Shown piece after piece: positions 1 through 64,000 of a stretch of DNA of 64,000 nt. Where the stretch lies: the NCBI RefSeq assembly GCF_900105065.1, contig NZ_LT629749.1, positions 558,001 to 622,000 on the forward strand. The letters are read 5' to 3'. Under the pieces are notes generated by a model, which saw only the letters and a program-made list of their open reading frames with translations, was not told the DNA's origin and ran no database searches. The position numbers and the translations under genes were made by a program. Origin of the DNA: Friedmanniella luteola. GTDB lineage: Bacteria; Actinomycetota; Actinomycetes; Propionibacteriales; Propionibacteriaceae. Each line of letters starts with the position of its first letter. Positions within the stretch are counted from its first letter, which is position 1.

Positions 1-1652
1 TCCGCCTGGGGAGCCGGGGCCTGGCACCCGTTGAAGGGGTCGGGCAGGGGCGGCACCGTGCCGGCCAGCGTCGGCCGCTCCCGCGCCTGCAGCAGCTGCT
101 CGACGGCGTGGCCGAGACCGAGCAGGGCGGGCTCCTCCAGGCAGCCGGCCGCCATCCACAACCCCACCGGCCGGGTCTCGCGGACGAAGCCGATCGGCAC
201 CGAGAGGCTCGGGTAGCCGGCGGTGGCCGCGACGGAGGTGGCGAAGCTGTTCGAGGGCGTCAGGACGGCGTCGAAGCCCTGCCGCCGGTAGCCGTCGATG
301 ACGCCGCGCCCGAACGCCTGGCTCGTGGCCTTGGCCGCCCGGTACCCGGGGTCGCGCAGGTCGCCGCTGGTGGCCTCGGCCAGCTCGAAGACCTCCTGGC
401 CGAACCAGGCGAGCTCGGTGCCGCACTGCGCCCGGTTGAAGGCGATCAGGTCGGCGAGGGTCCGGAGGTCGGTGTTCCGCAGCGTGGACAGGTACTGCTG
501 GATCTGCACCTTGAACTCGAACAGCAGCACCGTGAACTCGTCGTCGAGGGGGATGCGACCGCTGGCGTCCGGCTGGGCCGGGTCGAGCGACGTGACCTCC
601 TCGACCACGGCGCCGGCCCGCCGCAGCCGCCGGAGGACCGTCTCGGTGAGGGCCAGCGCGTCCTCGTCGCCGGGACCGTAGTCCCCCGTGACGTAGCGCA
701 GGTCGTAGGCCAGCCGGGCGTGCCGCAGCCCCCGGCGGTCCAGGTGCTCCGCGTAGGAGCGGGGGACGCGGTGCCCCAGCACCCGGCGTCCCGGCACGCG
801 GAGCGTGTCGAGCAGGAGCGCCGCGTCGCGGACGGTGCGGGCCATCGGACCGGCGGTGTCCTGCGACGCGGCGATCGGGATGATGCCCCGGCCCGAGACC
901 AGGCCGACCGTCGGCTTGAGGCCCACGATCGACTGCTCCCCGGCCGGGGAGAGGATCGACCCGTCGGTCTCGGTGCCGACGGCGACGACGCTCAGCCCGG
1001 CGGCCACGGCCGCGGCCGAGCCCGAGGAGGACCCGCTGGGGTCCAACCCGAGGTCGTACGGGTTGCGGGTGAAGCCGCCGCGGGCGCTCCAGCCGTTGAT
1101 CGAGTCGAACCCCCGGAAGTTGGCCCACTCGGACAGGTTCGCCTTGCCGAGCACCACCGCCCCCGCGCGCCGGAGCTGGCGGACCAGGGGCGCGTCGGCC
1201 GGGACCTCGCTGCCCACCAGCGCCAGCGATCCGGCCGTGGTCTCCATCCGGTCGTCCGTGGCGATGTTGTCCTTGACCAGCACGGGGATGCCGTGCAGGG
1301 GTCCCCGCAGGTGGCCGGCGCGCCGTTCGGCGTCGCGTCGGCGGGCGATGCGGAGGGCGTCGGGGTTGGTCTCGATGACCGCGTGCAGGACGGGGTTCAG
1401 CTCGGCGATCCGGGCGAGGAACCCTGCGGTGAGTCCCGCGCTGGTCACCCGACCCCGGCGCATCCAGCGCTGCAGGGTGCCGATGTCCGTCTCGAACCAC
1501 GGCGCGCCCGGGTGCCGCCGGGTGTGCTGCGCCACCCCGGCCGTGTCGACGGTGGCCCCGGCGGGCAGGACCACGGTCGAGCCGACGGCCAGGGCGGTCA
1601 GGCCCCCGGCTCCGAGCTCCAGGAACCTGCGACGGTCGATGGTGTCGGTCAT
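1..1652 (-). CDS. Secreted amidase, amidase-signature family (3' end outside window)
   Basis: Start is the ATG at 1652, and the frame stays open to the window edge, so the C-terminus is missing (about 550 codons seen). The N-terminus has a twin-arginine motif (RRRFLELGAG) followed by a hydrophobic stretch, pointing to Tat export. Family motifs are visible: LVKDN for the catalytic Lys, the Gly/Ser-rich GSSSGSAAAVAAGL loop with the cis-Ser, and GTETDGSI for the nucleophile Ser. These define the Ser-cisSer-Lys amidase-signature fold that hydrolyses amide bonds. The substrate cannot be read from sequence. The gene stands alone, with the next gene (TetR) on the same strand behind it. The family is sure; the physiological role is not. 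Confidence 0.9.
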   Translation of the reverse strand, partial: MTDTIDRRRFLELGAGGLTALAVGSTVVLPAGATVDTAGVAQHTRRHPGAPWFETDIGTLQRWMRRGRVTSAGLTAGFLARIAELNPVLHAVIETNPDALRIARRRDAERRAGHLRGPLHGIPVLVKDNIATDDRMETTAGSLALVGSEVPADAPLVRQLRRAGAVVLGKANLSEWANFRGFDSINGWSARGGFTRNPYDLGLDPSGSSSGSAAAVAAGLSVVAVGTETDGSILSPAGEQSIVGLKPTVGLVSGRGIIPIAASQDTAGPMARTVRDAALLLDTLRVPGRRVLGHRVPRSYAEHLDRRGLRHARLAYDLRYVTGDYGPGDEDALALTETVLRRLRRAGAVVEEVTSLDPAQPDASGRIPLDDEFTVLLFEFKVQIQQYLSTLRNTDLRTLADLIAFNRAQCGTELAWFGQEVFELAEATSGDLRDPGYRAAKATSQAFGRGVIDGYRRQGFDAVLTPSNSFATSVAATAGYPSLSVPIGFVRETRPVGLWMAAGCLEEPALLGLGHAVEQLLQARERPTLAGTVPPLPDPFNGCQAPAPQA

Positions 1653-1787
1653 GGCGTCCCCCGGGTCTGCGGCAGCGTGCTCTCGACGCTAGTGCGGGCG
1701 GGGCGGGGTGGGGCCGGGGGTGATGAACTTCCCCCAGGCGGTCGGACCGGGCGCCATACCCACCTGCCCACCGGTCCGGCGGGGGGC

Positions 1788-2393
1788 CTACCGGCTGATG
1801 GCGGCGACGACCAGGCGGGCCAGCTCGGCGTAGGCCTGGGCGTCGTCGAGCCCGGTGGCGGCGCCGATCTCGCCCGAGGTGATGCGTCGCATGGTCGCGG
1901 TGACGACCTCACCGACGAAGGCGGCGGGGACCCGGCGGAAGGCGCCGGCGCGGATGCCGTCGTCGATCAGCTCCCGGACCCGGGCCGCGGCCGCGGCGGT
2001 GTTCTGCTCGTAGACCTCCGCGGCGGGGGCGAAGGCGGCGACGTCGGCCCGGAAGGCGGGCCCGGCCGCCCGCAGCTGCTCGGCGACCGCCTCCAGGTAC
2101 CGGGTCACCCGGCGCGCGGGGGAGCGGGTGCCCGCGAGCGCCTCCTCGACGGCGGCGGTCGCCCGGCGGAAGAACTGCCGGACCACGAGCAGGGCCAGCT
2201 GCTCCTTGCTGTCGGCGAGCGCGTAGAGGGTCCGCTTGGAGCAGCCGAGACGGGCCGCGACGTCCTCGACGGTGGCGGCGCTGAACCCCTCGGCCAGCAC
2301 CAGCTCCACCAGCCCGTCCTGCAGCTGGCGCTGGCGGGGGGTCAGCCGGCGGGGCCCCACGGGCGCCGGCGGCGCGGGTACAGTGCTCTGCAT
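1788..2393 (-). CDS. TetR-family transcriptional regulator
   Basis: This 201-aa protein has an N-terminal helix-turn-helix (about residues 18-65; FSAATVEDVAARLGCSKRTLYALADSKE) and a helical C-terminal ligand domain. It is divergent from an acyl-CoA dehydrogenase operon, and a 9-bp inverted repeat lies two bases before its start codon. The most economical role is autorepression plus control of the fatty-acid-type operon in response to an acyl-CoA ligand. The TetR assignment is from sequence; the ligand is inference. No strong Shine-Dalgarno precedes the ATG. Confidence 0.88.
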   Translation of the reverse strand: MQSTVPAPPAPVGPRRLTPRQRQLQDGLVELVLAEGFSAATVEDVAARLGCSKRTLYALADSKEQLALLVVRQFFRRATAAVEEALAGTRSPARRVTRYLEAVAEQLRAAGPAFRADVAAFAPAAEVYEQNTAAAAARVRELIDDGIRAGAFRRVPAAFVGEVVTATMRRITSGEIGAATGLDDAQAYAELARLVVAAISR

Positions 2394-2394
2394 G

Positions 2395-2424
2395 GCGGTA
2401 CCACCGTACTGCCGCTGGTACCGC
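2395..2424. promoter_or_regulatory. Candidate TetR operator between divergent genes
   Basis: A perfect 9-bp inverted repeat, GCGGTACCA at 2395-2403 and TGGTACCGC at 2416-2424, has a 12-base spacer. It sits in the 73-base gap between the TetR gene and the acyl-CoA dehydrogenase gene. Position and symmetry fit an operator bound by the adjacent TetR. Confidence 0.6.
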
Positions 2425-2466
2425 TCCGACGTCCGACCCGGCGCCGGTGGACGAGGAGGTCCGACC

Positions 2467-3639
2467 GTGGCCGTCGAACGACTGCTGCCGACCGACGAGG
2501 GCGCCGAGCTGGTCGCCCTCGTCCGCGAGGTCGCCCGGGCGGAGCTGGTCCCGCGCGCTGCGGCCGACGAGGCCGCCGGCCGCTACCCGCGCGACGTGTT
2601 CGCGATGCTCGGCGGGCTGGGCCTGCTCGGGATGCCCTACCCCGAGGAGCTCGGCGGGCTGGGCCAGCCCTACGAGGTGTACCTCCAGGCGCTGGAGGAG
2701 GTGGCCGCGGCCTGGATGAGCGTCGGCGTCGGCGTCTCGGTGCACGTGATGAGCTGCCACCCGCTCGCCACCTGGGGGACGCCGGCCCAGCAGGAGCGCC
2801 TGCTGCCCGACCTCGTCGGCGGGGACCGGCTCGGCGCCTACGCCCTCTCCGAGCCCCAGGCCGGCTCCGACATCGCCGGGCTCACCAGTCGCGCCAAGCG
2901 CTCCGACGAGGGCTACGCGCTGCACGGGACCAAGGCGTGGGTCACGCACGGCTCGCAGGCCGACGTCTACACCGTCTTCGCCCGGGTGGGGGAGTCACCG
3001 CCTGCCGGGCTCACCTGCTTCCTGGTGCCCGGGGACGCGCCCGGGCTGGGCTTCGGCGCCCCCGAGCGGAAGATGGGGCTGAGCTCCTCGGTCACCGCGG
3101 GGCTGCACCTCGACGGGGTCGCGGTCGGGGACGACCGACGGATCGGCGCGGAGGGCCAGGGGATGCGGATCGCGCTCTCGGCGCTGGACTCGGGCCGGCT
3201 CGGCATCGCCGCCTGCGCCACGGGGCTGGCGCAGGCCGCGCTGGACCTCGCCGTGGGCTACGCGCAGGAGCGCCGGCAGTTCGGCCGGGCCGTCGCGGAG
3301 TTCCAGGGGATGCAGTTCCTGCTGGCGGACATGGCCGCCGCCGTGGACAGCGCCCGGGCGACCTACCTGCTCGCGGCCCGCAAGCGCGACGCCGGGATGG
3401 CCTTCACCCGGGACGCCGCCGTCGCCAAGCTCGTGGCGACCGACGCGGCCATGCGGGTGACGACCGACGCCGTGCAGGTGCTCGGCGGGTACGGCTACAC
3501 CACCGACTTCCCCGCCGAGCGCTTCATGCGGGAGGCCAAGGTCACCCAGATCTTCGAGGGCACCAACCAGATCCAGCGGCTGGTCATCGGCCGGCAGCTG
3601 CTCGGCTCGCTCGGCGGGAGCTCCCGTGCGGCTCGGTGA
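2467..3639 (+). CDS. Acyl-CoA dehydrogenase
   Basis: The protein has 390 aa from a GTG at 2467, chosen because a strong GAGGAGG Shine-Dalgarno lies just upstream and the length then matches the family. The FAD flavoenzyme motifs are intact: YALSEPQAGSD in the middle domain, ERRQFGRAVAEFQGMQ, and GGYGYTTDFPAERFMREAK followed by IFEGTNQIQ, whose Glu is the catalytic base position in short/medium-chain enzymes. It oxidises an acyl-CoA to the 2-enoyl-CoA with electrons passed to ETF. It is first in an operon with an SDR dehydrogenase (14-bp overlap) and a small kinase, suggesting degradation of a branched or short acyl-CoA. The exact chain specificity is not visible. Confidence 0.92.
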   Translation: MAVERLLPTDEGAELVALVREVARAELVPRAAADEAAGRYPRDVFAMLGGLGLLGMPYPEELGGLGQPYEVYLQALEEVAAAWMSVGVGVSVHVMSCHPLATWGTPAQQERLLPDLVGGDRLGAYALSEPQAGSDIAGLTSRAKRSDEGYALHGTKAWVTHGSQADVYTVFARVGESPPAGLTCFLVPGDAPGLGFGAPERKMGLSSSVTAGLHLDGVAVGDDRRIGAEGQGMRIALSALDSGRLGIAACATGLAQAALDLAVGYAQERRQFGRAVAEFQGMQFLLADMAAAVDSARATYLLAARKRDAGMAFTRDAAVAKLVATDAAMRVTTDAVQVLGGYGYTTDFPAERFMREAKVTQIFEGTNQIQRLVIGRQLLGSLGGSSRAAR

Positions 3640-4390
3640 GGACGACGTCGTCCTGGTCACCGGCGGCGCCTCCGGCCTCGGCGAGGCGACCGTCCGGGCG
3701 CTGCTGGCGAGCGGTGCGCAGGCCGTCCTCGTCGACCTGCCCGGATCGCGCGGGTCCGATCTCGCGGCCGAGCTGGGGCCGCGGGCGGTCTTCGCGGCCG
3801 CGGACGTCCGCGACCCCGACCAGCTGGCCGCCGCGCTCGCCACCGCCACGGCGCACGGGGCGCTCCGGGTCGCGGTCAGCTGCGCGGGCGTGGCGACGCC
3901 GGGCCGGGTCGTCGGGCGGAAGGGCGTGCTGCCGCTGGCCGACTTCCAGCGGGTCGTCGAGATCAACCTCGTCGGCACCTTCAACCTGCTGCGGCTGGCC
4001 GCGGAGGCGATGGGCGGGAACGCGCCGCTGGACGGCGACCGCGGGCTGGTCGTGATGACCGCCAGCGTCGCCGCCTTCGACGGCCAGGTGGGGCAGGCGG
4101 CCTACGCCGCCAGCAAGGGCGGGGTCGCCGCGCTGACCCTGCCGGCTGCCCGCGACCTCGCCGACCGGGCCGTCCGGGTGATGACGATCGCGCCGGGGGT
4201 GATGGAGACGCCGATGCTGGCCGGCCTGCCGGAGGAGACCCGGACCTCGCTGGAGGCGCTGGTGCCCCACCCGGCCCGGCTGGGTCGTCCCGCCGAGTAC
4301 GCGCAGCTGGTGGAGGCGCTGGTGGCCAACCCGCTGCTGAACGGCGAGGTCATCCGGCTCGACGGGGCGCTGCGGATGCCGCCGCGGTGA
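3626..4390 (+). CDS. SDR-family oxidoreductase (3-hydroxyacyl-CoA dehydrogenase type)
   Basis: This 254-aa classical short-chain dehydrogenase starts at GTG 3626 inside the end of the previous gene. The cofactor motif TGGASGLGEAT is at residues 12-22, and the YAASK catalytic Tyr/Lys with an upstream Ser in TASVAAF is intact. The Asp-rich LVDLPGS after strand 2 favours NAD(H). The sequence style (MTIAPGVMETPML near the end) resembles HSD17B10-like type-2 3-hydroxyacyl-CoA dehydrogenases, which fits a beta-oxidation step after the neighbouring acyl-CoA dehydrogenase. The overlap implies translational coupling. The substrate is inferred from context. Confidence 0.88.
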   Translation: MRLGEDDVVLVTGGASGLGEATVRALLASGAQAVLVDLPGSRGSDLAAELGPRAVFAAADVRDPDQLAAALATATAHGALRVAVSCAGVATPGRVVGRKGVLPLADFQRVVEINLVGTFNLLRLAAEAMGGNAPLDGDRGLVVMTASVAAFDGQVGQAAYAASKGGVAALTLPAARDLADRAVRVMTIAPGVMETPMLAGLPEETRTSLEALVPHPARLGRPAEYAQLVEALVANPLLNGEVIRLDGALRMPPR

Positions 4391-4968
4391 CGGCGCCGCT
4401 CGCCGCGCGGGTGGTGCTGCTGACCGGGCCGATCGCCGCGGGCAAGAGCACCGTCGCCGCCCGGCTGACGGAGCGGCTGGTGGCCGCCGGCCGCAGCGTC
4501 GCCTGCACCGACCACGACGACGTCGCCCGGCTGGGACACGTCCCCGGCGGGCTGACCGAGGAGCACTGGGACCGGGCCCACGTCACCCAGGGCGTGCTGG
4601 TGGGGGCGCTGCTGGCGGAGCCGTTCGACGTCGTGGTCGTGCACGGGCCGGTCTACAGCCCCGAGGAGACGGCGGCGGTGCTGGCCCACGTGCCGCCGGG
4701 GGCCGGGGTGCGGCGGGTGCTGCTCACCTGCCCGCTGGGCACGGCCGGCGACCGGGTGACGGGCGACCCCGAGCGCGGGGTCTCCCGTGAGCTGGACTTC
4801 CTGCGCCGCACCCACGAGCGCTTCTGGGCGCTCCGGCCGGGGATCGTGGCCGACCTCGTGGTCGACACCGGCCGCAGCGACGTCGACGCGGTGTGCGCGC
4901 AGGTCGAGGCGCTGCTGCGCTCCGACCGCCCTCCCGCGCCCGGTGCACCCGGCGTGGGCTCGCCGTAG
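4387..4968 (+). CDS. P-loop ATPase / small-molecule kinase-like protein
   Basis: The protein has 193 aa with a Walker A motif GPIAAGKST at about residues 13-21 and an Asp pair (TDHDDVARLG) in the nucleoside/shikimate-kinase-like position. The start GTG overlaps the SDR stop as GTGA, so it is the third gene of the acyl-CoA dehydrogenase operon. The fold is a P-loop kinase (AAA_33 style). No substrate signature is recognised. Its link with acyl-CoA metabolism is by position only. The gene ends 15 bases from the convergent DUF4032 gene. Confidence 0.7.
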   Translation: MTAPLAARVVLLTGPIAAGKSTVAARLTERLVAAGRSVACTDHDDVARLGHVPGGLTEEHWDRAHVTQGVLVGALLAEPFDVVVVHGPVYSPEETAAVLAHVPPGAGVRRVLLTCPLGTAGDRVTGDPERGVSRELDFLRRTHERFWALRPGIVADLVVDTGRSDVDAVCAQVEALLRSDRPPAPGAPGVGSP

Positions 4969-4983
4969 CGGCGCGGGAGCGGA

Positions 4984-6366
4984 TCAGCCCCGGGCGGCGC
5001 GGGCGCGCAGGGCGGCGATGTCGAGGTACTCCTGGGCCGGCGGCTCGTCCTCACCCGGAGCCTCACCCGCGTCCTCCCACGGGTCGTACGGCTTGTCGGT
5101 CTCGTCGTCGACGTAGCCCTGGGAGGGGTCGAAGGGGTTGGCGAGCGGCCCCATCGACTCCATCGCCGAGAGCGCGATCTGCTCGTCGGGCAGGTTCTGC
5201 AGCACGTCGTCCATGTAGCTCTGCGCGGCCTCGGAGATCGGGATCTCCCGGCCGGCCTTCTCGCCCATGAACCAGCGGTGCTCGAGCACCTCGTGGTACA
5301 GCTCGGCCGGCTCCAGCTTCTTGCGCATCTCGTTGGGGACCAGGTTGACCACCGGCTCGAAGCGGTTGGTCAGCCACTGGTGGGCGACGATCGACTCGTC
5401 GGCCCCCTGCTGGTCGGTCCGCGCCCGGTAGGCGTCGAGGTCGTTCAGCAGCCGCCGCGCCTGGTTCTCCTCGGTGTCCAGCCCGGTCAGCCGGAGCAGC
5501 CGCCGGGAGTGGTGGCCGGCGTCGACGACCTTGGGCTGGATGCGGATCGTCGAGCCGGCGAAGTCGGTGGTGATGTCCAGCTCGGCGACGTCGAAGCCGA
5601 GCGCGTTCAGCCGCCGGACGCGGCCCTCGATCCGGTGCATCTCGCTGCCGTCGAACTCCTCCACCTCGGTGAGCTCCAGCCACAGCTCGCGGTAGCGGCT
5701 CTCGATGGTCTGCACCAGCGTCAGCGGGTCCAGGTTGGCGTCCAGCAGGCCGCCCGCCTCCAGGTCGCAGAACTCGCCGAACAGGTTGACCCGGGCGATC
5801 TGCAGGTCGTGCTCGCGCTGGCCGTCGCTGAGCTGGTCGTGCAGCTCGCCCGTCTCGGCGTCGACGAGGTAGGCGGCGAACGAGCCGGCGTCACGGCGGA
5901 AGAGGGTGTTGGAGAGCGAGACGTCCCCCCACAGGAAGCCGATCAGGTGCAGCCGGGCCAGCAGCACCACCATGGCGTCGACCAGCCGGTTGACGGTGTC
6001 CTGGCGGACGCCCCGGCTGAACAGCGAGCGGTAGGGCAGCGAGAACTGCAGGTGCTTGGTGATGAGGATCGGGTCGAGCGGTCCGCCGTCGCGGTCGATG
6101 CGGGTGGTGACGACGCCGACCGGCTGGACCGAGGGGGTGTCGAGCCGGGTGAGGTCGCGCAGCAGCCGGTACTCGTGCCGGGCGAGGTGCTCCAGCACCT
6201 CCTTGACCGCGTAGACGTCGGTGCCCACCCGGACGAAGCGGACGACGTGCCGCGAGATGCCGCGGGGGAGGGCCACCAGGCTCTCCTCGGGCCACTCGGC
6301 GAGCGGCGTCTCCCAGGGCAGCGTGATCAACCGCGCGTCCGGCTTCGCCGACAGGAACCTGGGCAT
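4984..6366 (-). CDS. DUF4032 domain-containing protein
   Basis: This 460-aa actinobacterial conserved protein has an N-terminal half like a lipopolysaccharide-kinase/protein-kinase-like fold. VRVGTDVYAVKEVLEHLARHEYRLL looks like a Lys/Glu pair, and HLIGFLWGDVSLSNTLF looks like a degenerate catalytic loop; the DUF4032 domain follows. The C-terminus is acidic and low complexity. The biochemical role is unknown in the family as far as I know. It is convergent with the kinase-like gene and divergent from the gene at 6453. Confidence 0.85.
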   Translation of the reverse strand: MPRFLSAKPDARLITLPWETPLAEWPEESLVALPRGISRHVVRFVRVGTDVYAVKEVLEHLARHEYRLLRDLTRLDTPSVQPVGVVTTRIDRDGGPLDPILITKHLQFSLPYRSLFSRGVRQDTVNRLVDAMVVLLARLHLIGFLWGDVSLSNTLFRRDAGSFAAYLVDAETGELHDQLSDGQREHDLQIARVNLFGEFCDLEAGGLLDANLDPLTLVQTIESRYRELWLELTEVEEFDGSEMHRIEGRVRRLNALGFDVAELDITTDFAGSTIRIQPKVVDAGHHSRRLLRLTGLDTEENQARRLLNDLDAYRARTDQQGADESIVAHQWLTNRFEPVVNLVPNEMRKKLEPAELYHEVLEHRWFMGEKAGREIPISEAAQSYMDDVLQNLPDEQIALSAMESMGPLANPFDPSQGYVDDETDKPYDPWEDAGEAPGEDEPPAQEYLDIAALRARAARG

Positions 6367-6452
6367 GCCGTCATCTTGTCACCGAGGTCCAGCGGGGTGA
6401 CGGACGATCCGGGGTCGACCCGGGGGACGTCCCGCCGCCTAGGCTGACCGGC

Positions 6453-7367
6453 GTGACCGACCTGCTGCCCGCGCCCGCCGGGTCGCCGGTCGTGCTGGCC
6501 GAGCCGGACTGGACGGGGCGCCGCGACGCGCACCACGCCCGGGTCGACGGCTGGCTGGCCGGTCACCGGGAGCGGCGCAGCCGGGGTCGCAGCCACCCCG
6601 TCGAGGACTTCCTGTTCGAGTACTACAACCAGCGGCCCTACCAGCTGCGGCGCTGGCACCCCGGGCCCGGCGTCGTGCTCGCCGGGCCGGCCGCCGGGGA
6701 GCTGCTCGACTGGCGCGGCTACGTCGCGGTGGCCGACGGCGTCACGCTCGACACGGCGACGGTGCTCGCGGCGCGCCTCGGCACCGTCCGGTGGGTGCGC
6801 GACCTGCTCGCCGCCACGGCCGGCCGGGCCGGCCACTTCGGCTGCTTCGGCCTGCACGAGTGGGCGATGGTCTACCGGCAGAGCGCCGACGAGCTGCGCC
6901 ACCCCGGCTGGCCGCTGCGGATGCCCGCCGAGGACGTCGCGGCCGTCGTCGAGGAGCGCGGGGTCCGCTGCGGCCACGTCGACGCCTTCCGCTTCTTCAC
7001 CCCGGCGGCGCGGCCGCTCAACCTGCTGCAGCCGACGCGCGCCGACCAGCAGGCGCTGGAGCAGCCGGGTTGCCTGCACGCCAACATGGACCTCTACAAG
7101 TGGGCCTACAAGCTCAGCCCGCTGGTGCCGTCCGACCTCGTCGCCGACGCCTTCGCGCTGGCCCGCGAGATCCGCGAGCTGGACATGCGCGCCAGCCCGT
7201 ACGACTTCGGCGCGCTGGGCCTGCAGGCCGTGCCGGTCGAGACGCCGGAGGGGCGGGCCGCCTACGCCGCGGCGCAGCGGGCCTTCGCCGTCCGGTCCGC
7301 ACCCCTGCGGCAGCGGCTGCTCGACCTGCTCGCCGACCTCGCCCCTGAGCCGGTCCCCGCCCCCTGA
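6453..7367 (+). CDS. Conserved actinobacterial protein, often labelled 3-methyladenine DNA glycosylase
   Basis: This 304-aa protein has the run HPVEDFLFEYYNQRPYQLRRWHPG at about residues 50-72, seen in actinobacterial proteins usually named 3-methyladenine DNA glycosylase. I see no helix-hairpin-helix or AlkA/Tag catalytic motif that would prove this, so the function is uncertain. The start GTG at 6453 lies 7 bases after TAGGCT (6439-6445 region), a -10 box placed for a leaderless transcript. The last codons and the stop are written in a 19-bp tandem repeat, so the tail PEPVPAP is probably a repeat-driven extension. Confidence 0.7.
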   Translation: MTDLLPAPAGSPVVLAEPDWTGRRDAHHARVDGWLAGHRERRSRGRSHPVEDFLFEYYNQRPYQLRRWHPGPGVVLAGPAAGELLDWRGYVAVADGVTLDTATVLAARLGTVRWVRDLLAATAGRAGHFGCFGLHEWAMVYRQSADELRHPGWPLRMPAEDVAAVVEERGVRCGHVDAFRFFTPAARPLNLLQPTRADQQALEQPGCLHANMDLYKWAYKLSPLVPSDLVADAFALAREIRELDMRASPYDFGALGLQAVPVETPEGRAAYAAAQRAFAVRSAPLRQRLLDLLADLAPEPVPAP

Positions 7368-7420
7368 GCCTGTCCCTGCCGCCTGAGCCTGTCCCCGCCC
7401 CCTGAGCCTGTCGAAGGGCC
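7344..7420. repeat. Four 19-bp tandem units ending in a REP-like CCTGAGCCTGTCGAAGGG
   Basis: Units begin at 7344, 7363, 7382 and 7401 with an exact 19-base period (CCTGAGCCTGTCCCCGCCC type). The last carries the full form CCCTGAGCCTGTCGAAGGGC. The first unit overlaps the 3' end of the preceding gene and supplies its stop codon. The same motif recurs at 24331-24406 and, as a variant, at 26901-26947, always at gene ends. Confidence 0.8.
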
Positions 7421-7505
7421 CTCCTCGGGCCAGCGGGTGCTGGAGATCTGCGTCGGGGGCCGTTCATCGCGGCGGTCGTCCAGCAGGTTCGCGGCCCCGA
7501 GGAGC

Positions 7506-8072
7506 TCAGCGGGCGGGAGGCCGGACCAGGCGGTACATCGGGCGGTGGAACCAGCTGGGGCCGCACGTCAGGGTGCCGCCGTCGGGGGCGAAGCCGTGGC
7601 GGCGGTAGAAGCGGTCGGCGCGGGGGTTGCCGTCCAGGATCCACAGGTAGGTCGCGTGGTCGCCGACGGCGGCGTCGAGCAGCCGCCGGCCCAGGCCGGT
7701 GCCGTGGGTCCGGGCCCGGGTGTAGAGGTGGTGCAGCTGCCAGCCGACGTCGGTCGGCGGGGCGCCGAGGGCACGCTCCCAGTCCTGCGTGCCCGGGCCG
7801 GAGCGGACGACGCCCACCACCTCCCCGTCGGGGTCGCGGGCCAGCCACGCGTGCGTCCGGGGTTCGGGCTGCTCGTCCGCCGCGGCCCAGGCGGCCCGGG
7901 TCTGCGCCACGGTGTCCGGGATCGCCTGCCGGTGCTGCTCGGCGAACGCCGGCGGCATGATCGCGGCGTAGGTCTCGGTCAGGCAGTCGACGTGGCAGCG
8001 GACGTAGGCCTCGGCGTCGTCGAGGGTGACGGGGCGCAGGGTGACGAGGCGGGGGTCGTGCTCGGCGGGCAT
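7506..8072 (-). CDS. GNAT-family N-acetyltransferase
   Basis: The protein has 188 aa from ATG 8072, preceded by GAGGAGCT as ribosome binding site; the frame is open much further upstream, but that part has no coding character. The GNAT core is visible: LRPVTLDDAEAYVRCHVDCL at the N-terminus, the motif A region LHHLYTRARTHGTGLGRRLLDAA (acetyl-CoA pyrophosphate loop), and NPRADRFYRRHGFAPDG near the C-terminus. It transfers an acetyl group from acetyl-CoA to an unknown amine. It is divergent from the NUDIX gene. Confidence 0.88.
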   Translation of the reverse strand: MPAEHDPRLVTLRPVTLDDAEAYVRCHVDCLTETYAAIMPPAFAEQHRQAIPDTVAQTRAAWAAADEQPEPRTHAWLARDPDGEVVGVVRSGPGTQDWERALGAPPTDVGWQLHHLYTRARTHGTGLGRRLLDAAVGDHATYLWILDGNPRADRFYRRHGFAPDGGTLTCGPSWFHRPMYRLVRPPAR

Positions 8073-8140
8073 CCGGGAGCTCCTCGGAGGGGTCGGTGGC
8101 CGGGCCACGCTAGCGCGCGGGGCCGCCCTACCATCGGGTG

Positions 8141-8995
8141 GTGACGAGTGGTGACGGCTGGACGACGTGCGTGGCCGGGCACCGTCACTGGGGGCTCTTC
8201 GGAGCAGCCGGTCTGCTGCTGCGCACCCCCGCCGACGAGCCGCCCGCCGTCGCCCTCCAGCTGCGGGCCGAGCGGAGCCACCACGGCGGCACCTGGGGCA
8301 TCCTCGGCGGCGCCCGGGACGGGGACGAGACCGCGGTCCAGGCCGCCCTCCGCGAGGCCGGGGAGGAGGCCACCGTCGCCCCCGAGCGGGTGGCCGTCGA
8401 GGCCACCTACGTCGACGACCACGGCGGCTGGGCCTACACCACCGTCGTCGCCACCGCGTCGTCGAGCATGGGCCTCGCCGCCCGCAACTGGGAGAGCGAC
8501 GACGTCCGCTGGGTCCCGCTCGGTGAGGTCGACGCCCTCGACCTGCACCCGGGCTTCGCCCGCACCTGGCCGCTGCTGCGCGCCGTCGGGCCGGCACCGG
8601 TGGTCGTCGTCGACGCGGCGAACGTCATGGGCAGCCGGCCCGACGGCTGGTGGAAGGACCGCGCCGGCGCGGCCGGACGGCTGCGCGACGAGCTGGCCCG
8701 GGCGTCGGGGACCGGCGTGGCGGGCCTCGGCGACGGCGAGGTCCGGGGGCTGCGCTCGTTCCCCCGCTTCCTGCTGGTCGTCGAGGGCCGGGCGCGCGAC
8801 GTCGGCGGCGTCGACGGGGTCGAGGTCGTCGGCACCGGCGGTTCGGGCGACGACGCGGTGGTGGCGGCGGTCGCCGAGCACGCCGGCTCCGGCCGGCCGC
8901 TGGTGGTGGTGACGGCCGACCGCGAGCTGCGGGCCCGGGTGGGCGACCTGGGCGCCGCCGTGCTGGGCCCCCGGAGCCTGCTCGACCTCCTCTGA
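8141..8995 (+). CDS. NUDIX hydrolase fused to a NYN/PIN-like domain
   Basis: The start is taken as GTG 8141 because TACCAT (8129-8134) lies 6 bases before it, a leaderless -10; GTG 8138 is the alternative. The N-terminal half (about residues 1-145) holds a complete Nudix box (G-x5-E-x7-REAGEEA) for hydrolysis of a nucleoside diphosphate derivative. The C-terminal half starts with VVVVDAANVMGSRPDGWWKDRAG and ends with LVVVTADRELRARV, the Asp-bearing pattern of NYN/PIN-like nuclease folds (YacP type). The fusion suggests a housekeeping or RNA-linked hydrolase. Both halves appear intact; the substrate is unknown. Confidence 0.85.
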   Translation: MTSGDGWTTCVAGHRHWGLFGAAGLLLRTPADEPPAVALQLRAERSHHGGTWGILGGARDGDETAVQAALREAGEEATVAPERVAVEATYVDDHGGWAYTTVVATASSSMGLAARNWESDDVRWVPLGEVDALDLHPGFARTWPLLRAVGPAPVVVVDAANVMGSRPDGWWKDRAGAAGRLRDELARASGTGVAGLGDGEVRGLRSFPRFLLVVEGRARDVGGVDGVEVVGTGGSGDDAVVAAVAEHAGSGRPLVVVTADRELRARVGDLGAAVLGPRSLLDLL

Positions 8996-9013
8996 CCCCG
9001 GCGCCGAGCCGAG

Positions 9014-9026
9014 GTCAATGATTGAC
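9014..9026. promoter_or_regulatory. Palindrome upstream of anmK-murQ
   Basis: GTCAATGATTGAC is a 6-bp inverted repeat around one base, AT-rich against its surroundings, 156 bases before the anmK start. It could be an operator for the cell-wall recycling operon. No regulator gene is adjacent, so this is only a candidate. Confidence 0.35.
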
Positions 9027-9053
9027 ACCGAAAGGTGGAGGCGGGGAAAGTAG

Positions 9054-9185
9054 GACCCCCATGATCGCTCCGCCGGCAACCTCGACATCCCCGCCCACCA
9101 CGTGACGGCGACCTGCCCGGTCAGCGCCGCCGCCCTGCTCACGCTCCGCAGCGACGCGCACCGCCGGGCCCTGGCCGGCCGGTGA
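9054..9185 (+). pseudogene. Possible 3' remnant of a gene coupled to anmK
   Basis: The 43-codon open frame after a TAG at 9051 has coding-like composition and ends ALLTLRSDAHRRALAGR with a TGA that overlaps the anmK start as GTGA. The overlap is the same as that between anmK and murQ, as if an upstream operon member has lost all but its C-terminus. No start codon with a ribosome binding site and no family match is recognised. Confidence 0.35.
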
Positions 9186-10366
9186 GGGTCGTCGGGATGA
9201 TGTCGGGCACCTCCGCCGACGCGGTGGACGCCGCGGCCGCCGACCTGGAGGTGCACGACGACGCCGTCCACCTGCGCCCGCTCGGCCTGCTCAGCGAGTC
9301 CTACCCGGCCGCGCTGGTCGGCGCCCTCCGGACCGCGCTGCCGCCGGCCGCCACGACCCTCGAGGCGGTGTGCCGGCTCGACACCGGGGTCGGCCAGGCC
9401 TTCGCCCGGCTGGCCGCCCGCGCCGACGCCGAGCTCTGCGACGGCCGGGCCGAGCTGGTCGTCTCGCACGGCCAGACCGTCTACCACTGGACCGAGGACG
9501 GGCACGTCCGCGGCACCCTGCAGCTGGGCCAGCCCGCCTGGATCGCCGAGCGGACCGGGTTGCCCGTCGTCTCCGACCTGCGCAGCCGCGACGTCGCCGC
9601 CGGCGGCCAGGGCGCCCCGCTGGTCAGCGCCCTGGACGTGCTCTGGCTCGCCGGCCGCGGCCGCCGGTCGGTGGCCCTCAACCTGGGCGGCATCGCCAAC
9701 GTCACGGTGGTGGCGCCCGGCGCGGAGCCGGTCGCCTTCGACACCGGGCCCGCCGGCGCGCTGCTGGACGCCGTCGTCCAGCAGGCGACCGACGGCGTGC
9801 AGGCCTACGACGTCGACGGCGCCCTCGCCGCCGCCGGCCGGGTGGACGAGGACCTGCTGGCCGCACTCCTCGCCGATCCCTACTACGCCCGCCCGGCGCC
9901 GAAGAGCACCGGCAAGGAGCTGTTCAGCCCGGCCTACCTGGATCCCGTCCTGGCCGGGCGGCCCGGCCTCGCCCTCGAGGACCTGCTCGCCACCCTGACC
10001 GACCTGACGGCTGCGACCGTCGCCGCGGCGGTGCACGCCGCGGGCGGCCAGGAGGTCGTCGCGGCCGGCGGGGGCACCCGGAACCCGACGCTGCTGGCCA
10101 GGTTGCGCGAGCGGCTCGGGCCGGTGCCGCTGCTGGTCTCCGACGAGCTGGGCCTGCCGGCCGCGGCCAAGGAGGCCTACGCCTTCGCCCTTCTCGGCTA
10201 CTTCACCCTCGTCGGACTGCCGGCGTCGGTACCGTCGTGCACGGGGGCCCGGCACACCAGCGTCCTCGGCTCGCTGACCCCGGGCCGCGACGGCTGGCCG
10301 CGGTGGGGAGGACCCCCGGCACGCCCGACCCGACTGGTCGTCGACCAGGAGAGGAGCAGCCGGTGA
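9182..10366 (+). CDS. anmK: Anhydro-N-acetylmuramic acid kinase
   Basis: This 394-aa protein of the AnmK family phosphorylates and hydrates 1,6-anhydro-MurNAc to MurNAc-6-phosphate in peptidoglycan recycling. Motifs seen are MMSGTSADAVDAA near the N-terminus, VSHGQTVYHW, NLGGIANVTVV with FDTGPAGALLDA, SPAYLDPVLA, and VAAGGGTRNPTLLARL close to the C-terminus, all in the expected order of the sugar-kinase/actin fold. The start GTG overlaps the stop of an upstream remnant, and the stop overlaps murQ. The C-terminal extension after LPAAAKEAYAFALLGY is low complexity. Confidence 0.93.
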   Translation: MRVVGMMSGTSADAVDAAAADLEVHDDAVHLRPLGLLSESYPAALVGALRTALPPAATTLEAVCRLDTGVGQAFARLAARADAELCDGRAELVVSHGQTVYHWTEDGHVRGTLQLGQPAWIAERTGLPVVSDLRSRDVAAGGQGAPLVSALDVLWLAGRGRRSVALNLGGIANVTVVAPGAEPVAFDTGPAGALLDAVVQQATDGVQAYDVDGALAAAGRVDEDLLAALLADPYYARPAPKSTGKELFSPAYLDPVLAGRPGLALEDLLATLTDLTAATVAAAVHAAGGQEVVAAGGGTRNPTLLARLRERLGPVPLLVSDELGLPAAAKEAYAFALLGYFTLVGLPASVPSCTGARHTSVLGSLTPGRDGWPRWGGPPARPTRLVVDQERSSR

Positions 10367-11301
10367 CCACCTCGACCCGCGGACCGGCCTCGTCCGAGGG
10401 CGCCCCGGTGGGCCTCGCCGCGCTGGGCACCGAGACGGCCAACCCGCGCACGGCCGACCTCGACGCCATGGGCACCCTCGAGGTGCTGCAGGTGATCAAC
10501 GCCGAGGACCAGACCGTCGCCGGCGCCGTCCAGCGGGTGCTGCCCGCCGTCGCCCGCGCGGTCGACCTCGTCGTCGCGGCCCGCCAGCGGGGCGGCCGGC
10601 TGGTCTACGTGGGTGCCGGCACCAGTGGCCGGCTCGGCCTGCTCGACGCCGTCGAGTGCCCGCCCACCTTCGGCACGGCGCCTCAGGAGGTCGTCGGGGT
10701 GCTGGCGGGCGGCGATGGCGCCTTCGCCGTCGCCGTCGAGGGCGCCGAGGACGACCCCGACCTCGCGGTCGCGGACCTGGAGGCGCTGGGCATCGGTCCG
10801 GCGGACGTCGTCGTCGGGCTGGCGGCCAGCGGGCGGACGCCCTACGTCGTCGCGGCCCTGCACCACGCCGGCCAGGTGGGCGCGGCCACCGTCTCCGTCG
10901 CCTGCAACCCCGGGTCGCCGATCAGCGCGCTCGCCGACGTGGCGATCGAGGTCGACACCGGGCCCGAGGTGATCACCGGCTCGACCCGGCTCAAGGCCGG
11001 CACCGCGCAGAAGATGGTGTGCAACATGCTCTCCACCGCGGCGATGGTGCGGACGGGCAAGGTCTACCGGAACCTCATGGTGGACGTCCGGCCGACCAAC
11101 GCGAAGCTGGTCGACCGGGCGAGGCGGATCGTCGCGACGGCGGCCACCGTCGACGAGGAGCGCGCCGACGCGGCGCTGCGGGCCGCCGACGGCCACGCCA
11201 AGACGGCCGTGGTCATGCTGCTGGCCGGCTGCGGTGCGGACGAGGCGCGCGCCCGGCTGGCCCGGCACGGCGGTCGTGTGCGCGAGGCCGTCACCGGCTG
11301 A
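10363..11301 (+). CDS. murQ: N-acetylmuramic acid 6-phosphate etherase
   Basis: The 312-aa SIS-fold protein starts at GTG 10363, overlapping the anmK stop by four bases. It carries the etherase signatures VYVGAGTSGRLGLLDAVECPPTFG, LAASGRTPYVVAAL, and GPEVITGSTRLKAGTAQKMVCNMLST. It cleaves the lactyl ether of MurNAc-6-phosphate to give GlcNAc-6-phosphate, the step after AnmK. Together the two genes make a minimal cell-wall recycling operon. A strong terminator follows. Confidence 0.94.
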   Translation: MTTSTRGPASSEGAPVGLAALGTETANPRTADLDAMGTLEVLQVINAEDQTVAGAVQRVLPAVARAVDLVVAARQRGGRLVYVGAGTSGRLGLLDAVECPPTFGTAPQEVVGVLAGGDGAFAVAVEGAEDDPDLAVADLEALGIGPADVVVGLAASGRTPYVVAALHHAGQVGAATVSVACNPGSPISALADVAIEVDTGPEVITGSTRLKAGTAQKMVCNMLSTAAMVRTGKVYRNLMVDVRPTNAKLVDRARRIVATAATVDEERADAALRAADGHAKTAVVMLLAGCGADEARARLARHGGRVREAVTG

Positions 11302-11356
11302 TCGCCCCCGCCGCGGGGCCCGAGCCGGCCTCGGCCCCTTCGGCACCCCGGAGACG

Positions 11357-11390
11357 CAGCAGGCCCCCGGCCGGAGCCGGGGGCCTGCTG
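11357..11390. terminator. Strong hairpin between convergent murQ and ABC ATPase genes
   Basis: A perfect 15-bp stem (CAGCAGGCCCCCGGC with its complement) has a 4-base loop and lies 56 bases after murQ and 36 bases before the end of the convergent gene. There is no U-tract, as usual in actinobacteria. It could serve both strands. Confidence 0.8.
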
Positions 11391-11426
11391 GGCGTTCAGC
11401 CGCGGGTCACCGCGACCGGGAGCGGC

Positions 11427-12524
<1,098 letters not shown>

Positions 12525-12541
12525 GCCACACTTCCTTTCCA

Positions 12542-12559
12542 CGGGCAGGTACGTGCCCG
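12542..12559. promoter_or_regulatory. Inverted repeat in the leader of the ABC ATPase gene
   Basis: CGGGCA and TGCCCG are separated by six bases, between the AT-richer promoter stretch (12560-12590) and the ribosome binding site on the minus strand. It could be a repressor site or a small leader hairpin. Confidence 0.35.
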
Positions 12560-12654
12560 ACGATCCGTAGTGGAAATAACTCACGCAGTGTGACACGGGC
12601 CACCCACCCCGGCAACCAGATCGGGCGCCCGGGTGCGGGGTGGCGGGGCGGCGC

Positions 12655-13371
12655 TCAGCCGCGGCCGAGCTCGGCGGCGGCCACCGGCCGACCCGGCAGG
12701 TCGCGGCGCGGACCGGTCCGCAGCCCGTCCAGCAGGACGGCGAGGGCGCGCTCGTCCGCCTGCTCGGCGACCGGGTTCCCCGGGACCGGGGCCGCGCGGT
12801 GGACGAGGGTGAACAGCCGGACGACGTCGCCGGCTCCGACGTCGGTCCGCAGCGTCCCCTCCGCCTGAGCGGCGCCGACGAGCCGCTCGGTCGCCTCGTC
12901 CAGCTCCTGGCGGAGCCGGCGCACCTCCGGATCGGCGCGGACGGCCACCCGGAGGTGGGGCGGCAACGGGTCCGTGGCGGGCAGCGAGAGCTTCAGCTCT
13001 CCGAGGTGGGTCATGCTCCGCACCAGAGCGTCCCAGGCCAGCCGTTCCTCGTCCTCGGCCGTCCGCACCCGGGTCAGCAGCGTGGCCAGGCTCGTCTGCG
13101 CGACCGCCACCATCAGCGACTCGCGGTCGGCGAAGCGCCGGTAGAGCGTCCCGACGCCCACGCCGGCCGCCCGGGCGATCTCCTCCATCGGCACCTCCGG
13201 GCCCCCGGTGACGAAGGTGCGGGCGGCGGCGGCGATGAGCTGGTCCCGGTTCCGCTGGGCGTCGGCGCGGAGCGGGGTGGCGGAGCCGGGAGCCGCGGGG
13301 TCGGGGGCCGGGGGGACGGGCGTCACGACCCCAGCCTGCCCGGTCGGCGGGGATCCAGGTATTTGCATCAC
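12655..13371 (-). CDS. TetR-family regulator of the adjacent MFS operon
   Basis: This protein is up to 238 aa, with a disordered Pro/Ala-rich N-terminus of about 35 residues before the helix-turn-helix (VPMEEIARAAGVGVGTLYRRFADRESL). The start may therefore be internal. The C-terminal domain resembles regulators of multidrug exporters. It is divergent from an MFS exporter operon across a 94-base AT-rich spacer with a candidate operator, so local repression released by an exported compound is likely. Confidence 0.87.
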   Translation of the reverse strand: MMQIPGSPPTGQAGVVTPVPPAPDPAAPGSATPLRADAQRNRDQLIAAAARTFVTGGPEVPMEEIARAAGVGVGTLYRRFADRESLMVAVAQTSLATLLTRVRTAEDEERLAWDALVRSMTHLGELKLSLPATDPLPPHLRVAVRADPEVRRLRQELDEATERLVGAAQAEGTLRTDVGAGDVVRLFTLVHRAAPVPGNPVAEQADERALAVLLDGLRTGPRRDLPGRPVAAAELGRG

Positions 13372-13380
13372 TCGACTATG

Positions 13381-13401
13381 TTACGTTGAACCGGAACGAA
13401 G
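13381..13401. promoter_or_regulatory. Candidate TetR operator before the MFS operon
   Basis: The imperfect palindrome TTACGTT...AACGAAG (CGTT/AACG core, centre 13391) lies in the AT-rich divergent spacer where promoters for both genes must be. Confidence 0.4.
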
Positions 13402-13465
13402 TCTTCCGCTTAGGCCAGCGTCGGCCGGACGACCCGCCGAGCCCACCTCAGCACCGGAGGAACCG

Positions 13466-16045
13466 ATGAGCACCGCCACCGCCACCGCCGCCCCGACCCA
13501 CGAGGACCTGCACGGTCCCGCCATGTCGCACCGCCAGATCATGGAGGCGCTCTGGGGCCTGCTGCTGGGGATGTTCGTCGCGATCCTGTCCTCCACGGTC
13601 GTCTCGAACGCCCTGCCGATCATCGTCCCCGACCTCGGTGGCAGCGAGTCCGGCTACACCTGGGTGGTCGTGGCCGCCCTGCTCGCCACGACGATCTCGA
13701 CCCCCATCTGGGGCAAGCTCGCCGACCTGTTCTCCAAGAAGATCCTCGTCCAGATCGCGCTCGTGATCTTCGTCGTGGCCTCCGCGGTCGCCGGTCTCTC
13801 CCAGAACATGGAGACGCTGATCGCGATGCGTGTCCTGCAAGGGATCGGCGGTGGCGGTCTGACCGCCCTGGCGCAGGTGATCATGGCGACCATGATCAGC
13901 CCGCGCGAGCGGGGCAAGTACTCCGGCTACCTCGGCGCGACCTTCGCCCTGGCCACCGTGGGCGGTCCGCTGATCGGCGGCGTGCTCACCGAGCACCTCT
14001 CCTGGCACTGGTGCTTCTACGTCGGCGTCCCGTTCGCCGTCGCCGCGTTCATCGTGCTCCAGCTCAAGCTGAAGCTGCCGGTGATCAAGCGCGAGGTGCA
14101 CATCGACTACCTCGGCTCGATCCTGCTGGCGGCCGGCGTGTCCTCCCTGCTCATCTGGGTGTCGCTCGCCGGGCAGCGGTTCGACTGGTGGTCCTGGCAG
14201 ACCTGGCTCATGGTCGGCGGCGGCATCGCCCTGCTCGCCCTCACCGTGCTGGCCGAGCGCACCGCGCCCGAGCCGATCATCCCGCTGCGCTTCTTCAAGA
14301 GCCGCACCATCGTGCTCTCCTCGCTGGCCAGCCTGTTCGTCGGCATCGCGCTGTTCGGCGGCACCGTCTTCCTCAGCCAGTACTTCCAGCTGGCCCGGGG
14401 CGAGTCGCCGACCATGGCCGGCGTGATGACCATCCCGCTGATCGCCGGGCTGTTCCTCTCCTCCACGATCTCCGGGCAGATCATCAGCCGGACCGGCCGC
14501 TACAAGGTCTGGGTGCTCATCGGCGGCGTGCTGATGACCGCCGGCCTGGGACTGCTGGCCACGATCGCGTTCGACACCAACTACTGGGTCGTCGCGCCCT
14601 ACATGTTCCTGATCGGCGCCGGCGTCGGCATGATGATGCAGAACCTGGTGCTCGCGGTGCAGAACATCACCGCCCCGCAGGACCTGGGCGCGGCCAGCTC
14701 CTTCATCGCCTTCACCCGCTCGCTCGGTGGCGCCATCGGCGTCTCCGCCCTGGGTGCGCTGCTGGCGCACCGGGTCGTCAGCCACCTCACCGAGGGCCTC
14801 GCCGCGGCGGGCATCGACCCGGCCCAGGCCGGAGCCGCGGGCGGCAGCGGCATCCCGAACCTGTCCCTGCTGCCGGAGCCGATCCGCGGCGTCGTGCAGA
14901 GCGCCTACGGCTCCGCGATCGCCGACGTCTTCCTGGTCGCCACGCCCTTCGCGCTGCTGGCCCTCATCATCGCGGCCTTCCTCAAGGAGGTCGTGCTGCG
15001 CGGCCGGGACGAGCCGGAGGCCGCCGTCGCCGACGGCGCCGAGCCGGACCAGCGCTGGAACGCCCCCGCCGACCACGAACCGGCGCACAGCGCCGGTCCG
15101 GCGTCGCGCAACGGCCACGGTGACCACCCGGCCCGCCGGGCGGTCGTCGACGGCCAGTCGGAGCCCGTCGCGGTGCCCGGGCCGCCCTCGCCCGCCCAGG
15201 AGCCGCCGCTGCCGGTGCAGCAGCCCGCCCCGCTGGTGGTCGCCGGCACCGTCCGGCAGAACGCCACCCGGCCGCTGGCCGGTGCGCAGGTGACCCTGGC
15301 CGACCAGTCCGGTCGCCAGGTGGGCCGCACGGTCAGCGACGAGGACGGCCGGTACGCCCTGCCGCTCACCTCGGGCGGCACGTTCCTACTCATCGTCGCG
15401 GCGGCGCACCGCGCGCCGACGGCGAGCCTCGTCGCGGTCGGCGACGCCCCGGTGGTGCGCGACGTGACCCTGGCCGGCCGCTCCGCCATCACCGGTCGGG
15501 TGCTCCGCCACGACGCGGAGCGCAACGCGCCGGTCGGCGTGCCGGACGCCCTCGTGACGCTCACCGACGTCACCGGCGAGGTGGTGGCCTCGGTCCGCAG
15601 CGAGGCCGACGGCGGCTACGCCTTCGAGCGGCTCGTCGCGGGCAGCTACGTGCTGACCGCGCAGAGCGTCGAGCACCGGCCGCTGGCCCGCGGCGTCGAG
15701 GTCGCCGAGTCCGGCGCCCTCGCCTGCGACCTGGCCCTGACCGGCGGTGGCCGGCTGACCGGCACCGTCGTCGCCGCCTCCGACGGCCGCGCCGTCCGCG
15801 AGGCCACCGTGACCCTGGTCGACGCCGACGGCCAGGTCGTCGACACCGCCCTCACCGGCGGCGACGGGGACTACCTGTTCGACGACCTCGCCGCCGGCCG
15901 CTACACCCTCACCGCGTCCGGCTACGCCCCGGTGGCGATGGAGGTCGTGGTCGACGAGGACGCCGTCTCGGCCGTGCAGGTGCCGCTCGGCACCGGGCGG
16001 GCCGACCTCGACGTCGCCCACGGCGTGCCCGCGGAGCAGCGGTGA
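13466..16045 (+). CDS. DHA2-type MFS exporter fused to three carboxypeptidase-regulatory-like domains
   Basis: The protein has 859 aa from ATG 13466 with GGAGGAA upstream. Residues 1 to about 510 form a 14-helix EmrB/QacA-like drug:proton antiporter (WGKLADLFSKK in the motif A position). A Pro/Ala-rich linker follows, then three beta-sandwich repeats (about 590-675, 676-762 and 763-845), each with a VAGTV/ITGRV/LTGTV-type opening, a DGRY/DGGY/DGDY turn and a Gly-x-Tyr-x-Leu-like strand. With an even helix number these repeats should be cytoplasmic, unusual for a domain type best known from secreted proteins. It is coupled by GTGA to a YceI gene that carries the same domain. Confidence 0.9.
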   Translation: MSTATATAAPTHEDLHGPAMSHRQIMEALWGLLLGMFVAILSSTVVSNALPIIVPDLGGSESGYTWVVVAALLATTISTPIWGKLADLFSKKILVQIALVIFVVASAVAGLSQNMETLIAMRVLQGIGGGGLTALAQVIMATMISPRERGKYSGYLGATFALATVGGPLIGGVLTEHLSWHWCFYVGVPFAVAAFIVLQLKLKLPVIKREVHIDYLGSILLAAGVSSLLIWVSLAGQRFDWWSWQTWLMVGGGIALLALTVLAERTAPEPIIPLRFFKSRTIVLSSLASLFVGIALFGGTVFLSQYFQLARGESPTMAGVMTIPLIAGLFLSSTISGQIISRTGRYKVWVLIGGVLMTAGLGLLATIAFDTNYWVVAPYMFLIGAGVGMMMQNLVLAVQNITAPQDLGAASSFIAFTRSLGGAIGVSALGALLAHRVVSHLTEGLAAAGIDPAQAGAAGGSGIPNLSLLPEPIRGVVQSAYGSAIADVFLVATPFALLALIIAAFLKEVVLRGRDEPEAAVADGAEPDQRWNAPADHEPAHSAGPASRNGHGDHPARRAVVDGQSEPVAVPGPPSPAQEPPLPVQQPAPLVVAGTVRQNATRPLAGAQVTLADQSGRQVGRTVSDEDGRYALPLTSGGTFLLIVAAAHRAPTASLVAVGDAPVVRDVTLAGRSAITGRVLRHDAERNAPVGVPDALVTLTDVTGEVVASVRSEADGGYAFERLVAGSYVLTAQSVEHRPLARGVEVAESGALACDLALTGGGRLTGTVVAASDGRAVREATVTLVDADGQVVDTALTGGDGDYLFDDLAAGRYTLTASGYAPVAMEVVVDEDAVSAVQVPLGTGRADLDVAHGVPAEQR

Positions 16046-16896
16046 GCGCCGGCTCCTGGTCCCCGGGCACCCGGGTGCCGGGCGCGGCGGTGGCCACCAC
16101 CGCCGCGCACGGCCGGGTGGTGACCCCGGAGGGCTGGCCGGTCGCCGGCGCGACGGTCACGGTGCTGGGTGCCGACGGCGCCCAGCTGGCCAGCGGGACC
16201 GCCGGCGACGACGGCCGCTTCACCCTCGACGGCCTGCCGGCGGGGGCGGGGACGCTGCTGGTCGCCGCGCCCGCCCACGCACCGAAGGCGATGACCGTCG
16301 TCGTGCCGGCCGGGCCGTCGTGGACCGTGGGGGAGCTGCGGCTCACCCGCCGGGGCGGCACCGACGTGCCGGCGCCCGGGCTCTACCTGCTCGACACGGC
16401 CCACTCGACGGTGAGCGCCAAGGCGCACCACCTCGGGCTGGCCACCGTCTCCGGCCGCTTCACCGAGTTCGCCGGGGCGATCACCGTCGACGCCGACGTC
16501 GCCCGCTCGCGGGTGGACGCCGAGATCGTCGCCGCGTCGATCGAGACCGGCAACGCCCAGCGCGACGCCCACCTGCGGTCACCGGACTTCCTCGACGTCG
16601 AACGGTTCCCGACCCTGCGCTTCGAGGCCGACCGGCTCGAGCGGGGCGGCGCCGGCTGGGTGCTGCCCGGCCGGTTGACGCTCGCCGGGACCACCCGGCC
16701 GGTGCAGCTGGACCTCAGCTACCTGGGCAGCGGTCCGGACCCCTGGGGTGGCACCCGCGCGGCGTTCAGCGCCACCGCCGAGCTGCGGCGCCAGGACTTC
16801 CAGCTGAACTGGAACCAGGCCGTCGGCGTCGGCATCGCGGTGTTCGGCACCACGCTGCGGGTGACGATCGACGTCGAGGCCGTGCTGCAGCCGTGA
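16042..16896 (+). CDS. YceI-family lipid-binding protein with N-terminal carboxypeptidase-regulatory-like domain
   Basis: In this 284-aa protein, residues 20-105 repeat the beta-sandwich seen at the end of the preceding MFS protein (GWPVAGATVTVLGADG, DDGRFTLDGLPAG). Residues 112-284 form a YceI lipocalin-like domain (GLYLLDTAHSTVSAKAHHLGLATVSGRFTEF, FPTLRFEADRL, FQLNWNQAV). YceI proteins bind isoprenoid-type lipids. No signal peptide is visible, so it is probably cytoplasmic. It overlaps the exporter gene by four bases, and the shared domain suggests the two proteins act together. Confidence 0.9.
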   Translation: MSAGSWSPGTRVPGAAVATTAAHGRVVTPEGWPVAGATVTVLGADGAQLASGTAGDDGRFTLDGLPAGAGTLLVAAPAHAPKAMTVVVPAGPSWTVGELRLTRRGGTDVPAPGLYLLDTAHSTVSAKAHHLGLATVSGRFTEFAGAITVDADVARSRVDAEIVAASIETGNAQRDAHLRSPDFLDVERFPTLRFEADRLERGGAGWVLPGRLTLAGTTRPVQLDLSYLGSGPDPWGGTRAAFSATAELRRQDFQLNWNQAVGVGIAVFGTTLRVTIDVEAVLQP

Positions 16897-16906
16897 CCGG
16901 CGCGCG

Positions 16907-17491
16907 GTGACCGACGTCGTCGACCTGCTCCTGCTCGGCCTCACCGTGCTGGTGGCCTCGTCGGTGCCGTTCGTGCCCACCGGCGAGATGGTCGGTGCGG
17001 CCGCGGCCCTGGCCGCACCCTCGGTGCTGGCCACGCTCGGGGTGTTCGGCGTGTGCTGGCTCTGCTCGGCGGTCGGGGACACCGTGCTGCTGACCGCCGC
17101 CCGGCTGCTCCGGGGGCCGCTGCAGGGCTGGCTCGACCGGCACGCCACCGGCCCGCGGGTCGAGCAGGCCCGCCGCTGGCTGGACCGGAGCGCCTTCAGC
17201 GCCGTGGTCACCGCCCGGCTGGTGCCCGGCACCCGGGCCCCGGTGATCATCGCGCTCGGCCTGCAGGGCGCGGACCGGCGCCGGTTCGTCGCCGCCGACC
17301 TCGTCGGCTGCGGGCTGTGGGCCGCGCTCTACACCCTGGCCGGCGCCGTCGGCGGGCGGCTCAGCAGCCACCCGCTGCTCGCGGTCACGGCCGCCGTCGT
17401 CCTGGCGGTGGTCGCCAGCACGGTCGTCGGCCGGCTGCTCGGGCGGCAGCAGCAGCGCGCCGCCGAGAGCGAGCCGGCTCAGACCAGCTGA
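16907..17491 (+). CDS. DedA/VTT-family membrane protein
   Basis: This 194-aa integral membrane protein has four to five hydrophobic segments. The hallmark region VVTARLVPGTRAPVIIALGLQGADRRRFVAADLVG corresponds to the conserved F/R-x-R-x3-G-x-R loop of SNARE-associated DedA proteins, which are linked to lipid scrambling and membrane homeostasis. It begins 10 bases after the YceI gene and is probably the third gene of that operon. Its 3' end overlaps the convergent transglutaminase-like gene by 13 bp. Confidence 0.85.
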   Translation: MTDVVDLLLLGLTVLVASSVPFVPTGEMVGAAAALAAPSVLATLGVFGVCWLCSAVGDTVLLTAARLLRGPLQGWLDRHATGPRVEQARRWLDRSAFSAVVTARLVPGTRAPVIIALGLQGADRRRFVAADLVGCGLWAALYTLAGAVGGRLSSHPLLAVTAAVVLAVVASTVVGRLLGRQQQRAAESEPAQTS

Positions 17492-18282
17492 CGCAGGGGC
17501 CGGCCGTCGTCGACGGGCAGCTCGTCGACCGTGGCGGTGACCTCCAGCCCGGTCAGCTCGACGGTCCCGCCGAGGTTGGTGAGGAAGGCGGTGTCGGCCG
17601 CGTCCCGGCCGGTCGCCACCCGCAGCAGGCTCTGCCGTGGCGCGAGGTGGGTGGCGTCCACGACGTACCAGGCGCCGTCGACGTAGGCCTCGCACACCGC
17701 GTGGTACTCCATCGGGCTCAGCCCGGGCGCGAACACCGCGGCCAGCCGGGCCGGCACGTTGAGCGCGCGCAGCAGCGCGATCGACAGGTGCGCGAAGTCG
17801 CGGCACACCCCCTGGCGCCCGAGCAGCGTCCGGGCCGCGCCGTCGGTGGGCAGGCTGGAGCCGGCGGCGTAGGTGAGGTGACCCGCCACCCAGTCGGCGA
17901 CCGCCGTCAGCAGCTCGCCCTCGTGCAGGCCGGCGAGCTCACCGGCGGCGGTGGGCCCGAGGGTGTCGGACTCGCAGTAGCGGCTGGGCCGGACGTAGGT
18001 GATGAGGTCCAGCTCGTCGACCGGCGGCGGCGGGGCCTGGCCGTCGGCCACGGCGCGGTAGTCCAGCGTGACCCGCGAGGCCGCGGTCCGCAGCACGTGC
18101 AGCCGGCTGCCCTGCGCGTCGACCAGCTCGGTGGGCTCGACCCGCTCGCCGTCGGCGACCAGCGTCAGCTCCTCGCTGGCCAGCGGGACGCCCGCGGCCG
18201 CGGCGACGCTGAAGACCAGCTTGCTCGGCCCGGTGAGGGTGAGGTCGAGGTGGGAGGTGACCGTCCGCTGCATGGCCGTCAT
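17479..18282 (-). CDS. Transglutaminase-like domain protein
   Basis: This 267-aa protein has the papain-like triad region: GVCRDFAHLSIALLRALNVPARL holds Cys, YHAVCEAYVDGAWYVVDATH holds His and Asp, in the order expected for bacterial transglutaminase/protease-like folds. The N-terminal half is a beta-rich domain typical of this family. No signal peptide is seen. The role is likely peptide or protein processing in the cytosol. A second ATG nine bases downstream is an alternative start. Confidence 0.87.
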   Translation of the reverse strand: MTAMQRTVTSHLDLTLTGPSKLVFSVAAAAGVPLASEELTLVADGERVEPTELVDAQGSRLHVLRTAASRVTLDYRAVADGQAPPPPVDELDLITYVRPSRYCESDTLGPTAAGELAGLHEGELLTAVADWVAGHLTYAAGSSLPTDGAARTLLGRQGVCRDFAHLSIALLRALNVPARLAAVFAPGLSPMEYHAVCEAYVDGAWYVVDATHLAPRQSLLRVATGRDAADTAFLTNLGGTVELTGLEVTATVDELPVDDGRPLRQLV

Positions 18283-18373
18283 GCTGCCGCAGGCGTGCGG
18301 CGACGGCGTGACGGTCGGGTGACGGTGGACGCGCGTGCTCAGCGGGCCACGGGGGTGCTCGGCGTCGGGCGGC

Positions 18374-19744
<1,371 letters not shown>

Positions 19745-19982
19745 CGACCCAGTCTCCTCCTGGGCCTCCCGGCCGGGAAATCGCCGAGGATCCCTGGTCG
19801 CCCCGTGCAGACCGGGACCTGGCTCCGGCGGCCGGGGCGCGGCTGGTGCGGCCACCGGCGGGCGATCAGCCGCCTTTGCCGACCTCGGGCGATACGATCA
19901 GCCCAGCGAACTCGGGGTTGGCTAGGAAAGGTCACCCCGTGCACGCTGCCCTCAGGCCGTCGAGAGCTGACGGGACCGCGCC

Positions 19983-22001
19983 ATGACGGTGCGGCCCCGC
20001 CCCCGGATGCCCGTGCTGATCCGGGCAGGCCGGGCCTCCGTGACCAGCGGCGCCCGACTCGCCAGCTGGGCCAACCTGCTGGGCCGTCCCCGGCCCGAGG
20101 GCTCGCGGTCGCGGCAGATGGCCCACCTGGGTGGCCTCGCCTCGATCACCGCCCTCACGCTGTACCTGACGTGGCGGCTGCTCTTCACGCTGCCCGCCGG
20201 CGGCTTCGACCTGGCCACCGCGCTGGTGCTGGTCGCCTTCGAGGCCGTCCCGCTGTCCGGCATCGTCTTCCGGACCATCACGCTCTGGAACATCGACACG
20301 GTCGGTCCGGACCCGGTCACCGACGCCGACCCCGGTCACCGCTCGGTCGTCTTCATCCCCACCTACAACGAGCCGGTCGAGGTGATCGCCCCGACCATCG
20401 CCGCCGCGTGCGAGCTGCGGCCGGCGCACCAGACCTGGGTGCTCGACGACGGCGACCGGCCCTGGGTGGAGGAGATGGCCACCCGCTACGGCGCCCGCTA
20501 CGTCCGCCGCGACGAGCACACCCACGCCAAGGCCGGCAACATGAACCATGCCCTGGCCCTGCTCCAGGCCGAGGTGGCCGCGGGCGCGGAGCCGGTCGAC
20601 GTCATCGCCGTCCTGGACTGCGACCACGTGCCGCTGCCCACCTTCCTGACCGACACGCTCGGCTGGTTCGACGACCCGGAGGTCGCCCTCGTCCAGGCCC
20701 CGCAGGCCTACTACAACGTCGGCGCCTTCGACGACGACGGCGAGACCGGCGAGCAGGGCATGTTCTTCTACGTGCTGATGCCCGCCCGGAACAAGGACGG
20801 CGCCGGTCCGTTCTGGTGCGGCTCCACCTCGCTCATCCGCACCGCGGCCCTGGCCGGGGTGGGCGGGGTCTCGACCGACACGATCGTCGAGGACATGCAC
20901 ACCACCCTCAACCTGCTGCGCGCCGGGTGGAAGACGACCTACCACCACCAGGTGCTGGCGGTCGGCCTGGCCCCGAGCACCCCCGACCAGTACCTGCTGC
21001 AGCGCCGGCGCTGGGGCATGGGCTCGATGCAGGTCCTGGTGAAGGAGCGGTTGTGGGCGGCCAAGCGCTGGCTGTCCTGGCGCAACTACTACGAGTACCT
21101 GAGCGGCACCCTGTTCTGGCTGGAGGGCGTGGGCACGGCCGTCTCCTTCCTCATCCCGGCGGCCATCCTGGTCAGCGGGGCCCAGACCTCGACGGCCTCG
21201 CCGCTGGCCTTCACCATCGCCTTCCTGCTCATGTTCAGCACCCGGCTGTGGGGCGCCAAGCAGCTGTTCCGGATGCACCTGCGCTGGCGGACGGCCTTCG
21301 CGCTCCGCATCCTCCGGGTGCCCGTGGGGTTGTCCTGCCTGTGGTGGCTGCTCACCCGGCGCGAGCTGAAGTTCGAGGTGACGCCCAAGTCCGGCGCCAG
21401 CGGCCGGGCCCGGGGGAAGGTCCCCGGCGTCCTCTGGGGGCTCGTGGCCCTGACCCTCTTCGTCGTGGTCTACGGCGTGCTGGGGATCAGCGGGTGGGCG
21501 CCCTGGACGGTGACCGTCGGCGGCACCATCGCCTCCGGGATCTGGCTGGTGTTCGCCCTGGTCGTCCTCAGCCTCGGCCTGCGGCGCATCCACGACTCGG
21601 CCTACGCGACCTCGCGGCGCAACGCCTACCGCGCGCCCGTCCGGGCCGCGATCAACCTCAACGGGCAGCGTGGGGAGCTGGTCGACCTCTCGGTCGGGGG
21701 CGCCGCCGTCCAGCTGCCGCAGGGCACGCTCAACGAGACCGCGGGGCTCGTCACGCTGCACCTGCCGGGCACGTCGGAGGTCCAGCTGGAGACGGTCCGG
21801 GTCCGGCACGCCGACGGCGTCGACCACGTGTCCCTCCGGGTGCCGGCCCACGACTGGGACACCTACCGCGCCCTCTCGCTGTGGCTCTTCCACACCCCGC
21901 CCGGCGTGGTCGACGGACTGCCGCCGCAGGCGCCCGCGGTGGCGGCGACCCTCCCGTCGGGCCGCTCCCGGCGACCTGTCCTCGTCCGGCAGCATGGCTG
22001 A
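19983..22001 (+). CDS. bcsA: Cellulose-synthase-like GT2 glycosyltransferase with C-terminal PilZ domain
   Basis: The 672-aa protein has two N-terminal membrane segments, a GT2 domain, then about five more segments and PilZ. Catalytic residues are visible: VLDDGDRPW, DCDHVP, VEDMHT (the TED position) and QRRRWGMGSMQ. The PilZ c-di-GMP site is intact, with R-x3-R in SRRNAYR and DLSVGGAAV. It is therefore probably a c-di-GMP-activated processive synthase for cellulose or a related beta-glucan. The following gene, a GGDEF protein, overlaps by 8 bp and may supply the signal. No bcsB or bcsZ is present, so the polymer is unproven. Confidence 0.9.
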   Translation: MTVRPRPRMPVLIRAGRASVTSGARLASWANLLGRPRPEGSRSRQMAHLGGLASITALTLYLTWRLLFTLPAGGFDLATALVLVAFEAVPLSGIVFRTITLWNIDTVGPDPVTDADPGHRSVVFIPTYNEPVEVIAPTIAAACELRPAHQTWVLDDGDRPWVEEMATRYGARYVRRDEHTHAKAGNMNHALALLQAEVAAGAEPVDVIAVLDCDHVPLPTFLTDTLGWFDDPEVALVQAPQAYYNVGAFDDDGETGEQGMFFYVLMPARNKDGAGPFWCGSTSLIRTAALAGVGGVSTDTIVEDMHTTLNLLRAGWKTTYHHQVLAVGLAPSTPDQYLLQRRRWGMGSMQVLVKERLWAAKRWLSWRNYYEYLSGTLFWLEGVGTAVSFLIPAAILVSGAQTSTASPLAFTIAFLLMFSTRLWGAKQLFRMHLRWRTAFALRILRVPVGLSCLWWLLTRRELKFEVTPKSGASGRARGKVPGVLWGLVALTLFVVVYGVLGISGWAPWTVTVGGTIASGIWLVFALVVLSLGLRRIHDSAYATSRRNAYRAPVRAAINLNGQRGELVDLSVGGAAVQLPQGTLNETAGLVTLHLPGTSEVQLETVRVRHADGVDHVSLRVPAHDWDTYRALSLWLFHTPPGVVDGLPPQAPAVAATLPSGRSRRPVLVRQHG

Positions 22002-24300
22002 CCGCAGCGGCGCCGCCCTCGCCGTCCGGGGTGGAGCCCGTCGGCCGTACGGCTGGCTGGTCTTCCTGGGCGGCGGGCTGCTGCTCGTCACCCTGCACCA
22101 GCTGGTGCCCGCCGGGGCCGCCCGGGACGTGATCTACGTCGGGGTCGGCGTGCTGGGGACGGTGGGCGTCCTGGTGGGGATCCGGCTGCACCAGCCGCAG
22201 CGGCGTCGGGCCTGGTTCGCGCTGGCCGCCAGCCAGCTGGCCTGGGTGCTGGCCGACCTGGTGGGGACCGTCCAGGACGCCGTCGCGCCCACCGACGCCT
22301 TCCCGACCGCGGCCGACGTGCTGTACCTGGCCGGCTACCCCCTGCTCGGACTCTGCCTGTTCCTGCTCACCAAGGGCCGTCGGCCGCGACGGGACGTCGA
22401 GGGCGCGCTGGACAGCCTCACCGTCGCGGTCGGCCTCTACCTGCTGTGCTGGGTGCTGCTGGCCCGGCCGACCCTGGACGAGTCCGCCGACTCGTGGCTG
22501 GCCGCGGCGGTGGCCGCCGCCTACCCGCTGCTCGACATCACGATCATCGCCATGCTGGTGGCCCTGATCATCACCCCCGGCACGCACACGGCGGCGCTGC
22601 GGATGATCGTCATCGCGATCGGGCTGGTGATCATCGCCGACACGGCGGCGACCGCCCTGGGGCTGCTGTCCCTCGGCAGCACCGGCCCCATCGACTTCAT
22701 CTGGCTGCTGTCCTACCTGCTCATCGGGGCGGCCGCGCTGCACCCCTCGATGCGGACGCTCTCCGCCGTCGCACCGCCCGGTCGACCGGTGTTCAGCCGG
22801 CGCCGGCAGATCTCGACCGCCGCCGCCGTGCTGGTCGCCCCGGGCACGCTCGCCGTCCAGCACCTGCTGGACGTGCCGCCGGACATCTGGGCGGTGGTGA
22901 TCGCGTCGGTGGTGATGTTCCTGCTGGTGGTGGCGCGGATGAACGTGGCGATCCACCAGATCGGCACCGCCGACCGCCGGCGGGACGAGGCGCAGGCCGA
23001 GCTGGCGCACCAGGCAGCCCACGACTCGCTCACCGGGCTGCCCAACCGGGCGCAGAGCCTCGAGCTGCTCGAGGGCACGCTGAGCCGCGCCCAGCGCAGC
23101 GGCGCGATGATCGGCCTGCTGTTCGTCGACCTCGACGGCTTCAAGGCGGTCAACGACACCTTCGGCCACAGCGCCGGGGACGACGTGCTGCGGACCGTGG
23201 GACGGCGGATGCAGACGGTGGTCCGCGGCGGAGACGTGGTCGGTCGGCTGGGCGGCGACGAGTTCGTCGTGCTGCTGGAGCCGGTCGTCGACGAGGAGTC
23301 CGCGGTCGCGGTGGGCGAGCGGCTCATCGCGGAGGTGTCGGCCCCGATCCGGCTGAGCAACGGCGAGGACGTCACCGTCGGGGCCAGCGTCGGCGTGGCG
23401 ATCAGCCAGGACGCCCGCACCGACGCGGACGCGCTGCTCGTCGAGGCCGACACGGCCGCCTACCGGGCCAAGAACCGCGGACGCGGCCGTACCGAGGTCT
23501 TCGACGCGGGCCTGCGCCGCGAGCTCCAGACCCGGGTCGACCTGGAGAAGGGTCTCCGGTCGGCGCTGTGGCAGAACCAGCTCCAGCTGCGCTTCCAGCC
23601 GGTGATGGACCTGACGACCCGCCGCCCGCTCGGCTGGGAGGCCGTCCTGCACTGGAGCCGACCCGGCGTGGGCGTCGTGGCGGTGCCCGACTTCCGGCCC
23701 GTGGCCGAGACCACCGACCTGATCTTCGACCTCGACGCCTGGGCCCTGCGCCGGGCCGCCCTGCAGATCGCCGAGTGGGAGGCCGCCGGTTTCGGCGGGG
23801 TCCGGCTGAGCGTCCGGGTCTCGGTGCGGCACCTGGGCCGCTCCCGGGTCCTCGACGACGTCCGGACCGCCCTGCAGGCCTCCGGCACGCCGGCCCAGCA
23901 GCTGATGGTGCAGGTCAGCGACCTGCAGCTGGTGGACGACCCCGTCGTGCTGGACAACCTCGCCCAGCTGCGGGCCGGCGGGACCGGCATCAGCCTGGAC
24001 GACTTCGGCGCCGGCCACAGCTCGGTCCGGCGGCTCGCCCGGCTGCCGATCGACGCCGTCAAGCTCGACGGCACGCTGCTCGACCACAGCTCCAAGGCGG
24101 CCGAGGGGCTGCTCGAGCTGATGGTGCGCGGCGTCCAGAACTTCGGCCTGATGACGGCGGTCAAGGGCGTCCGCACGGAGGAGGACGTCGACCTCCTGCG
24201 CCGTCTCGGCTGCGGGCTCGGCCAGGGAGAGCTGTTCGGCGGCCTGGTGACCGACAGCGAGGTCCTCCGGCAGCTCGCCGAGGCGGCCGTCCACAGCTGA
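21994..24300 (+). CDS. Membrane diguanylate cyclase with degenerate EAL domain
   Basis: The 768-aa protein starts at ATG 21994, overlapping the glycosyltransferase end. Residues 1 to about 315 are eight or nine membrane helices (sensor). The GGDEF domain has the intact motif at about 420 and an RGGD I-site five residues before it, so the cyclase should be active and product-inhibited. The C-terminal EAL domain looks inactive: EAL reads EAV, the Asn of N-x-S reads Arg (VRVSVRHL), ELTE reads QVSD and EGVE reads KGVR, while DDFG and the Lys of AVKLDG remain. It probably only makes, and perhaps binds, c-di-GMP for the coupled synthase. Confidence 0.9.
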   Translation: MADRSGAALAVRGGARRPYGWLVFLGGGLLLVTLHQLVPAGAARDVIYVGVGVLGTVGVLVGIRLHQPQRRRAWFALAASQLAWVLADLVGTVQDAVAPTDAFPTAADVLYLAGYPLLGLCLFLLTKGRRPRRDVEGALDSLTVAVGLYLLCWVLLARPTLDESADSWLAAAVAAAYPLLDITIIAMLVALIITPGTHTAALRMIVIAIGLVIIADTAATALGLLSLGSTGPIDFIWLLSYLLIGAAALHPSMRTLSAVAPPGRPVFSRRRQISTAAAVLVAPGTLAVQHLLDVPPDIWAVVIASVVMFLLVVARMNVAIHQIGTADRRRDEAQAELAHQAAHDSLTGLPNRAQSLELLEGTLSRAQRSGAMIGLLFVDLDGFKAVNDTFGHSAGDDVLRTVGRRMQTVVRGGDVVGRLGGDEFVVLLEPVVDEESAVAVGERLIAEVSAPIRLSNGEDVTVGASVGVAISQDARTDADALLVEADTAAYRAKNRGRGRTEVFDAGLRRELQTRVDLEKGLRSALWQNQLQLRFQPVMDLTTRRPLGWEAVLHWSRPGVGVVAVPDFRPVAETTDLIFDLDAWALRRAALQIAEWEAAGFGGVRLSVRVSVRHLGRSRVLDDVRTALQASGTPAQQLMVQVSDLQLVDDPVVLDNLAQLRAGGTGISLDDFGAGHSSVRRLARLPIDAVKLDGTLLDHSSKAAEGLLELMVRGVQNFGLMTAVKGVRTEEDVDLLRRLGCGLGQGELFGGLVTDSEVLRQLAEAAVHS

Positions 24301-24330
24301 GCCGCCCCCGGTCCTCGAGCCGCCCCGGTC

Positions 24331-24406
24331 CCTGAGCCTGTCGAAGGGCGGCGAGCCGGTCGAAGGGCCCTGAGCCTGTCGAAGGGCGGCGAGCCGGTCG
24401 AAGGGC
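24331..24406. repeat. Two perfect 38-bp tandem units of REP-like sequence
   Basis: 24331-24368 and 24369-24406 are identical and each contains CCTGAGCCTGTCGAAGGG plus a shorter echo GAGCCGGTCGAAGGG. They lie in the gap between the convergent GGDEF and GAF-EAL genes, where a terminator or REP function is plausible. Confidence 0.85.
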
Positions 24407-24432
24407 GCCGCCGCGGTCCGGCCGCCGGGGAC

Positions 24433-25671
24433 TCAGCCCAGGACCGGCAGCTCGCCGTCCTCGGTGACCAGCAGGGCCTCGAGCCGCGCGGCCGGCAACG
24501 GGCGGGACCACAGGTAGCCCTGGCCGTAGTCGCAGCCCAGCTCGCGGGCGATGACCGCCTGCTCGCGGGTCTCGACGCCCTCCATGGTGACCTTCAGCCC
24601 CAGCTCGGCCGCGGCCGTGCTCATCGCCCGGACGACGGTGTTGTCGACGTGCCGGCCCAGCTGGGCGGCGAAGGAGCGGTCGATCTTGATGCCGTCCAGC
24701 GGGTAGGTGACGAGTTCCTGCAGCGAGGCCCAGCCGGTCCCGAAGTCGTCGAACCAGACCTGGAAGCCGACGTCGCGGGCCTCCTCGACGGTGTCGGCGG
24801 TCAGGCCCGGGCCGCTCGGCCGGACGGTCTCGGTCAGCTCCAGCGTGACCGCGGACGGGTCGAGCTCCGCGGTCGCCGCGGCCCGCCGGACCTGGTCGAC
24901 CCAGTCCTCCTGGTCGAGGTGGCGACCCGAGAGGTTGACGCTCACCCGCAGGCCGGGGTGCCGGGTCCGCCAGCGGCTGACGTCCAGGAACGCCCGCCGC
25001 ATGACCGCGCGGTCCAGGTCGACGATCAGGTTGGTCCGCTCGGCCAGCGGGATGAAGACCCCCGGGTCGTCCAGGGCGCCCGAGGGGTGCTCCCACCGGG
25101 CCAGCGCCTCGAGGCCGGTCATCCGGCCGGTCCGCAGCTCGACGATCGGCTGGTACCAGGGGACGATCTCGCCGTGCCCGATGGCCCGCACCAGGGCTGC
25201 GGAGCCGCGCTCGCTCGGGCCCTGCAGGTTGTTGGCCCGCCGGGTCAGGTCCAGCTGGTCGGCCGCCACCGCGGCGAAGTCGGTCAGCAGCTCGACGTCG
25301 GCGGCCCGGATGGCCCGCGGCACGATGTCGGTGAGGTACAGGACCCCGACCACGGACTGGCTGCCGTCCAGCAGCGGCACCCCGACGAAGGCGCCGTTGG
25401 CGCCCCTCGCGGCCGGGTCCCGCGAGGCGGCGAGGTCCCCGACGACGACCGGCTTCCCGGTCGCCGCGACGACCTCGCTCAGCTGGGCGGCGGCCAGCCC
25501 GTCGGCGTCGGAGCGGGGCCGGGTGGAGGCCATCACGCCCTGGACGGGGCCGTCGACGAGGGCGAAGGTCGCGTCACCGAAGCCGAGGGAGCGGGCGGCC
25601 AGGGCGGCGAGGCGGTAGGCGGGCCCGGGGACCGGGCGACGAGGGCGGGCGCCGGCGGTCGGGTCAGCCAT
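24433..25671 (-). CDS. GAF-EAL c-di-GMP phosphodiesterase
   Basis: This 412-aa soluble protein has a GAF-like sensor at residues 15-140 and an EAL domain at about 155-400. All catalytic signatures are present: LEALARW, VSVNLSGRHL, LELTET, FDDFGTGWASL, GIKIDRSF, MEGVETREQ and GQGYLWSRPL. It should hydrolyse c-di-GMP to pGpG. It is convergent with the cyclase that has lost these residues, so the locus holds an opposed synthase/hydrolase pair next to a PilZ-controlled glycosyltransferase. Confidence 0.93.
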   Translation of the reverse strand: MADPTAGARPRRPVPGPAYRLAALAARSLGFGDATFALVDGPVQGVMASTRPRSDADGLAAAQLSEVVAATGKPVVVGDLAASRDPAARGANGAFVGVPLLDGSQSVVGVLYLTDIVPRAIRAADVELLTDFAAVAADQLDLTRRANNLQGPSERGSAALVRAIGHGEIVPWYQPIVELRTGRMTGLEALARWEHPSGALDDPGVFIPLAERTNLIVDLDRAVMRRAFLDVSRWRTRHPGLRVSVNLSGRHLDQEDWVDQVRRAAATAELDPSAVTLELTETVRPSGPGLTADTVEEARDVGFQVWFDDFGTGWASLQELVTYPLDGIKIDRSFAAQLGRHVDNTVVRAMSTAAAELGLKVTMEGVETREQAVIARELGCDYGQGYLWSRPLPAARLEALLVTEDGELPVLG

Positions 25672-25829
25672 GTCGGGACGGCCAGGCCGCGTCGGCCCGG
25701 GCCGAGGGGCAGACGCCGTCGACGGGTCTGCGCTGGGGGATGAGCACGGCTGAGTATCTCATCCGCCGCCCGTCCGGCTCGGGAAGGCGGCGGGGTCCGA
25801 GGGCAAGGATGCGCGACCACGGCGGCGTG

Positions 25830-25849
25830 TCGAACGTGTGTTCTAATAT
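25830..25849 (+). promoter_or_regulatory. LexA (SOS) box overlapping the -10 of the radical SAM gene
   Basis: TCGAACGTGTGTTCTA at 25830-25845 matches the actinobacterial LexA consensus (TCGAAC-N4-GTTCGA) at 11 of 12 arm positions. It overlaps a -10 TAATAT at 25844-25849, four bases before the GTG start. LexA binding here would block transcription. Confidence 0.85.
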
Positions 25850-25853
25850 TGGT

Positions 25854-26894
25854 GTGCGATGGGACGGGCAGCGACTCGCGGCCGAGGACTCCGCGGCGTC
25901 CGCGGGCGCCCTGCCGGGGCTGGGCCGTCTGGCCGACCTGGTCCGGACCGTGCAGACGCCCGAGTTCGCCGGCATCACCTTCCACGAGGTGCTGGCCCGC
26001 TCGGCGCTCAACAAGGTGCCGAGCACGTCGGCGGCGCCCTTCAGCTGGACCGTCAACCCCTACCGGGGGTGCAGCCACGCCTGCGTCTACTGCTTCGCCC
26101 GGAACACGCACACCTACCTGGGCCTGGACAGCGGCGGCGACTTCGACTCCCAGATCGTCGTCAAGACCAACGTCGCCGAGGTGCTGGCCCGGGAGCTGCG
26201 CCGACCCTCGTGGGGACGCGAGCCCGTCGCGCTGGGCACCAACACCGACCCGTACCAGCGGGCCGAGGGTCGCTACCGGCTGATGCCCGGCATCATCGCC
26301 GCCCTGGCCGGCTCGGGCACGCCGGTCTCGATCCTCACCAAGGGGACGCTCGCGCGCCGCGACCTGCCCCTGCTGGCCGCGGCTGCCGCGGAGGTGCCGG
26401 TGAACCTGGGGGTGTCGATCGCCCTGGCCGACGAGCGCCTGCACGCCCTGCTCGAGCCCGGGGCGCCCAGCGTCCGGGCCCGGTTGGACCTGGTCCGGGC
26501 GATCACGTCGGCCGGCCTGCCCTGCCAGGTGCTGGTCGCGCCGGTGCTGCCGATGATCACCGACTCCGACGACGACCTGGACGCGATCCTCGCCGACATC
26601 GCCGAGGCGGGTGGGACCAGCGCCACCGTGATGGCCCTGCACCTGCGGCCGGGCAGCCGGGAGTGGTTCCTGCAGCACCTCGGTGAGCACCGGCCGGACC
26701 TCGTCGACGCCTACGCCGAGCTGTACCGCGGCGGCTCCTACGTGCTGCGCTCCTACGCCGAGGACCTGGCCCGGCGCGCGAAGGTGATCATCGCCCGGCA
26801 CGGCCTGGACCGCCCGGCCTGGCTGCGCGCCCGCCCCGCCTCGGCCCGCGTCGCCGCCGCACCGGCGGTCGACGAGCCCCCGACGCTGTTCTGA
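25854..26894 (+). CDS. Rv2578c-type radical SAM protein (SplB-like)
   Basis: The 346-aa protein starts at GTG 25854 directly behind a promoter, probably leaderless. The radical SAM cluster motif is C-x3-C-x2-C in NPYRGCSHACVYCFARNTH, and family markers include GTNTDPYQRAEGRYRLMPGI and SILTKGTLARRDLP. It resembles the SplB/Rv2578c group. The SOS box shows it is a DNA-damage gene here. As I recall, the mycobacterial relative is also in the LexA regulon. It could repair or process damaged nucleic acid; spore-photoproduct activity is not shown. Confidence 0.88.
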   Translation: MRWDGQRLAAEDSAASAGALPGLGRLADLVRTVQTPEFAGITFHEVLARSALNKVPSTSAAPFSWTVNPYRGCSHACVYCFARNTHTYLGLDSGGDFDSQIVVKTNVAEVLARELRRPSWGREPVALGTNTDPYQRAEGRYRLMPGIIAALAGSGTPVSILTKGTLARRDLPLLAAAAAEVPVNLGVSIALADERLHALLEPGAPSVRARLDLVRAITSAGLPCQVLVAPVLPMITDSDDDLDAILADIAEAGGTSATVMALHLRPGSREWFLQHLGEHRPDLVDAYAELYRGGSYVLRSYAEDLARRAKVIIARHGLDRPAWLRARPASARVAAAPAVDEPPTLF

Positions 26895-26900
26895 CCCCGC

Positions 26901-26947
26901 TCCCTGAGCTCGTCGAGGGGCCGCGTTCCCTGAGCTCGTCGAAGGGC
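26901..26947. repeat. Pair of REP-like repeats after the radical SAM gene
   Basis: TCCCTGAGCTCGTCGA(G/A)GGGCCGC occurs at 26901 and 26927 with a 26-base period, between convergent genes. It is a sequence variant of the motif at 7400 and 24331. Confidence 0.7.
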
Positions 26948-26953
26948 CGCAGC

Positions 26954-27163
26954 TCAGCCCTCGTCGGCGACGCTGCTGGTCCGGCCGTCGAGGAAGGCGC
27001 GCAGGGCCGGGTCGGCTGAGGTGAGGCGGTCGACCTCCTCGCCGCCGTCGCAACGGCAGAGAGCGACGGTCACCCGGCGGCCGTCGTCGTCGACGAGCTG
27101 CCAGGGGGCACCGAAGGCCTCCCAGCGCTGCAGCCGGGTGACCGCGTCGGCCCCGTCGCTCAT
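26954..27163 (-). CDS. Small conserved protein coupled to a TetR gene
   Basis: This 69-aa protein starts at ATG 27163, overlapping the TetR stop by four bases (ATGA). It contains the run RWEAFGAPWQLVDDDGRRVTVALCRCDGGEEVDRL, which reads as a small beta-rich domain. I do not assign a function. The coupling implies co-regulation with the upstream regulator. Confidence 0.7.
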   Translation of the reverse strand: MSDGADAVTRLQRWEAFGAPWQLVDDDGRRVTVALCRCDGGEEVDRLTSADPALRAFLDGRTSSVADEG

Positions 27164-27750
27164 CGGTCCGCCGCCGCCCGGGTGGCCGGCTGCGAGGTGA
27201 GCGCGCGGAGCTGGTCGAGGGCGCTCCGGATGCAGGCGGTGAGCGTGTCGGTCGCGTCGTCGGCGATCCACCAGCCGAAGCCGACCTTGAACGCCGCGAC
27301 CCCCACCTCGGCCGCGAGGGTGGCGGCCGGCTCGGGCACCCCGCGCTCGTGCAGGGCGGCCGTCGCGGCGGCGGTGAGCGCGGCCAGCTTCAGCAGCTCG
27401 CGCTCCTGCAGGCTCGCGTGGCCGGCGATGGCGGCGGCCCGCAGTCGGGAGTAGTCGCGCACCTCGTCGAGCGGGGCGGCGGCGGCGGCCATCCCGGCGC
27501 CGACCGCCTCCACCGGAGGGCAGGACGGAGGCGCGACGAGGATCGCCTCGACGGCCCGCCGCTCCAGCTCCGACGCCCCGTCGAAGAGCACCTCGCGCTT
27601 GTCGGCGAAGTGGCGGAAGAACGTCCGCTCGGTGACGCCGGCGCGCTCGGCGATGTCGGCGACGGTCGTCTGCTCGAAGCCCTGCTCGCCGTAGAGCTCG
27701 AGCGCCGCCAGCTGCAGGCGCCCGCGCGCGTCCGGCTGCCATCGACCCAT
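27160..27750 (-). CDS. TetR-family regulator controlling the divergent epimerase gene
   Basis: The 196-aa protein has an HTH with FEQTTVADIAERAGVTERTFFRHFADKREVL. The transcript is probably leaderless: TAGGAT (27757-27762 on the complement) lies six bases before the ATG. Two well-matched 17-bp operators fill the gap to the divergent NAD-epimerase gene and overlap both promoters, so this is a self-regulating repressor of that gene. The inducer is unknown. Confidence 0.9.
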   Translation of the reverse strand: MGRWQPDARGRLQLAALELYGEQGFEQTTVADIAERAGVTERTFFRHFADKREVLFDGASELERRAVEAILVAPPSCPPVEAVGAGMAAAAAPLDEVRDYSRLRAAAIAGHASLQERELLKLAALTAAATAALHERGVPEPAATLAAEVGVAAFKVGFGWWIADDATDTLTACIRSALDQLRALTSQPATRAAADR

Positions 27751-27765
27751 GCGCTGATCCTACTG

Positions 27766-27816
27766 ATGACAGCGGCTGACATGGCGTGCTAGCGTCGTCA
27801 TGTCAGCAACTGACAT
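27766..27816. promoter_or_regulatory. Two 17-bp TetR operators in the divergent spacer
   Basis: ATGACAGCGGCTGACAT (27766-27782) and the perfect palindrome ATGTCAGCAACTGACAT (27800-27816) share the form ATGNCAG-N3-CTGACAT, with centres 34 bases apart. The first overlaps the -35 of the plus-strand promoter (TGACAG, 17 bases, TAGCGT at 27790-27795). The second covers its transcription start. Confidence 0.85.
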
Positions 27817-27853
27817 CAACGACCGCGGCCACGAGCCGCGGAGGGGAGCAACC

Positions 27854-28744
27854 ATGCGCGTCTTCGTCACCGGAGCCTCGGGCTGGATCGGCTCGGCCGT
27901 CGTGCCGGAGCTGGTCGCGGCCGGTCACCAGGTCGTCGGCCTGGCCCGCTCGGACCAGTCCGCGGCGTCCGTCACCGCCTCGGGCGCCGAGGTCCTGCGC
28001 GGCAGCCTCGACGACCTCGACAGCCTCGCCAAGGGCGCGGCGGAGGCCGACGGCGTCATCCACCTCGCCTTCAACCACGACTTCTCCGACTACGCCGGGG
28101 CCGGCCGGACCGAGCGCGCCGCGCTCGAGACGCTGGCCTCGACGCTGGAGGGCTCGGGCCGGCCGCTGCTGTTCGCCGCCGGGACGGCGATCGTGGGTCC
28201 CGGACGGGCCATCACCGAGCACGACGCGGCACCCGGGGGTCCGGACAGCCCTCGGGGTGGTGGCGAGCAGCTGGCGCTCGGGTACGCCGAGCGCGGCGTC
28301 CGGACGGTCAGCCTGCGGTTCGCGCCCACCGTCCACGGGGCGGGGGACCACGGCTTCGTCGCGACCCTGGCCGGGGTGGCCCGCCGCACCGGCGTGGCCG
28401 GCTACGTCGGCGACGGCGGCAACCGCTGGTCCGCGGTGCACGTCCGGGACGCGGCGCGCCTGGTCGCGCTGGCGCTCGAGCAGGCGCCGGGCGGCACCGT
28501 CGTGCACGCCGTCGCGGAGGAGGGTGTCCAGGCCCGGGCGATCGCCGAGGCCCTCGGCCGCGGTCTGGGTCTGCCGACCCGATCGATCCCGCCGGAGGAG
28601 GCGGCCGAGCACTTCGGCTGGATCGGGATGTTCTTCGGCCTGGACATCCCCGCCTCGAGCGCGATCACGCGGGCGGCGCTGGGCTGGACGCCCACGCACC
28701 CGACCCTGCTCGCCGACCTCGAGGCGGGGCACTACACCCGCTGA
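27854..28744 (+). CDS. NAD-dependent epimerase/dehydratase family protein
   Basis: The protein has 296 aa from ATG 27854, supported by GAGGGGAGCA upstream and the N-terminal Rossmann motif MRVFVTGASGWIGSAVV (GxxGxxG) at residues 1-17. It is an atypical extended SDR: the Y-x3-K position reads GGGEQLALGYAERG, so the usual catalytic Tyr/Lys is not obvious. Other family cues are VIHLAFNHDF, LRFAPTVHG and RWSAVHVRDAARL. It is controlled by the divergent TetR. The substrate is unknown. Confidence 0.86.
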   Translation: MRVFVTGASGWIGSAVVPELVAAGHQVVGLARSDQSAASVTASGAEVLRGSLDDLDSLAKGAAEADGVIHLAFNHDFSDYAGAGRTERAALETLASTLEGSGRPLLFAAGTAIVGPGRAITEHDAAPGGPDSPRGGGEQLALGYAERGVRTVSLRFAPTVHGAGDHGFVATLAGVARRTGVAGYVGDGGNRWSAVHVRDAARLVALALEQAPGGTVVHAVAEEGVQARAIAEALGRGLGLPTRSIPPEEAAEHFGWIGMFFGLDIPASSAITRAALGWTPTHPTLLADLEAGHYTR

Positions 28745-28768
28745 GCCCACGTGGGACGGGATCCAGGA

Positions 28769-28905
28769 TCAGCGCTTCTCGCAGGCGACGCCGCCCTGTC
28801 GCGGTCGAGGTCGGTCCGGTACGCCACCGCGGCCTTGTAGATCGTCGTGCTCTTCTCGAAGGTCGGTGGGGCCTTCTGGTCGTGGCCCGGTCTGCTGACC
28901 CGGGA
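28769..28905 (-). pseudogene. Remnant of an excalibur calcium-binding domain gene
   Basis: On the minus strand a decayed but recognisable excalibur domain reads PGHDQKAPPTFEKSTTIYKA, then AVAYRTDLDRD, and after a one-base deletion GVACEKR and a TGA (28769-28771). The pattern LDRD-x-DG-x-ACE is the family signature, split here by the frameshift. The N-terminal part of the gene is gone. It lies just before the end of the siderophore-binding protein gene. Confidence 0.65.
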
Positions 28906-28958
28906 CCGAACCGGGACCACCCGGCGCCGCCGCAGGCGACGCCGGGGGCGGTGAACGG

Positions 28959-29972
28959 TCAGCCCGTGTAGGGCTCGGGGGTGGTGCTGGTGTCGCCGTC
29001 GGTGGCGGCGGCCAGCCGCGGAACGGCGACGTCGAGCAGGAACGGGATGCTCAGCGGGGAGTTGAAGCCGAGGGCGGCCGCGAAGTCCTGGTCGAAGGCG
29101 CCCAGCTGGACCAGCCGGCCCTCCTCCACGACCGGCAGCGCGGCGAACAGCTTGTTGTCGAGGGCCTTCTGCTCGAAGCCCTCGACCAGCAGGACGTCGG
29201 CGTCGAGGACGTCGAGCCGCTCGAAGCTGACCTCGGTGCTCGTCGCGGGGACGGTGAAGCCGAGCTCGGCCAGCCATCCGGTGCGGTAGTCGTCGGCGCC
29301 GAGGCTGAAGGTGCCGCTGTCGGACGAGCCGAGGGCGAAGGCCGCCGACTTCCCGGCGAAGCCCGGGTTCGCCGCGACGGCGTCGGTGAACGCGGTCTGG
29401 GTGCGCTCGACGAGGGCCCGGGCGTCGGCGTCCCGGCCGAGGGCCTTGCCGGTGGTCAGCGTCTGGTCCTGCCAGGTGGTGGCGCCGAGGGGGACGTCGC
29501 CGGACTGGGCGACGGTGGGGGCGATGGCGGCGAGCTTGTCGTAGTCGGCCTGGTCGATGTAGCTGTTGATGCCCAGGATGAGGTCGGGGGCGAGGCTGGC
29601 GATCTTCTCGAACTCCAGGTCCTGGGAGCCGAGGGTCGGGATGTCCTGGCCGCGGACGCCGTCGGGGGCCCAGGGCCGGTCCGGCGCGTCGTAGCCGAGG
29701 AACTCGCGGACGCCGACGGGCTCGACGCCGAAGGCCAGCGCGTAGTCCTGCTCGTTGAAGCCCACGGTCACCACCCGCTGCGGGGCGGCCGGGATGGTGG
29801 TGCTGCCGAACTGGTGCTCGAGGGTGACCGGGAAGGCACCCGACCCCGAGGCGGCCGGTTCCACCGGTTCGGCGTCAGCGGCCGAGCAGCCGGCCATCGC
29901 GACGAGGAGCAGCAGGGGGACGAGCGCGGCGAGCGGTCGTCGCAGGGCCACACGAGCCATCGATCGGTACAT
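28959..29972 (-). CDS. Iron-siderophore ABC transporter substrate-binding lipoprotein
   Basis: The 337-aa protein has a lipoprotein signal ending in the lipobox VAMAGC (Cys about residue 29), then a FepB/FecB-like periplasmic-binding domain ([66 protein letters not shown]). It would bind a ferric siderophore at the cell surface. An IdeR/DtxR box abuts the start codon, giving iron repression, and a -10 TAGCCT six bases upstream implies a leaderless transcript. No permease or ATPase genes are adjacent, so it must use a transporter encoded elsewhere. Confidence 0.92.
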
Positions 29973-29990
29973 GAGGTGAGGCTAACCTAA
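29973..29990 (-). promoter_or_regulatory. IdeR/DtxR iron box
   Basis: Read on the minus strand from 29990 to 29972, TTAGGTTAGCCTCACCTCA matches the 19-bp consensus TTAGGTTAGSCTAACCTAA at 17 positions. It contains the -10 TAGCCT (29984-29979) of the lipoprotein gene, so iron-loaded repressor would block it. Confidence 0.88.
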
Positions 29991-30034
29991 GTCTCCCGCG
30001 TGGCGCGACGCTGGGTCCGCCGGACGGGACCAGG

Positions 30035-31726
30035 TCAGGACGGCTGGTCGAGCGCCTGCAGGTACTGGTGCACCATGCTGACCACGGTCGCCCCGGCCCC
30101 GACGGCCGAGGCCACCCGCTTGACCGAGCCGTGCAGCACGTCGCCGGCCGCGAAGACGCCCGGCAGGCTCGACTCGAACAGCAGCGGGACGTGGCCGTCC
30201 ACGGCGGCGTCGGGGCCGGTGAGCACGAAGCCCCACCGGTCCCGGGCCACGTCGGCGCCCAGGAAGTCGGTGTGCGGGACCGAGCCGATCATCACGAACA
30301 GGGCGTCGGCGTGGACCTCGGTGCGCTCGTGGCTGCGCACGTCCTCCAGCACCAGCGCCTCGAGCGTCTGCTCGCCGCGCGCGTCCACGACCTGCACGCG
30401 GGGGTGGACCGCGACGGTGGGCAACGCGTCGATCTCGCGGATCAGGTAGTCCGACATCGAGCTGGCGAGGCTGTCCTTGCGGATGACGACCGTCACCGAG
30501 CGGGCGAACCGGGACAGGAAGACCGCCGCCTGGCCGGCGGAGTTCCCGCCGCCGAGGATGTAGACGTCCTTCCCGGCGACGCCGAGGGCCTCGGTGACCG
30601 GGGCGCCGTAGAACACGCCGTGGCCCAGCAGCGGGTCGAGGGCCGGCACGTCCAGCCGCCGCCACTCGGCCCCGGAGGCGACGACCACCGCCCGGCTCCG
30701 CAGCTCGGCGCCGTCGGAGAGGTGCAGCACGCGCTGGTCCTCGTCCGCGGTGATGCCGGTGACGTGGCGGGACCACAGGAAGGTGGTGCCGAACGACCAG
30801 GCCTGCTCGTAGGCGTGCGCGGCCAGCCGGGAGCCGCTGATCCCGCGCGGGAAGCCGAGGTAGTTGCGGATGAGCGAGCTGGTGCCCGCCTGGCCGCCCA
30901 TGGCCAGCGGCTCGACGACCACCGTCCGCAGCCCCTCCGACGAGGCGTAGACGCCGGCGCTCAGCCCGGCCGGTCCCGCGCCCACCACCGCCACGTCGAA
31001 CACCCCGAGCTCGGCGACCGGTTCGAGCAGCCCGAACGCCGCGGCGATCTCGACCGCGTCCGGGTTGGTCAGCACCGGCTGCCCCGGCCGGAACCGCAGC
31101 ACGACGACGGGCAGCTCGGGCTCGGTCAGGCCGAGCGTCGCCAGCAAGGTCTGGCCGTCGGGCTGGTCGGCGGGGTAGAAGCGGGTGGGGACGCGGTTGC
31201 GGGCGAACATGTCCCGCAGCTCGTGCGACCGGGCGGCGTGCGGCTCGCCGACCACCTGGACGGCCTCGCCGGCGGCCTCCCGCCGCCCGGCCCGCTGGTC
31301 CAGCAGCTCGGTGACGGCGAGGTGGAACTGCTCGTCGCCCGCACTGCGCGGGCGGAAGACCCAGCCCTCGAGCCGGCCGACCGCGATCGCCGCGAAGACC
31401 GTCTCCGCGGCCTCGAAGTCGCCCCACCGCACGACCGTGGCCCGGACCGCGTGGGGGTGGCCGGCCGCGAGCCGGTCGAGCTCGGCGAGCCCGTCGGTGT
31501 CGGCCTCGCCGAGCCCGGCCAGCACCAGCGCGACGTCGTGGCCCGTCGCGGCCAGCTCGCGCTCGGCCGCGGGTCCGTCGGCGGCGGCGACCAGCGCGTA
31601 GTCGGCGCCGTAGCGACGGCCCAGCACGGCGGCGACGCGGTCCCGCAGATCGAGGTCGGCGCTGATCCAGACGATGGCACCCGCAACGTCGGAGCGCTCC
31701 CGGCCAGGATCGTCTACCGTCGTCAC
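30035..31726 (-). CDS. Thioredoxin-reductase-like flavoprotein with N-terminal receiver-like domain
   Basis: The protein has 563 aa from GTG 31726. Residues 1-130 resemble a receiver fold (VWISADLDLRDRVAAVLGRRYG), about 165-240 a thioredoxin/glutaredoxin-like segment, and 255-563 a TrxR-type FAD/NADPH domain (VVGAGPAGLSAGVYASSEGLR, ILGGGNSAGQAAVFL, LFVMIGSVPHTDFL, GVFAAGDVLHGSVKRVASAVG). The CxxC redox pair of thioredoxin reductases is absent, so it is an FAD-dependent oxidoreductase of the fused response-regulator/TrxR group, not a true thioredoxin reductase. It is divergent from a membrane-protein/STAND pair across a palindrome. Confidence 0.88.
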   Translation of the reverse strand: MTTVDDPGRERSDVAGAIVWISADLDLRDRVAAVLGRRYGADYALVAAADGPAAERELAATGHDVALVLAGLGEADTDGLAELDRLAAGHPHAVRATVVRWGDFEAAETVFAAIAVGRLEGWVFRPRSAGDEQFHLAVTELLDQRAGRREAAGEAVQVVGEPHAARSHELRDMFARNRVPTRFYPADQPDGQTLLATLGLTEPELPVVVLRFRPGQPVLTNPDAVEIAAAFGLLEPVAELGVFDVAVVGAGPAGLSAGVYASSEGLRTVVVEPLAMGGQAGTSSLIRNYLGFPRGISGSRLAAHAYEQAWSFGTTFLWSRHVTGITADEDQRVLHLSDGAELRSRAVVVASGAEWRRLDVPALDPLLGHGVFYGAPVTEALGVAGKDVYILGGGNSAGQAAVFLSRFARSVTVVIRKDSLASSMSDYLIREIDALPTVAVHPRVQVVDARGEQTLEALVLEDVRSHERTEVHADALFVMIGSVPHTDFLGADVARDRWGFVLTGPDAAVDGHVPLLFESSLPGVFAAGDVLHGSVKRVASAVGAGATVVSMVHQYLQALDQPS

Positions 31727-31744
31727 AGCCAATACGTACTGGCT
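31727..31744. promoter_or_regulatory. 18-bp near-perfect palindrome at a divergent promoter
   Basis: AGCCAATACGTACTGGCT differs from its own complement at only one base pair and directly abuts the GTG of the flavoprotein gene, 33 bases before the divergent membrane-protein gene. It contains the minus-strand -10 region. It is a likely operator for an unidentified regulator. Confidence 0.5.
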
Positions 31745-31777
31745 GGTCCTCTCGGTGGTCAAGGGAGCGGGGGCTCG

Positions 31778-32623
31778 ATGATCAGCACCGGGATGCGGCG
31801 GCTGCTCGCCGCGTTCACCTGTCTCACCGTGCTCGCGTTCGTGGCGCTGTTCGTCGGCGCGACCCGGACCGAGCAGTACTTCGCGTGGACGATCAAACCG
31901 GCGACGACGGCCGCGTTCCTGGGCGCGGCCTACGGGGCCGGCTGCGTCATGGTGGTGCTGGCGCTGCGCTCGGGACGCTGGCCCGCGGTCCGGATCCCCT
32001 ACCTCGCGGTGCTGCTGTTCACCGTGGCCACGCTGCTGGCGACGCTGCTGCACCTCGACCGCTTCCACCTGGCCGCACCGGGGGCGGTCGCCCGGGCGGC
32101 GGCGTGGTTCTGGCTGGCGGTCTACGTCGTGGTGCCCGTGGCGATGGCCGTGCTGCTGGTGCGGCGCCGACCCTCGCCGGCTGACGCGGTCGGGCCGAGC
32201 ACCGAGGGCGCGGCCCCGATGCCGTCCTGGCTGCGGGCCGGGCTGGCCGTGCAGGGCGCGGTCTTCGTGCTGGTGGGGCTCGCGCTCTACGTCGTGCCGC
32301 GCAGCCAGGCGGTGCTCTGGCCGTGGCCGCTCACCCCGCTGACCGGCCGGGCGGTGGCCTCCTGGCTGCTGGCGTTCGGGCTCGCGGCGGTGCTGGCCCT
32401 CCGGGTCGGCGACCTGCGTCCGCTGCGGGTGATCGCGGCCGCCTACGCCGTCCTCGTGGTGCTCGTGCTCGTCGCGGTGCTGCGGTTCCCCGCCACGCTG
32501 CGGTGGGGGGCGCCCGCGACCTGGGTGTTCTTCGGCCTGGCTGTCCTGATGCTCGTGACCGCCGCCGCCGGCCTGCGCCGACGACCCGAGCCGGCCGGCG
32601 TGGGGGTGGGTCGTGCCGCCTGA
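31778..32623 (+). CDS. Eight-helix membrane protein of unknown function
   Basis: This 281-aa protein has eight predicted membrane segments (for example LLAAFTCLTVLAFVALFVGA near the start and TWVFFGLAVLMLVTAAAGL near the end) and short polar loops. No transporter or enzyme motif is recognised. Its 3' end overlaps the DUF4062-STAND gene by 11 bp, so the two are co-translated. A membrane partner for that ATPase is possible but unproven. Confidence 0.75.
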   Translation: MISTGMRRLLAAFTCLTVLAFVALFVGATRTEQYFAWTIKPATTAAFLGAAYGAGCVMVVLALRSGRWPAVRIPYLAVLLFTVATLLATLLHLDRFHLAAPGAVARAAAWFWLAVYVVVPVAMAVLLVRRRPSPADAVGPSTEGAAPMPSWLRAGLAVQGAVFVLVGLALYVVPRSQAVLWPWPLTPLTGRAVASWLLAFGLAAVLALRVGDLRPLRVIAAAYAVLVVLVLVAVLRFPATLRWGAPATWVFFGLAVLMLVTAAAGLRRRPEPAGVGVGRAA

Positions 32624-35276
32624 CCCGCCCGCGACCGACCCGATCTGGACGCCCGACCGGCGGCTGCGCATCTTCGTCTCCTCGACGCTGCGGGAGCTGG
32701 CCGAGGAGCGGGCGGCCGTCCGGCGGGCCATCGCCCGGCTGCACCTGACGCCGGTGATGTTCGAGCTCGGCGCCCGCCCGCACCCGCCGCGGGAGCTCTA
32801 CCGCGCCTACCTCGAGCAGAGCGAGGTGTTTCTCGGGATCTACGCCGCCAGCTACGGCTGGGTGGCGCCGGGGGAGGAGGTCTCGGGCCTGGAGGACGAA
32901 TACCTCCTCTCCGGCGACCGGCCCAAGCTGATCTACGTCAAGGACGTCGAGGACCGCCAGCCGCGGCTGGCCGAGCTGCTGCAGCGGCTGGAGGCCGACG
33001 ACCGGGCGGCGTACAAGCCGTTCAGCAACGCCCGGCAGCTGACGGGCCTGGTCGCCGACGACCTGGCCGTCCTGCTGACCGAGCGCTTCACCACCGCGCG
33101 GGGCGGGAGCGCCCGCGCGGCCGGGACCGAGCAGGACGCGCCGGCCGAGCTGGAGCCGGGCCGCCTGCCGGTGTCCCCGACCCCGATCGTCGGGCGCGGA
33201 CGGGAGCTCCGCCAGGTGACCGCGCTGCTGCGCGACGAGGCGGCCCGGCTGGTGACCCTCGTCGGGCCCGGCGGGATCGGCAAGACCCGGCTGGCCCTGG
33301 AGATCGCGGCGACGCTGGCCGCCGACCCGCACGCCGACCTCGACGGGGTGTTCTTCGTCGACCTCACCCCGGTCACCGACCCGGGCCTGGTGGTGGAGCG
33401 GATCGCCGCCACCCTCGGGGTGCGCCGCGAGGGGCAGCACGACCTGGTGCCGCTGCTGGTGGACCGGCTGCGGGCCAAGCGGGTGCTCGTCGTGCTCGAC
33501 AACGCCGAGCAGGTGGTCGGGGCGGCCCCGGCGCTGGCCGAGCTGCTGGCGGCGAGCCCGGCGATCGCCCTGCTGGTCACCAGCCGCATCCGGCTCAAGC
33601 TGCGCAACGAGCGCACGGTGCCGCTCGCGCCGCTCGCCGTCCCGGGCGACGACGTGCAGAGCGGCCAGGTCGACCGGTTCGACGCGGTCAAGCTCTTCGT
33701 CGAGCGCGCCCGCCAGGTGCGGCCGGGCTTCGCGCTCACGCCGGCGAACGCGCAGGCGGTGGCCGGCCTCTGCCGCCGCCTGGACGGCATCCCACTGGCC
33801 ATCGAGCTGGCCGCCGCCCAGCTGCGGGTGCTGTCGCCGCAGGCCCTGCTCGAGCGGATGGGCCGCCACCTCGACCACGACCTCGACCTCGCCGCCGACG
33901 TCGTCGACGTGCCCGCGCGGCAGCGGACGCTGCGGGCGACGATCGACTGGAGCCACAGCCTGCTGGCCGAGTCCGAGCGCACCCTGCTGGCCCGGCTGTC
34001 GGTGTTCACCCAGAGCTGGACGCTGGAGGCGGCGGAAGCCGTGGGGGTGGTCGACGGCGACCTCGACGTGCTGGAGACGCTGTCGTCGCTGGTCAGCCAG
34101 AGCCTGGTCAGCGCCGTCGACCTGACCGCCGAGCCGGACCTCGCCGACGCCGACGAGCCCCGCTTCACCCTGCTGGGCGCCGTCCGGGCGTACGCCCGGG
34201 AGCGCCTGGACGAGCGGGGGGAGCGCGACGCGACGCTGACCCGGCTGACGACCTACCTGCGTGGCTTCGTGATGACGGCCGGGCAGGGCCTGGCGGGGCC
34301 CGACAACCGCCGCTGGACCCGCGAGGTCGACCGGCGGTTCGAGGAGATCCGCACGACCATGCAGCACGCGGTCGAGGTCGACGACGCCGAGTCGGTGGTC
34401 GCCCTGGCCGCGCCGCTGTTCAGCTACTGGTGGACCCGCGGGCTGATGACGACGATGAGCGGGTTGAGCGAGGCGGCGGCGGCCCTGCCGTCGGCGGAGC
34501 GGCTCGCGCCGCTGCCGGCGGCCCTGCTGCTGTGGTCGCGGGGGATGTTCCGGGTCTCGCAGGGCCACGCCGCCGAGGCCTCGCCGTACCTGACCCGGTT
34601 GCGCGAGCTGAGCGACGGCGTCGACCCCCGCCTGCACGCCTTCGCGCTCGCCGGGCTGGGCATGGTGGAGCTGGCCTCCGACCCGGTGGAGGCGGACCGG
34701 CTCCTCGACGAGGCGGTCGGCACCCTCCGGACCCTCGGCGACGACTGGGGCCTGGCCTTCGTGCTCTCGATCCGCGGCCAGCTGGCCCTGTCCGGTGACC
34801 GGGCCGCCGACGCCGCGGCGATCCACACCGAGGCGCTGGCCGCGGCCGACCGGATCGACGACGACCACCTGAGGGCGTTGCTGCAGGACCTGCTGGGGAT
34901 GGACCGGCTGGCGGCGGAGGACGTGGCGGGCGCCCGGGCGTCGTTCGTCGCCGCGGTGGAGATCCACCGCCGGCTGCTCGACCAGGAGGGCTCGTCGTAC
35001 TGCATCGACGGACTGGGCGCGGTGGCCTTGGCCCTGCAGCGGCCCGAGGCGGCGGCCCGGCTCTTCGGGGCGGCCGAGCACGCGCGCCAGCTGGTGGGGG
35101 TGTCGGTCTGGCCCGGGCTGCAGGCGCTGCGCGGCTACGTGCTGGGGCAGGCGGAGGCGGCGCTCGGGTCGGCGGTGTTCGAGCGGGTGCGGCGGGAGGG
35201 GGCCCTGCTGTCGTTGGAGCAGGCGCTGTCGCTGGCTCTCGCGTCGACCGAGGCGGACGGTCAGGCGGGGAGCTGA
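32613..35276 (+). CDS. DUF4062-STAND ATPase with AfsR-like NB-ARC module
   Basis: In this 887-aa protein, residues 10-100 form DUF4062 (LRIFVSSTLRELAEERAAVRRAI, FLGIYAASYGW). A STAND NTPase with Walker A LVGPGGIGKTR (about 215-225) and Walker B VLVVLDNAEQV (about 290-300) follows, then LPLAIELAAAQ-type GLPL/MHD-region sequence and C-terminal helical TPR-like repeats (about 640-860). STAND proteins act as signal-triggered oligomeric switches. The gene ends at a TGA (35274-35276) inside the left attachment repeat, which records the pre-insertion junction with tRNA-Thr. The role is unknown; regulation or immunity are both possible. Confidence 0.85.
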   Translation: MPPDPPATDPIWTPDRRLRIFVSSTLRELAEERAAVRRAIARLHLTPVMFELGARPHPPRELYRAYLEQSEVFLGIYAASYGWVAPGEEVSGLEDEYLLSGDRPKLIYVKDVEDRQPRLAELLQRLEADDRAAYKPFSNARQLTGLVADDLAVLLTERFTTARGGSARAAGTEQDAPAELEPGRLPVSPTPIVGRGRELRQVTALLRDEAARLVTLVGPGGIGKTRLALEIAATLAADPHADLDGVFFVDLTPVTDPGLVVERIAATLGVRREGQHDLVPLLVDRLRAKRVLVVLDNAEQVVGAAPALAELLAASPAIALLVTSRIRLKLRNERTVPLAPLAVPGDDVQSGQVDRFDAVKLFVERARQVRPGFALTPANAQAVAGLCRRLDGIPLAIELAAAQLRVLSPQALLERMGRHLDHDLDLAADVVDVPARQRTLRATIDWSHSLLAESERTLLARLSVFTQSWTLEAAEAVGVVDGDLDVLETLSSLVSQSLVSAVDLTAEPDLADADEPRFTLLGAVRAYARERLDERGERDATLTRLTTYLRGFVMTAGQGLAGPDNRRWTREVDRRFEEIRTTMQHAVEVDDAESVVALAAPLFSYWWTRGLMTTMSGLSEAAAALPSAERLAPLPAALLLWSRGMFRVSQGHAAEASPYLTRLRELSDGVDPRLHAFALAGLGMVELASDPVEADRLLDEAVGTLRTLGDDWGLAFVLSIRGQLALSGDRAADAAAIHTEALAAADRIDDDHLRALLQDLLGMDRLAAEDVAGARASFVAAVEIHRRLLDQEGSSYCIDGLGAVALALQRPEAAARLFGAAEHARQLVGVSVWPGLQALRGYVLGQAEAALGSAVFERVRREGALLSLEQALSLALASTEADGQAGS

Positions 35277-35312
35277 CGGTCGGACTCGAACCGACAACCG
35301 CCTGTTTACAAG
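35269..35312. repeat. attL: displaced 3' part of tRNA-Thr
   Basis: The 44 bases from GGAGCTGACGG to TTTACAAG are identical to 49241-49284. The segment spans the tRNA from its anticodon loop to the acceptor end, but no 5' half follows, so it is not a functional tRNA. The stop codon of the DUF4062 gene lies inside it. Confidence 0.95.
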
Positions 35313-35716
35313 GTCCCCGCGAGGTGTCCGCCGATGTGCATCGAACCTAGTCAGAGCCGAATAGGGCTTGCCCTCGTGCCGGCTTTCGGCGAGTCGTTGC
35401 TGTCAGCGTTGCTGTCAACGCTGCCGCCTTGAAAGCGAAGCCGGTGCTCGGCCGCCTCCCTTCGTCCGGTCCCGCCTAGCGCTCTGACGCTGCTGGGGTA
35501 GGCAGTTCCCGGACGGAGGCGATCCTCCTCGGCCCTCTTGCAGCAGTTGTCGGTGTGGTGCCCCCCCCGGGGAGCTCACCTAGGCGCTGGAAAGCCGCCC
35601 TCCTTGCTCGTTGAATGAGGACCTGGTCGGCCTGGACCTGAGGTGTCGTGCTGGACAGGGCCTCGGTGCTTGCACTGAGGCTGGACGTAGGACCAGTAGC
35701 TAGCGGAAGGAGCACG
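35313..35716. other. Element left end without a gene
   Basis: I see no convincing coding frame in these 404 bases. They hold the integrase arm-type repeats at 35396-35417, a GTCAGAGCC copy (35350-35358) also found near the right end (49199-49207), and a 20-bp near-palindrome CCTCGGTGCTTGCACTGAGG at 35661-35680 close to the promoter of the first cargo gene. Confidence 0.6.
35396..35417 (+). repeat. Left arm-type integrase repeats
   Basis: GTTGCTGTCA occurs at 35396-35405 and 35408-35417, a 12-base period. The same pair with the same period lies at the right end (49160-49181). Both pairs have the same orientation, as expected for arm sites P and P' of a tyrosine integrase. Confidence 0.75.
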
Positions 35717-36082
35717 ATGGCCAAGTACGACGCGATAAAGGACTTCCTAGCATCCAAGAGCGTGATCGTGGACCTCTCCATGACCGAGCTGTTGAACCCC
35801 ATCCCCGGCGGCCTCCCCGAGTCTGCGTACATGTGGGAGGCGTTGTGGAGCAACGACGATCCGACACACCCGCAGTCAAAGGTCGTGGGGCGCCGCTGGC
35901 TTTGTAGCACGCCCGGACCTGAGCCGGCGCGCCGTGCGCTTCGTTGCTCGCTAGTGCCAAGCAGTCCAGCCGAGCAGCTGGTTGTCTCGCCGAGAGGCAT
36001 CGCACCCGCCGCGTGCAGGCCCTCGGCGCTCGAGGGCGCCGAGCGCGCTGAGGTCGGTCGGGTCCTCCGTCGCGGCCTCTGA
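35717..36082 (+). CDS. DUF7662-like small protein, C-terminus doubtful
   Basis: The 121-aa frame starts at ATG 35717 with GGAAGGAGC upstream. The first 60 residues (MAKYDAIKDFLASK, LPESAYMWEALWSNDDPTHPQSK) resemble the N-terminus of DUF7662 proteins (KYDPLYEYL, LP-x-SA, WWSN, H-x-Q). After GRRWLC the composition becomes rich in Pro, Arg and Ala and looks non-native, so a frameshift or truncation near 35890 is likely. It is the first cargo gene of the element. Confidence 0.45.
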   Translation: MAKYDAIKDFLASKSVIVDLSMTELLNPIPGGLPESAYMWEALWSNDDPTHPQSKVVGRRWLCSTPGPEPARRALRCSLVPSSPAEQLVVSPRGIAPAACRPSALEGAERAEVGRVLRRGL

Positions 36083-36134
36083 TCGCAACTGTCCGAGCGA
36101 GCTCGTCGCGCAACCGACTCGTCCAGCCGGCACT

Positions 36135-36188
36135 CTGCCCAGAGTTCCGTACGATTCGGTTGCCCAACTGCCCGGAGTTCTGTACATT
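36135..36188 (+). promoter_or_regulatory. Promoter and direct repeats of the toxin-antitoxin operon
   Basis: TTGCCC (36160-36165), a 17-base spacer and TACATT (36183-36188) form a good promoter seven bases before the antitoxin ATG. Two direct repeats of CTGCCC(A/G)GAGTTC(C/T)GTAC lie at 36135-36152 and 36168-36185, 33 bases apart (about three helical turns). They are likely antitoxin binding sites. Confidence 0.7.
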
Positions 36189-36194
36189 GCACCT

Positions 36195-36455
36195 ATGAAC
36201 CCTGGCAGCGGAGGCCCGATGGACGCGGCAAGTTTGACCGAGGCTCGCGACCGGCTCAGTGAGATCGTCGAGCAGGTCGGTACAAGTGCAGACGTGTTTA
36301 CCATTACCCGTCACGGCCGCCCCATGGCGGTCGTGCTCGGGTACGACGAGTATGAGTCCCTGATCGAGACTCTGAACGTTCTAGCTGACTCTGACGCGAT
36401 GGACGCTCTCGCTGAGGCAAGGGCAGAGGCCCACGAGCACAGCGGAACAAACTGA
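36195..36455 (+). CDS. Phd/YefM-family antitoxin
   Basis: The protein has 86 aa. The N-terminal DNA-binding fold (MDAASLTEARDRLSEIVEQVG) and the following VFTITRHGRPMAVVLGYDEYESLIETL are characteristic of Phd/YefM antitoxins. The acidic C-terminus (ALAEARAEAHEHSG) would wrap the toxin. It lies two bases before the relE-like toxin gene, and its promoter carries paired repeats for autoregulation. Confidence 0.92.
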   Translation: MNPGSGGPMDAASLTEARDRLSEIVEQVGTSADVFTITRHGRPMAVVLGYDEYESLIETLNVLADSDAMDALAEARAEAHEHSGTN

Positions 36456-36457
36456 GT

Positions 36458-36703
36458 ATGCCCACCAAGAGCAAGCGTGCGGAGCGCGATATCCAGGATT
36501 TGCCACCCTCGATGCGCGAGAAGGCCGAAGCGCTCATCGCGCGCCTTGACACGGAGCCGGGTCTGGGAAAGAGGCTCGTTGGTCCTCTCAAGGGTGTCCG
36601 TTCTGCGCGTTTGGGTAGGTCGCACCGAGTCCTATTCGAGATGAATGAGGACGGTACTGCCCACGTTCTTACGGTGGTCCAACGTAAGGATGCGTATCGG
36701 TGA
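36458..36703 (+). CDS. RelE/ParE-family toxin
   Basis: This 81-aa protein has the RelE pattern: an N-terminal helix pair (AERDIQDLPPSMREKAEALIARL), then GKRLVGPLKGVRSARLGRSHRVLFEMNEDG and HVLTVVQRKDAYR. Basic residues late in the chain fit ribosome-dependent mRNA cleavage. It is paired with the Phd/YefM antitoxin. Its stop codon overlaps the start of the next gene by four bases, which is unusual for a two-gene toxin-antitoxin locus. Confidence 0.9.
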   Translation: MPTKSKRAERDIQDLPPSMREKAEALIARLDTEPGLGKRLVGPLKGVRSARLGRSHRVLFEMNEDGTAHVLTVVQRKDAYR

Positions 36704-38262
36704 CGAGTCGCCGAGACCTCCCCTCGGAAGGGCCAGAACGAGAAATATTTGTAACCGCTCTGAGCCGCATGAGTGCGCAGTGCCAATCTCCTGAGTTGCT
36801 AGCCGAATGCCCATTCAGCGTTGATCTCCCTACTGGTGGCCGAGGCTGTGGGGAGGAGTGCGAAGAACTGCTGAGCATCCATGGTCCTGCTCAGTACACC
36901 AAGTTGGATGCCTCTGACGAGCTTGCATTTCAGATTCGGCCGCGCATTCGTGCTAGTAGAGAACTCGTAGCAACTGTGGACCGCGCCTTTGACGCGTCCG
37001 AGGTCTACTACCGCGACAGCGAGAATGCGCAGCCATCAGGTTGGTCAACGGCCGCGTTATTCGTCTCTCTGAAGCGCACGTTCGAGAGGCATCCATTCGA
37101 CCGGACGTTGGAGCAGCACCAAGAAGTCGCGGCTTGTATGAGCGAACTAGCGCGGCGTGGATTCGACGTTGAGCTGATCGCGCACGGTCCGTTGGCTGAC
37201 AGCGTGACTCAGGCGATTGTCGGGAGTGTTCTCGGACGTACCCTGTCTGAAGCCGAGTCGTCGGAGAACCCCGATATAGGCGAGGTTGACAGCCGGACGA
37301 GTTTGCGCGACTCCATGTACGCCGACGCGTTAGAGAAGGGCGAGCTCGCGTCGGATCATGAGGTTTCAGTTAACGATCGCAGACTCGATCAGGAGACCGC
37401 TGCGAAGATTGTCTTCACCGTGGCTGGTGATTTCCACAGGCACGTGACGAATTGGTGTCGAGCGGCAAGCGTTGAGGACCTCCTGAGTTGGAACGTCTCT
37501 GCCGACGCGCAGGGACCGGCACCTGAAGGGCGCCCGGATCGTCTCGCGGTGTGGATGTTTGATCGATTCACGGTGACGTACCTCTCTGATTGGGCACCCG
37601 AGAGCCTGCGGCTTGAGTGGGCCTACCGGCGCGGGAACGAGAACTTGGCCCCGGTGAGTCCTGCTCAGATGGCTCTGCGGCATGTTGACATGGCGGATCT
37701 AGCCGACCGCGTGGCCGATCTCGCTGTTGCTGGTGACGAGCGAGCCATCCGCGATCAACATCTAGTGAGAAATGCAGCGGCTATGCTGAGGGCGGGTAAG
37801 CGTGACGCTGCTGCAGCCCTGTTTGAGGCTGTTCGACAGAGTGACTGGGACGATCCTGAGTTGCACAATAACTACGGTTTCTGTGTCCTCCCCGACGATC
37901 CTGGGGCAGCCCTTAAAGCCCTGGACCTCGCGTCGAGCAAGGGTTTCAAGGGAACGGTGAATGTTGCCAACCGCGCCCTCTGCCTGCTGAGGCTTGGTCG
38001 ACCTGTCGCTGCTATCGAGTTGCTCGAGTCGGCATATGAGATTTGGGACCAGCTGGACGCGGGCTCGTCTTATGTGTGGGGGATTGAGGAACCAGATAAG
38101 GACCGGTTGCTCCAGAAGTGTCCTAGGTGTTACCTCGTTGGGCTGGGAGCGCGTGTCGCCGAGTCGACGTCCGACGCGGCGCTCACCGAGGTCTGGCAGC
38201 GTCGTGAGCGTGAGTTGGTGCGGAAGGCGTCGCGCAGCGCCAGAACGGAGAACGGTCCGTAG
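36700..38262 (+). CDS. Unknown 520-aa protein translationally coupled to the RelE toxin
   Basis: The start GTG 36700 overlaps the toxin stop (GTGA). The N-terminus has a four-Cys cluster (C28, C37, C50, C54; CPFSVDLPTGGRGCGEEC) that could bind zinc. The middle is helical with no recognised family. Residues of about 345-460 look like TPR/Sel1-type repeats (ALFEAVRQSDWDDPELHNNYGFCVL, NVANRALCLLRLGRPVAAIELLESAYEIWDQL). No membrane segment or nuclease motif is seen. Coupling suggests it modulates or is protected by the toxin-antitoxin pair, or is a cargo effector. Function unknown. Confidence 0.75.
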   Translation: MTSRRDLPSEGPEREIFVTALSRMSAQCQSPELLAECPFSVDLPTGGRGCGEECEELLSIHGPAQYTKLDASDELAFQIRPRIRASRELVATVDRAFDASEVYYRDSENAQPSGWSTAALFVSLKRTFERHPFDRTLEQHQEVAACMSELARRGFDVELIAHGPLADSVTQAIVGSVLGRTLSEAESSENPDIGEVDSRTSLRDSMYADALEKGELASDHEVSVNDRRLDQETAAKIVFTVAGDFHRHVTNWCRAASVEDLLSWNVSADAQGPAPEGRPDRLAVWMFDRFTVTYLSDWAPESLRLEWAYRRGNENLAPVSPAQMALRHVDMADLADRVADLAVAGDERAIRDQHLVRNAAAMLRAGKRDAAAALFEAVRQSDWDDPELHNNYGFCVLPDDPGAALKALDLASSKGFKGTVNVANRALCLLRLGRPVAAIELLESAYEIWDQLDAGSSYVWGIEEPDKDRLLQKCPRCYLVGLGARVAESTSDAALTEVWQRRERELVRKASRSARTENGP

Positions 38263-38603
38263 GCAATTGCATAATCTAGGTCACCGCAGCAAGCCGGGGC
38301 GGCCCGCAGCGAAGCGAGGACACGCCCCGGTCGCCGAGCGCAGCGAGGCGCTTGATACAGAAGAGGTAAATTCGGCAAGTTGCGCGTCGCCGCCGGGTGC
38401 TGTGGTCAGGTGACGGCCAGTCGTGGCTGCGATGGATCGCTAGACTTCGCGGAAGCGGTCGACCGTTGTGGACGAGGGCAAGGGGGTCGGGCTCCCATAA
38501 GCGTGGGCCGGTTGTAGCGACAGTACGCGCGCTCGGGTTCCGCATGCGGGGGCGCAACTGCTAGCACACCAAGGGTTCCCCCTCAGGGCCACGGCAGCCG
38601 GTT
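38263..38603. other. Intergenic region between convergent genes of the element
   Basis: These 341 bases carry no convincing gene on either strand. The stretch GCAGCGAAGCGAGG...GAGCGCAGCGAGGCGC at 38308-38351 repeats the GCAGCGA(A/G)GCGA word but forms no strong terminator. Confidence 0.5.
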
Positions 38604-39200
38604 TCACTCGATGAGGCCGAGCTTCTTGGCTGTCATCACAGCATCGATACGGCGGCTTGTACCAAGTTTTCTGTAAACCTCTGCCAGCAAGCGGAACATC
38701 ATGCGCTCGGAGTAGCCAGCTCGATGAGCGACGTCGCTCACCGTCGCCCCGGCAGCGAGCGCGGACAGCCAAGCTAGCTCAGATGATGTTGGGGCTCCGG
38801 ACACGTTGGGTTCTTGCGAAATGAGGCGACGCAGAACCGGGACTGGTATTGTGGCGCAACCTTCTAGGATCGCGGCGACAATCCTGCGGAACTCCTCTGG
38901 CTCCGCGTCTCGCCGTACGACACCCACAGCGCCAGCGTTGAAGGCTCTAAACTCCGCGTCCGCATTGCTGTCAGCAAGTACAGCTATGACTGAGACATGG
39001 GGAAGCCTTCCCAACTCCTCTAGAAGGAGCCAGTGTTGATTCGTCAGCACAGTCAGCACTGCTAGCCGATCAGGAACGTCGAGGCACCACGAGTGGAGAT
39101 CGGAGGGGGTATCGACGCTCGCCCCGAAGTCGACCAGTGCTGCGGCAACTCCCAGCCGGTACACCGGGAGCGGATCGGAGATCGCCAGCTGCGGTCGCAC
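38604..39200 (-). CDS. LuxR/NarL-type regulator with a degenerate receiver
   Basis: The protein has 198 aa from GTG 39200, chosen for the GGGAGG six bases upstream; a TTG at 39206 is the alternative. The N-terminal 120 residues have a receiver-like fold (AISDPLPVYRLGVAAAL, HVSVIAVLADSNADAEFRAFNAGAVGVVRRDAEPEEF), but the strand that should carry the phosphorylated Asp reads LAVLTVLTNQ, without an Asp. The C-terminal HTH is complete (TVSDVAHRAGYSERMMFRLLAEVYRKLGTSRRIDAV). It is probably a phosphorylation-independent regulator of cargo genes. Confidence 0.85.
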   Translation of the reverse strand: MRPQLAISDPLPVYRLGVAAALVDFGASVDTPSDLHSWCLDVPDRLAVLTVLTNQHWLLLEELGRLPHVSVIAVLADSNADAEFRAFNAGAVGVVRRDAEPEEFRRIVAAILEGCATIPVPVLRRLISQEPNVSGAPTSSELAWLSALAAGATVSDVAHRAGYSERMMFRLLAEVYRKLGTSRRIDAVMTAKKLGLIE

Positions 39201-39383
39201 TGCCAACCTCCCATGGACACTTCCATTCGAGTCCTGCGCCGCCTACGGCGGACAGTACCGGACGTGTTGTCAGGTTCCTGCCACCGACACTGCGTCATGG
39301 ACCTGCAACCCAACGGCTCCCTAGCATCAAGGCGTTGTATCCGCGATCCCGGTCCACTTGCTCGGAGAGGTGTAGGTCAATCC

Positions 39384-39584
39384 ATGGTCGAGGGAAAATT
39401 CGAACCACCAATCGTTCGCTGGCCGGCTGACCTAGCTTCCAGCCACCAACCCGCTGATGACACTGAGGCTACCCTGCGGAGCGTCCAGAAAGCTGACCGT
39501 ACGTTCCCTCAAGTACCTGGCAGCCTGAAGGACCAGTTGACCGCGGGCGAGGATGTCGACTACTACTTGGGACCTCAATCCTAA
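39384..39584 (+). CDS. Possible small hypothetical protein
   Basis: A 66-aa frame from ATG 39384 (FEPPIVRWPADLASSHQP..., ending DVDYYLGPQS) is divergent from the LuxR gene and ends within the last bases of the convergent TIR-STAND gene. Ribosome binding is weak (GGAGAGG is 11 bases away). No family recognised; it may be a small acidic peptide or chance. Confidence 0.35.
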   Translation: MVEGKFEPPIVRWPADLASSHQPADDTEATLRSVQKADRTFPQVPGSLKDQLTAGEDVDYYLGPQS

Positions 39585-42500
39585 CTCAGCTGTTCGTTCG
39601 ATTGGTTGGCAGGGGCGTCAACCACGATGCCCTGAGCAGCCGCTACAACGGCGTCGTATCCACCCTGATGTTCTTCCGCCAGCATATCCTCGAGTTTGAG
39701 GAGACATAGTTTAACGACGCCTGGAGCCTGGGTGAGCCGTCGAGCCTCAGCGTAGGCCGCTCGCGCTTCTTCGCGGTAGTCGTCCGACCCGGCAACCGTA
39801 AGGCCGGTCAAAACTAGGCCTTCGAATTCCAGAGCCTGGAAGTTCTGGGGTTCTTTCCGGAGCGTCAGGCGGGCATATTCGAGTGCTTCGAAGAACGCGC
39901 CGCGTGCTCCAGCAACGTCTAGTTCTCGAAGGCGAGCGATGCCTAGGATAGCTTGAGCCCCCCAACCTTTACGAGACCCCGCATACTGGGCGGCAGCTTC
40001 CGCAGCAGCGAGCGCCGCGTCCCCGTTGCCTCGATTGAGCTCCACGAGAGCAAGAGTTCCATAGGCATTGCGCGAGATTTTGGGTGAGCCAAACCGAACT
40101 GCCATCTGAGAGGCACGACGGGCCAACTTCGCGGCACCCTCAGACTTGCCCTCGCAATAGCGCAGGAGGGCCAGAGCGTCTACAGCCATAGTGTCGAGCA
40201 GGTGATCGCCAGCGGCGCACGCCCTGGTGCTGGCACGCCCTAGCAATCCTACTGCAGACTTATACTCGCCAAGGTACATATATACCAAACCCTGGTTGTA
40301 ATTCAACTGGGCACGAAGATGGGGAGCCTCGCCCGTCGATCCTAGATAGTTCTCTGCCTCAATCAAGCCTCCTAGTGCCCCTTCGAAGTCCCCAACTTCA
40401 GCCCGGCAGAGTGCTGCGCCAATCAACGCTTGGGTGAACTCGGCTCGCGATAGGACGGGGAGGCGGTCGTCAACGGCCGCGCGATACATGGCTTCCGCCT
40501 CCGCCAGCCGCCCATCGTCGTAGAAAATTCGAGCGCGCATCAGCGTCTGCAGTTGCACTGCCCGCGGTCGCTCACCAGGCCCTAGCGCTTGGAGATGAAT
40601 TGCACCCCTTTCGACAGCGGCGAGGGCAGTAGAATGCTGTTCCTGTCTGCTCTTTGCGTTGGCGTATTGCGCCAGATTGCGGAGTTCGTCATTCGGATGC
40701 CCGAGCCTTCCTTCTACGGCGAGTCTCATATCCGATATGACGTCACTGTGCCCCCAGCCCTCGAGGTACTCCTCATCCACGTCGGACAGCTTCTGGAACG
40801 CTACGTGATATTCGCCTATAGCTAGCCGGAGTTCAATATCTCGCAAGTGGTATGAGAGGTCTTCAACTCGTTCAACCCCACGGCCAATCGTCTCGTCGTG
40901 CAACCAGTCCGCAGCTCGTCGGATTAGGTTCATAGCGCCCCCTCGCATCACCTCCAACTTGCTGAAGGCTTGGCGGTTGGGGGCCTCCTTGAGAATATGA
41001 GTCGCGTCACCTGGGGGCAGGTAGTAGTTGTCGCCGTCCCTCCGCACGAACCGTGTTTCGACCAAGCTGCTCAGTGAGGCCCCCACGTCGGAATTCAGCA
41101 GATGACTGAGAGCGCGATCGGGGACGGGCCGACCGAAGGCGGCCAGAACTATGATGGTGGAAAGAACGTCGTCCTCCAGTACGCTCATAGCAGCATTGGC
41201 TAGGACGCCTGCCATGTGACTCCGCCGAATATCCTTCAGACGGGCAACTTGCTCAGCTGGAGACAAATCTGGCCAGGCCAGACTTGCGTTGAGCAGCAAC
41301 TCGACAAGTCGTGGACTACCCGCTGTCAACTCATACAAGTCCTCGAGGTCGATTGCGGTCGCACCCGAATGCCACGCTGAGGCCGGAGTGGACCATGCCT
41401 GTACGAGCGGTCCAATTTCCGCTAGAGGAAGGCCCTCCTGTAGGTCTATCGCATCAGCCGGTTGGTACCCTTCGAATCGATCATTGAGGCGAATGGAACT
41501 GATAAGAATTGTGTGGACGGCGTGGTTGCGCCGGGTCGTGATGAGGTCAAGTAGATTACGGAACGATCTATCTCGGACCGTTCCGTCAGGACCGAGTAGT
41601 GCCTCGGCTCCGTCGATCACGTATAGGACGCGTCGGTTCGCCAACTCGTTGAAGAGCACGCTGATGGCGTCGTACCAACTTCCCGCTGCATCTCGGATTT
41701 GACGTCCTACTCGGTCGCGGTCGGACTGCTCATGGAGGCACTCAATCAAGTCCTCTATCACCGTAGCTACGCTAGCTGGGCGAGCGCCCCGAGCATCGAG
41801 GTAAACGAATGCGCTGGTATCTTGCAAGACGTCACCAGCTTCGATCATGGACTGAAGTTGTGATACCACGGCTGTCTTCCCTGCGCCAGGGGAGCCGGTT
41901 ACGACTGATAGCCGCGTGCTCGCCTTACCAATCCTGTCCACCAGAATGGGAAAAACTTCTCGTCGGTCGCGGAACTCGAGTGGCGGGAAGGCGGGCGCTG
42001 CACTGACGACTCTGAAAGACGAGTCGTCGAGTGGTGCTGTGTGCTCAATCGGGTTCGATGCCTGCCGTCCCGGTTGGCTGCCTAGTGCGCTTAGGCGTTG
42101 CAAGATCTCGGCGCCAATATCAATGATGACGTCGGATAGGAGCGCTTCTACCTTCTTCCCGCGGTGCTGCCTCAAGTCGATAAACTGTCGGGCTTGGAGG
42201 ATGGGAACTACTTCATCCGAAGGTCGGGCGGGGCGATCGATCTCGGGCACGTCAATGAAGTACAGCGGAAGTATCAGGTCCTCACGGCCAAGCTCTCTCT
42301 CGAACTGCCGGAAGCGGAGGATCTCGCGCTGGCATGCGTCGCTTCTGATAAAGCTGGGAGTGAGAATGGGGAGGAAGAACAAGCTTGTTTGAAGGGCGTT
42401 TAGGATGCGGTCGTCCCATTGCTCGCCCCAGCGAATGTTCAGGCGATCCTGGAAGATCGGGAAGGGCACGCCCGTTCGAGAACGCATCTCTTGACTTATC

Positions 42501-42589
42501 TCTTCACGAAGGTCGCTAATGAAGCCATGAGAGCTGCGGTCGTCGGTCCGGGCGTAGCTGAGGAAGGCACCGGATCGTGCTGTAATCAT
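39581..42589 (-). CDS. TIR-STAND-TPR protein, candidate immune sensor/effector
   Basis: In this 1002-aa protein, residues 5-165 form a TIR domain: FLSYARTDD, DRLNIRWGEQWDDRILNAL, LPILTPSF and SDACQRE, whose Glu89 is at the NADase catalytic position. A STAND NTPase follows with Walker A GSPGAGKT (about 232-239) and Walker B VLYVIDGAEAL (about 321-331). About ten helical TPR-type repeats fill 600-980. This is the plan of bacterial NLR-like immune proteins: repeats sense, STAND oligomerises, TIR consumes NAD or makes a signal. The start ATG overlaps the SLATT gene stop (ATGA). Composition is less GC-rich than the chromosome, as expected for cargo. Confidence 0.88.
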   Translation of the reverse strand: MITARSGAFLSYARTDDRSSHGFISDLREEISQEMRSRTGVPFPIFQDRLNIRWGEQWDDRILNALQTSLFFLPILTPSFIRSDACQREILRFRQFERELGREDLILPLYFIDVPEIDRPARPSDEVVPILQARQFIDLRQHRGKKVEALLSDVIIDIGAEILQRLSALGSQPGRQASNPIEHTAPLDDSSFRVVSAAPAFPPLEFRDRREVFPILVDRIGKASTRLSVVTGSPGAGKTAVVSQLQSMIEAGDVLQDTSAFVYLDARGARPASVATVIEDLIECLHEQSDRDRVGRQIRDAAGSWYDAISVLFNELANRRVLYVIDGAEALLGPDGTVRDRSFRNLLDLITTRRNHAVHTILISSIRLNDRFEGYQPADAIDLQEGLPLAEIGPLVQAWSTPASAWHSGATAIDLEDLYELTAGSPRLVELLLNASLAWPDLSPAEQVARLKDIRRSHMAGVLANAAMSVLEDDVLSTIIVLAAFGRPVPDRALSHLLNSDVGASLSSLVETRFVRRDGDNYYLPPGDATHILKEAPNRQAFSKLEVMRGGAMNLIRRAADWLHDETIGRGVERVEDLSYHLRDIELRLAIGEYHVAFQKLSDVDEEYLEGWGHSDVISDMRLAVEGRLGHPNDELRNLAQYANAKSRQEQHSTALAAVERGAIHLQALGPGERPRAVQLQTLMRARIFYDDGRLAEAEAMYRAAVDDRLPVLSRAEFTQALIGAALCRAEVGDFEGALGGLIEAENYLGSTGEAPHLRAQLNYNQGLVYMYLGEYKSAVGLLGRASTRACAAGDHLLDTMAVDALALLRYCEGKSEGAAKLARRASQMAVRFGSPKISRNAYGTLALVELNRGNGDAALAAAEAAAQYAGSRKGWGAQAILGIARLRELDVAGARGAFFEALEYARLTLRKEPQNFQALEFEGLVLTGLTVAGSDDYREEARAAYAEARRLTQAPGVVKLCLLKLEDMLAEEHQGGYDAVVAAAQGIVVDAPANQSNEQLS

Positions 42590-43071
42590 GGTTTGCTATC
42601 GCCCATTCCCGCTGGCGTGTCGGCCGACGCCTGTCCGACATCGGACCTCGGCTTGGTCACTGTCTTGAGCCAGCCGCTCATTTCGTCTCGCTCGATCGCA
42701 CTAACCCTCTCTGCTAGGAGACCGCTGCGCGTATTAGGATCCGCATATGGTTCAACACCCAGACGGTAGCGGCGTCGCTCTTGTTCCACTGCTTCGCGAG
42801 AACTCGAGAATCGGAGATAGTCCTCCTGCCAATTGAAGATCGCGCGAAGGCTCGAGAGGAGAACAATTGCAGCTCCTAGGATCGCTGTGATGATGGGCTT
42901 GGCTGGCGCAATTGCCACCGAGACGGGGATACTCGCTGCAACGATCTGGATCGCTACCGCTGATATCCGATGCGCCCGCCGGGAGCGGATGGCGGCCTTC
43001 CTATACCAGCCGTACGACTCGTCAGCAACCCGCATGGCGTAAGCGGAGTCTGCCTCGTCATCGCGTGTCAT
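42586..43071 (-). CDS. SLATT (DUF4231) two-helix membrane protein
   Basis: The protein has 161 aa from ATG 43071; a longer frame upstream lacks coding character. Two adjacent membrane segments (AVAIQIVAASIPVSVAI and PIITAILGAAIVLLSSL) are followed by the family hallmark FNWQEDYLRFSSSREAVEQERRRYRL and an acidic helix. SLATT proteins are predicted pore-forming or membrane effectors in nucleotide-signalling conflict systems. It is the first gene of a two-gene operon with the TIR-STAND gene, which it overlaps by four bases, suggesting a fixed stoichiometric unit. Confidence 0.85.
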   Translation of the reverse strand: MTRDDEADSAYAMRVADESYGWYRKAAIRSRRAHRISAVAIQIVAASIPVSVAIAPAKPIITAILGAAIVLLSSLRAIFNWQEDYLRFSSSREAVEQERRRYRLGVEPYADPNTRSGLLAERVSAIERDEMSGWLKTVTKPRSDVGQASADTPAGMGDSKP

Positions 43072-43114
43072 GGATCGCCTTCCCTCGCTCCGGTATGGAT
43101 GCCGGCTACACTGC

Positions 43115-43146
43115 CTGATAGGCTGTTCTTGCCTAACACCTATCAG
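43115..43146. promoter_or_regulatory. Perfect inverted repeat upstream of the SLATT/TIR-STAND operon
   Basis: CTGATAGG (43115-43122) and CCTATCAG (43139-43146) form an 8-bp inverted repeat with 16 bases between, 44 bases before the SLATT start codon. It is a plausible operator. The rest of 43072-43381 holds no gene I can support, only a CTGTATACAG palindrome at 43361-43370 next to the decayed XRE gene. Confidence 0.5.
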
Positions 43147-43381
43147 TTGAGCGGTGCTCCAGCCCGGCGTATCCCACGACGCCTCACTAGTTGGAGTTGA
43201 CGCCACCTCACTGCGCCTTTATACCTTGGCCCCAGTCTGCTCGCCTAGGGGGCGTCTCAAAGCACTGCGCCGAGACTGTGAGGCTTGGCGGGCGTGGCCG
43301 CCTCGCCCTAGCTATCGTGCGTGCGACCTGATCCTCTGAAGCCTGAAGCCGCTGTCGGTTCTGTATACAGGCTCTGGCCAG

Positions 43382-43735
43382 GTGAGCGCCTCCATCAGCG
43401 AGCGAGTTGCGGTTGCGCGTCGCCGTCGCGGGTTGAGCCAGGGGGTGTCGGCGACTCTGATCGGGCGATCGGAGTCGTGATTGTCGCAGGTCGAACGTGG
43501 TATGCGGTCCTCCATCGGCTTCCGGTGTTGATGGATCTGGTGGAGGTGCTGCATGTCGACGTTGGAACGCCTCTGGGCCCCCCTGGAAGTTGGCGCCTGA
43601 CGGACCTGGTCGCCCCCCCCCCCCCCCCCCCCCCCGGAACTGGACGACGTGCGCCGCTACCTCCATGGCTACGAGCACCTGTTCCCCGTGCGAGGGAAGC
43701 GACCTACTCCTGGAGGAGCTGCGGCGTTCATTTAG
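43382..43735 (+). pseudogene. Decayed XRE-family regulator
   Basis: From GTG 43382 the frame reads SERVAVARRRRGLSQGVSATLIGRSES and then TGA (43478) where the family has Trp. It continues LSQVERGMRS, shifts frame to LPVLMDLVEVLHVDVGT, then a GPPWKLAPDG-like stretch, a C23 tract, and finally ELDDVRRYLHGYEHLF. This order is that of the common actinobacterial XRE/TPR regulators, but a stop and at least two frameshifts break it, and the C-terminal TPR half is absent. Confidence 0.75.
43613..43635. repeat. Homopolymer of 23 cytosines
   Basis: Positions 43613-43635 are all C, inside the decayed XRE gene. Tracts this long are rare and length-unstable. The true length may differ in the cell or in the assembly. 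Confidence 0.9.
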
Positions 43736-43941
43736 CGGCGGCACGAGGACTTCTGAGCATGCCAGCAACCACTTGAGATTGCGGTGGAATCAACAGGGTC
43801 GGGCCGCAGCCGACTCCTCGGGACATCGGCCTCCATGAGCACCTGGGTCAGGCCCCCGCGGCCGCCGCGCACCGCCGCCTGATAAGTCGACCGGATCAGG
43901 GACGCGGAGGCTCTTGCACCTGGCGCTTATGGCGGCGACCG

Positions 43942-44649
43942 TCACGTGATCGGCTTCATGGACGCCCTGAATTCGGAGACCTGGAGGTCAAAGTGGCGGG
44001 TGAGCGGCCCAGTCGACTCATAGAAGCGTGCACTGTCGGTGGACTCTGAATAGGCAAAGATCCGGAGTAGCACGTAGTTTGCGGAATGATCCTCGCTGAA
44101 CGCTACTTGGTTGGGGGACACAAAGAAGGCCGTGGAGGCGGCCCCGCGTGTGGTCTTGACCTCTATGAATCGGTGTGACCGGTCAGGGGTGAACGACCTA
44201 ATGTCGTATTCGGCGGAGTCGCCTTCAACGACGGCTACGTGGGTGACTCGTTCGGCAAGGTCTGAGCGCCCGGCGGCCTGTAGGCAGTCTTTTTCATGCC
44301 TAAGCGCCAGCAGCTCTCCTGCCCGGCCGAGCTCCGCGTTTCGTGCTTCTTGGTCGGGGTGGCGGGCTTGGCTATGCGCGCCGAAATCATGGGAGCTTCT
44401 GGCCCCGCGCCGGATGGGCTGGGGCGGGTCTGTTCGTTGCAGGCCGCCATGGGGCGGCGCGGGAGGGCTGGCTCCATCATCCTCGGTCTAGGGGCGAGGC
44501 TCGATGCCGAGATGTTGCAGGGTTTCAGCCGGGGCCGGCCAATCCATGAGCTGCCACTGGAAGTGGACGGGCGCCTCCGTGTCCGCGTTATGGCTGAGGT
44601 AGCCGAGTGTGCCGCAGTAGACATAGGGGCGGGCAGGACCAGCTCTCAT
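43942..44649 (-). pseudogene. DUF3427/DUF3883 gene with an in-frame TAG
   Basis: One frame runs from ATG 44649 to TGA 43942-43944 and is broken only by TAG at 44488-44490 (codon 54). The first part, RPYVYCGTLGYLSHNAD...HFQWQLMDWP, resembles a DUF3427-type beta domain. After a Pro-rich linker, ARNAELGRAGELLALRHEKDCL and VVEGDSAEYDIRSFTPDRSHRFIEVKTTRG show the DUF3883 endonuclease-like fold (Asp and E-x-K). It looks like the C-terminal part of a restriction-type protein, truncated 5' and stopped internally. Two proteins, the second lacking a clear start, cannot be excluded. Confidence 0.65.
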
Positions 44650-44765
44650 GAATTAGATGGATTGAGTGCAGACGGTCGTCGTGCTCCATGAACTTGTGGA
44701 TCTGTGGGTCGGAGAGTCGTTGGCTTGGCTGGGACTGCCAGCCCGTACAGTTGCGCAGCAGCAGC

Positions 44766-45017
44766 GTGCGAGTCGGTGCTGGTGTGGTGGCTTCCGGCTG
44801 GGTGGTGCGCCAGCTGTGGCGGCTGCTGGTGGTGACCGCTGCGACCCCGGCCGCCCTCGCCGGCCTGCTCCTGGTCGTGATCGGCTGGCTGCTGTGGTCG
44901 ACGTCACCGTTGCTCATGCTTTCGACGTGCGCGCTCGGGGTCGGTCTGCTGGTCGGGGTAAGGCTGGTGTGGCCGGATCGCTGGCTGGCGTGGATGCGGC
45001 TGCCGACACGGTCGTAG
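44766..45017 (+). pseudogene. N-terminal membrane part of the FtsK-like tra gene, cut by TAG
   Basis: This frame gives VVRQLWRLLVVTAATPAALAG and LLLVVIGWLLWST, then LMLSTCALGVGLLVGVRLVWPDRW, that is two or three membrane segments. It ends MRLPTRS-TAG at 45015-45017. The next codons in the same frame (WRGWFVYRHRWAAA) lead straight into the motor domain at 45060, so the TAG interrupts what was one gene. The start codon is uncertain (GTG 44766 or nearby). Confidence 0.7.
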
Positions 45018-45059
45018 TGGCGGGGCTGGTTCGTCTACCGGCACCGGTGGGCGGCGGCG

Positions 45060-46151
45060 ATGGACACTGCCGGCCTCGCGATCCCGTGGCGCGGCACCCT
45101 GTGGAACCCCACCGTGCTGTCGGTGACGAGCACCCTGACGGTCGATCGGGTGCGAGTGCGGATGCTGCCCGGTCAGACGGTCGAGGACTACGCGGCCGTC
45201 GCTGACCGGCTGGCGCAGACCTTTGGCGCCTCTGCGGTGCGGGTGCGGTCAGTGCTGACACGGCCGCATCACGTCGAGTTGTGGCTCCTCACCGCTGATC
45301 CGCTGACCTCGGTGGTGGAGCCGCTGCCGGTCGACGACCAGGCGCTCACCGCCGGCCTGCCCCTTGCGCTGGCTGAGGACGGTCGGACGTGGCGGCTGCA
45401 GCTGGTGGGCTCGCACGTCCTCGTGGTTGGCGCAACGGGGGCGGGGAAGGGGTCGGTGATCTGGTCTCTGCTGCTGCACCTGGCCCCGCTGGTCCGTTCG
45501 GGGTTGGTGAACGTGTGGGCGGTGGACCCGAAGGGCGGCATGGAACTTGCCGCCGGCCGCAGCTTGTTCACTCGGTTCGCGCACGGTGACTCCGACACCG
45601 CGGCCGGGTACGAGTCGACGTTCGCGGAGGTGCTCGAGGACGCGGTCGCGGTGATGCGCCGCCGGCAGGACCGGCTCCGCGGCGTCACCCGCCTCCACAC
45701 TGCGTCGGTCAATGAGCCGTTGGTCGTGCTGGTCGTTGACGAGCTCGCCGCGCTGACGGGCTGGGTGACCGACCGGACCGCGAAGAAGCGGATCGAGGCC
45801 GCCCTCGGGCTCCTGCTCTCCCAGGGCCGGGCGGTCGGGGTCGTGGTGGTCGGGGCGGTGCAGGACCCGCGCAAGGACGTCCTGCCGATGAGAGATTTGT
45901 TCCCCACCCGCATCGCGCTGCGGCTGAACGAGGCCGAACAGGTCAACCTCGTCCTCGGCCCCGGTGCCCGTAACCGGGGTGCGCAGGCCGACCTGATCCC
46001 CGACAGCCTCCCTGGCGTCGGCTACGTCACCGTCGACGGCATCGCCGAACCCGTCCGGGTCCGCTTCTCCAACGTCACCGATCAACACATCACCACGTTG
46101 GTCACCCCGGCTGCGCCGGCGCTGCAGCTGGTGCCTGGTGGTGCGGCGTGA
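45060..46151 (+). CDS. FtsK/SpoIIIE-type DNA translocase (conjugation), motor part
   Basis: The 363 aa after the internal TAG keep a complete motor: Walker A VVGATGAGKGSVIW (about residues 123-135), WAVDPKGGMELAAGR, Walker B LVVLVVDELAALTGW and an Arg-finger region TRIALRLNEAEQVNLVLG. In pSAM2-like elements this hexameric pump moves double-stranded DNA between mycelia. If translation restarts at ATG 45060 the product lacks its membrane anchor and probably cannot support transfer. It overlaps rep by GTGA. Confidence 0.85.
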   Translation: MDTAGLAIPWRGTLWNPTVLSVTSTLTVDRVRVRMLPGQTVEDYAAVADRLAQTFGASAVRVRSVLTRPHHVELWLLTADPLTSVVEPLPVDDQALTAGLPLALAEDGRTWRLQLVGSHVLVVGATGAGKGSVIWSLLLHLAPLVRSGLVNVWAVDPKGGMELAAGRSLFTRFAHGDSDTAAGYESTFAEVLEDAVAVMRRRQDRLRGVTRLHTASVNEPLVVLVVDELAALTGWVTDRTAKKRIEAALGLLLSQGRAVGVVVVGAVQDPRKDVLPMRDLFPTRIALRLNEAEQVNLVLGPGARNRGAQADLIPDSLPGVGYVTVDGIAEPVRVRFSNVTDQHITTLVTPAAPALQLVPGGAA

Positions 46152-47659
46152 CGTCGGTTCTGGACGGGCCAGTCATCACCGCCGATATGGCTCGTGAGCT
46201 CGCCCTGTCGCAGAAGGTCTGCATCCGACCGCTGCTTCGCCGCGTCCACGACCGCGCGACCGACACCGAGGACGTCGTCGCACTCCCGTGCGGGTCCACC
46301 CGGGAAGCCGTTTGCCCGCCCTGCGCCCACAAGGCCCGGATCCTGCGGATGCAGCAGTGCACCGAGGGCTGGCACCGTACCGACGAACCCGAATACCGCC
46401 CGACCCGGCAGCTCGACGAAGACCAGGTCGACGAGGACCAGCCCGACAACGAGGATCGGCGGGTCCGGTCCACCCGCCGGCGTCAGGATGCCCCGGACCT
46501 GCCGCGGGTGCCGCAGGAGGATCGCACCGTCGGCCGGGTGTTCGCCACGGCCGACGGTCGTGAGTACCGGCCGAGCATGTTCCTGACGTTGACCATGCCC
46601 TCCTACGGCGCGGTCACCTCAGCCGGTGTGCCAGCCGACCCGGCGCACTACAACTATCGGCGTCAAGCGCTCGACGCGTTGCACTTCGCTCGGCTGGTTG
46701 ACCGGTTCTGGCAGAACCTCCGCCGAGCGGCCGGCTACAAGGTGCAGTACTTCGGCGCGGTTGAACCGCAACGTCGCCTCGTCCCGCACCTGCACGCCGC
46801 CGTTCGTGGGGCGATCCCGCGAGCCACGATCCGGCAGGTGGTCGCGGCCACCTATCTGCAGTTGTGGTGGCCGTCCTTCGACCGGCCCGTCTATGTGCAC
46901 CGGGTTCCGGTGTGGGACGGCGAGTCCTACGTCGACGCCGACACCGGCGAGGTCCTGCCCACCTGGGACCAGGCTCTCGACCGGCTGGCCGCCGACCCGG
47001 CCGCGAAGCCGGCGCACGTGATGCGGTTTGGCCGTCAGGTCGACATGGCTGGCACCATCGCTCCGTCCGAGGACGCCGACCGGGCCGTCCGCTACCTCAC
47101 CAAGTACCTGACCAAAGCCGTCGCTGACACCCACACCGAGCCCGACAGTGAGCCGGAGCCGGTCGTCGAGGCGCACGTCGACCGGCTCCACGCCGAGCTG
47201 CGCTACCTGCCCTGCTCCGAACGGTGCGCCAACTGGCTGCGCTACGGCGTCCAGCCCGACCAAGCCGGCCCCGGTCTTACCCCCGGCCGGTGCCCCTCGA
47301 AGGCCCACGATCGCGAACACCTCGGCCTCGGAGGCCGGCGCGTCCTGGTCTCCCGACAGTGGTCCGGAAAACGGCTGGCCGAGCACAAAGCCGACCGATC
47401 CACCGTCGTCCGCGAAGCCCTCCTCGCCGCCGGCATCGTCGCCCCCGAGACAGAACGGCTCGCCGCCGCCGTCACCCTGGCCGATGGCAGCCCCCGCTTT
47501 GTGTGGACCGACACCCGACCCGATGCCCGCACCTACGCCCGCGTCCTCCTCGCCTCCATCGCCGAACGGCACAAGTGGCGAGACCAGTACGAAGCCGCAA
47601 AGGCAGCAGCGCCTGTGGACAAGCGTTCGGCAACCACTCCACCGCCCGACCCCGGCTGA
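46148..47659 (+). CDS. repSA: RepSA-type replication initiator
   Basis: The 503-aa protein starts at GTG 46148, overlapping tra. The HUH nickase features are visible: LVPHLHAAVRG (His-x-His metal site), MFLTLTMPSYG as motif 1, and RYLTKYLTKAV with the Tyr region. Cys pairs (CPPCAHKARILRMQQC; CSERCANW) suggest metal binding at both ends. It would nick the element's origin for rolling-circle replication after excision. A long inverted repeat follows directly. Confidence 0.9.
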   Translation: MTSVLDGPVITADMARELALSQKVCIRPLLRRVHDRATDTEDVVALPCGSTREAVCPPCAHKARILRMQQCTEGWHRTDEPEYRPTRQLDEDQVDEDQPDNEDRRVRSTRRRQDAPDLPRVPQEDRTVGRVFATADGREYRPSMFLTLTMPSYGAVTSAGVPADPAHYNYRRQALDALHFARLVDRFWQNLRRAAGYKVQYFGAVEPQRRLVPHLHAAVRGAIPRATIRQVVAATYLQLWWPSFDRPVYVHRVPVWDGESYVDADTGEVLPTWDQALDRLAADPAAKPAHVMRFGRQVDMAGTIAPSEDADRAVRYLTKYLTKAVADTHTEPDSEPEPVVEAHVDRLHAELRYLPCSERCANWLRYGVQPDQAGPGLTPGRCPSKAHDREHLGLGGRRVLVSRQWSGKRLAEHKADRSTVVREALLAAGIVAPETERLAAAVTLADGSPRFVWTDTRPDARTYARVLLASIAERHKWRDQYEAAKAAAPVDKRSATTPPPDPG

Positions 47660-47700
47660 GCGACCAAGCTGCTCGGGCTCCCCGATAGCCGCCGATCTTA

Positions 47701-47781
47701 TGGTCTCCGGTCCGGCCGTCAAGGGTGAGCGCAGCGAATCCGCAGGACCCGAAGGGCCCTTGACGGCCGGACCGGAGACCA
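47701..47781. repeat. 25-bp perfect inverted repeat between rep and xis
   Basis: TGGTCTCCGGTCCGGCCGTC (continuing through AAGGG to 47725) pairs without mismatch with 47757-47781 around a 31-base loop. It starts 41 bases after rep and ends 54 bases before xis. It may be part of the replication origin or a terminator that separates rep from xis-int. Confidence 0.85.
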
Positions 47782-47835
47782 GAACCTCACCCGTCGGGGA
47801 GACCGAGCCCCGACACCGAACGATGGGAGTGCGTG

Positions 47836-48021
47836 ATGGAGAAGTTGCTGCTGACACCACAGGAGGCCGCTGAGTCGCTGGGGGTTAGCCGGTCTCAGCT
47901 GTACGAGCTGATGCGCCGGCACGAGGTGGTGAGCATCCTGATCGGCCGTTCCCGCCGTATCCCGGCGGCCCCGCTGCGTGAATACGTGCAGCGGCTGGCC
48001 GAGGACGCCTGGACGGCATGA
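47836..48021 (+). CDS. xis: Excisionase (MerR/AlpA-like HTH)
   Basis: This 61-aa protein has a winged HTH (LLLTPQEAAESLGVSRSQLYELMRRHEVVSILIGRSRRIPAAPLREYVQRL) of the excisionase type, with GGGAG before the ATG. It binds the attachment region to favour excision. The stop overlaps the integrase start by four bases, the usual xis-int coupling in actinomycete elements. Confidence 0.9.
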   Translation: MEKLLLTPQEAAESLGVSRSQLYELMRRHEVVSILIGRSRRIPAAPLREYVQRLAEDAWTA

Positions 48022-49157
48022 GCCGGCGGACGAACGGTGAGGGGTCGGTCTACCGGCGGGCCGATGGCCGGTGGACGGGTGCCCACTACGTGCTGCGTCC
48101 CGACGGCGGTCGGGTGCGTCGCGCCGTGTACGCCCGGACGCAACGGGAGGCGGTGGCCAAGCTCGCAGAGCTGGTGGCCAAGACATCGGCGGGGGTGCCG
48201 CTGGCGGTGGACGCGTGGACGGTGGAGTCGTACGCCTCGCACTGGATGAGCCATGTGGTGGCGCCGCGGCTGCGGCCGTCGTCGGTGTCGTCGTACCGGT
48301 CAACGCTGCGGCTGCACATCGTGCCGGGCCTGGGCCGGTATCCGTTGCGTCGCCTGACGCCGGCGCACGTCCGGGCGTTGTTGGCGGCCAAGCTGGAGTC
48401 CGGGCTGTCGGTGCGGTCGGTGCAGATCATCCACGCGACACTGCGGAACATGCTGGCAGAGGCGATGCGGGACGAGGTGATCGAGCGGAACGTCGCTGCG
48501 CTGGTGCGGCCTCCGAGGGCGGAGCAGGAGGAGGTGCGGCCGTGGTCGCCGGAGGAGGCGGGGGCGTTTCTCCGATCGGTTCGCGGGGATCGGCTGTACG
48601 CGTTGTTCGCGGTCGGTGTGGGTCTGGGGATGCGGCGGGGCGAACTGCTGGGCCTGCGGTGGTCTGACGTCGAAGTGGACCAGCGGGTGCTGCATGTGCG
48701 GCACACCGCGCAGCGGGTGTACGGGAGCGGGATGGTGTTCGGGCCGCCGAAGTCGGCGCGGTCGCGGCGGGACATTCCGTTGCCGGCGGTGACGGTCGGG
48801 GTGTTGGAGGAGCACCGGAAGCGTCAGGAGGAGGAGCGGGCGGCGCTGAAGCCGTACTGGCAGGAGACCGGGTTGGTGTTCACGACGACGGTCGGGACGG
48901 TGATCGAGCCGCGGAACCTAGCTCGGGTGCTGGACGCGTTGATCATCGAGGCTGGCGTGCGGCGGATCCGGTTGCACGACATGCGGCACACCTGTGCGTC
49001 GTTGCTGCTGGCGCAGGGGGTGCCGGCGCGGGTGGTGATGGAGGTCCTTGGGCACTCGCAGCTCGGTATCACGATGAACCTGTACTCGCACGTGATGCCG
49101 TCCGCGCTGCGTGAGGCGGCTGACGCGATCGATCGCGTTCTTGGGAGCCAGGAGTGA
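48018..49157 (+). CDS. int: Tyrosine recombinase (site-specific integrase)
   Basis: The 379-aa protein has an N-terminal arm-binding domain (GEGSVYRRADGRWTGAHYV), a SAM-like core-binding domain (about 65-155) and a catalytic domain with Arg in GVGLGMRRGELLGLRW, HxxR in LHDMRHTCASLLL, His in LGHSQLGITM and Tyr in NLYSHVMPSA. All five catalytic positions are present. It recombines the 44-bp att core in tRNA-Thr; arm-type repeats begin two bases after its stop. Confidence 0.95.
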   Translation: MSRRTNGEGSVYRRADGRWTGAHYVLRPDGGRVRRAVYARTQREAVAKLAELVAKTSAGVPLAVDAWTVESYASHWMSHVVAPRLRPSSVSSYRSTLRLHIVPGLGRYPLRRLTPAHVRALLAAKLESGLSVRSVQIIHATLRNMLAEAMRDEVIERNVAALVRPPRAEQEEVRPWSPEEAGAFLRSVRGDRLYALFAVGVGLGMRRGELLGLRWSDVEVDQRVLHVRHTAQRVYGSGMVFGPPKSARSRRDIPLPAVTVGVLEEHRKRQEEERAALKPYWQETGLVFTTTVGTVIEPRNLARVLDALIIEAGVRRIRLHDMRHTCASLLLAQGVPARVVMEVLGHSQLGITMNLYSHVMPSALREAADAIDRVLGSQE

Positions 49158-49159
49158 CC

Positions 49160-49181
49160 GTTGCTGTCACCACTGCTGTCA
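49160..49181 (+). repeat. Right arm-type integrase repeats
   Basis: GTTGCTGTCA (49160-49169) and ACTGCTGTCA (49172-49181) have a 12-base period, matching the left pair at 35396-35417 in sequence, spacing and orientation. Confidence 0.75.
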
Positions 49182-49240
49182 GGTGGCCATTCGTTAAGGT
49201 CAGAGCCCGACGCAACATGCCTCTGACAAGGGGAGAAAGT

Positions 49241-49284
49241 GGAGCTGACGGTCGGACTCGAACCGACAACCGCCTGTTTACAAG
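49241..49284. repeat. attR within tRNA-Thr
   Basis: This copy is identical over 44 bases to attL (35269-35312). It rebuilds the 3' half of the tRNA, so integration does not destroy the gene. Confidence 0.95.
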
Positions 49285-49315
49285 ACAGGTGCGCTACCAA
49301 TTGCGCCACGCCAGC
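49243..49315 (-). tRNA. tRNA-Thr (anticodon TGT)
   Basis: The 73 bases fold as a cloverleaf on the minus strand: acceptor GCTGGCG with CGTCAGC (one G-T pair), D-arm GCGC...GCGC, anticodon stem CCTGT/ACAGG around CTTGTAA (anticodon TGT), and T-arm GTCGG-TTCGAGT-CCGAC. The CCA end is encoded (complement of 49240-49242); the last base differs at attL, where the sequence would give CCC. Confidence 0.95.
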
Positions 49316-49443
49316 AACGTGCTCGGGACAGACTACTGACCCGCGACCCGAGCGAACCATCGCCGACGTCGAGGCGACACGCCGACGACGCGGAGATGAT
49401 CAGGTGGTGACAACGATGCGGTAACGGTGGCTACCCTGAACCG

Positions 49444-50490
49444 ATGCCTCACCTCCGATCCGCGCTGCGGGCCTACGCCCTGGCCGTGCTCCTCGCCGTG
49501 TGCGCGGGTGTGGTGGCGGTTCTGGTCGCCGGTGAGTTCGGCCTGCCGCTGCGGGACCCGGACGGCTTCCTCGGCCCGGCGTGGGTGCGGCTGCCGGTCA
49601 TCGTCGTGCTGTTCGTGGCCCTCGACGTCATCCCGCGGGCGATCCACCAGCGGCGCCACGTCGTCCAGGTGCTCCGCGAGCGCTACGGCCCCGGCCGGGC
49701 CGCGCTGGTCGTCGTCGGGCTCGGCACGTTCTACCTCAGCTACGTCTCCTACCGGAACCTCAAGGGCGCCCTGCCGTTCGCGCGCCCCGACATCCAGGAC
49801 GGCGCGCTGCTCCAGCTCGACCACATCATGGCCTTCGGGTACGACCCGTCGCACGTGCTGCACACGCTGCTGGGCACGGGCGTCACCGCCTACGTGCTCT
49901 CCGCCGTCTACCTGGTCTTCCTCGGCTTCGTGCCGTTCTCGGTGGTCGCGGCGCTGATCTGGCTGCGCGACGTGCGGTCGGCGTCCTGGTACGTCACCGC
50001 GCTCTGCCTCAACTGGATCCTCGGCACGGTCAGCTACTACCTCATCCCGTCGCTCGGGCCGGCCTTCGTGCGCCCCGGCCGGTACGCCGACCTGCCGGCG
50101 ACCGGGGTCAGCGCGCTGCAGCAGGGACTGGCCGAGACCCGGCTCGAGGTGCTGATCAACCCGCTCACCGCCGACGGCATCGCCGGCGTCGCGGGGTTCG
50201 CCTCGCTGCACACGTCCGTCGTCTTCACCGCCGCGCTGGTCGCCCACAAGATCGGACTGCCACGCGCGCTCCGCTGGGCGCTGTGGGCGTTCCTGGCCAT
50301 GACCATGGTCGCCACCATCTACTTCGGCTGGCACTACCTGATCGACGACGTCGCGGGGCTGGCGCTGGGCGGCGGTTCCGTCGCCATCGCCGGCTGGGCC
50401 GGCCGCGCCGTCGACCGCGAGCTGGTCCCCGCGCACGTGCTGGAGGACGCCCGACCCGCGGCCGTCAGCAGCGGGGTCGCCGCCGGCTGA
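49444..50490 (+). CDS. PAP2-superfamily membrane phosphatase/transferase
   Basis: This 348-aa protein has six or more membrane segments. The three PAP2 signatures are present in inositolphosphotransferase style: YYLIPSLGPAFVRPGRY, GFASLHTSVVF with the His, and YFGWHYLIDDVAG with His and Asp. Such proteins act on phosphorylated lipids, for example inositol phosphoceramide synthase-like AUR1 proteins or undecaprenyl-phosphate enzymes. A -10 TACCCT at 49432-49437 six bases before the ATG implies a leaderless transcript. It is the first chromosomal gene after the element. Confidence 0.87.
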   Translation: MPHLRSALRAYALAVLLAVCAGVVAVLVAGEFGLPLRDPDGFLGPAWVRLPVIVVLFVALDVIPRAIHQRRHVVQVLRERYGPGRAALVVVGLGTFYLSYVSYRNLKGALPFARPDIQDGALLQLDHIMAFGYDPSHVLHTLLGTGVTAYVLSAVYLVFLGFVPFSVVAALIWLRDVRSASWYVTALCLNWILGTVSYYLIPSLGPAFVRPGRYADLPATGVSALQQGLAETRLEVLINPLTADGIAGVAGFASLHTSVVFTAALVAHKIGLPRALRWALWAFLAMTMVATIYFGWHYLIDDVAGLALGGGSVAIAGWAGRAVDRELVPAHVLEDARPAAVSSGVAAG

Positions 50491-50502
50491 CGGCGGACGC
50501 CC

Positions 50503-51768
50503 TCAGCCGAGACCGAGGAGCAGCCGCTCGAGGTGCTCGGTCTGCAGGGGCAGCACCGGCATGGTGCGCAGCAGCAGCCCGCTCACCGCGAGCACGAGGA
50601 CGCCGACGGCCGTCCCGGTCCCGATCGGCGCCACCGGAGCACGAGGACGTCGCGCGACCAGCGCCAGCACGCCCAGCGCCCCGACGGTGGCCAGCGCCCA
50701 CCAGCGGCGGAAGTCGATCCCGGCCACGGAGAGCGCCAGGGCCACCGCCACCGATCCGCCCACCAGCAGCCAGAACGTCCGGTCCCGCCACGCGCGGCCG
50801 AGCAGTCGCCAGGCCACCGCCAGCAGCAGCAGGTGCACGCCGGCCCAGACCGCCGTCGTGATCACCACGCTGAGGACGCTGGTCGTCGTGTAGTAGCTGC
50901 TGATGTTGTCGAACAGCCCGTAGCCCAGCCGGGACACCGCGTCGTGGTCGGGCGGTCCGCCCGGCAGCGGGACCGGCGCCGGCACACCCGCCGCCGCCGC
51001 GTCGGCGTGGGCCCGCGCCAGCGCCGCCGGGGGAGCGGGCAGCACCGCGCTGACGACGGCCAGCACCAGCCCGGGCAGCACCGCCAGGGTCGGCGCGAGC
51101 GTCCGGGCGCGACCGGCGGGGAAGGCCGACCGGAGCGCGCACCAGGCCAGCGGCAGCACGAGGACGGCCAGCAGCTCGACGGCGCCGATCGCCACCGAGG
51201 TCGCCAGGGCGACGAGGACCACCGCGAGGACGGGCGGCAACCGGGACCAGGGGACCGTGACCACGACGACGGCGACCAGCACGCCCAGCGCGTCCGGCCG
51301 GCCGAGGTCGCGGGCGGTGTGCGACAGGCCGAGCGGCGTCGCCACCACGGCGGCCGCCAGGGCCAGCCCCGTCCAGCGGTCGCGTGCGCGGCGGGCCAGT
51401 GCGGCCGCGAGGACCAGGAGTGCGACCACGGCCGCCACCGTCAGCCCGACCGCAGCGGCGTTGGCCAGGGCCAGCGTCGGCGGCCGGCCGCCCGACAGGG
51501 CGCGCAGCACGGCTCCGGGCAGACCGCGCCGGACGAAGCCGTCGTCGTAGCCGAGCCAGTACTGCGGGGCGACGTAGGGGGTCATCGGGTCGGTCCGCGC
51601 GGCCCGCAGCACCAGCGCGACCACGGTGACCAGCAGCACCACCCCCGCCAGCCCGGCGGCGGTGGCGACGGTGACGGCCACCGCCCGCCGCGGGCGCTCG
51701 GCGCTGCCGTGCCGACCGGCCACGGCCGTCGCGCCACCGTCCGCGGCGGCGCCGGGTCCCAGGTGCAC
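50503..51768 (-). CDS. Polytopic membrane protein, possibly glycosyltransferase-like
   Basis: The protein has 421 aa from GTG 51768, seven bases after the manA stop; longer upstream frames run through manA in another frame. About ten membrane segments are separated by polar loops, with a large loop around DHDAVSRLGYGLFDNISSYYTT. The first loop YWLGYDDGFVRRGLPGAVLRALSG is reminiscent of a family of actinobacterial membrane proteins near sugar-nucleotide genes. No catalytic motif is certain. It is probably co-transcribed with manA. Confidence 0.75.
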   Translation of the reverse strand: MHLGPGAAADGGATAVAGRHGSAERPRRAVAVTVATAAGLAGVVLLVTVVALVLRAARTDPMTPYVAPQYWLGYDDGFVRRGLPGAVLRALSGGRPPTLALANAAAVGLTVAAVVALLVLAAALARRARDRWTGLALAAAVVATPLGLSHTARDLGRPDALGVLVAVVVVTVPWSRLPPVLAVVLVALATSVAIGAVELLAVLVLPLAWCALRSAFPAGRARTLAPTLAVLPGLVLAVVSAVLPAPPAALARAHADAAAAGVPAPVPLPGGPPDHDAVSRLGYGLFDNISSYYTTTSVLSVVITTAVWAGVHLLLLAVAWRLLGRAWRDRTFWLLVGGSVAVALALSVAGIDFRRWWALATVGALGVLALVARRPRAPVAPIGTGTAVGVLVLAVSGLLLRTMPVLPLQTEHLERLLLGLG

Positions 51769-51775
51769 CGGCGGC

Positions 51776-52966
51776 CTAGCCGCCGACGCCGGGCCCGGCG
51801 ACGAAGACGGTCCCGGACCCGCTGACCACGAGCTCCTCGCCGGCGCGGGCGAAGGCGGAGCGGCCACGGGCCAGCCGCAGGTCGTCCGCCCCGCCCTCGA
51901 CCACGGCGGAGCCGTCGGTCACCAGCAGCACCCGGGCGACGCCGGTGTGCGGGACCTCGACGACGGTCTCCCGCGGCTCCAGCCGCCACAGCGCGAACTC
52001 GGGCGCCGGGGTGGGGTAGCGCCAGCAGCCGGGTGTCTCCTCGACGGGCTCGACGTAGCCGGAGAAGCCGGGGGTGAAGTCGAGGATGGCCAGCAGCTCG
52101 TCGACGTCGACGTGCTTGGGCGTCAGCCCGCCGCGCATCACGTTGTCCGAGTTGGCCATGACCTCCACGCCGCCGCCGTGCAGGTAGGCGTGCAGGTTCC
52201 CGGCCGGCAGGAACACCGCCTGGTGCGGCGTCAGCGCGACCCGGTTCATCAGCAGCGCGGCGAGCACGCCCGGGTCGTCGGGGTAGGGGCCGGCCAGCTC
52301 GCGGGCGGTCCGGGCGAACAGCCCCAGGTCGCCGTCGTCGGTCACGTCGGCCGCCGCGGCGCCCACCAACCCCACCACCGCGAGCTCGGACTCACCCAGC
52401 CGGAGCAGCCGGGCGAAGACGTCGGCCAGCCGCGCGTCGGGCGCCGTCGAGGTGTCCGCCAGCGGGGCGACCAGCGCGAGCGCCTCCGGCACGCCCAGCG
52501 CCGCGAACAGCGCGTGGGTGGCCTCGGGGTCGCGGAAACCGCAGAGCGCCTCGCTGTCCTGCAGCGCGCAGAGCATCTCGGGCTTCGGCCAGGTGTCCTT
52601 GTACAGCCGGTCACCGGCGTCGGCCGCGATCCCGGCCGCCTCCTCGCGGGCGTACCCCTCCTCGGCCTGCTCGCGGGTGGGGTGGGCCTGCAGGGAGAGC
52701 GGCGCGTCCGCGGCCAGCACCTTGAGCAGGAACGGCAGCCCCTCGCCGAAGTCGCGGACGGCCTCCGCGCCCACGATGCCGGCCGGGTCCTCGGCGATCA
52801 CCTCGGTCAGCGGCCGGTCGCCCAGCGTCGACGGCGCCGAGGTGTGCGCGCCGAGCCACAGCTCGGCCTGCGGCTCGTCGGTCGGCTCCTCGCCGAGCAG
52901 CGCGGGGATGAAGGTCGGCGAGCCCCAGGCGTAGGGCTGCCGGACCCCGGTCAGGAGCTCCGGCAC
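51776..52966 (-). CDS. manA: Mannose-6-phosphate isomerase, class I
   Basis: This 396-aa protein has the zinc ligands expected in type I enzymes: SLQAHP (Gln and His), KPEMLCAL (Glu) and AVFLPAGNLHAYLHGGGVEVMANSDNVMRGGLTPKHVD (His and the signature Arg). It interconverts mannose-6-phosphate and fructose-6-phosphate and feeds mannosylation. It follows the Gfo/Idh/MocA gene by one base and precedes a membrane protein, so the three form an operon of sugar metabolism. Confidence 0.94.
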   Translation of the reverse strand: MPELLTGVRQPYAWGSPTFIPALLGEEPTDEPQAELWLGAHTSAPSTLGDRPLTEVIAEDPAGIVGAEAVRDFGEGLPFLLKVLAADAPLSLQAHPTREQAEEGYAREEAAGIAADAGDRLYKDTWPKPEMLCALQDSEALCGFRDPEATHALFAALGVPEALALVAPLADTSTAPDARLADVFARLLRLGESELAVVGLVGAAAADVTDDGDLGLFARTARELAGPYPDDPGVLAALLMNRVALTPHQAVFLPAGNLHAYLHGGGVEVMANSDNVMRGGLTPKHVDVDELLAILDFTPGFSGYVEPVEETPGCWRYPTPAPEFALWRLEPRETVVEVPHTGVARVLLVTDGSAVVEGGADDLRLARGRSAFARAGEELVVSGSGTVFVAGPGVGG

Positions 52967-52967
52967 C

Positions 52968-53987
52968 TCAGGCCCCGGTCCGCGCGGGCGCGCCGACGGC
53001 GTCCTGCCACCGGCTCAGCGTCCGCGACACCGCCAGCGTGTCGGCCCAGGGCACCAGCGGTGACTCGACCTCGCCGGCCCGCAGGCAGCGCATGACCTCC
53101 TGCGCCTCGAAGGTGTAGCCGCCGCCGGGCCAGGACGCCAGCAGCTCCTCCGGGGCGTCGGTGCCGTCGCGCCACACCGTCAGCTCGGCCGGCCGGAGGT
53201 AGAAGTCGTCGAACATCACCCGGCCCTTCGTGCAGTACACGGCCAGCCGGTTCGGCAGGCCGGCACGCAGGGTGCAGAGGACCGAGGCCGTCGCCGCCGG
53301 GCGGTCCGAGGTCGCCGGGTAGGTCAGCAGGGCCGCCGCGTGGTCGTCGACGCCGGTCGAGGCGGCGGTGCCGTAGCCCAGCACGTCCTCGGGCTCGCCC
53401 AGGAACAGGTTGACCGCGTGCACCGGGTAGACGCCGGCGTCGAGGATCGCCCCGCCGGCCTGGGCGGGGTCGAGCAGGCGGTGGCTGTCCGGGCCGTCGA
53501 AGGCGAAGCCGAACTGGGCGTCGACGTGCCGCACGTCCCCGAGCTCCCCGGACGCGACGAGCTCGGCCGCGTGCCGGATCAGCGGGTGGGTGCGCGTCCA
53601 CATCGCCTCCATGACGAACAGGCCGCGCTCCTGGGCCAGCGCCAGCAGCTCCTCGGCCTGCGCGGGAGCCACGGTCAGCGGCTTCTCCACCAGGACCGCC
53701 TGGCCGCCCTCCAGGCAGAGCTTCGCGGAGGGGAAGTGGTCGTTGTGCGGGCTGGCGACGTACACGACGTCGACGTCCGGGTCGGCGGCGAGCTCCTCGT
53801 ACGAGCCGTGGCTGCGGCGGACGCCGTACTCCGCGGCGAACGCGGCGGCCTTGTCGGCCGACCGCGAGCCCACCGCGACCAGCGTCGCCTCGTCCGGCAG
53901 CAGGGCCAGGTCCTTCGCGAGCACGGAGGCGATGTGGCCGGTGCTGAGGATGCCCCAGCCGGTCGTGGGGGCGTCGGGTTCAGTCAC
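52968..53987 (-). CDS. Gfo/Idh/MocA-family oxidoreductase
   Basis: The protein has 339 aa from GTG 53987; ATG 54005 is an alternative six codons longer. The Rossmann start GWGILSTGHIASVLAKDL is followed by VAVGSRSADKAAAFAAEYG, VYVASPHNDHF, VEKPLTVAPAQAEEL (the EKP motif) and GGAILDAGVYPVHAVNLFLG. It is an NAD(P)-dependent sugar or polyol dehydrogenase of the trans-dihydrodiol/GFOR type. The linked manA suggests a hexose-related substrate. Confidence 0.9.
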   Translation of the reverse strand: MTEPDAPTTGWGILSTGHIASVLAKDLALLPDEATLVAVGSRSADKAAAFAAEYGVRRSHGSYEELAADPDVDVVYVASPHNDHFPSAKLCLEGGQAVLVEKPLTVAPAQAEELLALAQERGLFVMEAMWTRTHPLIRHAAELVASGELGDVRHVDAQFGFAFDGPDSHRLLDPAQAGGAILDAGVYPVHAVNLFLGEPEDVLGYGTAASTGVDDHAAALLTYPATSDRPAATASVLCTLRAGLPNRLAVYCTKGRVMFDDFYLRPAELTVWRDGTDAPEELLASWPGGGYTFEAQEVMRCLRAGEVESPLVPWADTLAVSRTLSRWQDAVGAPARTGA

Positions 53988-54056
53988 CCCGCCATCGTGG
54001 CGCATCCGGGTGACCGGGACGACGCCGGTCTGTGGTCGCCCGCCTCGCCGGGGTGA

Positions 54057-54085
54057 ATGACACCCGTGTGGTTTGCCCCTACGAT
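54057..54085 (+). promoter_or_regulatory. Leaderless promoter of the DUF3263 gene
   Basis: ATGACA (54057-54062), a 17-base spacer and TACGAT (54080-54085) lie six bases before the ATG at 54092, so transcription should start at the start codon. Confidence 0.75.
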
Positions 54086-54091
54086 GGCGGC

Positions 54092-54400
54092 ATGGTCAGC
54101 GCCTCGAACCCGTCGCTCGAGAGCCGTGAGCCCTTCGGTGAGCTCAGCGAGCGGGACGCCGAGATCCTCGCCTTCGAGCGCCAGTGGTGGAAGTTCGCCG
54201 GCGCCAAGGAGCAGGCGATCCGGGACAAGTTCCAGATGTCGGCCACCCGGTACTACCAGGTGCTGAACGCGCTGATCGACAAGCCGGAGGCGCTGGTCCA
54301 GGACCCGCTGCTGGTCAAGCGGCTCCGCCGGCTGCGGTCCACCCGGCAGCGCAACCGGTCCGCGAAGCGGCTCGGCATCGACCTGACCATCGACTCCTAG
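54092..54400 (+). CDS. DUF3263 domain-containing protein
   Basis: This 102-aa actinobacterial protein has the DUF3263 core LSERDAEILAFERQWWKFAGAKEQAIRDKFQMSATRYYQVLNALIDKPEAL, which reads as an HTH-like domain, followed by a basic tail (KRLRRLRSTRQRNRSAKRLG). It is likely a small DNA-binding protein. The promoter is of the leaderless type. Its last four bases overlap the convergent HExxH gene. Confidence 0.88.
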   Translation: MVSASNPSLESREPFGELSERDAEILAFERQWWKFAGAKEQAIRDKFQMSATRYYQVLNALIDKPEALVQDPLLVKRLRRLRSTRQRNRSAKRLGIDLTIDS

Positions 54401-54882
54401 GTCCTCGGCCGCGGGCGCCGTCGGCTGAGCGCCGCCCGCGCGGCGGGCACCAGCGGCCGCACCGGCACCTCGCGGTACCCGCCCAGCGCCAGCCCGGCCC
54501 GCCGCTCGAAGACGTTGGCGGCCGCCCGGTCGCCGGTCCGCAGCACCGACCAGACCAGGCAGACGCCGTAGGCGGGCAGGAACGGCAGCCCCGCGCACCA
54601 GAACCACTGCCAGCTGTGCCGCTCCTCGTGCTCCAGCAGCGCCGGCCGGTGCGCGTCCCACCGGCCGGCGGTGACGAGCACGTCCCCCACCGTGAACGCC
54701 CCCGCCACCGGGAACGGCAGCCGGTACCCGTCCGCCAGCAGCAGCCCGCGCGGCCCTGGACGCACCTCCGCGCGGCCGAGCCGGGCCACGGCCAGCCCGA
54801 GCACCGTGCTGAGGTTCACCCGGTTCCCCAGCCGCCGCACGCGGTCGGGTCCGCTCAGCTCGGCCGGATGTCGAAGACCCAT
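54397..54882 (-). CDS. Small protein with an HExxH motif
   Basis: This 161-aa protein starts at ATG 54882. The middle contains LLEHEERHSWQWFWCAGLPFLPAYG: HEERH is a zinc-metalloprotease-type HExxH, next to a hydrophobic segment. NVFERRAGLALGGY follows and may supply the third ligand. The C-terminus is basic. Such proteins are common in actinobacteria as conserved hypotheticals. Peptidase activity is inference. Confidence 0.75.
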   Translation of the reverse strand: MGLRHPAELSGPDRVRRLGNRVNLSTVLGLAVARLGRAEVRPGPRGLLLADGYRLPFPVAGAFTVGDVLVTAGRWDAHRPALLEHEERHSWQWFWCAGLPFLPAYGVCLVWSVLRTGDRAAANVFERRAGLALGGYREVPVRPLVPAARAALSRRRPRPRT

Positions 54883-54988
54883 GACGGAACCGTAGCGCGC
54901 GCTCACTGTCCCGGATGGCGGACGCCGTTCCCACCTGTTGGGACCGCGATGTGCCCGCGTCGGAGACCCGCACGTAGGGTGAACCACG

Positions 54989-55098
54989 TTCATCCAGAGG
55001 GGATGAGGGAACGGCCCTTTGACTCCCCGGCAACCGCCTGGCCAAACCAGGAACGGTGCCAACTCCGCCGTGGTCGAACGTCGGCCACGACAGATGAA
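54989..55098 (+). promoter_or_regulatory. SAM-I (S-box) riboswitch
   Basis: All core parts are present in order: P1 strand TTCATC (54989-54994), AGAGGGGATGAGGGA, GGCCCTTTGA, CCCCGGCAACC, a CCTGG/CCAGG stem, GGTGCCAACTCC, a variable stem, and AGATGAA closing P1 at 55093-55098. The ribosome binding site GAAGGA follows at once and the ATG is 13 bases further, so SAM binding can regulate translation of the following gene. Confidence 0.95.
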
Positions 55099-55110
55099 GA
55101 AGGAACAGGA

Positions 55111-56412
55111 ATGACTGCGCTCGCAACCCCCTCGGCCACCTCGGCCGGGGTGCCCGCTCCCGCCGGTGTCCGGCCCGGAGCCTTCGGCAACGCCACCCAC
55201 CTCGTCTGCCGCGCCTGTGGCGAGAAGAGCTCGCTCGGCCCGTTCTACGCCTGTCTGGAGTGCTTCGGCCCGCTCGAGGTGGGCTACGACTTCCCGACCA
55301 TCACCCGCGCGCAGCTCGAGGCCGGTCCCAAGAGCATCTGGCGCTACGCCCCGCTGCTGCCGGTGCCCGCCGACATCGCCACCTTCCGCTCGACCGACCC
55401 GGGCTACACCCGGCTGCTCGACGCCGCGAACCTCGCCGCGGACCTGGGCCTGCGCAAGCTGTGGGTCAAGGACGACTCGGGCAACCCGACCCACTCCTTC
55501 AAGGACCGCGTCGTCGCCGTCGCGCTGTCCGCGGCCCGCGAGCTGGGCCTGCACGTGCTGGCGTGCCCCTCGACGGGCAACCTGGCCAACGCCGTGGCGG
55601 CCGCCGCCGCGCGGGCCGGCATCAAGTCGGTCGTCTTCGTGCCGGAGAACCTCGAGCACCAGAAGATCATCGCCTCCGCCGTCTACGACACCACGCTGAT
55701 CGCGGTGCAGGGCAGCTACGACGACGTCAACAAGCTGGCCAGCGAGATCGCCGCCGAGGAGGAGGGCTGGGCGTTCGTCAACGTGAACGTCCGCCCGTAC
55801 TACTCCGAGGGCTCGAAGACGCTGGCCTACGAGATCGCCGAGCAGCTGGGCTGGCGCATCCCCGACCAGGTCGTCATCCCGGTCGCCTCCGGCTCGCAGC
55901 TGACCAAGATCGACAAGGGCTTCGCCGAGCTGGTCACGCTCGGCCTGGTCGAGGACAAGCCGTGGAAGATCTACGGCGCCCAGGCCACCGGCTGCTCGCC
56001 GATCTCCCAGGCCTACCGCGCCGACCTCGACTTCGTGCCCCCGGTCAAGCCGGACACCATCGCCAAGTCGCTGGCCATCGGCAACCCGGCCGACGGGCCG
56101 TACGTGCTGGACGTCGTCCGCCGCACCGGCGGCCTGATCGCCGACGTCGACGACGAGACCGTCGTGCAGAACATCCAGCGGCTCGCCCGCACCGAGGGCG
56201 TCTTCGCCGAGACCGCCGGCGGCGTCACCGTGGGCGTCACCGCGAAGCTGATCGCCGACGGAGTCCTCGACCCCGACGCCGAGACCGTGGTGATCAACTC
56301 CGGGGACGGCCTCAAGACCCTCGACGCCGTCAGCGGCCGCGTCGGGCCCAAGACCACCATCCCGCCCCGTTACGACGCCTTCACCGACTTCTGGAAGGGG
56401 CTCGACCGATGA
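55111..56412 (+). CDS. thrC: Threonine-synthase-like PLP enzyme under SAM control
   Basis: This 433-aa PLP enzyme of the threonine synthase family has an N-terminal zinc-ribbon-like Cys set (CRACGEKSSLGPFYACLEC), the PLP Lys in NPTHSFKDRVVAVA and the phosphate loop CPSTGNLANAVAAAAARAG. It acts on O-phosphohomoserine. A SAM riboswitch in front and a sulfur-carrier gene overlapping its end (ATGA) are unexpected for threonine synthesis. They fit a methionine role, where the enzyme would make homocysteine with carrier-bound sulfur. Standard annotation would call it threonine synthase. Confidence 0.9.
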   Translation: MTALATPSATSAGVPAPAGVRPGAFGNATHLVCRACGEKSSLGPFYACLECFGPLEVGYDFPTITRAQLEAGPKSIWRYAPLLPVPADIATFRSTDPGYTRLLDAANLAADLGLRKLWVKDDSGNPTHSFKDRVVAVALSAARELGLHVLACPSTGNLANAVAAAAARAGIKSVVFVPENLEHQKIIASAVYDTTLIAVQGSYDDVNKLASEIAAEEEGWAFVNVNVRPYYSEGSKTLAYEIAEQLGWRIPDQVVIPVASGSQLTKIDKGFAELVTLGLVEDKPWKIYGAQATGCSPISQAYRADLDFVPPVKPDTIAKSLAIGNPADGPYVLDVVRRTGGLIADVDDETVVQNIQRLARTEGVFAETAGGVTVGVTAKLIADGVLDPDAETVVINSGDGLKTLDAVSGRVGPKTTIPPRYDAFTDFWKGLDR

Positions 56413-56684
56413 GCGCCACCGTCCGCATCCCGACGATCCTGCGCACCTACACGGCCGGGGCCGGTGAGGTGTCCGCCGACGGCGGCACCCTGGCCGAGCT
56501 GCTCGACTCGCTCGAGGCCCACCACCAGGGCATCCGGGCCCGGATCCTCGACGACGCCGGCCAGCTGCGGCGCTTCGTGAACGTCTACGTCGGCGACGAG
56601 GACGTCCGCTTCTCCGGCGGGCTCGAGGCCCCGGTTCCCGAGGGCGCGAAGGTCTCGATCATCCCGGCCGTCGCCGGCGGCTGA
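56409..56684 (+). CDS. MoaD/ThiS-family sulfur carrier protein
   Basis: This 91-aa ubiquitin-like protein ends in the Gly-Gly needed for thiocarboxylate formation (VSIIPAVAGG). The beta-grasp pattern is visible (RIPTILRTYTAGAGEVSADGGTLAELLDSLEAHHQG, RFVNVYVGDEDVRFSGGLEAPVPEGAKV). It resembles CysO-type carriers. The start overlaps the threonine-synthase-like gene by four bases, so the two proteins are made together under the same riboswitch. Confidence 0.9.
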   Translation: MSATVRIPTILRTYTAGAGEVSADGGTLAELLDSLEAHHQGIRARILDDAGQLRRFVNVYVGDEDVRFSGGLEAPVPEGAKVSIIPAVAGG

Positions 56685-56689
56685 CCGCC

Positions 56690-57406
56690 TCAGGCGTCCG
56701 GCAGCAGCGCGCCGACGGCGTCGAGCCCGACCAGGACGCCGATGACCCCGACCACCCACGCGCTCGCGCCGGCGGTCCTCGTCGTCAACCAGGCCTCGAG
56801 CCGCGCCAGCCGCGGCTCGAGGCGCCGCCCGCCCGCCCGCCGCACGGCGAGCAGCACCAGGGCGGGTGCCACCATCACCGCCACGTAGCCGGCCAGCACG
56901 GCGAGCTGCGTCGCCCGGCCGACGCCGGCGGTGACGATCAGCCCGACCGCGCCCAGGTAGGGGAGCATCGACGCGACCTCGACCGCTCCGGCCAGCAGTG
57001 CCACCCCGACGACGACGGGCAGGGTCGCGTCCGCCCCGAGGGCCCGCCGGCGCCAGGCCGACGGCCGCCTCGGCGGCAGGCCGCGGCGGGCGCGGCGCTT
57101 CGCCGCCATCCTCGGGTCGAGGACGAAGGACAGCACCACGAGCGCGACTCCCAGCGCGAGCTGCGCCGCGCGGGCGACCCGGGACTCCAGCAGGGGTCCG
57201 ACGACGGCGACCGCGGCCTCGGCGCCCAGCATCAGCAGCACCCCGACCCCGAGGTAGAAGACGGCGAGCACGCCCAGGTGCACGACCACGTTCCGGGTCC
57301 TGACCCGCGGGCTCAGCAGCATCATCAGCGGCAGCACGAGGGTGCCGAAGCTGGTCGAGTCCACCAGCGCCAGCCCGAGGAGGGCGGCGAGGACGGCGAC
57401 GGACAT
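56690..57406 (-). CDS. GAP-family (Sap-like) six-helix membrane protein
   Basis: The protein has 238 aa from ATG 57406, chosen for AGGAG six bases upstream. The N-terminal half VAVLAALLGLALVDSTSFGTLVLPLMMLLSP and the LysE-like arrangement of six helices with a basic central loop (RMAAKRRARRGL) match GAP proteins, relatives of the mycobacterial sulfolipid-addressing protein. It is probably an exporter. It is divergent from a TetR gene with repeats between. Confidence 0.82.
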   Translation of the reverse strand: MSVAVLAALLGLALVDSTSFGTLVLPLMMLLSPRVRTRNVVVHLGVLAVFYLGVGVLLMLGAEAAVAVVGPLLESRVARAAQLALGVALVVLSFVLDPRMAAKRRARRGLPPRRPSAWRRRALGADATLPVVVGVALLAGAVEVASMLPYLGAVGLIVTAGVGRATQLAVLAGYVAVMVAPALVLLAVRRAGGRRLEPRLARLEAWLTTRTAGASAWVVGVIGVLVGLDAVGALLPDA

Positions 57407-57421
57407 GAGCTGCTCCTGATT

Positions 57422-57462
57422 TAGCACGACTGTGTCATAAACCTAGCAGTACGGCTGTGCTA
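57422..57462. promoter_or_regulatory. Candidate operators between the GAP and TetR genes
   Basis: TAGCAC (57422-57427) and GTGCTA (57457-57462) form an inverted repeat spanning the AT-rich spacer. An inner dyad TAGCA...TGCTA runs 57444-57462. A -10-like TACAAA six bases before the TetR ATG lies at its edge. Confidence 0.5.
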
Positions 57463-57472
57463 CAAAAGCCGC

Positions 57473-58150
57473 ATGCCCAAGCTGGTCGACCACGAGGAGC
57501 GCCGGCGTGACCTCGCGCGGGCGACGTGGCGCGTGATGACCCGGGAGGGTGTCGGGGCGGTGTCGGTCCGGACCGTCGCCGCCGAGGCCGGCCTGTCGAC
57601 GGGCGCGCTGCGGCACTACTTCCCCGACCAGGCGAGCCTGCTGCTCTTCGCGGCGGAGCACACCGTGGAACGGATCGGCGAGCGGATGGCTGCTGAGCTG
57701 GCCGACCGTGACCGGGCCCCGATCGCCGTGGTGCAGGGTCTGCTGGAGCAGCTGCTGCCGCTGGACGCGGAGCGGGAGGCCGAGGTCGCGGTCTACTTCG
57801 GGCTGATCGACCTGACCCGCCTGGCGCCCGGGCACCAGGACTTCCGCAGCTGGGCGTTCCGGGAGAGCCGCCGGCTGATCCGCTCGCTGGTGCTCTGGCT
57901 GGCCGGCGGGCCCGAGCCGGAGCCGGAGCTGCTCCTCAGCACCCGGACCCGCGGGGCGGAGCCGCTCGCCGACCCCGCCCTGGAGGCGCAGGCCCTCATG
58001 CTGCAGGTGCTGCTCGACGGGCTGGCCGTGCAGGGCCTGCTGCACCCGCAGCTGATGGACGCGGCGACCCAGCGCGCGGTGCTCCGTCGCGAGCTCGAGC
58101 GCGTCGCCGGTCAGGACGGGTCGGCGGCCGGCGACCGGACGTCGGGGTAG
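57473..58150 (+). CDS. TetR-family regulator
   Basis: The 225-aa protein has the HTH VSVRTVAAEAGLSTGALRHYFPDQASLLLFA and a C-terminal domain of the AcrR_6/PfmR type. It is divergent from the GAP membrane protein, with paired inverted repeats in the spacer, so it likely represses that gene and itself. Its 3' end overlaps the convergent WYL regulator gene by 40 bp. Confidence 0.88.
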   Translation: MPKLVDHEERRRDLARATWRVMTREGVGAVSVRTVAAEAGLSTGALRHYFPDQASLLLFAAEHTVERIGERMAAELADRDRAPIAVVQGLLEQLLPLDAEREAEVAVYFGLIDLTRLAPGHQDFRSWAFRESRRLIRSLVLWLAGGPEPEPELLLSTRTRGAEPLADPALEAQALMLQVLLDGLAVQGLLHPQLMDAATQRAVLRRELERVAGQDGSAAGDRTSG

Positions 58151-59094
58151 GCAGCCAGCAGCTCCTCGGCGACCGCCACCATCATCGTGAGCAGCTCGGG
58201 CGGGGCCAGGGCGCGAACCGCCGACCCGAGGCCGGCGAGCACCCCGACCGTCGGGCGCAGCACGTGCACCTCGACCTCGAACACCACGGGCGGCCCGTCG
58301 TCGAGCACCCGCGGCCGTCCCGCGCCCTGGCTGGCCAGCAGGGTCAGCGCGAGCTCGTAGCGCGCCGGGTCGCAGGACAGCCGGATGGTGTGGCCGGGCG
58401 GGCCGGCGAACTGCGACCGCAGGTCGCCCCACAGCGCCCGGAGGTCGAGGTCGGCGGGCCGGCTGCTCGGCTCGTCCAGCACCGTGGCGGCGAGCACCCG
58501 GGAGAGGCGGTAGGACCGGGGGCGGCCCCCGTGGCCCGCGATCAGGTACCAGGTGCCGGCCGCCTGCAGCAGCCCGTAGGGGTCGACGGTCCGGACGCCG
58601 GTGCGGGTCGGGTCACGCGGCCGGTAGGTCAGCCGGAGGCGGCGGTCGGCCAGCACCGCCTGCTGCACGGCGTCGAAGTGCTCGAGCTCCTCGGCGGCTC
58701 CCCACCAGCCGGTGAGGTCGACGAGCACCCGGTCGCTGATCCGGGCGGCCGACCGTCCGTGCTCGGGCGGCGCGGAGCCGGCCACCTTGCGCAGCGCGGA
58801 GGCGAGCGGCCCGGCCAGCCCGAGGGAGTCCGCCGGCACCCGACCGGTCAGCAGCAGGGCCTGCACCTCGCTGGCGGTCAGCTCCTCGACGGCGGGCCGG
58901 TAGCCGGGCAGCAGCGAGAAGCCGCCGCCGCGGCCGCGCTCGGCGACGACCGGCACCCCGGCGGTCGACAGCGCCTCCATGTCGCGCAGCACCGTCCGCG
59001 GCGTGACCTCCAGCCGTCGCGCCAGCTCCGTCGCGCTGAGCCGGCCGTGCTGCCGCAGCAGGCCGACGACCTGGAGCAGACGGTCCGCGCGCAC
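58111..59094 (-). CDS. HTH-WYL (YafY-family) transcriptional regulator
   Basis: The protein has 327 aa from GTG 59094; ATG 59118 is possible. An N-terminal DeoR/HTH_11 domain (ADRLLQVVGLLRQHGRLSATELARRLEVTPRTVLRDMEALSTAGVPV) is followed by a WYL domain (LRLTYRPRD, VDPYGLLQAAGTWYLIAGHGG, SYRLSRV) and a WCX-like C-terminus. An inverted repeat TGACA-N5-TGTCA lies 24 bases upstream, shared with the divergent DinB-like gene, which is therefore the likely target. Confidence 0.9.
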   Translation of the reverse strand: MRADRLLQVVGLLRQHGRLSATELARRLEVTPRTVLRDMEALSTAGVPVVAERGRGGGFSLLPGYRPAVEELTASEVQALLLTGRVPADSLGLAGPLASALRKVAGSAPPEHGRSAARISDRVLVDLTGWWGAAEELEHFDAVQQAVLADRRLRLTYRPRDPTRTGVRTVDPYGLLQAAGTWYLIAGHGGRPRSYRLSRVLAATVLDEPSSRPADLDLRALWGDLRSQFAGPPGHTIRLSCDPARYELALTLLASQGAGRPRVLDDGPPVVFEVEVHVLRPTVGVLAGLGSAVRALAPPELLTMMVAVAEELLAAYPDVRSPAADPS

Positions 59095-59117
59095 GGTCCG
59101 AGCATCGCAGACAACCA

Positions 59118-59132
59118 TGACAGGAGGTGTCA
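59118..59132. promoter_or_regulatory. Candidate YafY-type operator
   Basis: TGACAGGAGGTGTCA is a perfect 5-bp inverted repeat with a 5-base spacer in the divergent promoter region of the WYL regulator and the TIGR03086 gene. Confidence 0.65.
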
Positions 59133-59194
59133 GGTATGGCGTTCGAGGATGGTCGCAGACGGTCCCGACCGGGGCCATCGAGCCGAGGAGAGCC

Positions 59195-59806
59195 ATGACC
59201 GCCACCCAGATCGACGCCCCCCGCACCGCGGACGACCCGCGGCCCGCGCTCGCCCGCACCCAGGCGTGGATCGTCGGGCTGCTGGCCACCGTCACGCCCG
59301 AGCAGCTCGCGCTGCCCACCCCGTGCACCGAGTTCGACGTCGCCGCGCTGGTCCGGCACCTGTACGGCGTCGCGGACCGCGTCGAGGCCCTGGGCCACGG
59401 GCAGCCGGCCGCGTCGGTGCCCGCCTTCGCCGAGGCGCTGCCCGACGACCTGGCCGCCGGCTACCGCGAGCGGGCCGCGCGCTCGCAGGCCGCCTGGGCC
59501 GACGACGCCGCCCTGAGCCGGGTCGTCGTCGCCCCGTTCGGGCCGCTGCCCGGCGCGCAGGTGGTCGGGGTCTACGTCAGCGAGCAGCTGACCCACGGCT
59601 GGGACCTGGCCGTGGCGACCGGGCGGCCCGCCGAGGCCGACGCCGACCTCGCCGCGCTGGCGGAGCGCTCGATCCGCGCCGTCCTGGACCCCCTGCCGCG
59701 CGGCGGGCCCGTCCCCTTCGGGCCCGCCGTGGCGCCCTCGGCCGACGCCGGTCCGACGGCGCGGCTGGCCGCCTACCTGGGCCGGTCGCCGGCTCCCGCC
59801 GCCTGA
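59195..59806 (+). CDS. TIGR03086/maleylpyruvate isomerase-like metal-binding protein
   Basis: The protein has 203 aa from ATG 59195 with GAGGAG upstream. It has the DinB-like four-helix pattern: LARTQAWIVGLLATVTPEQLALPTPCTEFDVAALVRHLYGVADRVEAL (His ligand), and VSEQLTHGWDLAVATGR with the second His pair, typical of mycothiol-dependent maleylpyruvate isomerase N-terminal relatives. It is possibly a mycothiol-linked transferase. It is controlled by the divergent WYL regulator. Confidence 0.88.
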   Translation: MTATQIDAPRTADDPRPALARTQAWIVGLLATVTPEQLALPTPCTEFDVAALVRHLYGVADRVEALGHGQPAASVPAFAEALPDDLAAGYRERAARSQAAWADDAALSRVVVAPFGPLPGAQVVGVYVSEQLTHGWDLAVATGRPAEADADLAALAERSIRAVLDPLPRGGPVPFGPAVAPSADAGPTARLAAYLGRSPAPAA

Positions 59807-59989
59807 GGCAGCCCTCGGTCCTCGCCTCGCTGCCGGTCAGAGCGTCGCCGACCCCGGGTCGACGCACGTCGGGCGGACCGGTCCTGGGTGGGGCTGTGGC
59901 CGACCGTCGTCCCCAGCCGGGTGCTCGGACTCGTCCACAGGCCCGGAGGCGGGGCGAGCGATGGCGGCGCGGGCGGGCAGACTGCAGGT

Positions 59990-62047
59990 ATGCCAGCAGC
60001 CACCCAGCGCACCCCCGCCGCCGACGTCCTCGGTCGGGTGATCACCACGATGGCCGGCCCGGACGCCCGTCCCCGTGAGGACCAGGTCCGGGCGGTCGAG
60101 GAGCTGGTGGAGCGCAACCAGAAGGTCCTGGTGGTCCAGGCCACCGGCTGGGGCAAGTCGGCGGTCTACTGGGCGGCGACGGCGGCGCTCCGGGAGCGCG
60201 GCGCCGGGCCGACGCTGGTGGTGTCCCCGCTGCTGGCCCTGATGCGGGACCAGATCAGCGCCGCCGAGCGGGCCGGGCTGCGGGCCGCCACCGTCAACTC
60301 CACCAACATCGACGACTGGGCGCGGGTGATGAGCGAGCTGCGCGCCGGCGAGACCGACGTCCTGCTGATCAGCCCCGAGCGGCTCTCCAACCCGGTGTTC
60401 GCGGCGCAGCTGCCCGAGCTGCTCGGCTCCTGCGGGATGCTCGTGATCGACGAGGCGCACTGCGTCTCCGACTGGGGCTTCGACTTCCGGCCCGACTACC
60501 AGCGGCTCACCCGGACGCTGCTGGCGCTCGCGCCCGGCACGCCGGTGCTCGCCACCACCGCCACGGCCAACGAGCGGGTCACCGCCGACGTGGCGGCCCA
60601 GCTGGGGGAGCAGACCGTCACGCTGCGCGGGTCACTGGCCCGGGCCTCGTTGACGCTGGCCGTCGTGCCGCAGCTGACGGTGCTGCAGCGCTACGCCTGG
60701 GTCGCCGAGGCGCTGCGCTCGCTGCCCGGCTCGGGCATCGTGTACGTGCTCACCGTCGCCGAGACCGAACGGGTCACCGGCTTCCTGCGGGAGCAGGGCC
60801 TCGACGTCGCCGCCTACTCCGGGCAGACGCCCAACCGGGAGGAGCTGGAGGACCGGCTGCGGGCCAACCAGGTCAAGGCCCTCGTGGCCACCTCGGCGCT
60901 GGGGATGGGCTACGACAAGCCCGACCTCGCCTTCTGCGTGCACCTCGGCTCGCCGGGCTCACCGGTCGCCTACTACCAGCAGGTCGGCCGGGCCGGCCGG
61001 GCCCTGGACGACGCGCTGGCCGTGCTGGTCCCGGCCGAGGCGGACGAGCGGATCTGGGAGTACTTCGCCACCGCCGGGATCCCCGACGAGCACCAGGTCG
61101 AGCGGATCCTCGACGCCCTGGGTGAGGAGCCGCAGACCGTCCCCGCACTGGAGGCGGCCACCGGCCTGCGACGCGGCAAGCTGGAGAGCACGCTCAAGAT
61201 CCTCGCCGTCGACGAGGCGGTCGAGCGCCGCGCCGGCGGCTGGGTGGCCACCGGTCAGGCCTGGTACTTCGACGAGGCCAAGTGGGCGGCGCTGCGCAAG
61301 GTGCGGGCGGCCGAGGCTGACCTGATGCGCTCCTACGCGCACGGGGAGGGGTGCCTGATGCGCTTCCTGCAGCAGGCGCTGGACGACCCGGACCCCCGCC
61401 CCTGCGGACGCTGCTCGGTCTGCACCGGACGGCTGCCCGCACCGGGCGCGGAGCCCGACCCGGAGATCGTGGCCGCGGCCGCCCGCTTCTTCCGCGGCCA
61501 GGACGTCATCGTCGAGCCCCGCAAGATCTGGGCCTCCGGGCTTCCCGACCGCAAGGGCAAGATCGGCTTCCTGGCCCCCGGACGGGCGCTGGCCTTCGCC
61601 GACGACCCGGCCTGGGCCGAGGAGCTCGGCCGGATGTGGCAGCGGGACGCCCCGGCCTCGCCCGAGGTGCTGGCGGCCATGGTCGAGGTGCTGAAGCGCT
61701 GGTCGAAGACGTGGCAGCGCCCGGTCGCGGTGGTGCCCATGCCGTCGCGGAGCTACCCGACGCTGATCGGCTCGGTGGCCGAGCACCTCGCCCGGATCGG
61801 CCGGCTGCCGCTGGTCGACGCCCTCGCCGTCAGCGGCCCCGCCCCGGCGGTCGACGCGTCCAGCTCCACCCGGGCCCAGGACCTGCTGCGGACGACGACG
61901 CTGCACCCCGACGTCTCCTTCGACGGGCCGGTGCTGCTGGTCGACGACCGGATCCGCAGCCGCTGGACGCTGACGGTGGCCGGCTCCCTGCTGGCCGGGG
62001 CCGGCGCGACGGCCGTCCTGCCGCTGGCGCTGCACCAGCTGCCGTGA
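59990..62047 (+). CDS. recQ: RecQ-like DNA helicase with C-terminal phosphoribosyltransferase-like domain
   Basis: This 685-aa protein has helicase motifs: REDQVRAVEEL (motif 0), VQATGWGKS (I, with GWGKS), LLALMRDQI (Ia), VIDEAHCVSDWG (II, DEAH), ATTATAN (III), ALVATSALGMGYDKPDL (V) and YYQQVGRAGR (VI). A four-Cys zinc patch (CLMRFLQ...CGRCSVCTGR) follows at about 460-485. Residues 560-685 resemble a ComF/PRTase fold (VLLVDDRIRSRWTLTVAGSLL), a fusion seen in actinobacterial RecQ-like proteins. It acts in recombination repair. Confidence 0.92.
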   Translation: MPAATQRTPAADVLGRVITTMAGPDARPREDQVRAVEELVERNQKVLVVQATGWGKSAVYWAATAALRERGAGPTLVVSPLLALMRDQISAAERAGLRAATVNSTNIDDWARVMSELRAGETDVLLISPERLSNPVFAAQLPELLGSCGMLVIDEAHCVSDWGFDFRPDYQRLTRTLLALAPGTPVLATTATANERVTADVAAQLGEQTVTLRGSLARASLTLAVVPQLTVLQRYAWVAEALRSLPGSGIVYVLTVAETERVTGFLREQGLDVAAYSGQTPNREELEDRLRANQVKALVATSALGMGYDKPDLAFCVHLGSPGSPVAYYQQVGRAGRALDDALAVLVPAEADERIWEYFATAGIPDEHQVERILDALGEEPQTVPALEAATGLRRGKLESTLKILAVDEAVERRAGGWVATGQAWYFDEAKWAALRKVRAAEADLMRSYAHGEGCLMRFLQQALDDPDPRPCGRCSVCTGRLPAPGAEPDPEIVAAAARFFRGQDVIVEPRKIWASGLPDRKGKIGFLAPGRALAFADDPAWAEELGRMWQRDAPASPEVLAAMVEVLKRWSKTWQRPVAVVPMPSRSYPTLIGSVAEHLARIGRLPLVDALAVSGPAPAVDASSSTRAQDLLRTTTLHPDVSFDGPVLLVDDRIRSRWTLTVAGSLLAGAGATAVLPLALHQLP

Positions 62048-62141
62048 GGGTCGACGGCCGGGAACGACCGGCGGCCGCTAGCCTGCCGGGACCAACGGGC
62101 GGTCCGGCAGCGTGACCGCGGTGACCGGAGCGGAGGACCGG

Positions 62142-63056
62142 ATGCTGGTCGGTGTCGACTGGGGCGGGACCAAGATCGAGGTCGTCGCCCTCGGCGAGGC
62201 CGGCGCGGAGCTGGCCCGCGTCCGCGTCGCCACCCCCCGCTCGGACTACGACGGCTGCCTGGCCCTGATCGCGTCCCTGGTCGGCCAGGTGGAGTCGACC
62301 ACCGGCCGGACGGGGACGGTCGGCGTCGGGCTGCCCGGCAGCCTGGACCCGCGGACCGGCCTGGCCAAGGGGGCCAGCTCCACCTGGCTGAACGGCCGTC
62401 CGGTGGAGTCCGACCTCGAGCGCGTCCTCGACCGGCCCGTGCGGACGTCCAACGACGCCGACTGCTTCGCCGTCTCCGAAGCCGTCGACGGGTCCGGGGC
62501 CGGGTACCGGGTGGTGCTCGGGGTCATCATCGGCACCGGGACCGGGGCGGGCATCGCCATCGACGGGCGGGCCCACCACGGGCCGAACAACAGCGCGGCC
62601 GAGTACGGCCACAACCAGCTGCCGCGTCCCGACGTCAGCGAGATCCCCGGCCCGGCCTGCTACTGCGGCCGGCACGGCTGCGTCGAGCGGTGGGTGTCGG
62701 GGCCGTCCTTCGCCCGCGACTACCACCAGCACGCCAGCGTCGACCTGATCGACCCGCCCCGGCTGAGCGCCAAGGAGATCCTCGAGCAGGTCCGGTCCGG
62801 GAACCGGCTGGCCCAGCTGGTCTGGGACCGCTACCTCGACCGGCTCGCGCGGGGTCTGTCCATCGTCGTGAACACCCTCGACCCCGACGTCATCGTGCTG
62901 GGCGGCGGCATGTCGAACATCCCCGAGCTGTACACCGGGCTGCCGGCCCGGGTGGCCGGAGCCACCTTCTCGCCCTGCTTCTACACCCCGATCGTGCCCG
63001 CCACCCACGGTGACTCCAGCGGCGTCCGGGGCGCGGCGTGGCTCTGGAAGGACTGA
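62142..63056 (+). CDS. ROK-family sugar kinase
   Basis: The protein has 304 aa from ATG 62142, supported by GGAGGA upstream; in-frame GTGs at 62112 and 62121 are alternatives. The ATP motif VGVDWGGTKIEV, sugar motif SNDADCFAVSEA, IIGTGTGAGI, the zinc finger CYCGRHGCVERW and LGGGMSN are complete. The NNSAAEYGH segment fits fructokinase/mannokinase-type ROK enzymes. It phosphorylates a hexose, and its neighbour is an inositol-monophosphatase-family enzyme two bases downstream, in operon. Confidence 0.9.
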   Translation: MLVGVDWGGTKIEVVALGEAGAELARVRVATPRSDYDGCLALIASLVGQVESTTGRTGTVGVGLPGSLDPRTGLAKGASSTWLNGRPVESDLERVLDRPVRTSNDADCFAVSEAVDGSGAGYRVVLGVIIGTGTGAGIAIDGRAHHGPNNSAAEYGHNQLPRPDVSEIPGPACYCGRHGCVERWVSGPSFARDYHQHASVDLIDPPRLSAKEILEQVRSGNRLAQLVWDRYLDRLARGLSIVVNTLDPDVIVLGGGMSNIPELYTGLPARVAGATFSPCFYTPIVPATHGDSSGVRGAAWLWKD

Positions 63057-63057
63057 C

Positions 63058-63852
63058 GTGCACGACGACGACCTGACCCGGCTGGCGTTCGCGACCGAGC
63101 TGATCCGCGAGGCCGGCACGGTGGCCCTCGGCTACTTCGGCCGCCTCTCCACCCTCACCGTCAACAGCAAGGGGGTGCAGGACGTCGTCTCCGAGGCCGA
63201 TGTCGCGGTGGAGAACCACCTCAAGGGCCGCCTGGCCGACCGGTTCCCGACCGATGCGTTCCTCGGCGAGGAGACCGGCCACGCGGACTTCCCGGGCAGC
63301 ACCGGCATCTGGGTGGTCGACCCGATCGACGGCACGCAGCCGTTCGTCAGCGGGCTGCCGACCTGGTGCATCTCCATGGCCTACGTCCGCGACGGGGCCG
63401 CGGTGCTGGGGCTGGTGCTCAACCCCGTGGCCGACGAGCTGTTCGCCGGCGGGGACGGCGTCCCCGCCACGCTCAACGGTGACCCGGTGCGGCCGCACCC
63501 GGGTGCCTCGCTCGCGGACGGGCTGACCTACCTCGGCTACTCGCCGCGGGTCGGGCCCGACCAGATCGTCCCGGTGCTGGACCGGCTGCTGCGCGCCGGC
63601 GGCATGTTCGTCCGCAACGGCTCGGGCGCCCTCGGGCTGTGCGACGTCGCCTGCGGGCGGCTGCTCGGCTACGTCGAGCCGCACATCAACAGCTGGGACT
63701 GCCTCGGCGCCGTCGCGGTGCTGCACGCCGCCGGCGCGCGGGTCAGCGACTTCCTGGCCGGCGACGGCCTGCTGCAGGGCAACCCGATCGTCGCCGGGCC
63801 GCCCGCGGTCTACGACGCACTGGTCACCGTGCTGGCGGACGCCCGCCGCTGA
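63058..63852 (+). CDS. Inositol monophosphatase family protein
   Basis: The 264-aa protein starts at GTG 63058, one base after the ROK stop. The metal-binding motifs of the Li-sensitive phosphatase superfamily are intact: FLGEETGH, WVVDPIDGTQPFVSG and NSWDCLGAVAVLHAAG. It dephosphorylates inositol-1-phosphate, histidinol phosphate or a related sugar phosphate. Co-transcription with a sugar kinase hints at a sugar-phosphate substrate. Confidence 0.9.
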   Translation: MHDDDLTRLAFATELIREAGTVALGYFGRLSTLTVNSKGVQDVVSEADVAVENHLKGRLADRFPTDAFLGEETGHADFPGSTGIWVVDPIDGTQPFVSGLPTWCISMAYVRDGAAVLGLVLNPVADELFAGGDGVPATLNGDPVRPHPGASLADGLTYLGYSPRVGPDQIVPVLDRLLRAGGMFVRNGSGALGLCDVACGRLLGYVEPHINSWDCLGAVAVLHAAGARVSDFLAGDGLLQGNPIVAGPPAVYDALVTVLADARR

Positions 63853-63870
63853 GCGGACGCCGCTGAACCA

Positions 63871-63903
63871 GGCGGCGGCCGGCGGCCGGCCGCGGCCGCC
63901 GCC
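63871..63903. terminator. GC-rich hairpin between convergent genes
   Basis: GGCGGCGGCC (63871-63880) pairs with GGCCGCCGCC (63894-63903) in the 55-base gap between the phosphatase and zwf ends. The loop GGCGGCCGGCCGC is itself self-complementary. It may terminate both strands. Confidence 0.7.
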
Positions 63904-63907
63904 CGGC

Positions 63908-64000
63908 TCAGCTGCCGAGCAGCCAGCCGACGTCGCCGGTGAGGGCGTCGGCGGCGGCCGGACCCCAGCTGCCGTCGTCGTAGGGCTGGATCGCGGGGCG
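63908..64000 (-). CDS. zwf: Glucose-6-phosphate dehydrogenase, C-terminal end only
   Basis: Only the last 30 codons are in the window. They read RPAIQPYDDGSWGPAAADAL and end GWLLGS. The GSWGP-x-x-A-DALL-type tail is that of bacterial Zwf. The rest lies to the right. The enzyme oxidises glucose-6-phosphate in the pentose phosphate pathway. Confidence 0.75.
   Translation of the reverse strand, partial: RPAIQPYDDGSWGPAAADALTGDVGWLLGS

Follow-up and report, generated by a model that had tools for sequence, protein, structure and literature searches.

A SAM-I Riboswitch and a Sulfur-Carrier Gene Flank a Predicted Homocysteine Synthase Labeled Threonine Synthase in Friedmanniella luteola

Results

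An S-box riboswitch, a threonine synthase-like PLP enzyme, and a ThiS/MoaD-type carrier protein form a single unit in Friedmanniella luteola. Judging from its sequence and that of its relatives, this operon is very probably that of a MetM/MetO homocysteine synthase directly controlled by SAM. Given the RNA switch, the carrier partner, and the distribution among relatives, the product of the gene labeled threonine synthase in databases almost certainly makes homocysteine, the precursor of methionine. The pair belongs to the already published MetM/MetO route, and what we add are the strict linkage to the S-box, an inverse pattern with MetX and MetY, and a set of genomes (29 of 98) whose metM gene has no carrier gene beside it.

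The unit lies on the forward strand of the window, meaning the whole stretch of 64,000 nucleotides that was analyzed. A SAM-I (S-box) aptamer spans positions 54987 to 55100, where the Rfam model RF00162 is matched over its full length (model positions 1 to 108) at a score of 80.4 bits (gathering score 44.4; E = 2.5e-17, calculated for the whole window). It precedes a metM-like gene (55111 to 56412) encoding a 433-residue, PLP-dependent member of the threonine synthase family, which is predicted to be an O-phosphohomoserine-dependent homocysteine synthase. The metO-like gene (56409 to 56684) encodes a 91-residue ThiS/MoaD-type sulfur-carrier protein with a C-terminal GG. The two genes share the stop/start overlap ATGA (56409 to 56412), which suggests translational coupling. 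Of the 69 surveyed genomes where a carrier adjoins metM, 29 (F. luteola counted) have the same 4-base overlap. All four elements had been named in the initial annotation, with outer coordinates (54989 to 56684) that prove accurate to within 2 bases, and each is borne out by Rfam, by NCBIfam and Pfam profiles, or by the sequence itself. Elsewhere in the window, an msiK RNA leader (RF01747, 60.7 bits) is found on the reverse strand at 12528 to 12584.

The metM aptamer is the sole S-box found in the 4.7-Mb genome of F. luteola. At E values up to 0.05, no methionine-related RNA was found at the metX-metY, hom-thrC-thrB, or cysO regions, or at two further loci for PLP enzymes of Cys/Met metabolism. 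In the cmscan alignment, the 3′ strand of P1 (55093 to 55100) runs into the likely Shine-Dalgarno sequence GAAGGA (55099 to 55104), which ends 6 nucleotides 5′ of the metM ATG. Because P1 ends within this sequence, a SAM-stabilized P1 would abut or cover the Shine-Dalgarno, and the segment from 55093 to 55104 is the candidate switch. In a predicted fold, the GG of GAAGGA (55102 to 55103) pairs with the CC at 54984 to 54985, 5′ of P1.

Across 99 metM leaders, the median distance from the aptamer end to the start codon is 12 nucleotides, a figure that retains nine rows where an ATG inside the P1 strand GATGAG was taken as the start (gap -7, an artefact) and two (G100 and G132) where the aptamer as aligned ends early (gaps of 244 and 257 nucleotides). 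None of the 99 leaders has a run of five T residues between aptamer and start codon, nine of these rows having no gap to examine. The short gap and the lack of a five-T run make translational control a more likely mechanism than a terminator, with SAM binding and switching predicted from the aptamer sequence. Three leaders from one genus (L127, L133, and L136, from G111, G100, and G132) seem to hold a long insertion within the aptamer. In G100 and G132, more than 200 nucleotides separate the aligned aptamer end from the sequence GATGAGGA, which resembles the usual P1 3′ strand, and the match in G111 spans 242 nucleotides.

Sequence profiles place MetM in the threonine synthase family. The protein scores 265.8 bits with the thrC model TIGR00260 (cut-off 167.1) and carries the Pfam domain PALP, but falls short of PRK08197 (281 bits, cut-off 303). 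Since the canonical ThrC of F. luteola also exceeds the TIGR00260 cut-off (287.6 bits), MetM and ThrC cannot be told apart by this model. A genome search with MetM gave four matches, namely MetM itself, a second threonine synthase (34% identical), and two proteins of lower similarity. The gene for the second threonine synthase sits between hom and thrB, just where the initial annotation had proposed looking for one. The refuting case that it had named, with metM as the only thrC of the genome, is hence not what we find.

Both proteins share the motif SFKDR, whose lysine (K131 of MetM, codon at 55501 to 55503) is predicted from their alignment to bind PLP, the role known for it in this family. 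They differ in an N-terminal stretch with four cysteines (C33, C36, C48, and C51; 55207 to 55263) that resembles a zinc ribbon and may bind metal. These cysteines are invariant in 28 aligned sequences, and the extension that carries them is missing from ThrC. The four cysteines and the motifs STGNLA, RPxYxEGSKT, and ETAGG occur in 97% or more of 96 MetM sequences (those of at least 395 residues, which leaves out 5 shorter ones of 101). At the same positions ThrC has no extension and reads STGNTS, DNRLEGQKT, and EPASA. Thus MetM does not have the loops of canonical ThrC, for which the F. luteola protein is the sole reference.

Relatives named as or placed in Streptomyces are 60 to 66% identical to F. 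luteola MetM, which in our tree joins Kribbella (100/97), with Nocardioidaceae as their neighbors (98/78). The tree, built with ThrC and two paralogues, was set aside as a measure of the split between MetM and ThrC owing to a ThrC branch length of 10, and was used for the order among MetM proteins only. Two ThrC-like paralogues, in G059 (L157, 37% identical to MetM) and G095 (L158, 34%), have the four cysteines with other loops.

To gauge how widely the arrangement is conserved, MetM was sought in the genomes of the class. With an E-value limit of 1e-60, it has a match in 241 of 374, a count that includes a few remote paralogues. In a detailed sample of 138 genomes, a limit of 1e-55 gave 103 genomes with a match. 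We kept 101 of these (59 to 100% identity) and dropped two genomes with best matches of 35% and 38% as paralogues, along with five second matches at 34 to 39%. An S-box lies on the same strand and no more than 309 nucleotides upstream of the MetM match in 99 of the 101 genomes, and in the other two (G015 and G067) a contig end cuts off the 5′ part. The linked S-boxes of G100, G111, and G132 score only 47 to 49 bits, which still exceeds the gathering score. The 138 genomes yielded 109 S-box rows, and 10 of these are not beside a MetM match, although one of the 10 (G076) precedes a MetM gene cut by the contig end. The same linkage appears in all 20 loci that were chosen for spread and scanned from a set of 80 named loci. 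Some named loci are the same records as surveyed genomes, so that the two sets are not independent.

The distribution of MetM is inverse to that of the direct sulfhydrylation enzymes. By the thresholds used, 73 of the 138 genomes have MetX and 74 have MetY. One MetY match is partial and below its family cut-off, and all MetX matches, that of F. luteola included, are below the TIGR01392 cut-off of 500 bits. Among the 101 genomes with MetM, 41 have both enzymes, one has MetX only, two have MetY only, and 57 have neither. Among the 37 genomes that do not have MetM, the corresponding numbers are 30 with both, two with one of them, and five with neither. MetX is thus present in 42 of 101 genomes with MetM and 31 of 37 genomes that do not have it (Fisher P = 8e-6, uncorrected for shared descent and with some genomes incomplete). 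As the survey of these routes covered MetX and MetY, a genome with neither may still have a route besides MetM, for instance through MetA or MetZ. In a genus placed with Streptomyces by two of its members, five of nine genomes have neither MetX nor MetY.

One could propose that MetM is a second threonine synthase that a SAM riboswitch controls, perhaps so that threonine and methionine are kept in balance where their pathways part at O-phosphohomoserine. The TIGR00260 score fits this proposal, and excerpts of one report credit a cyanobacterial homologue with threonine synthase activity in vitro (PMC12172450). However, F. luteola already has a canonical thrC in a hom-thrC-thrB cluster, the MetM loops differ from those of ThrC at positions conserved among MetM proteins, and the gene is present in 57 of 101 genomes where metX and metY were not found. 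Moreover, we know of no role for a sulfur carrier in threonine synthesis. We therefore put aside threonine synthase as the function of MetM and regard this proposal as very improbable. F. luteola MetM may nevertheless have threonine synthase side activity, as judged by analogy with the Microcystis aeruginosa homologue.

Even more remote is the idea that MetM resembles a cysteine or cysteate synthase with another substrate, so that the S-box would act on general sulfur supply. This would accord with the kinship of MetO and the CysO carrier of the same genome (58% identity) and with a match to the cysteate synthase model, albeit a weak one (59.3 bits, cut-off 324.9). The matches of MetM to threonine synthases, enzymes that act on O-phosphohomoserine, are far better, and the genome already contains a mec-cysO-cysM cluster.

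Synthesis of homocysteine, by comparison, is the function suggested jointly by the S-box upstream of MetM in 99 of 101 genomes, the separate clade of its carriers, and the 57 of 101 genomes with neither MetX nor MetY. The same three findings favor the view of the initial annotation that the pair is a methionine pathway and that the thrC label is wrong. Against the homocysteine assignment stand the general models that name MetM a threonine synthase, the M. aeruginosa homologue with its threonine synthase activity in vitro (PMC12172450), the other methionine routes encoded by F. luteola, and the 29 of 98 relatives that have no adjacent carrier.

Evidence from the carrier proteins bears on the source of sulfur. 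MetO ends in AVAGG and matches the Pfam family ThiS with 52.3 bits. The nearest solved chains are 4n6e_B, from the ThiS/MoaD family, and 3dwg_C, which bears the name 9.5 kDa culture filtrate antigen cfp10A and which we take to be mycobacterial CysO. A genome search with MetO returned MetO and one other carrier, the CysO of the mec-cysO-cysM cluster. In a tree from an alignment of 92 columns, the 69 carriers beside MetM and 27 CysO proteins (26 plus that of F. luteola) fall on opposite sides of one branch (100/99), and F. luteola MetO falls with the carriers beside MetM, apart from its own CysO.

A carrier gene lies no more than 700 nucleotides downstream of metM in 69 of the 98 genomes having the metM 3′ end, three more genomes being cut there. 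It is also downstream of metM in 69 of the 80 named loci, and the remaining 11 include records of short length. The initial annotation was right about a carrier partner beside F. luteola metM, but this partner is not universal among relatives. Of the 29 genomes with no adjacent carrier, 27 have a carrier match elsewhere, and in 26 the best one adjoins mec and cysM and so is of the CysO type. The remaining match, in G015, is weak and falls on a fragment. Completeness is 82% and 84% for the two genomes with no carrier match.

The 69 adjacent carriers end in GG (54), GGC (13), GGA (1), or GGCA (1). Where the end is GGC, the gene seems to encode a carrier-cysteine adduct, and activation would then need a Mec-type protease. 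Of the 26 CysO proteins in genomes that do not have an adjacent metO (L159 to L184), 15 have 2 to 32 residues past the first GG, and such tails would presumably need cutting by Mec before activation. The CysO of F. luteola itself ends in GGA. In two cysO genes from different families, L165 (G085) and L178 (G111), the C-terminal VT[VI]LPAVAGG is repeated after a linker of about 10 residues, which places a second GG after the first. The repeat copies are alike at 27 and 28 of 33 bases. Such a repeat could ensure that a tailed carrier still has a GG end, or it could be an assembly artefact.

For the genomes with no adjacent carrier, roughly 30% of those with MetM, we tentatively suggest that a single CysO feeds both CysM and MetM. 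We give this suggestion slightly less than an even chance because 10 of the 26 CysO-type genomes contain another, weaker match to a carrier (E = 1e-13 to 1e-16 in five genomes, 1e-5 to 1e-3 in the other five) that could serve instead. If CysO is shared, the split of sulfur between cysteine and methionine would be set by competition for one protein thiocarboxylate, and the metM S-box would be the valve on the methionine side. The two carriers of F. luteola are separate lines, which would insulate the cysteine and methionine pathways from each other.

The genomes with no adjacent carrier also leave some room for an unlikely variant of the scheme, in which MetM makes homocysteine with free sulfide besides or in place of the carrier and MetO is an accessory. 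MetY is known to use sulfide. In excerpts of PMC12172450, sodium sulfide is described as an addition made to mimic MetM activity. However, a CysO-type carrier of the mec-cysO-cysM cluster could serve in trans in 26 of these 29 genomes, and the carriers beside MetM, all of which have the GG, make up a conserved group of their own.

F. luteola also has genes for other methionine routes. Its metX gene (PRK00175, 477 bits against 331) adjoins metY (TIGR01326, 621 against 495), and it encodes a cystathionine gamma-synthase (652 bits against 513) as well as a cystathionine gamma-lyase-like protein that is below its cut-off. One MoeZ, of the carrier-activating type, is present (PRK07878, 692.8 bits against 647), as are hom, thrB, and the mec-cysO-cysM cluster, where Mec was called by eye and because relatives keep it next to cysO and cysM, there being no NCBIfam match at E = 1e-40. 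With MetX, MetY, and cystathionine gamma-synthase available, deletion of metM alone need not give methionine auxotrophy. The simple auxotrophy that the initial annotation had proposed as a check is thus probably not to be expected, and a single metM deletion would probably be uninformative in this species.

Based on these data, we infer both the chemistry and the regulatory mechanism of the operon. MoeZ would adenylate the GG end of MetO, leading to its thiocarboxylate. MetM would take the O-phosphohomoserine that Hom and ThrB make for threonine and eliminate its phosphate on PLP, whereupon the gamma carbon would accept the carrier sulfur to yield homocysteine. When SAM is abundant, the S-box would close P1, whose 3′ strand runs into the Shine-Dalgarno, so that translation of metM would fall and that of metO would follow by coupling.

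Discussion

Among the matches listed in literature searches on MetM, on carrier sharing, and on S-boxes before thrC in Actinobacteria, PMC12172450 was the sole one tied to Streptomyces MetM. Excerpts of PMC3766115, PMC1262725, and PMC13257386 do not mention MetM. According to the excerpted portion of PMC12172450, MetM is a homocysteine synthase in Streptomyces (Hasebe et al. 2024, Appl Environ Microbiol 90:e01247-24) with homologues in cyanobacteria, converts O-phosphohomoserine to homocysteine, and prevents methionine auxotrophy in S. albulus. The same portion reports a SAM riboswitch upstream of S. albulus metM but not of the M. aeruginosa gene, whose product is 51.6% identical to S. albulus MetM and whose neighbor resembles S. 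albulus metO. In vitro, the M. aeruginosa homologue is described there as a threonine synthase and deaminase, not clearly a homocysteine synthase, and its assay gave an unassigned product peak near methionine (PMC12172450).

According to a survey from 2005, methionine operons in Actinobacteria have no conserved RNA structures upstream (PMC1262725). One possible reason could be the threonine synthase label of the gene that follows the S-box. Because a general model gives this label to the widespread metM gene, metabolic models may show methionine synthesis as missing and threonine synthesis as duplicated. The S-box, the four-cysteine extension, STGNLA, and RPxYxEGSKT could serve as markers for labeling MetM.

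Compared with known systems, MetM shares its family, the PLP lysine motif, and presumably the substrate O-phosphohomoserine with canonical ThrC, but differs from the F. luteola protein in its N-terminal extension, in its loops, and in two-thirds of its residues (34% identity). The MetX/MetY route likewise ends in homocysteine, which it makes from O-acetylhomoserine and free sulfide, and the F. luteola metX-metY locus differs from metM in that no RNA switch was found there. CysM/CysO/Mec provides the parallel for the carrier, as it also consists of a PLP enzyme fed by the thiocarboxylate of a GG-ending protein. However, CysM is from another PLP branch and uses another substrate, no S-box was found at its locus, and its carriers, despite the identity of CysO and MetO noted above, are across the well-supported branch from those of MetM.

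The closest counterpart is the MetM/MetO system of S. albulus, known to us by description, which has the same combination of a ThrC-like enzyme, an upstream SAM riboswitch, and a gene for a ThiS/MoaD-type carrier, with metO presumably downstream of metM. The sulfur for S. albulus MetM reportedly comes from the MetO thiocarboxylate, and many Streptomyces are reportedly devoid of the canonical methionine genes. F. luteola differs in also having metX-metY and cystathionine gamma-synthase. Its predicted MetM/MetO route would therefore run beside MetX/MetY rather than in its place and, on paper, appears dispensable.
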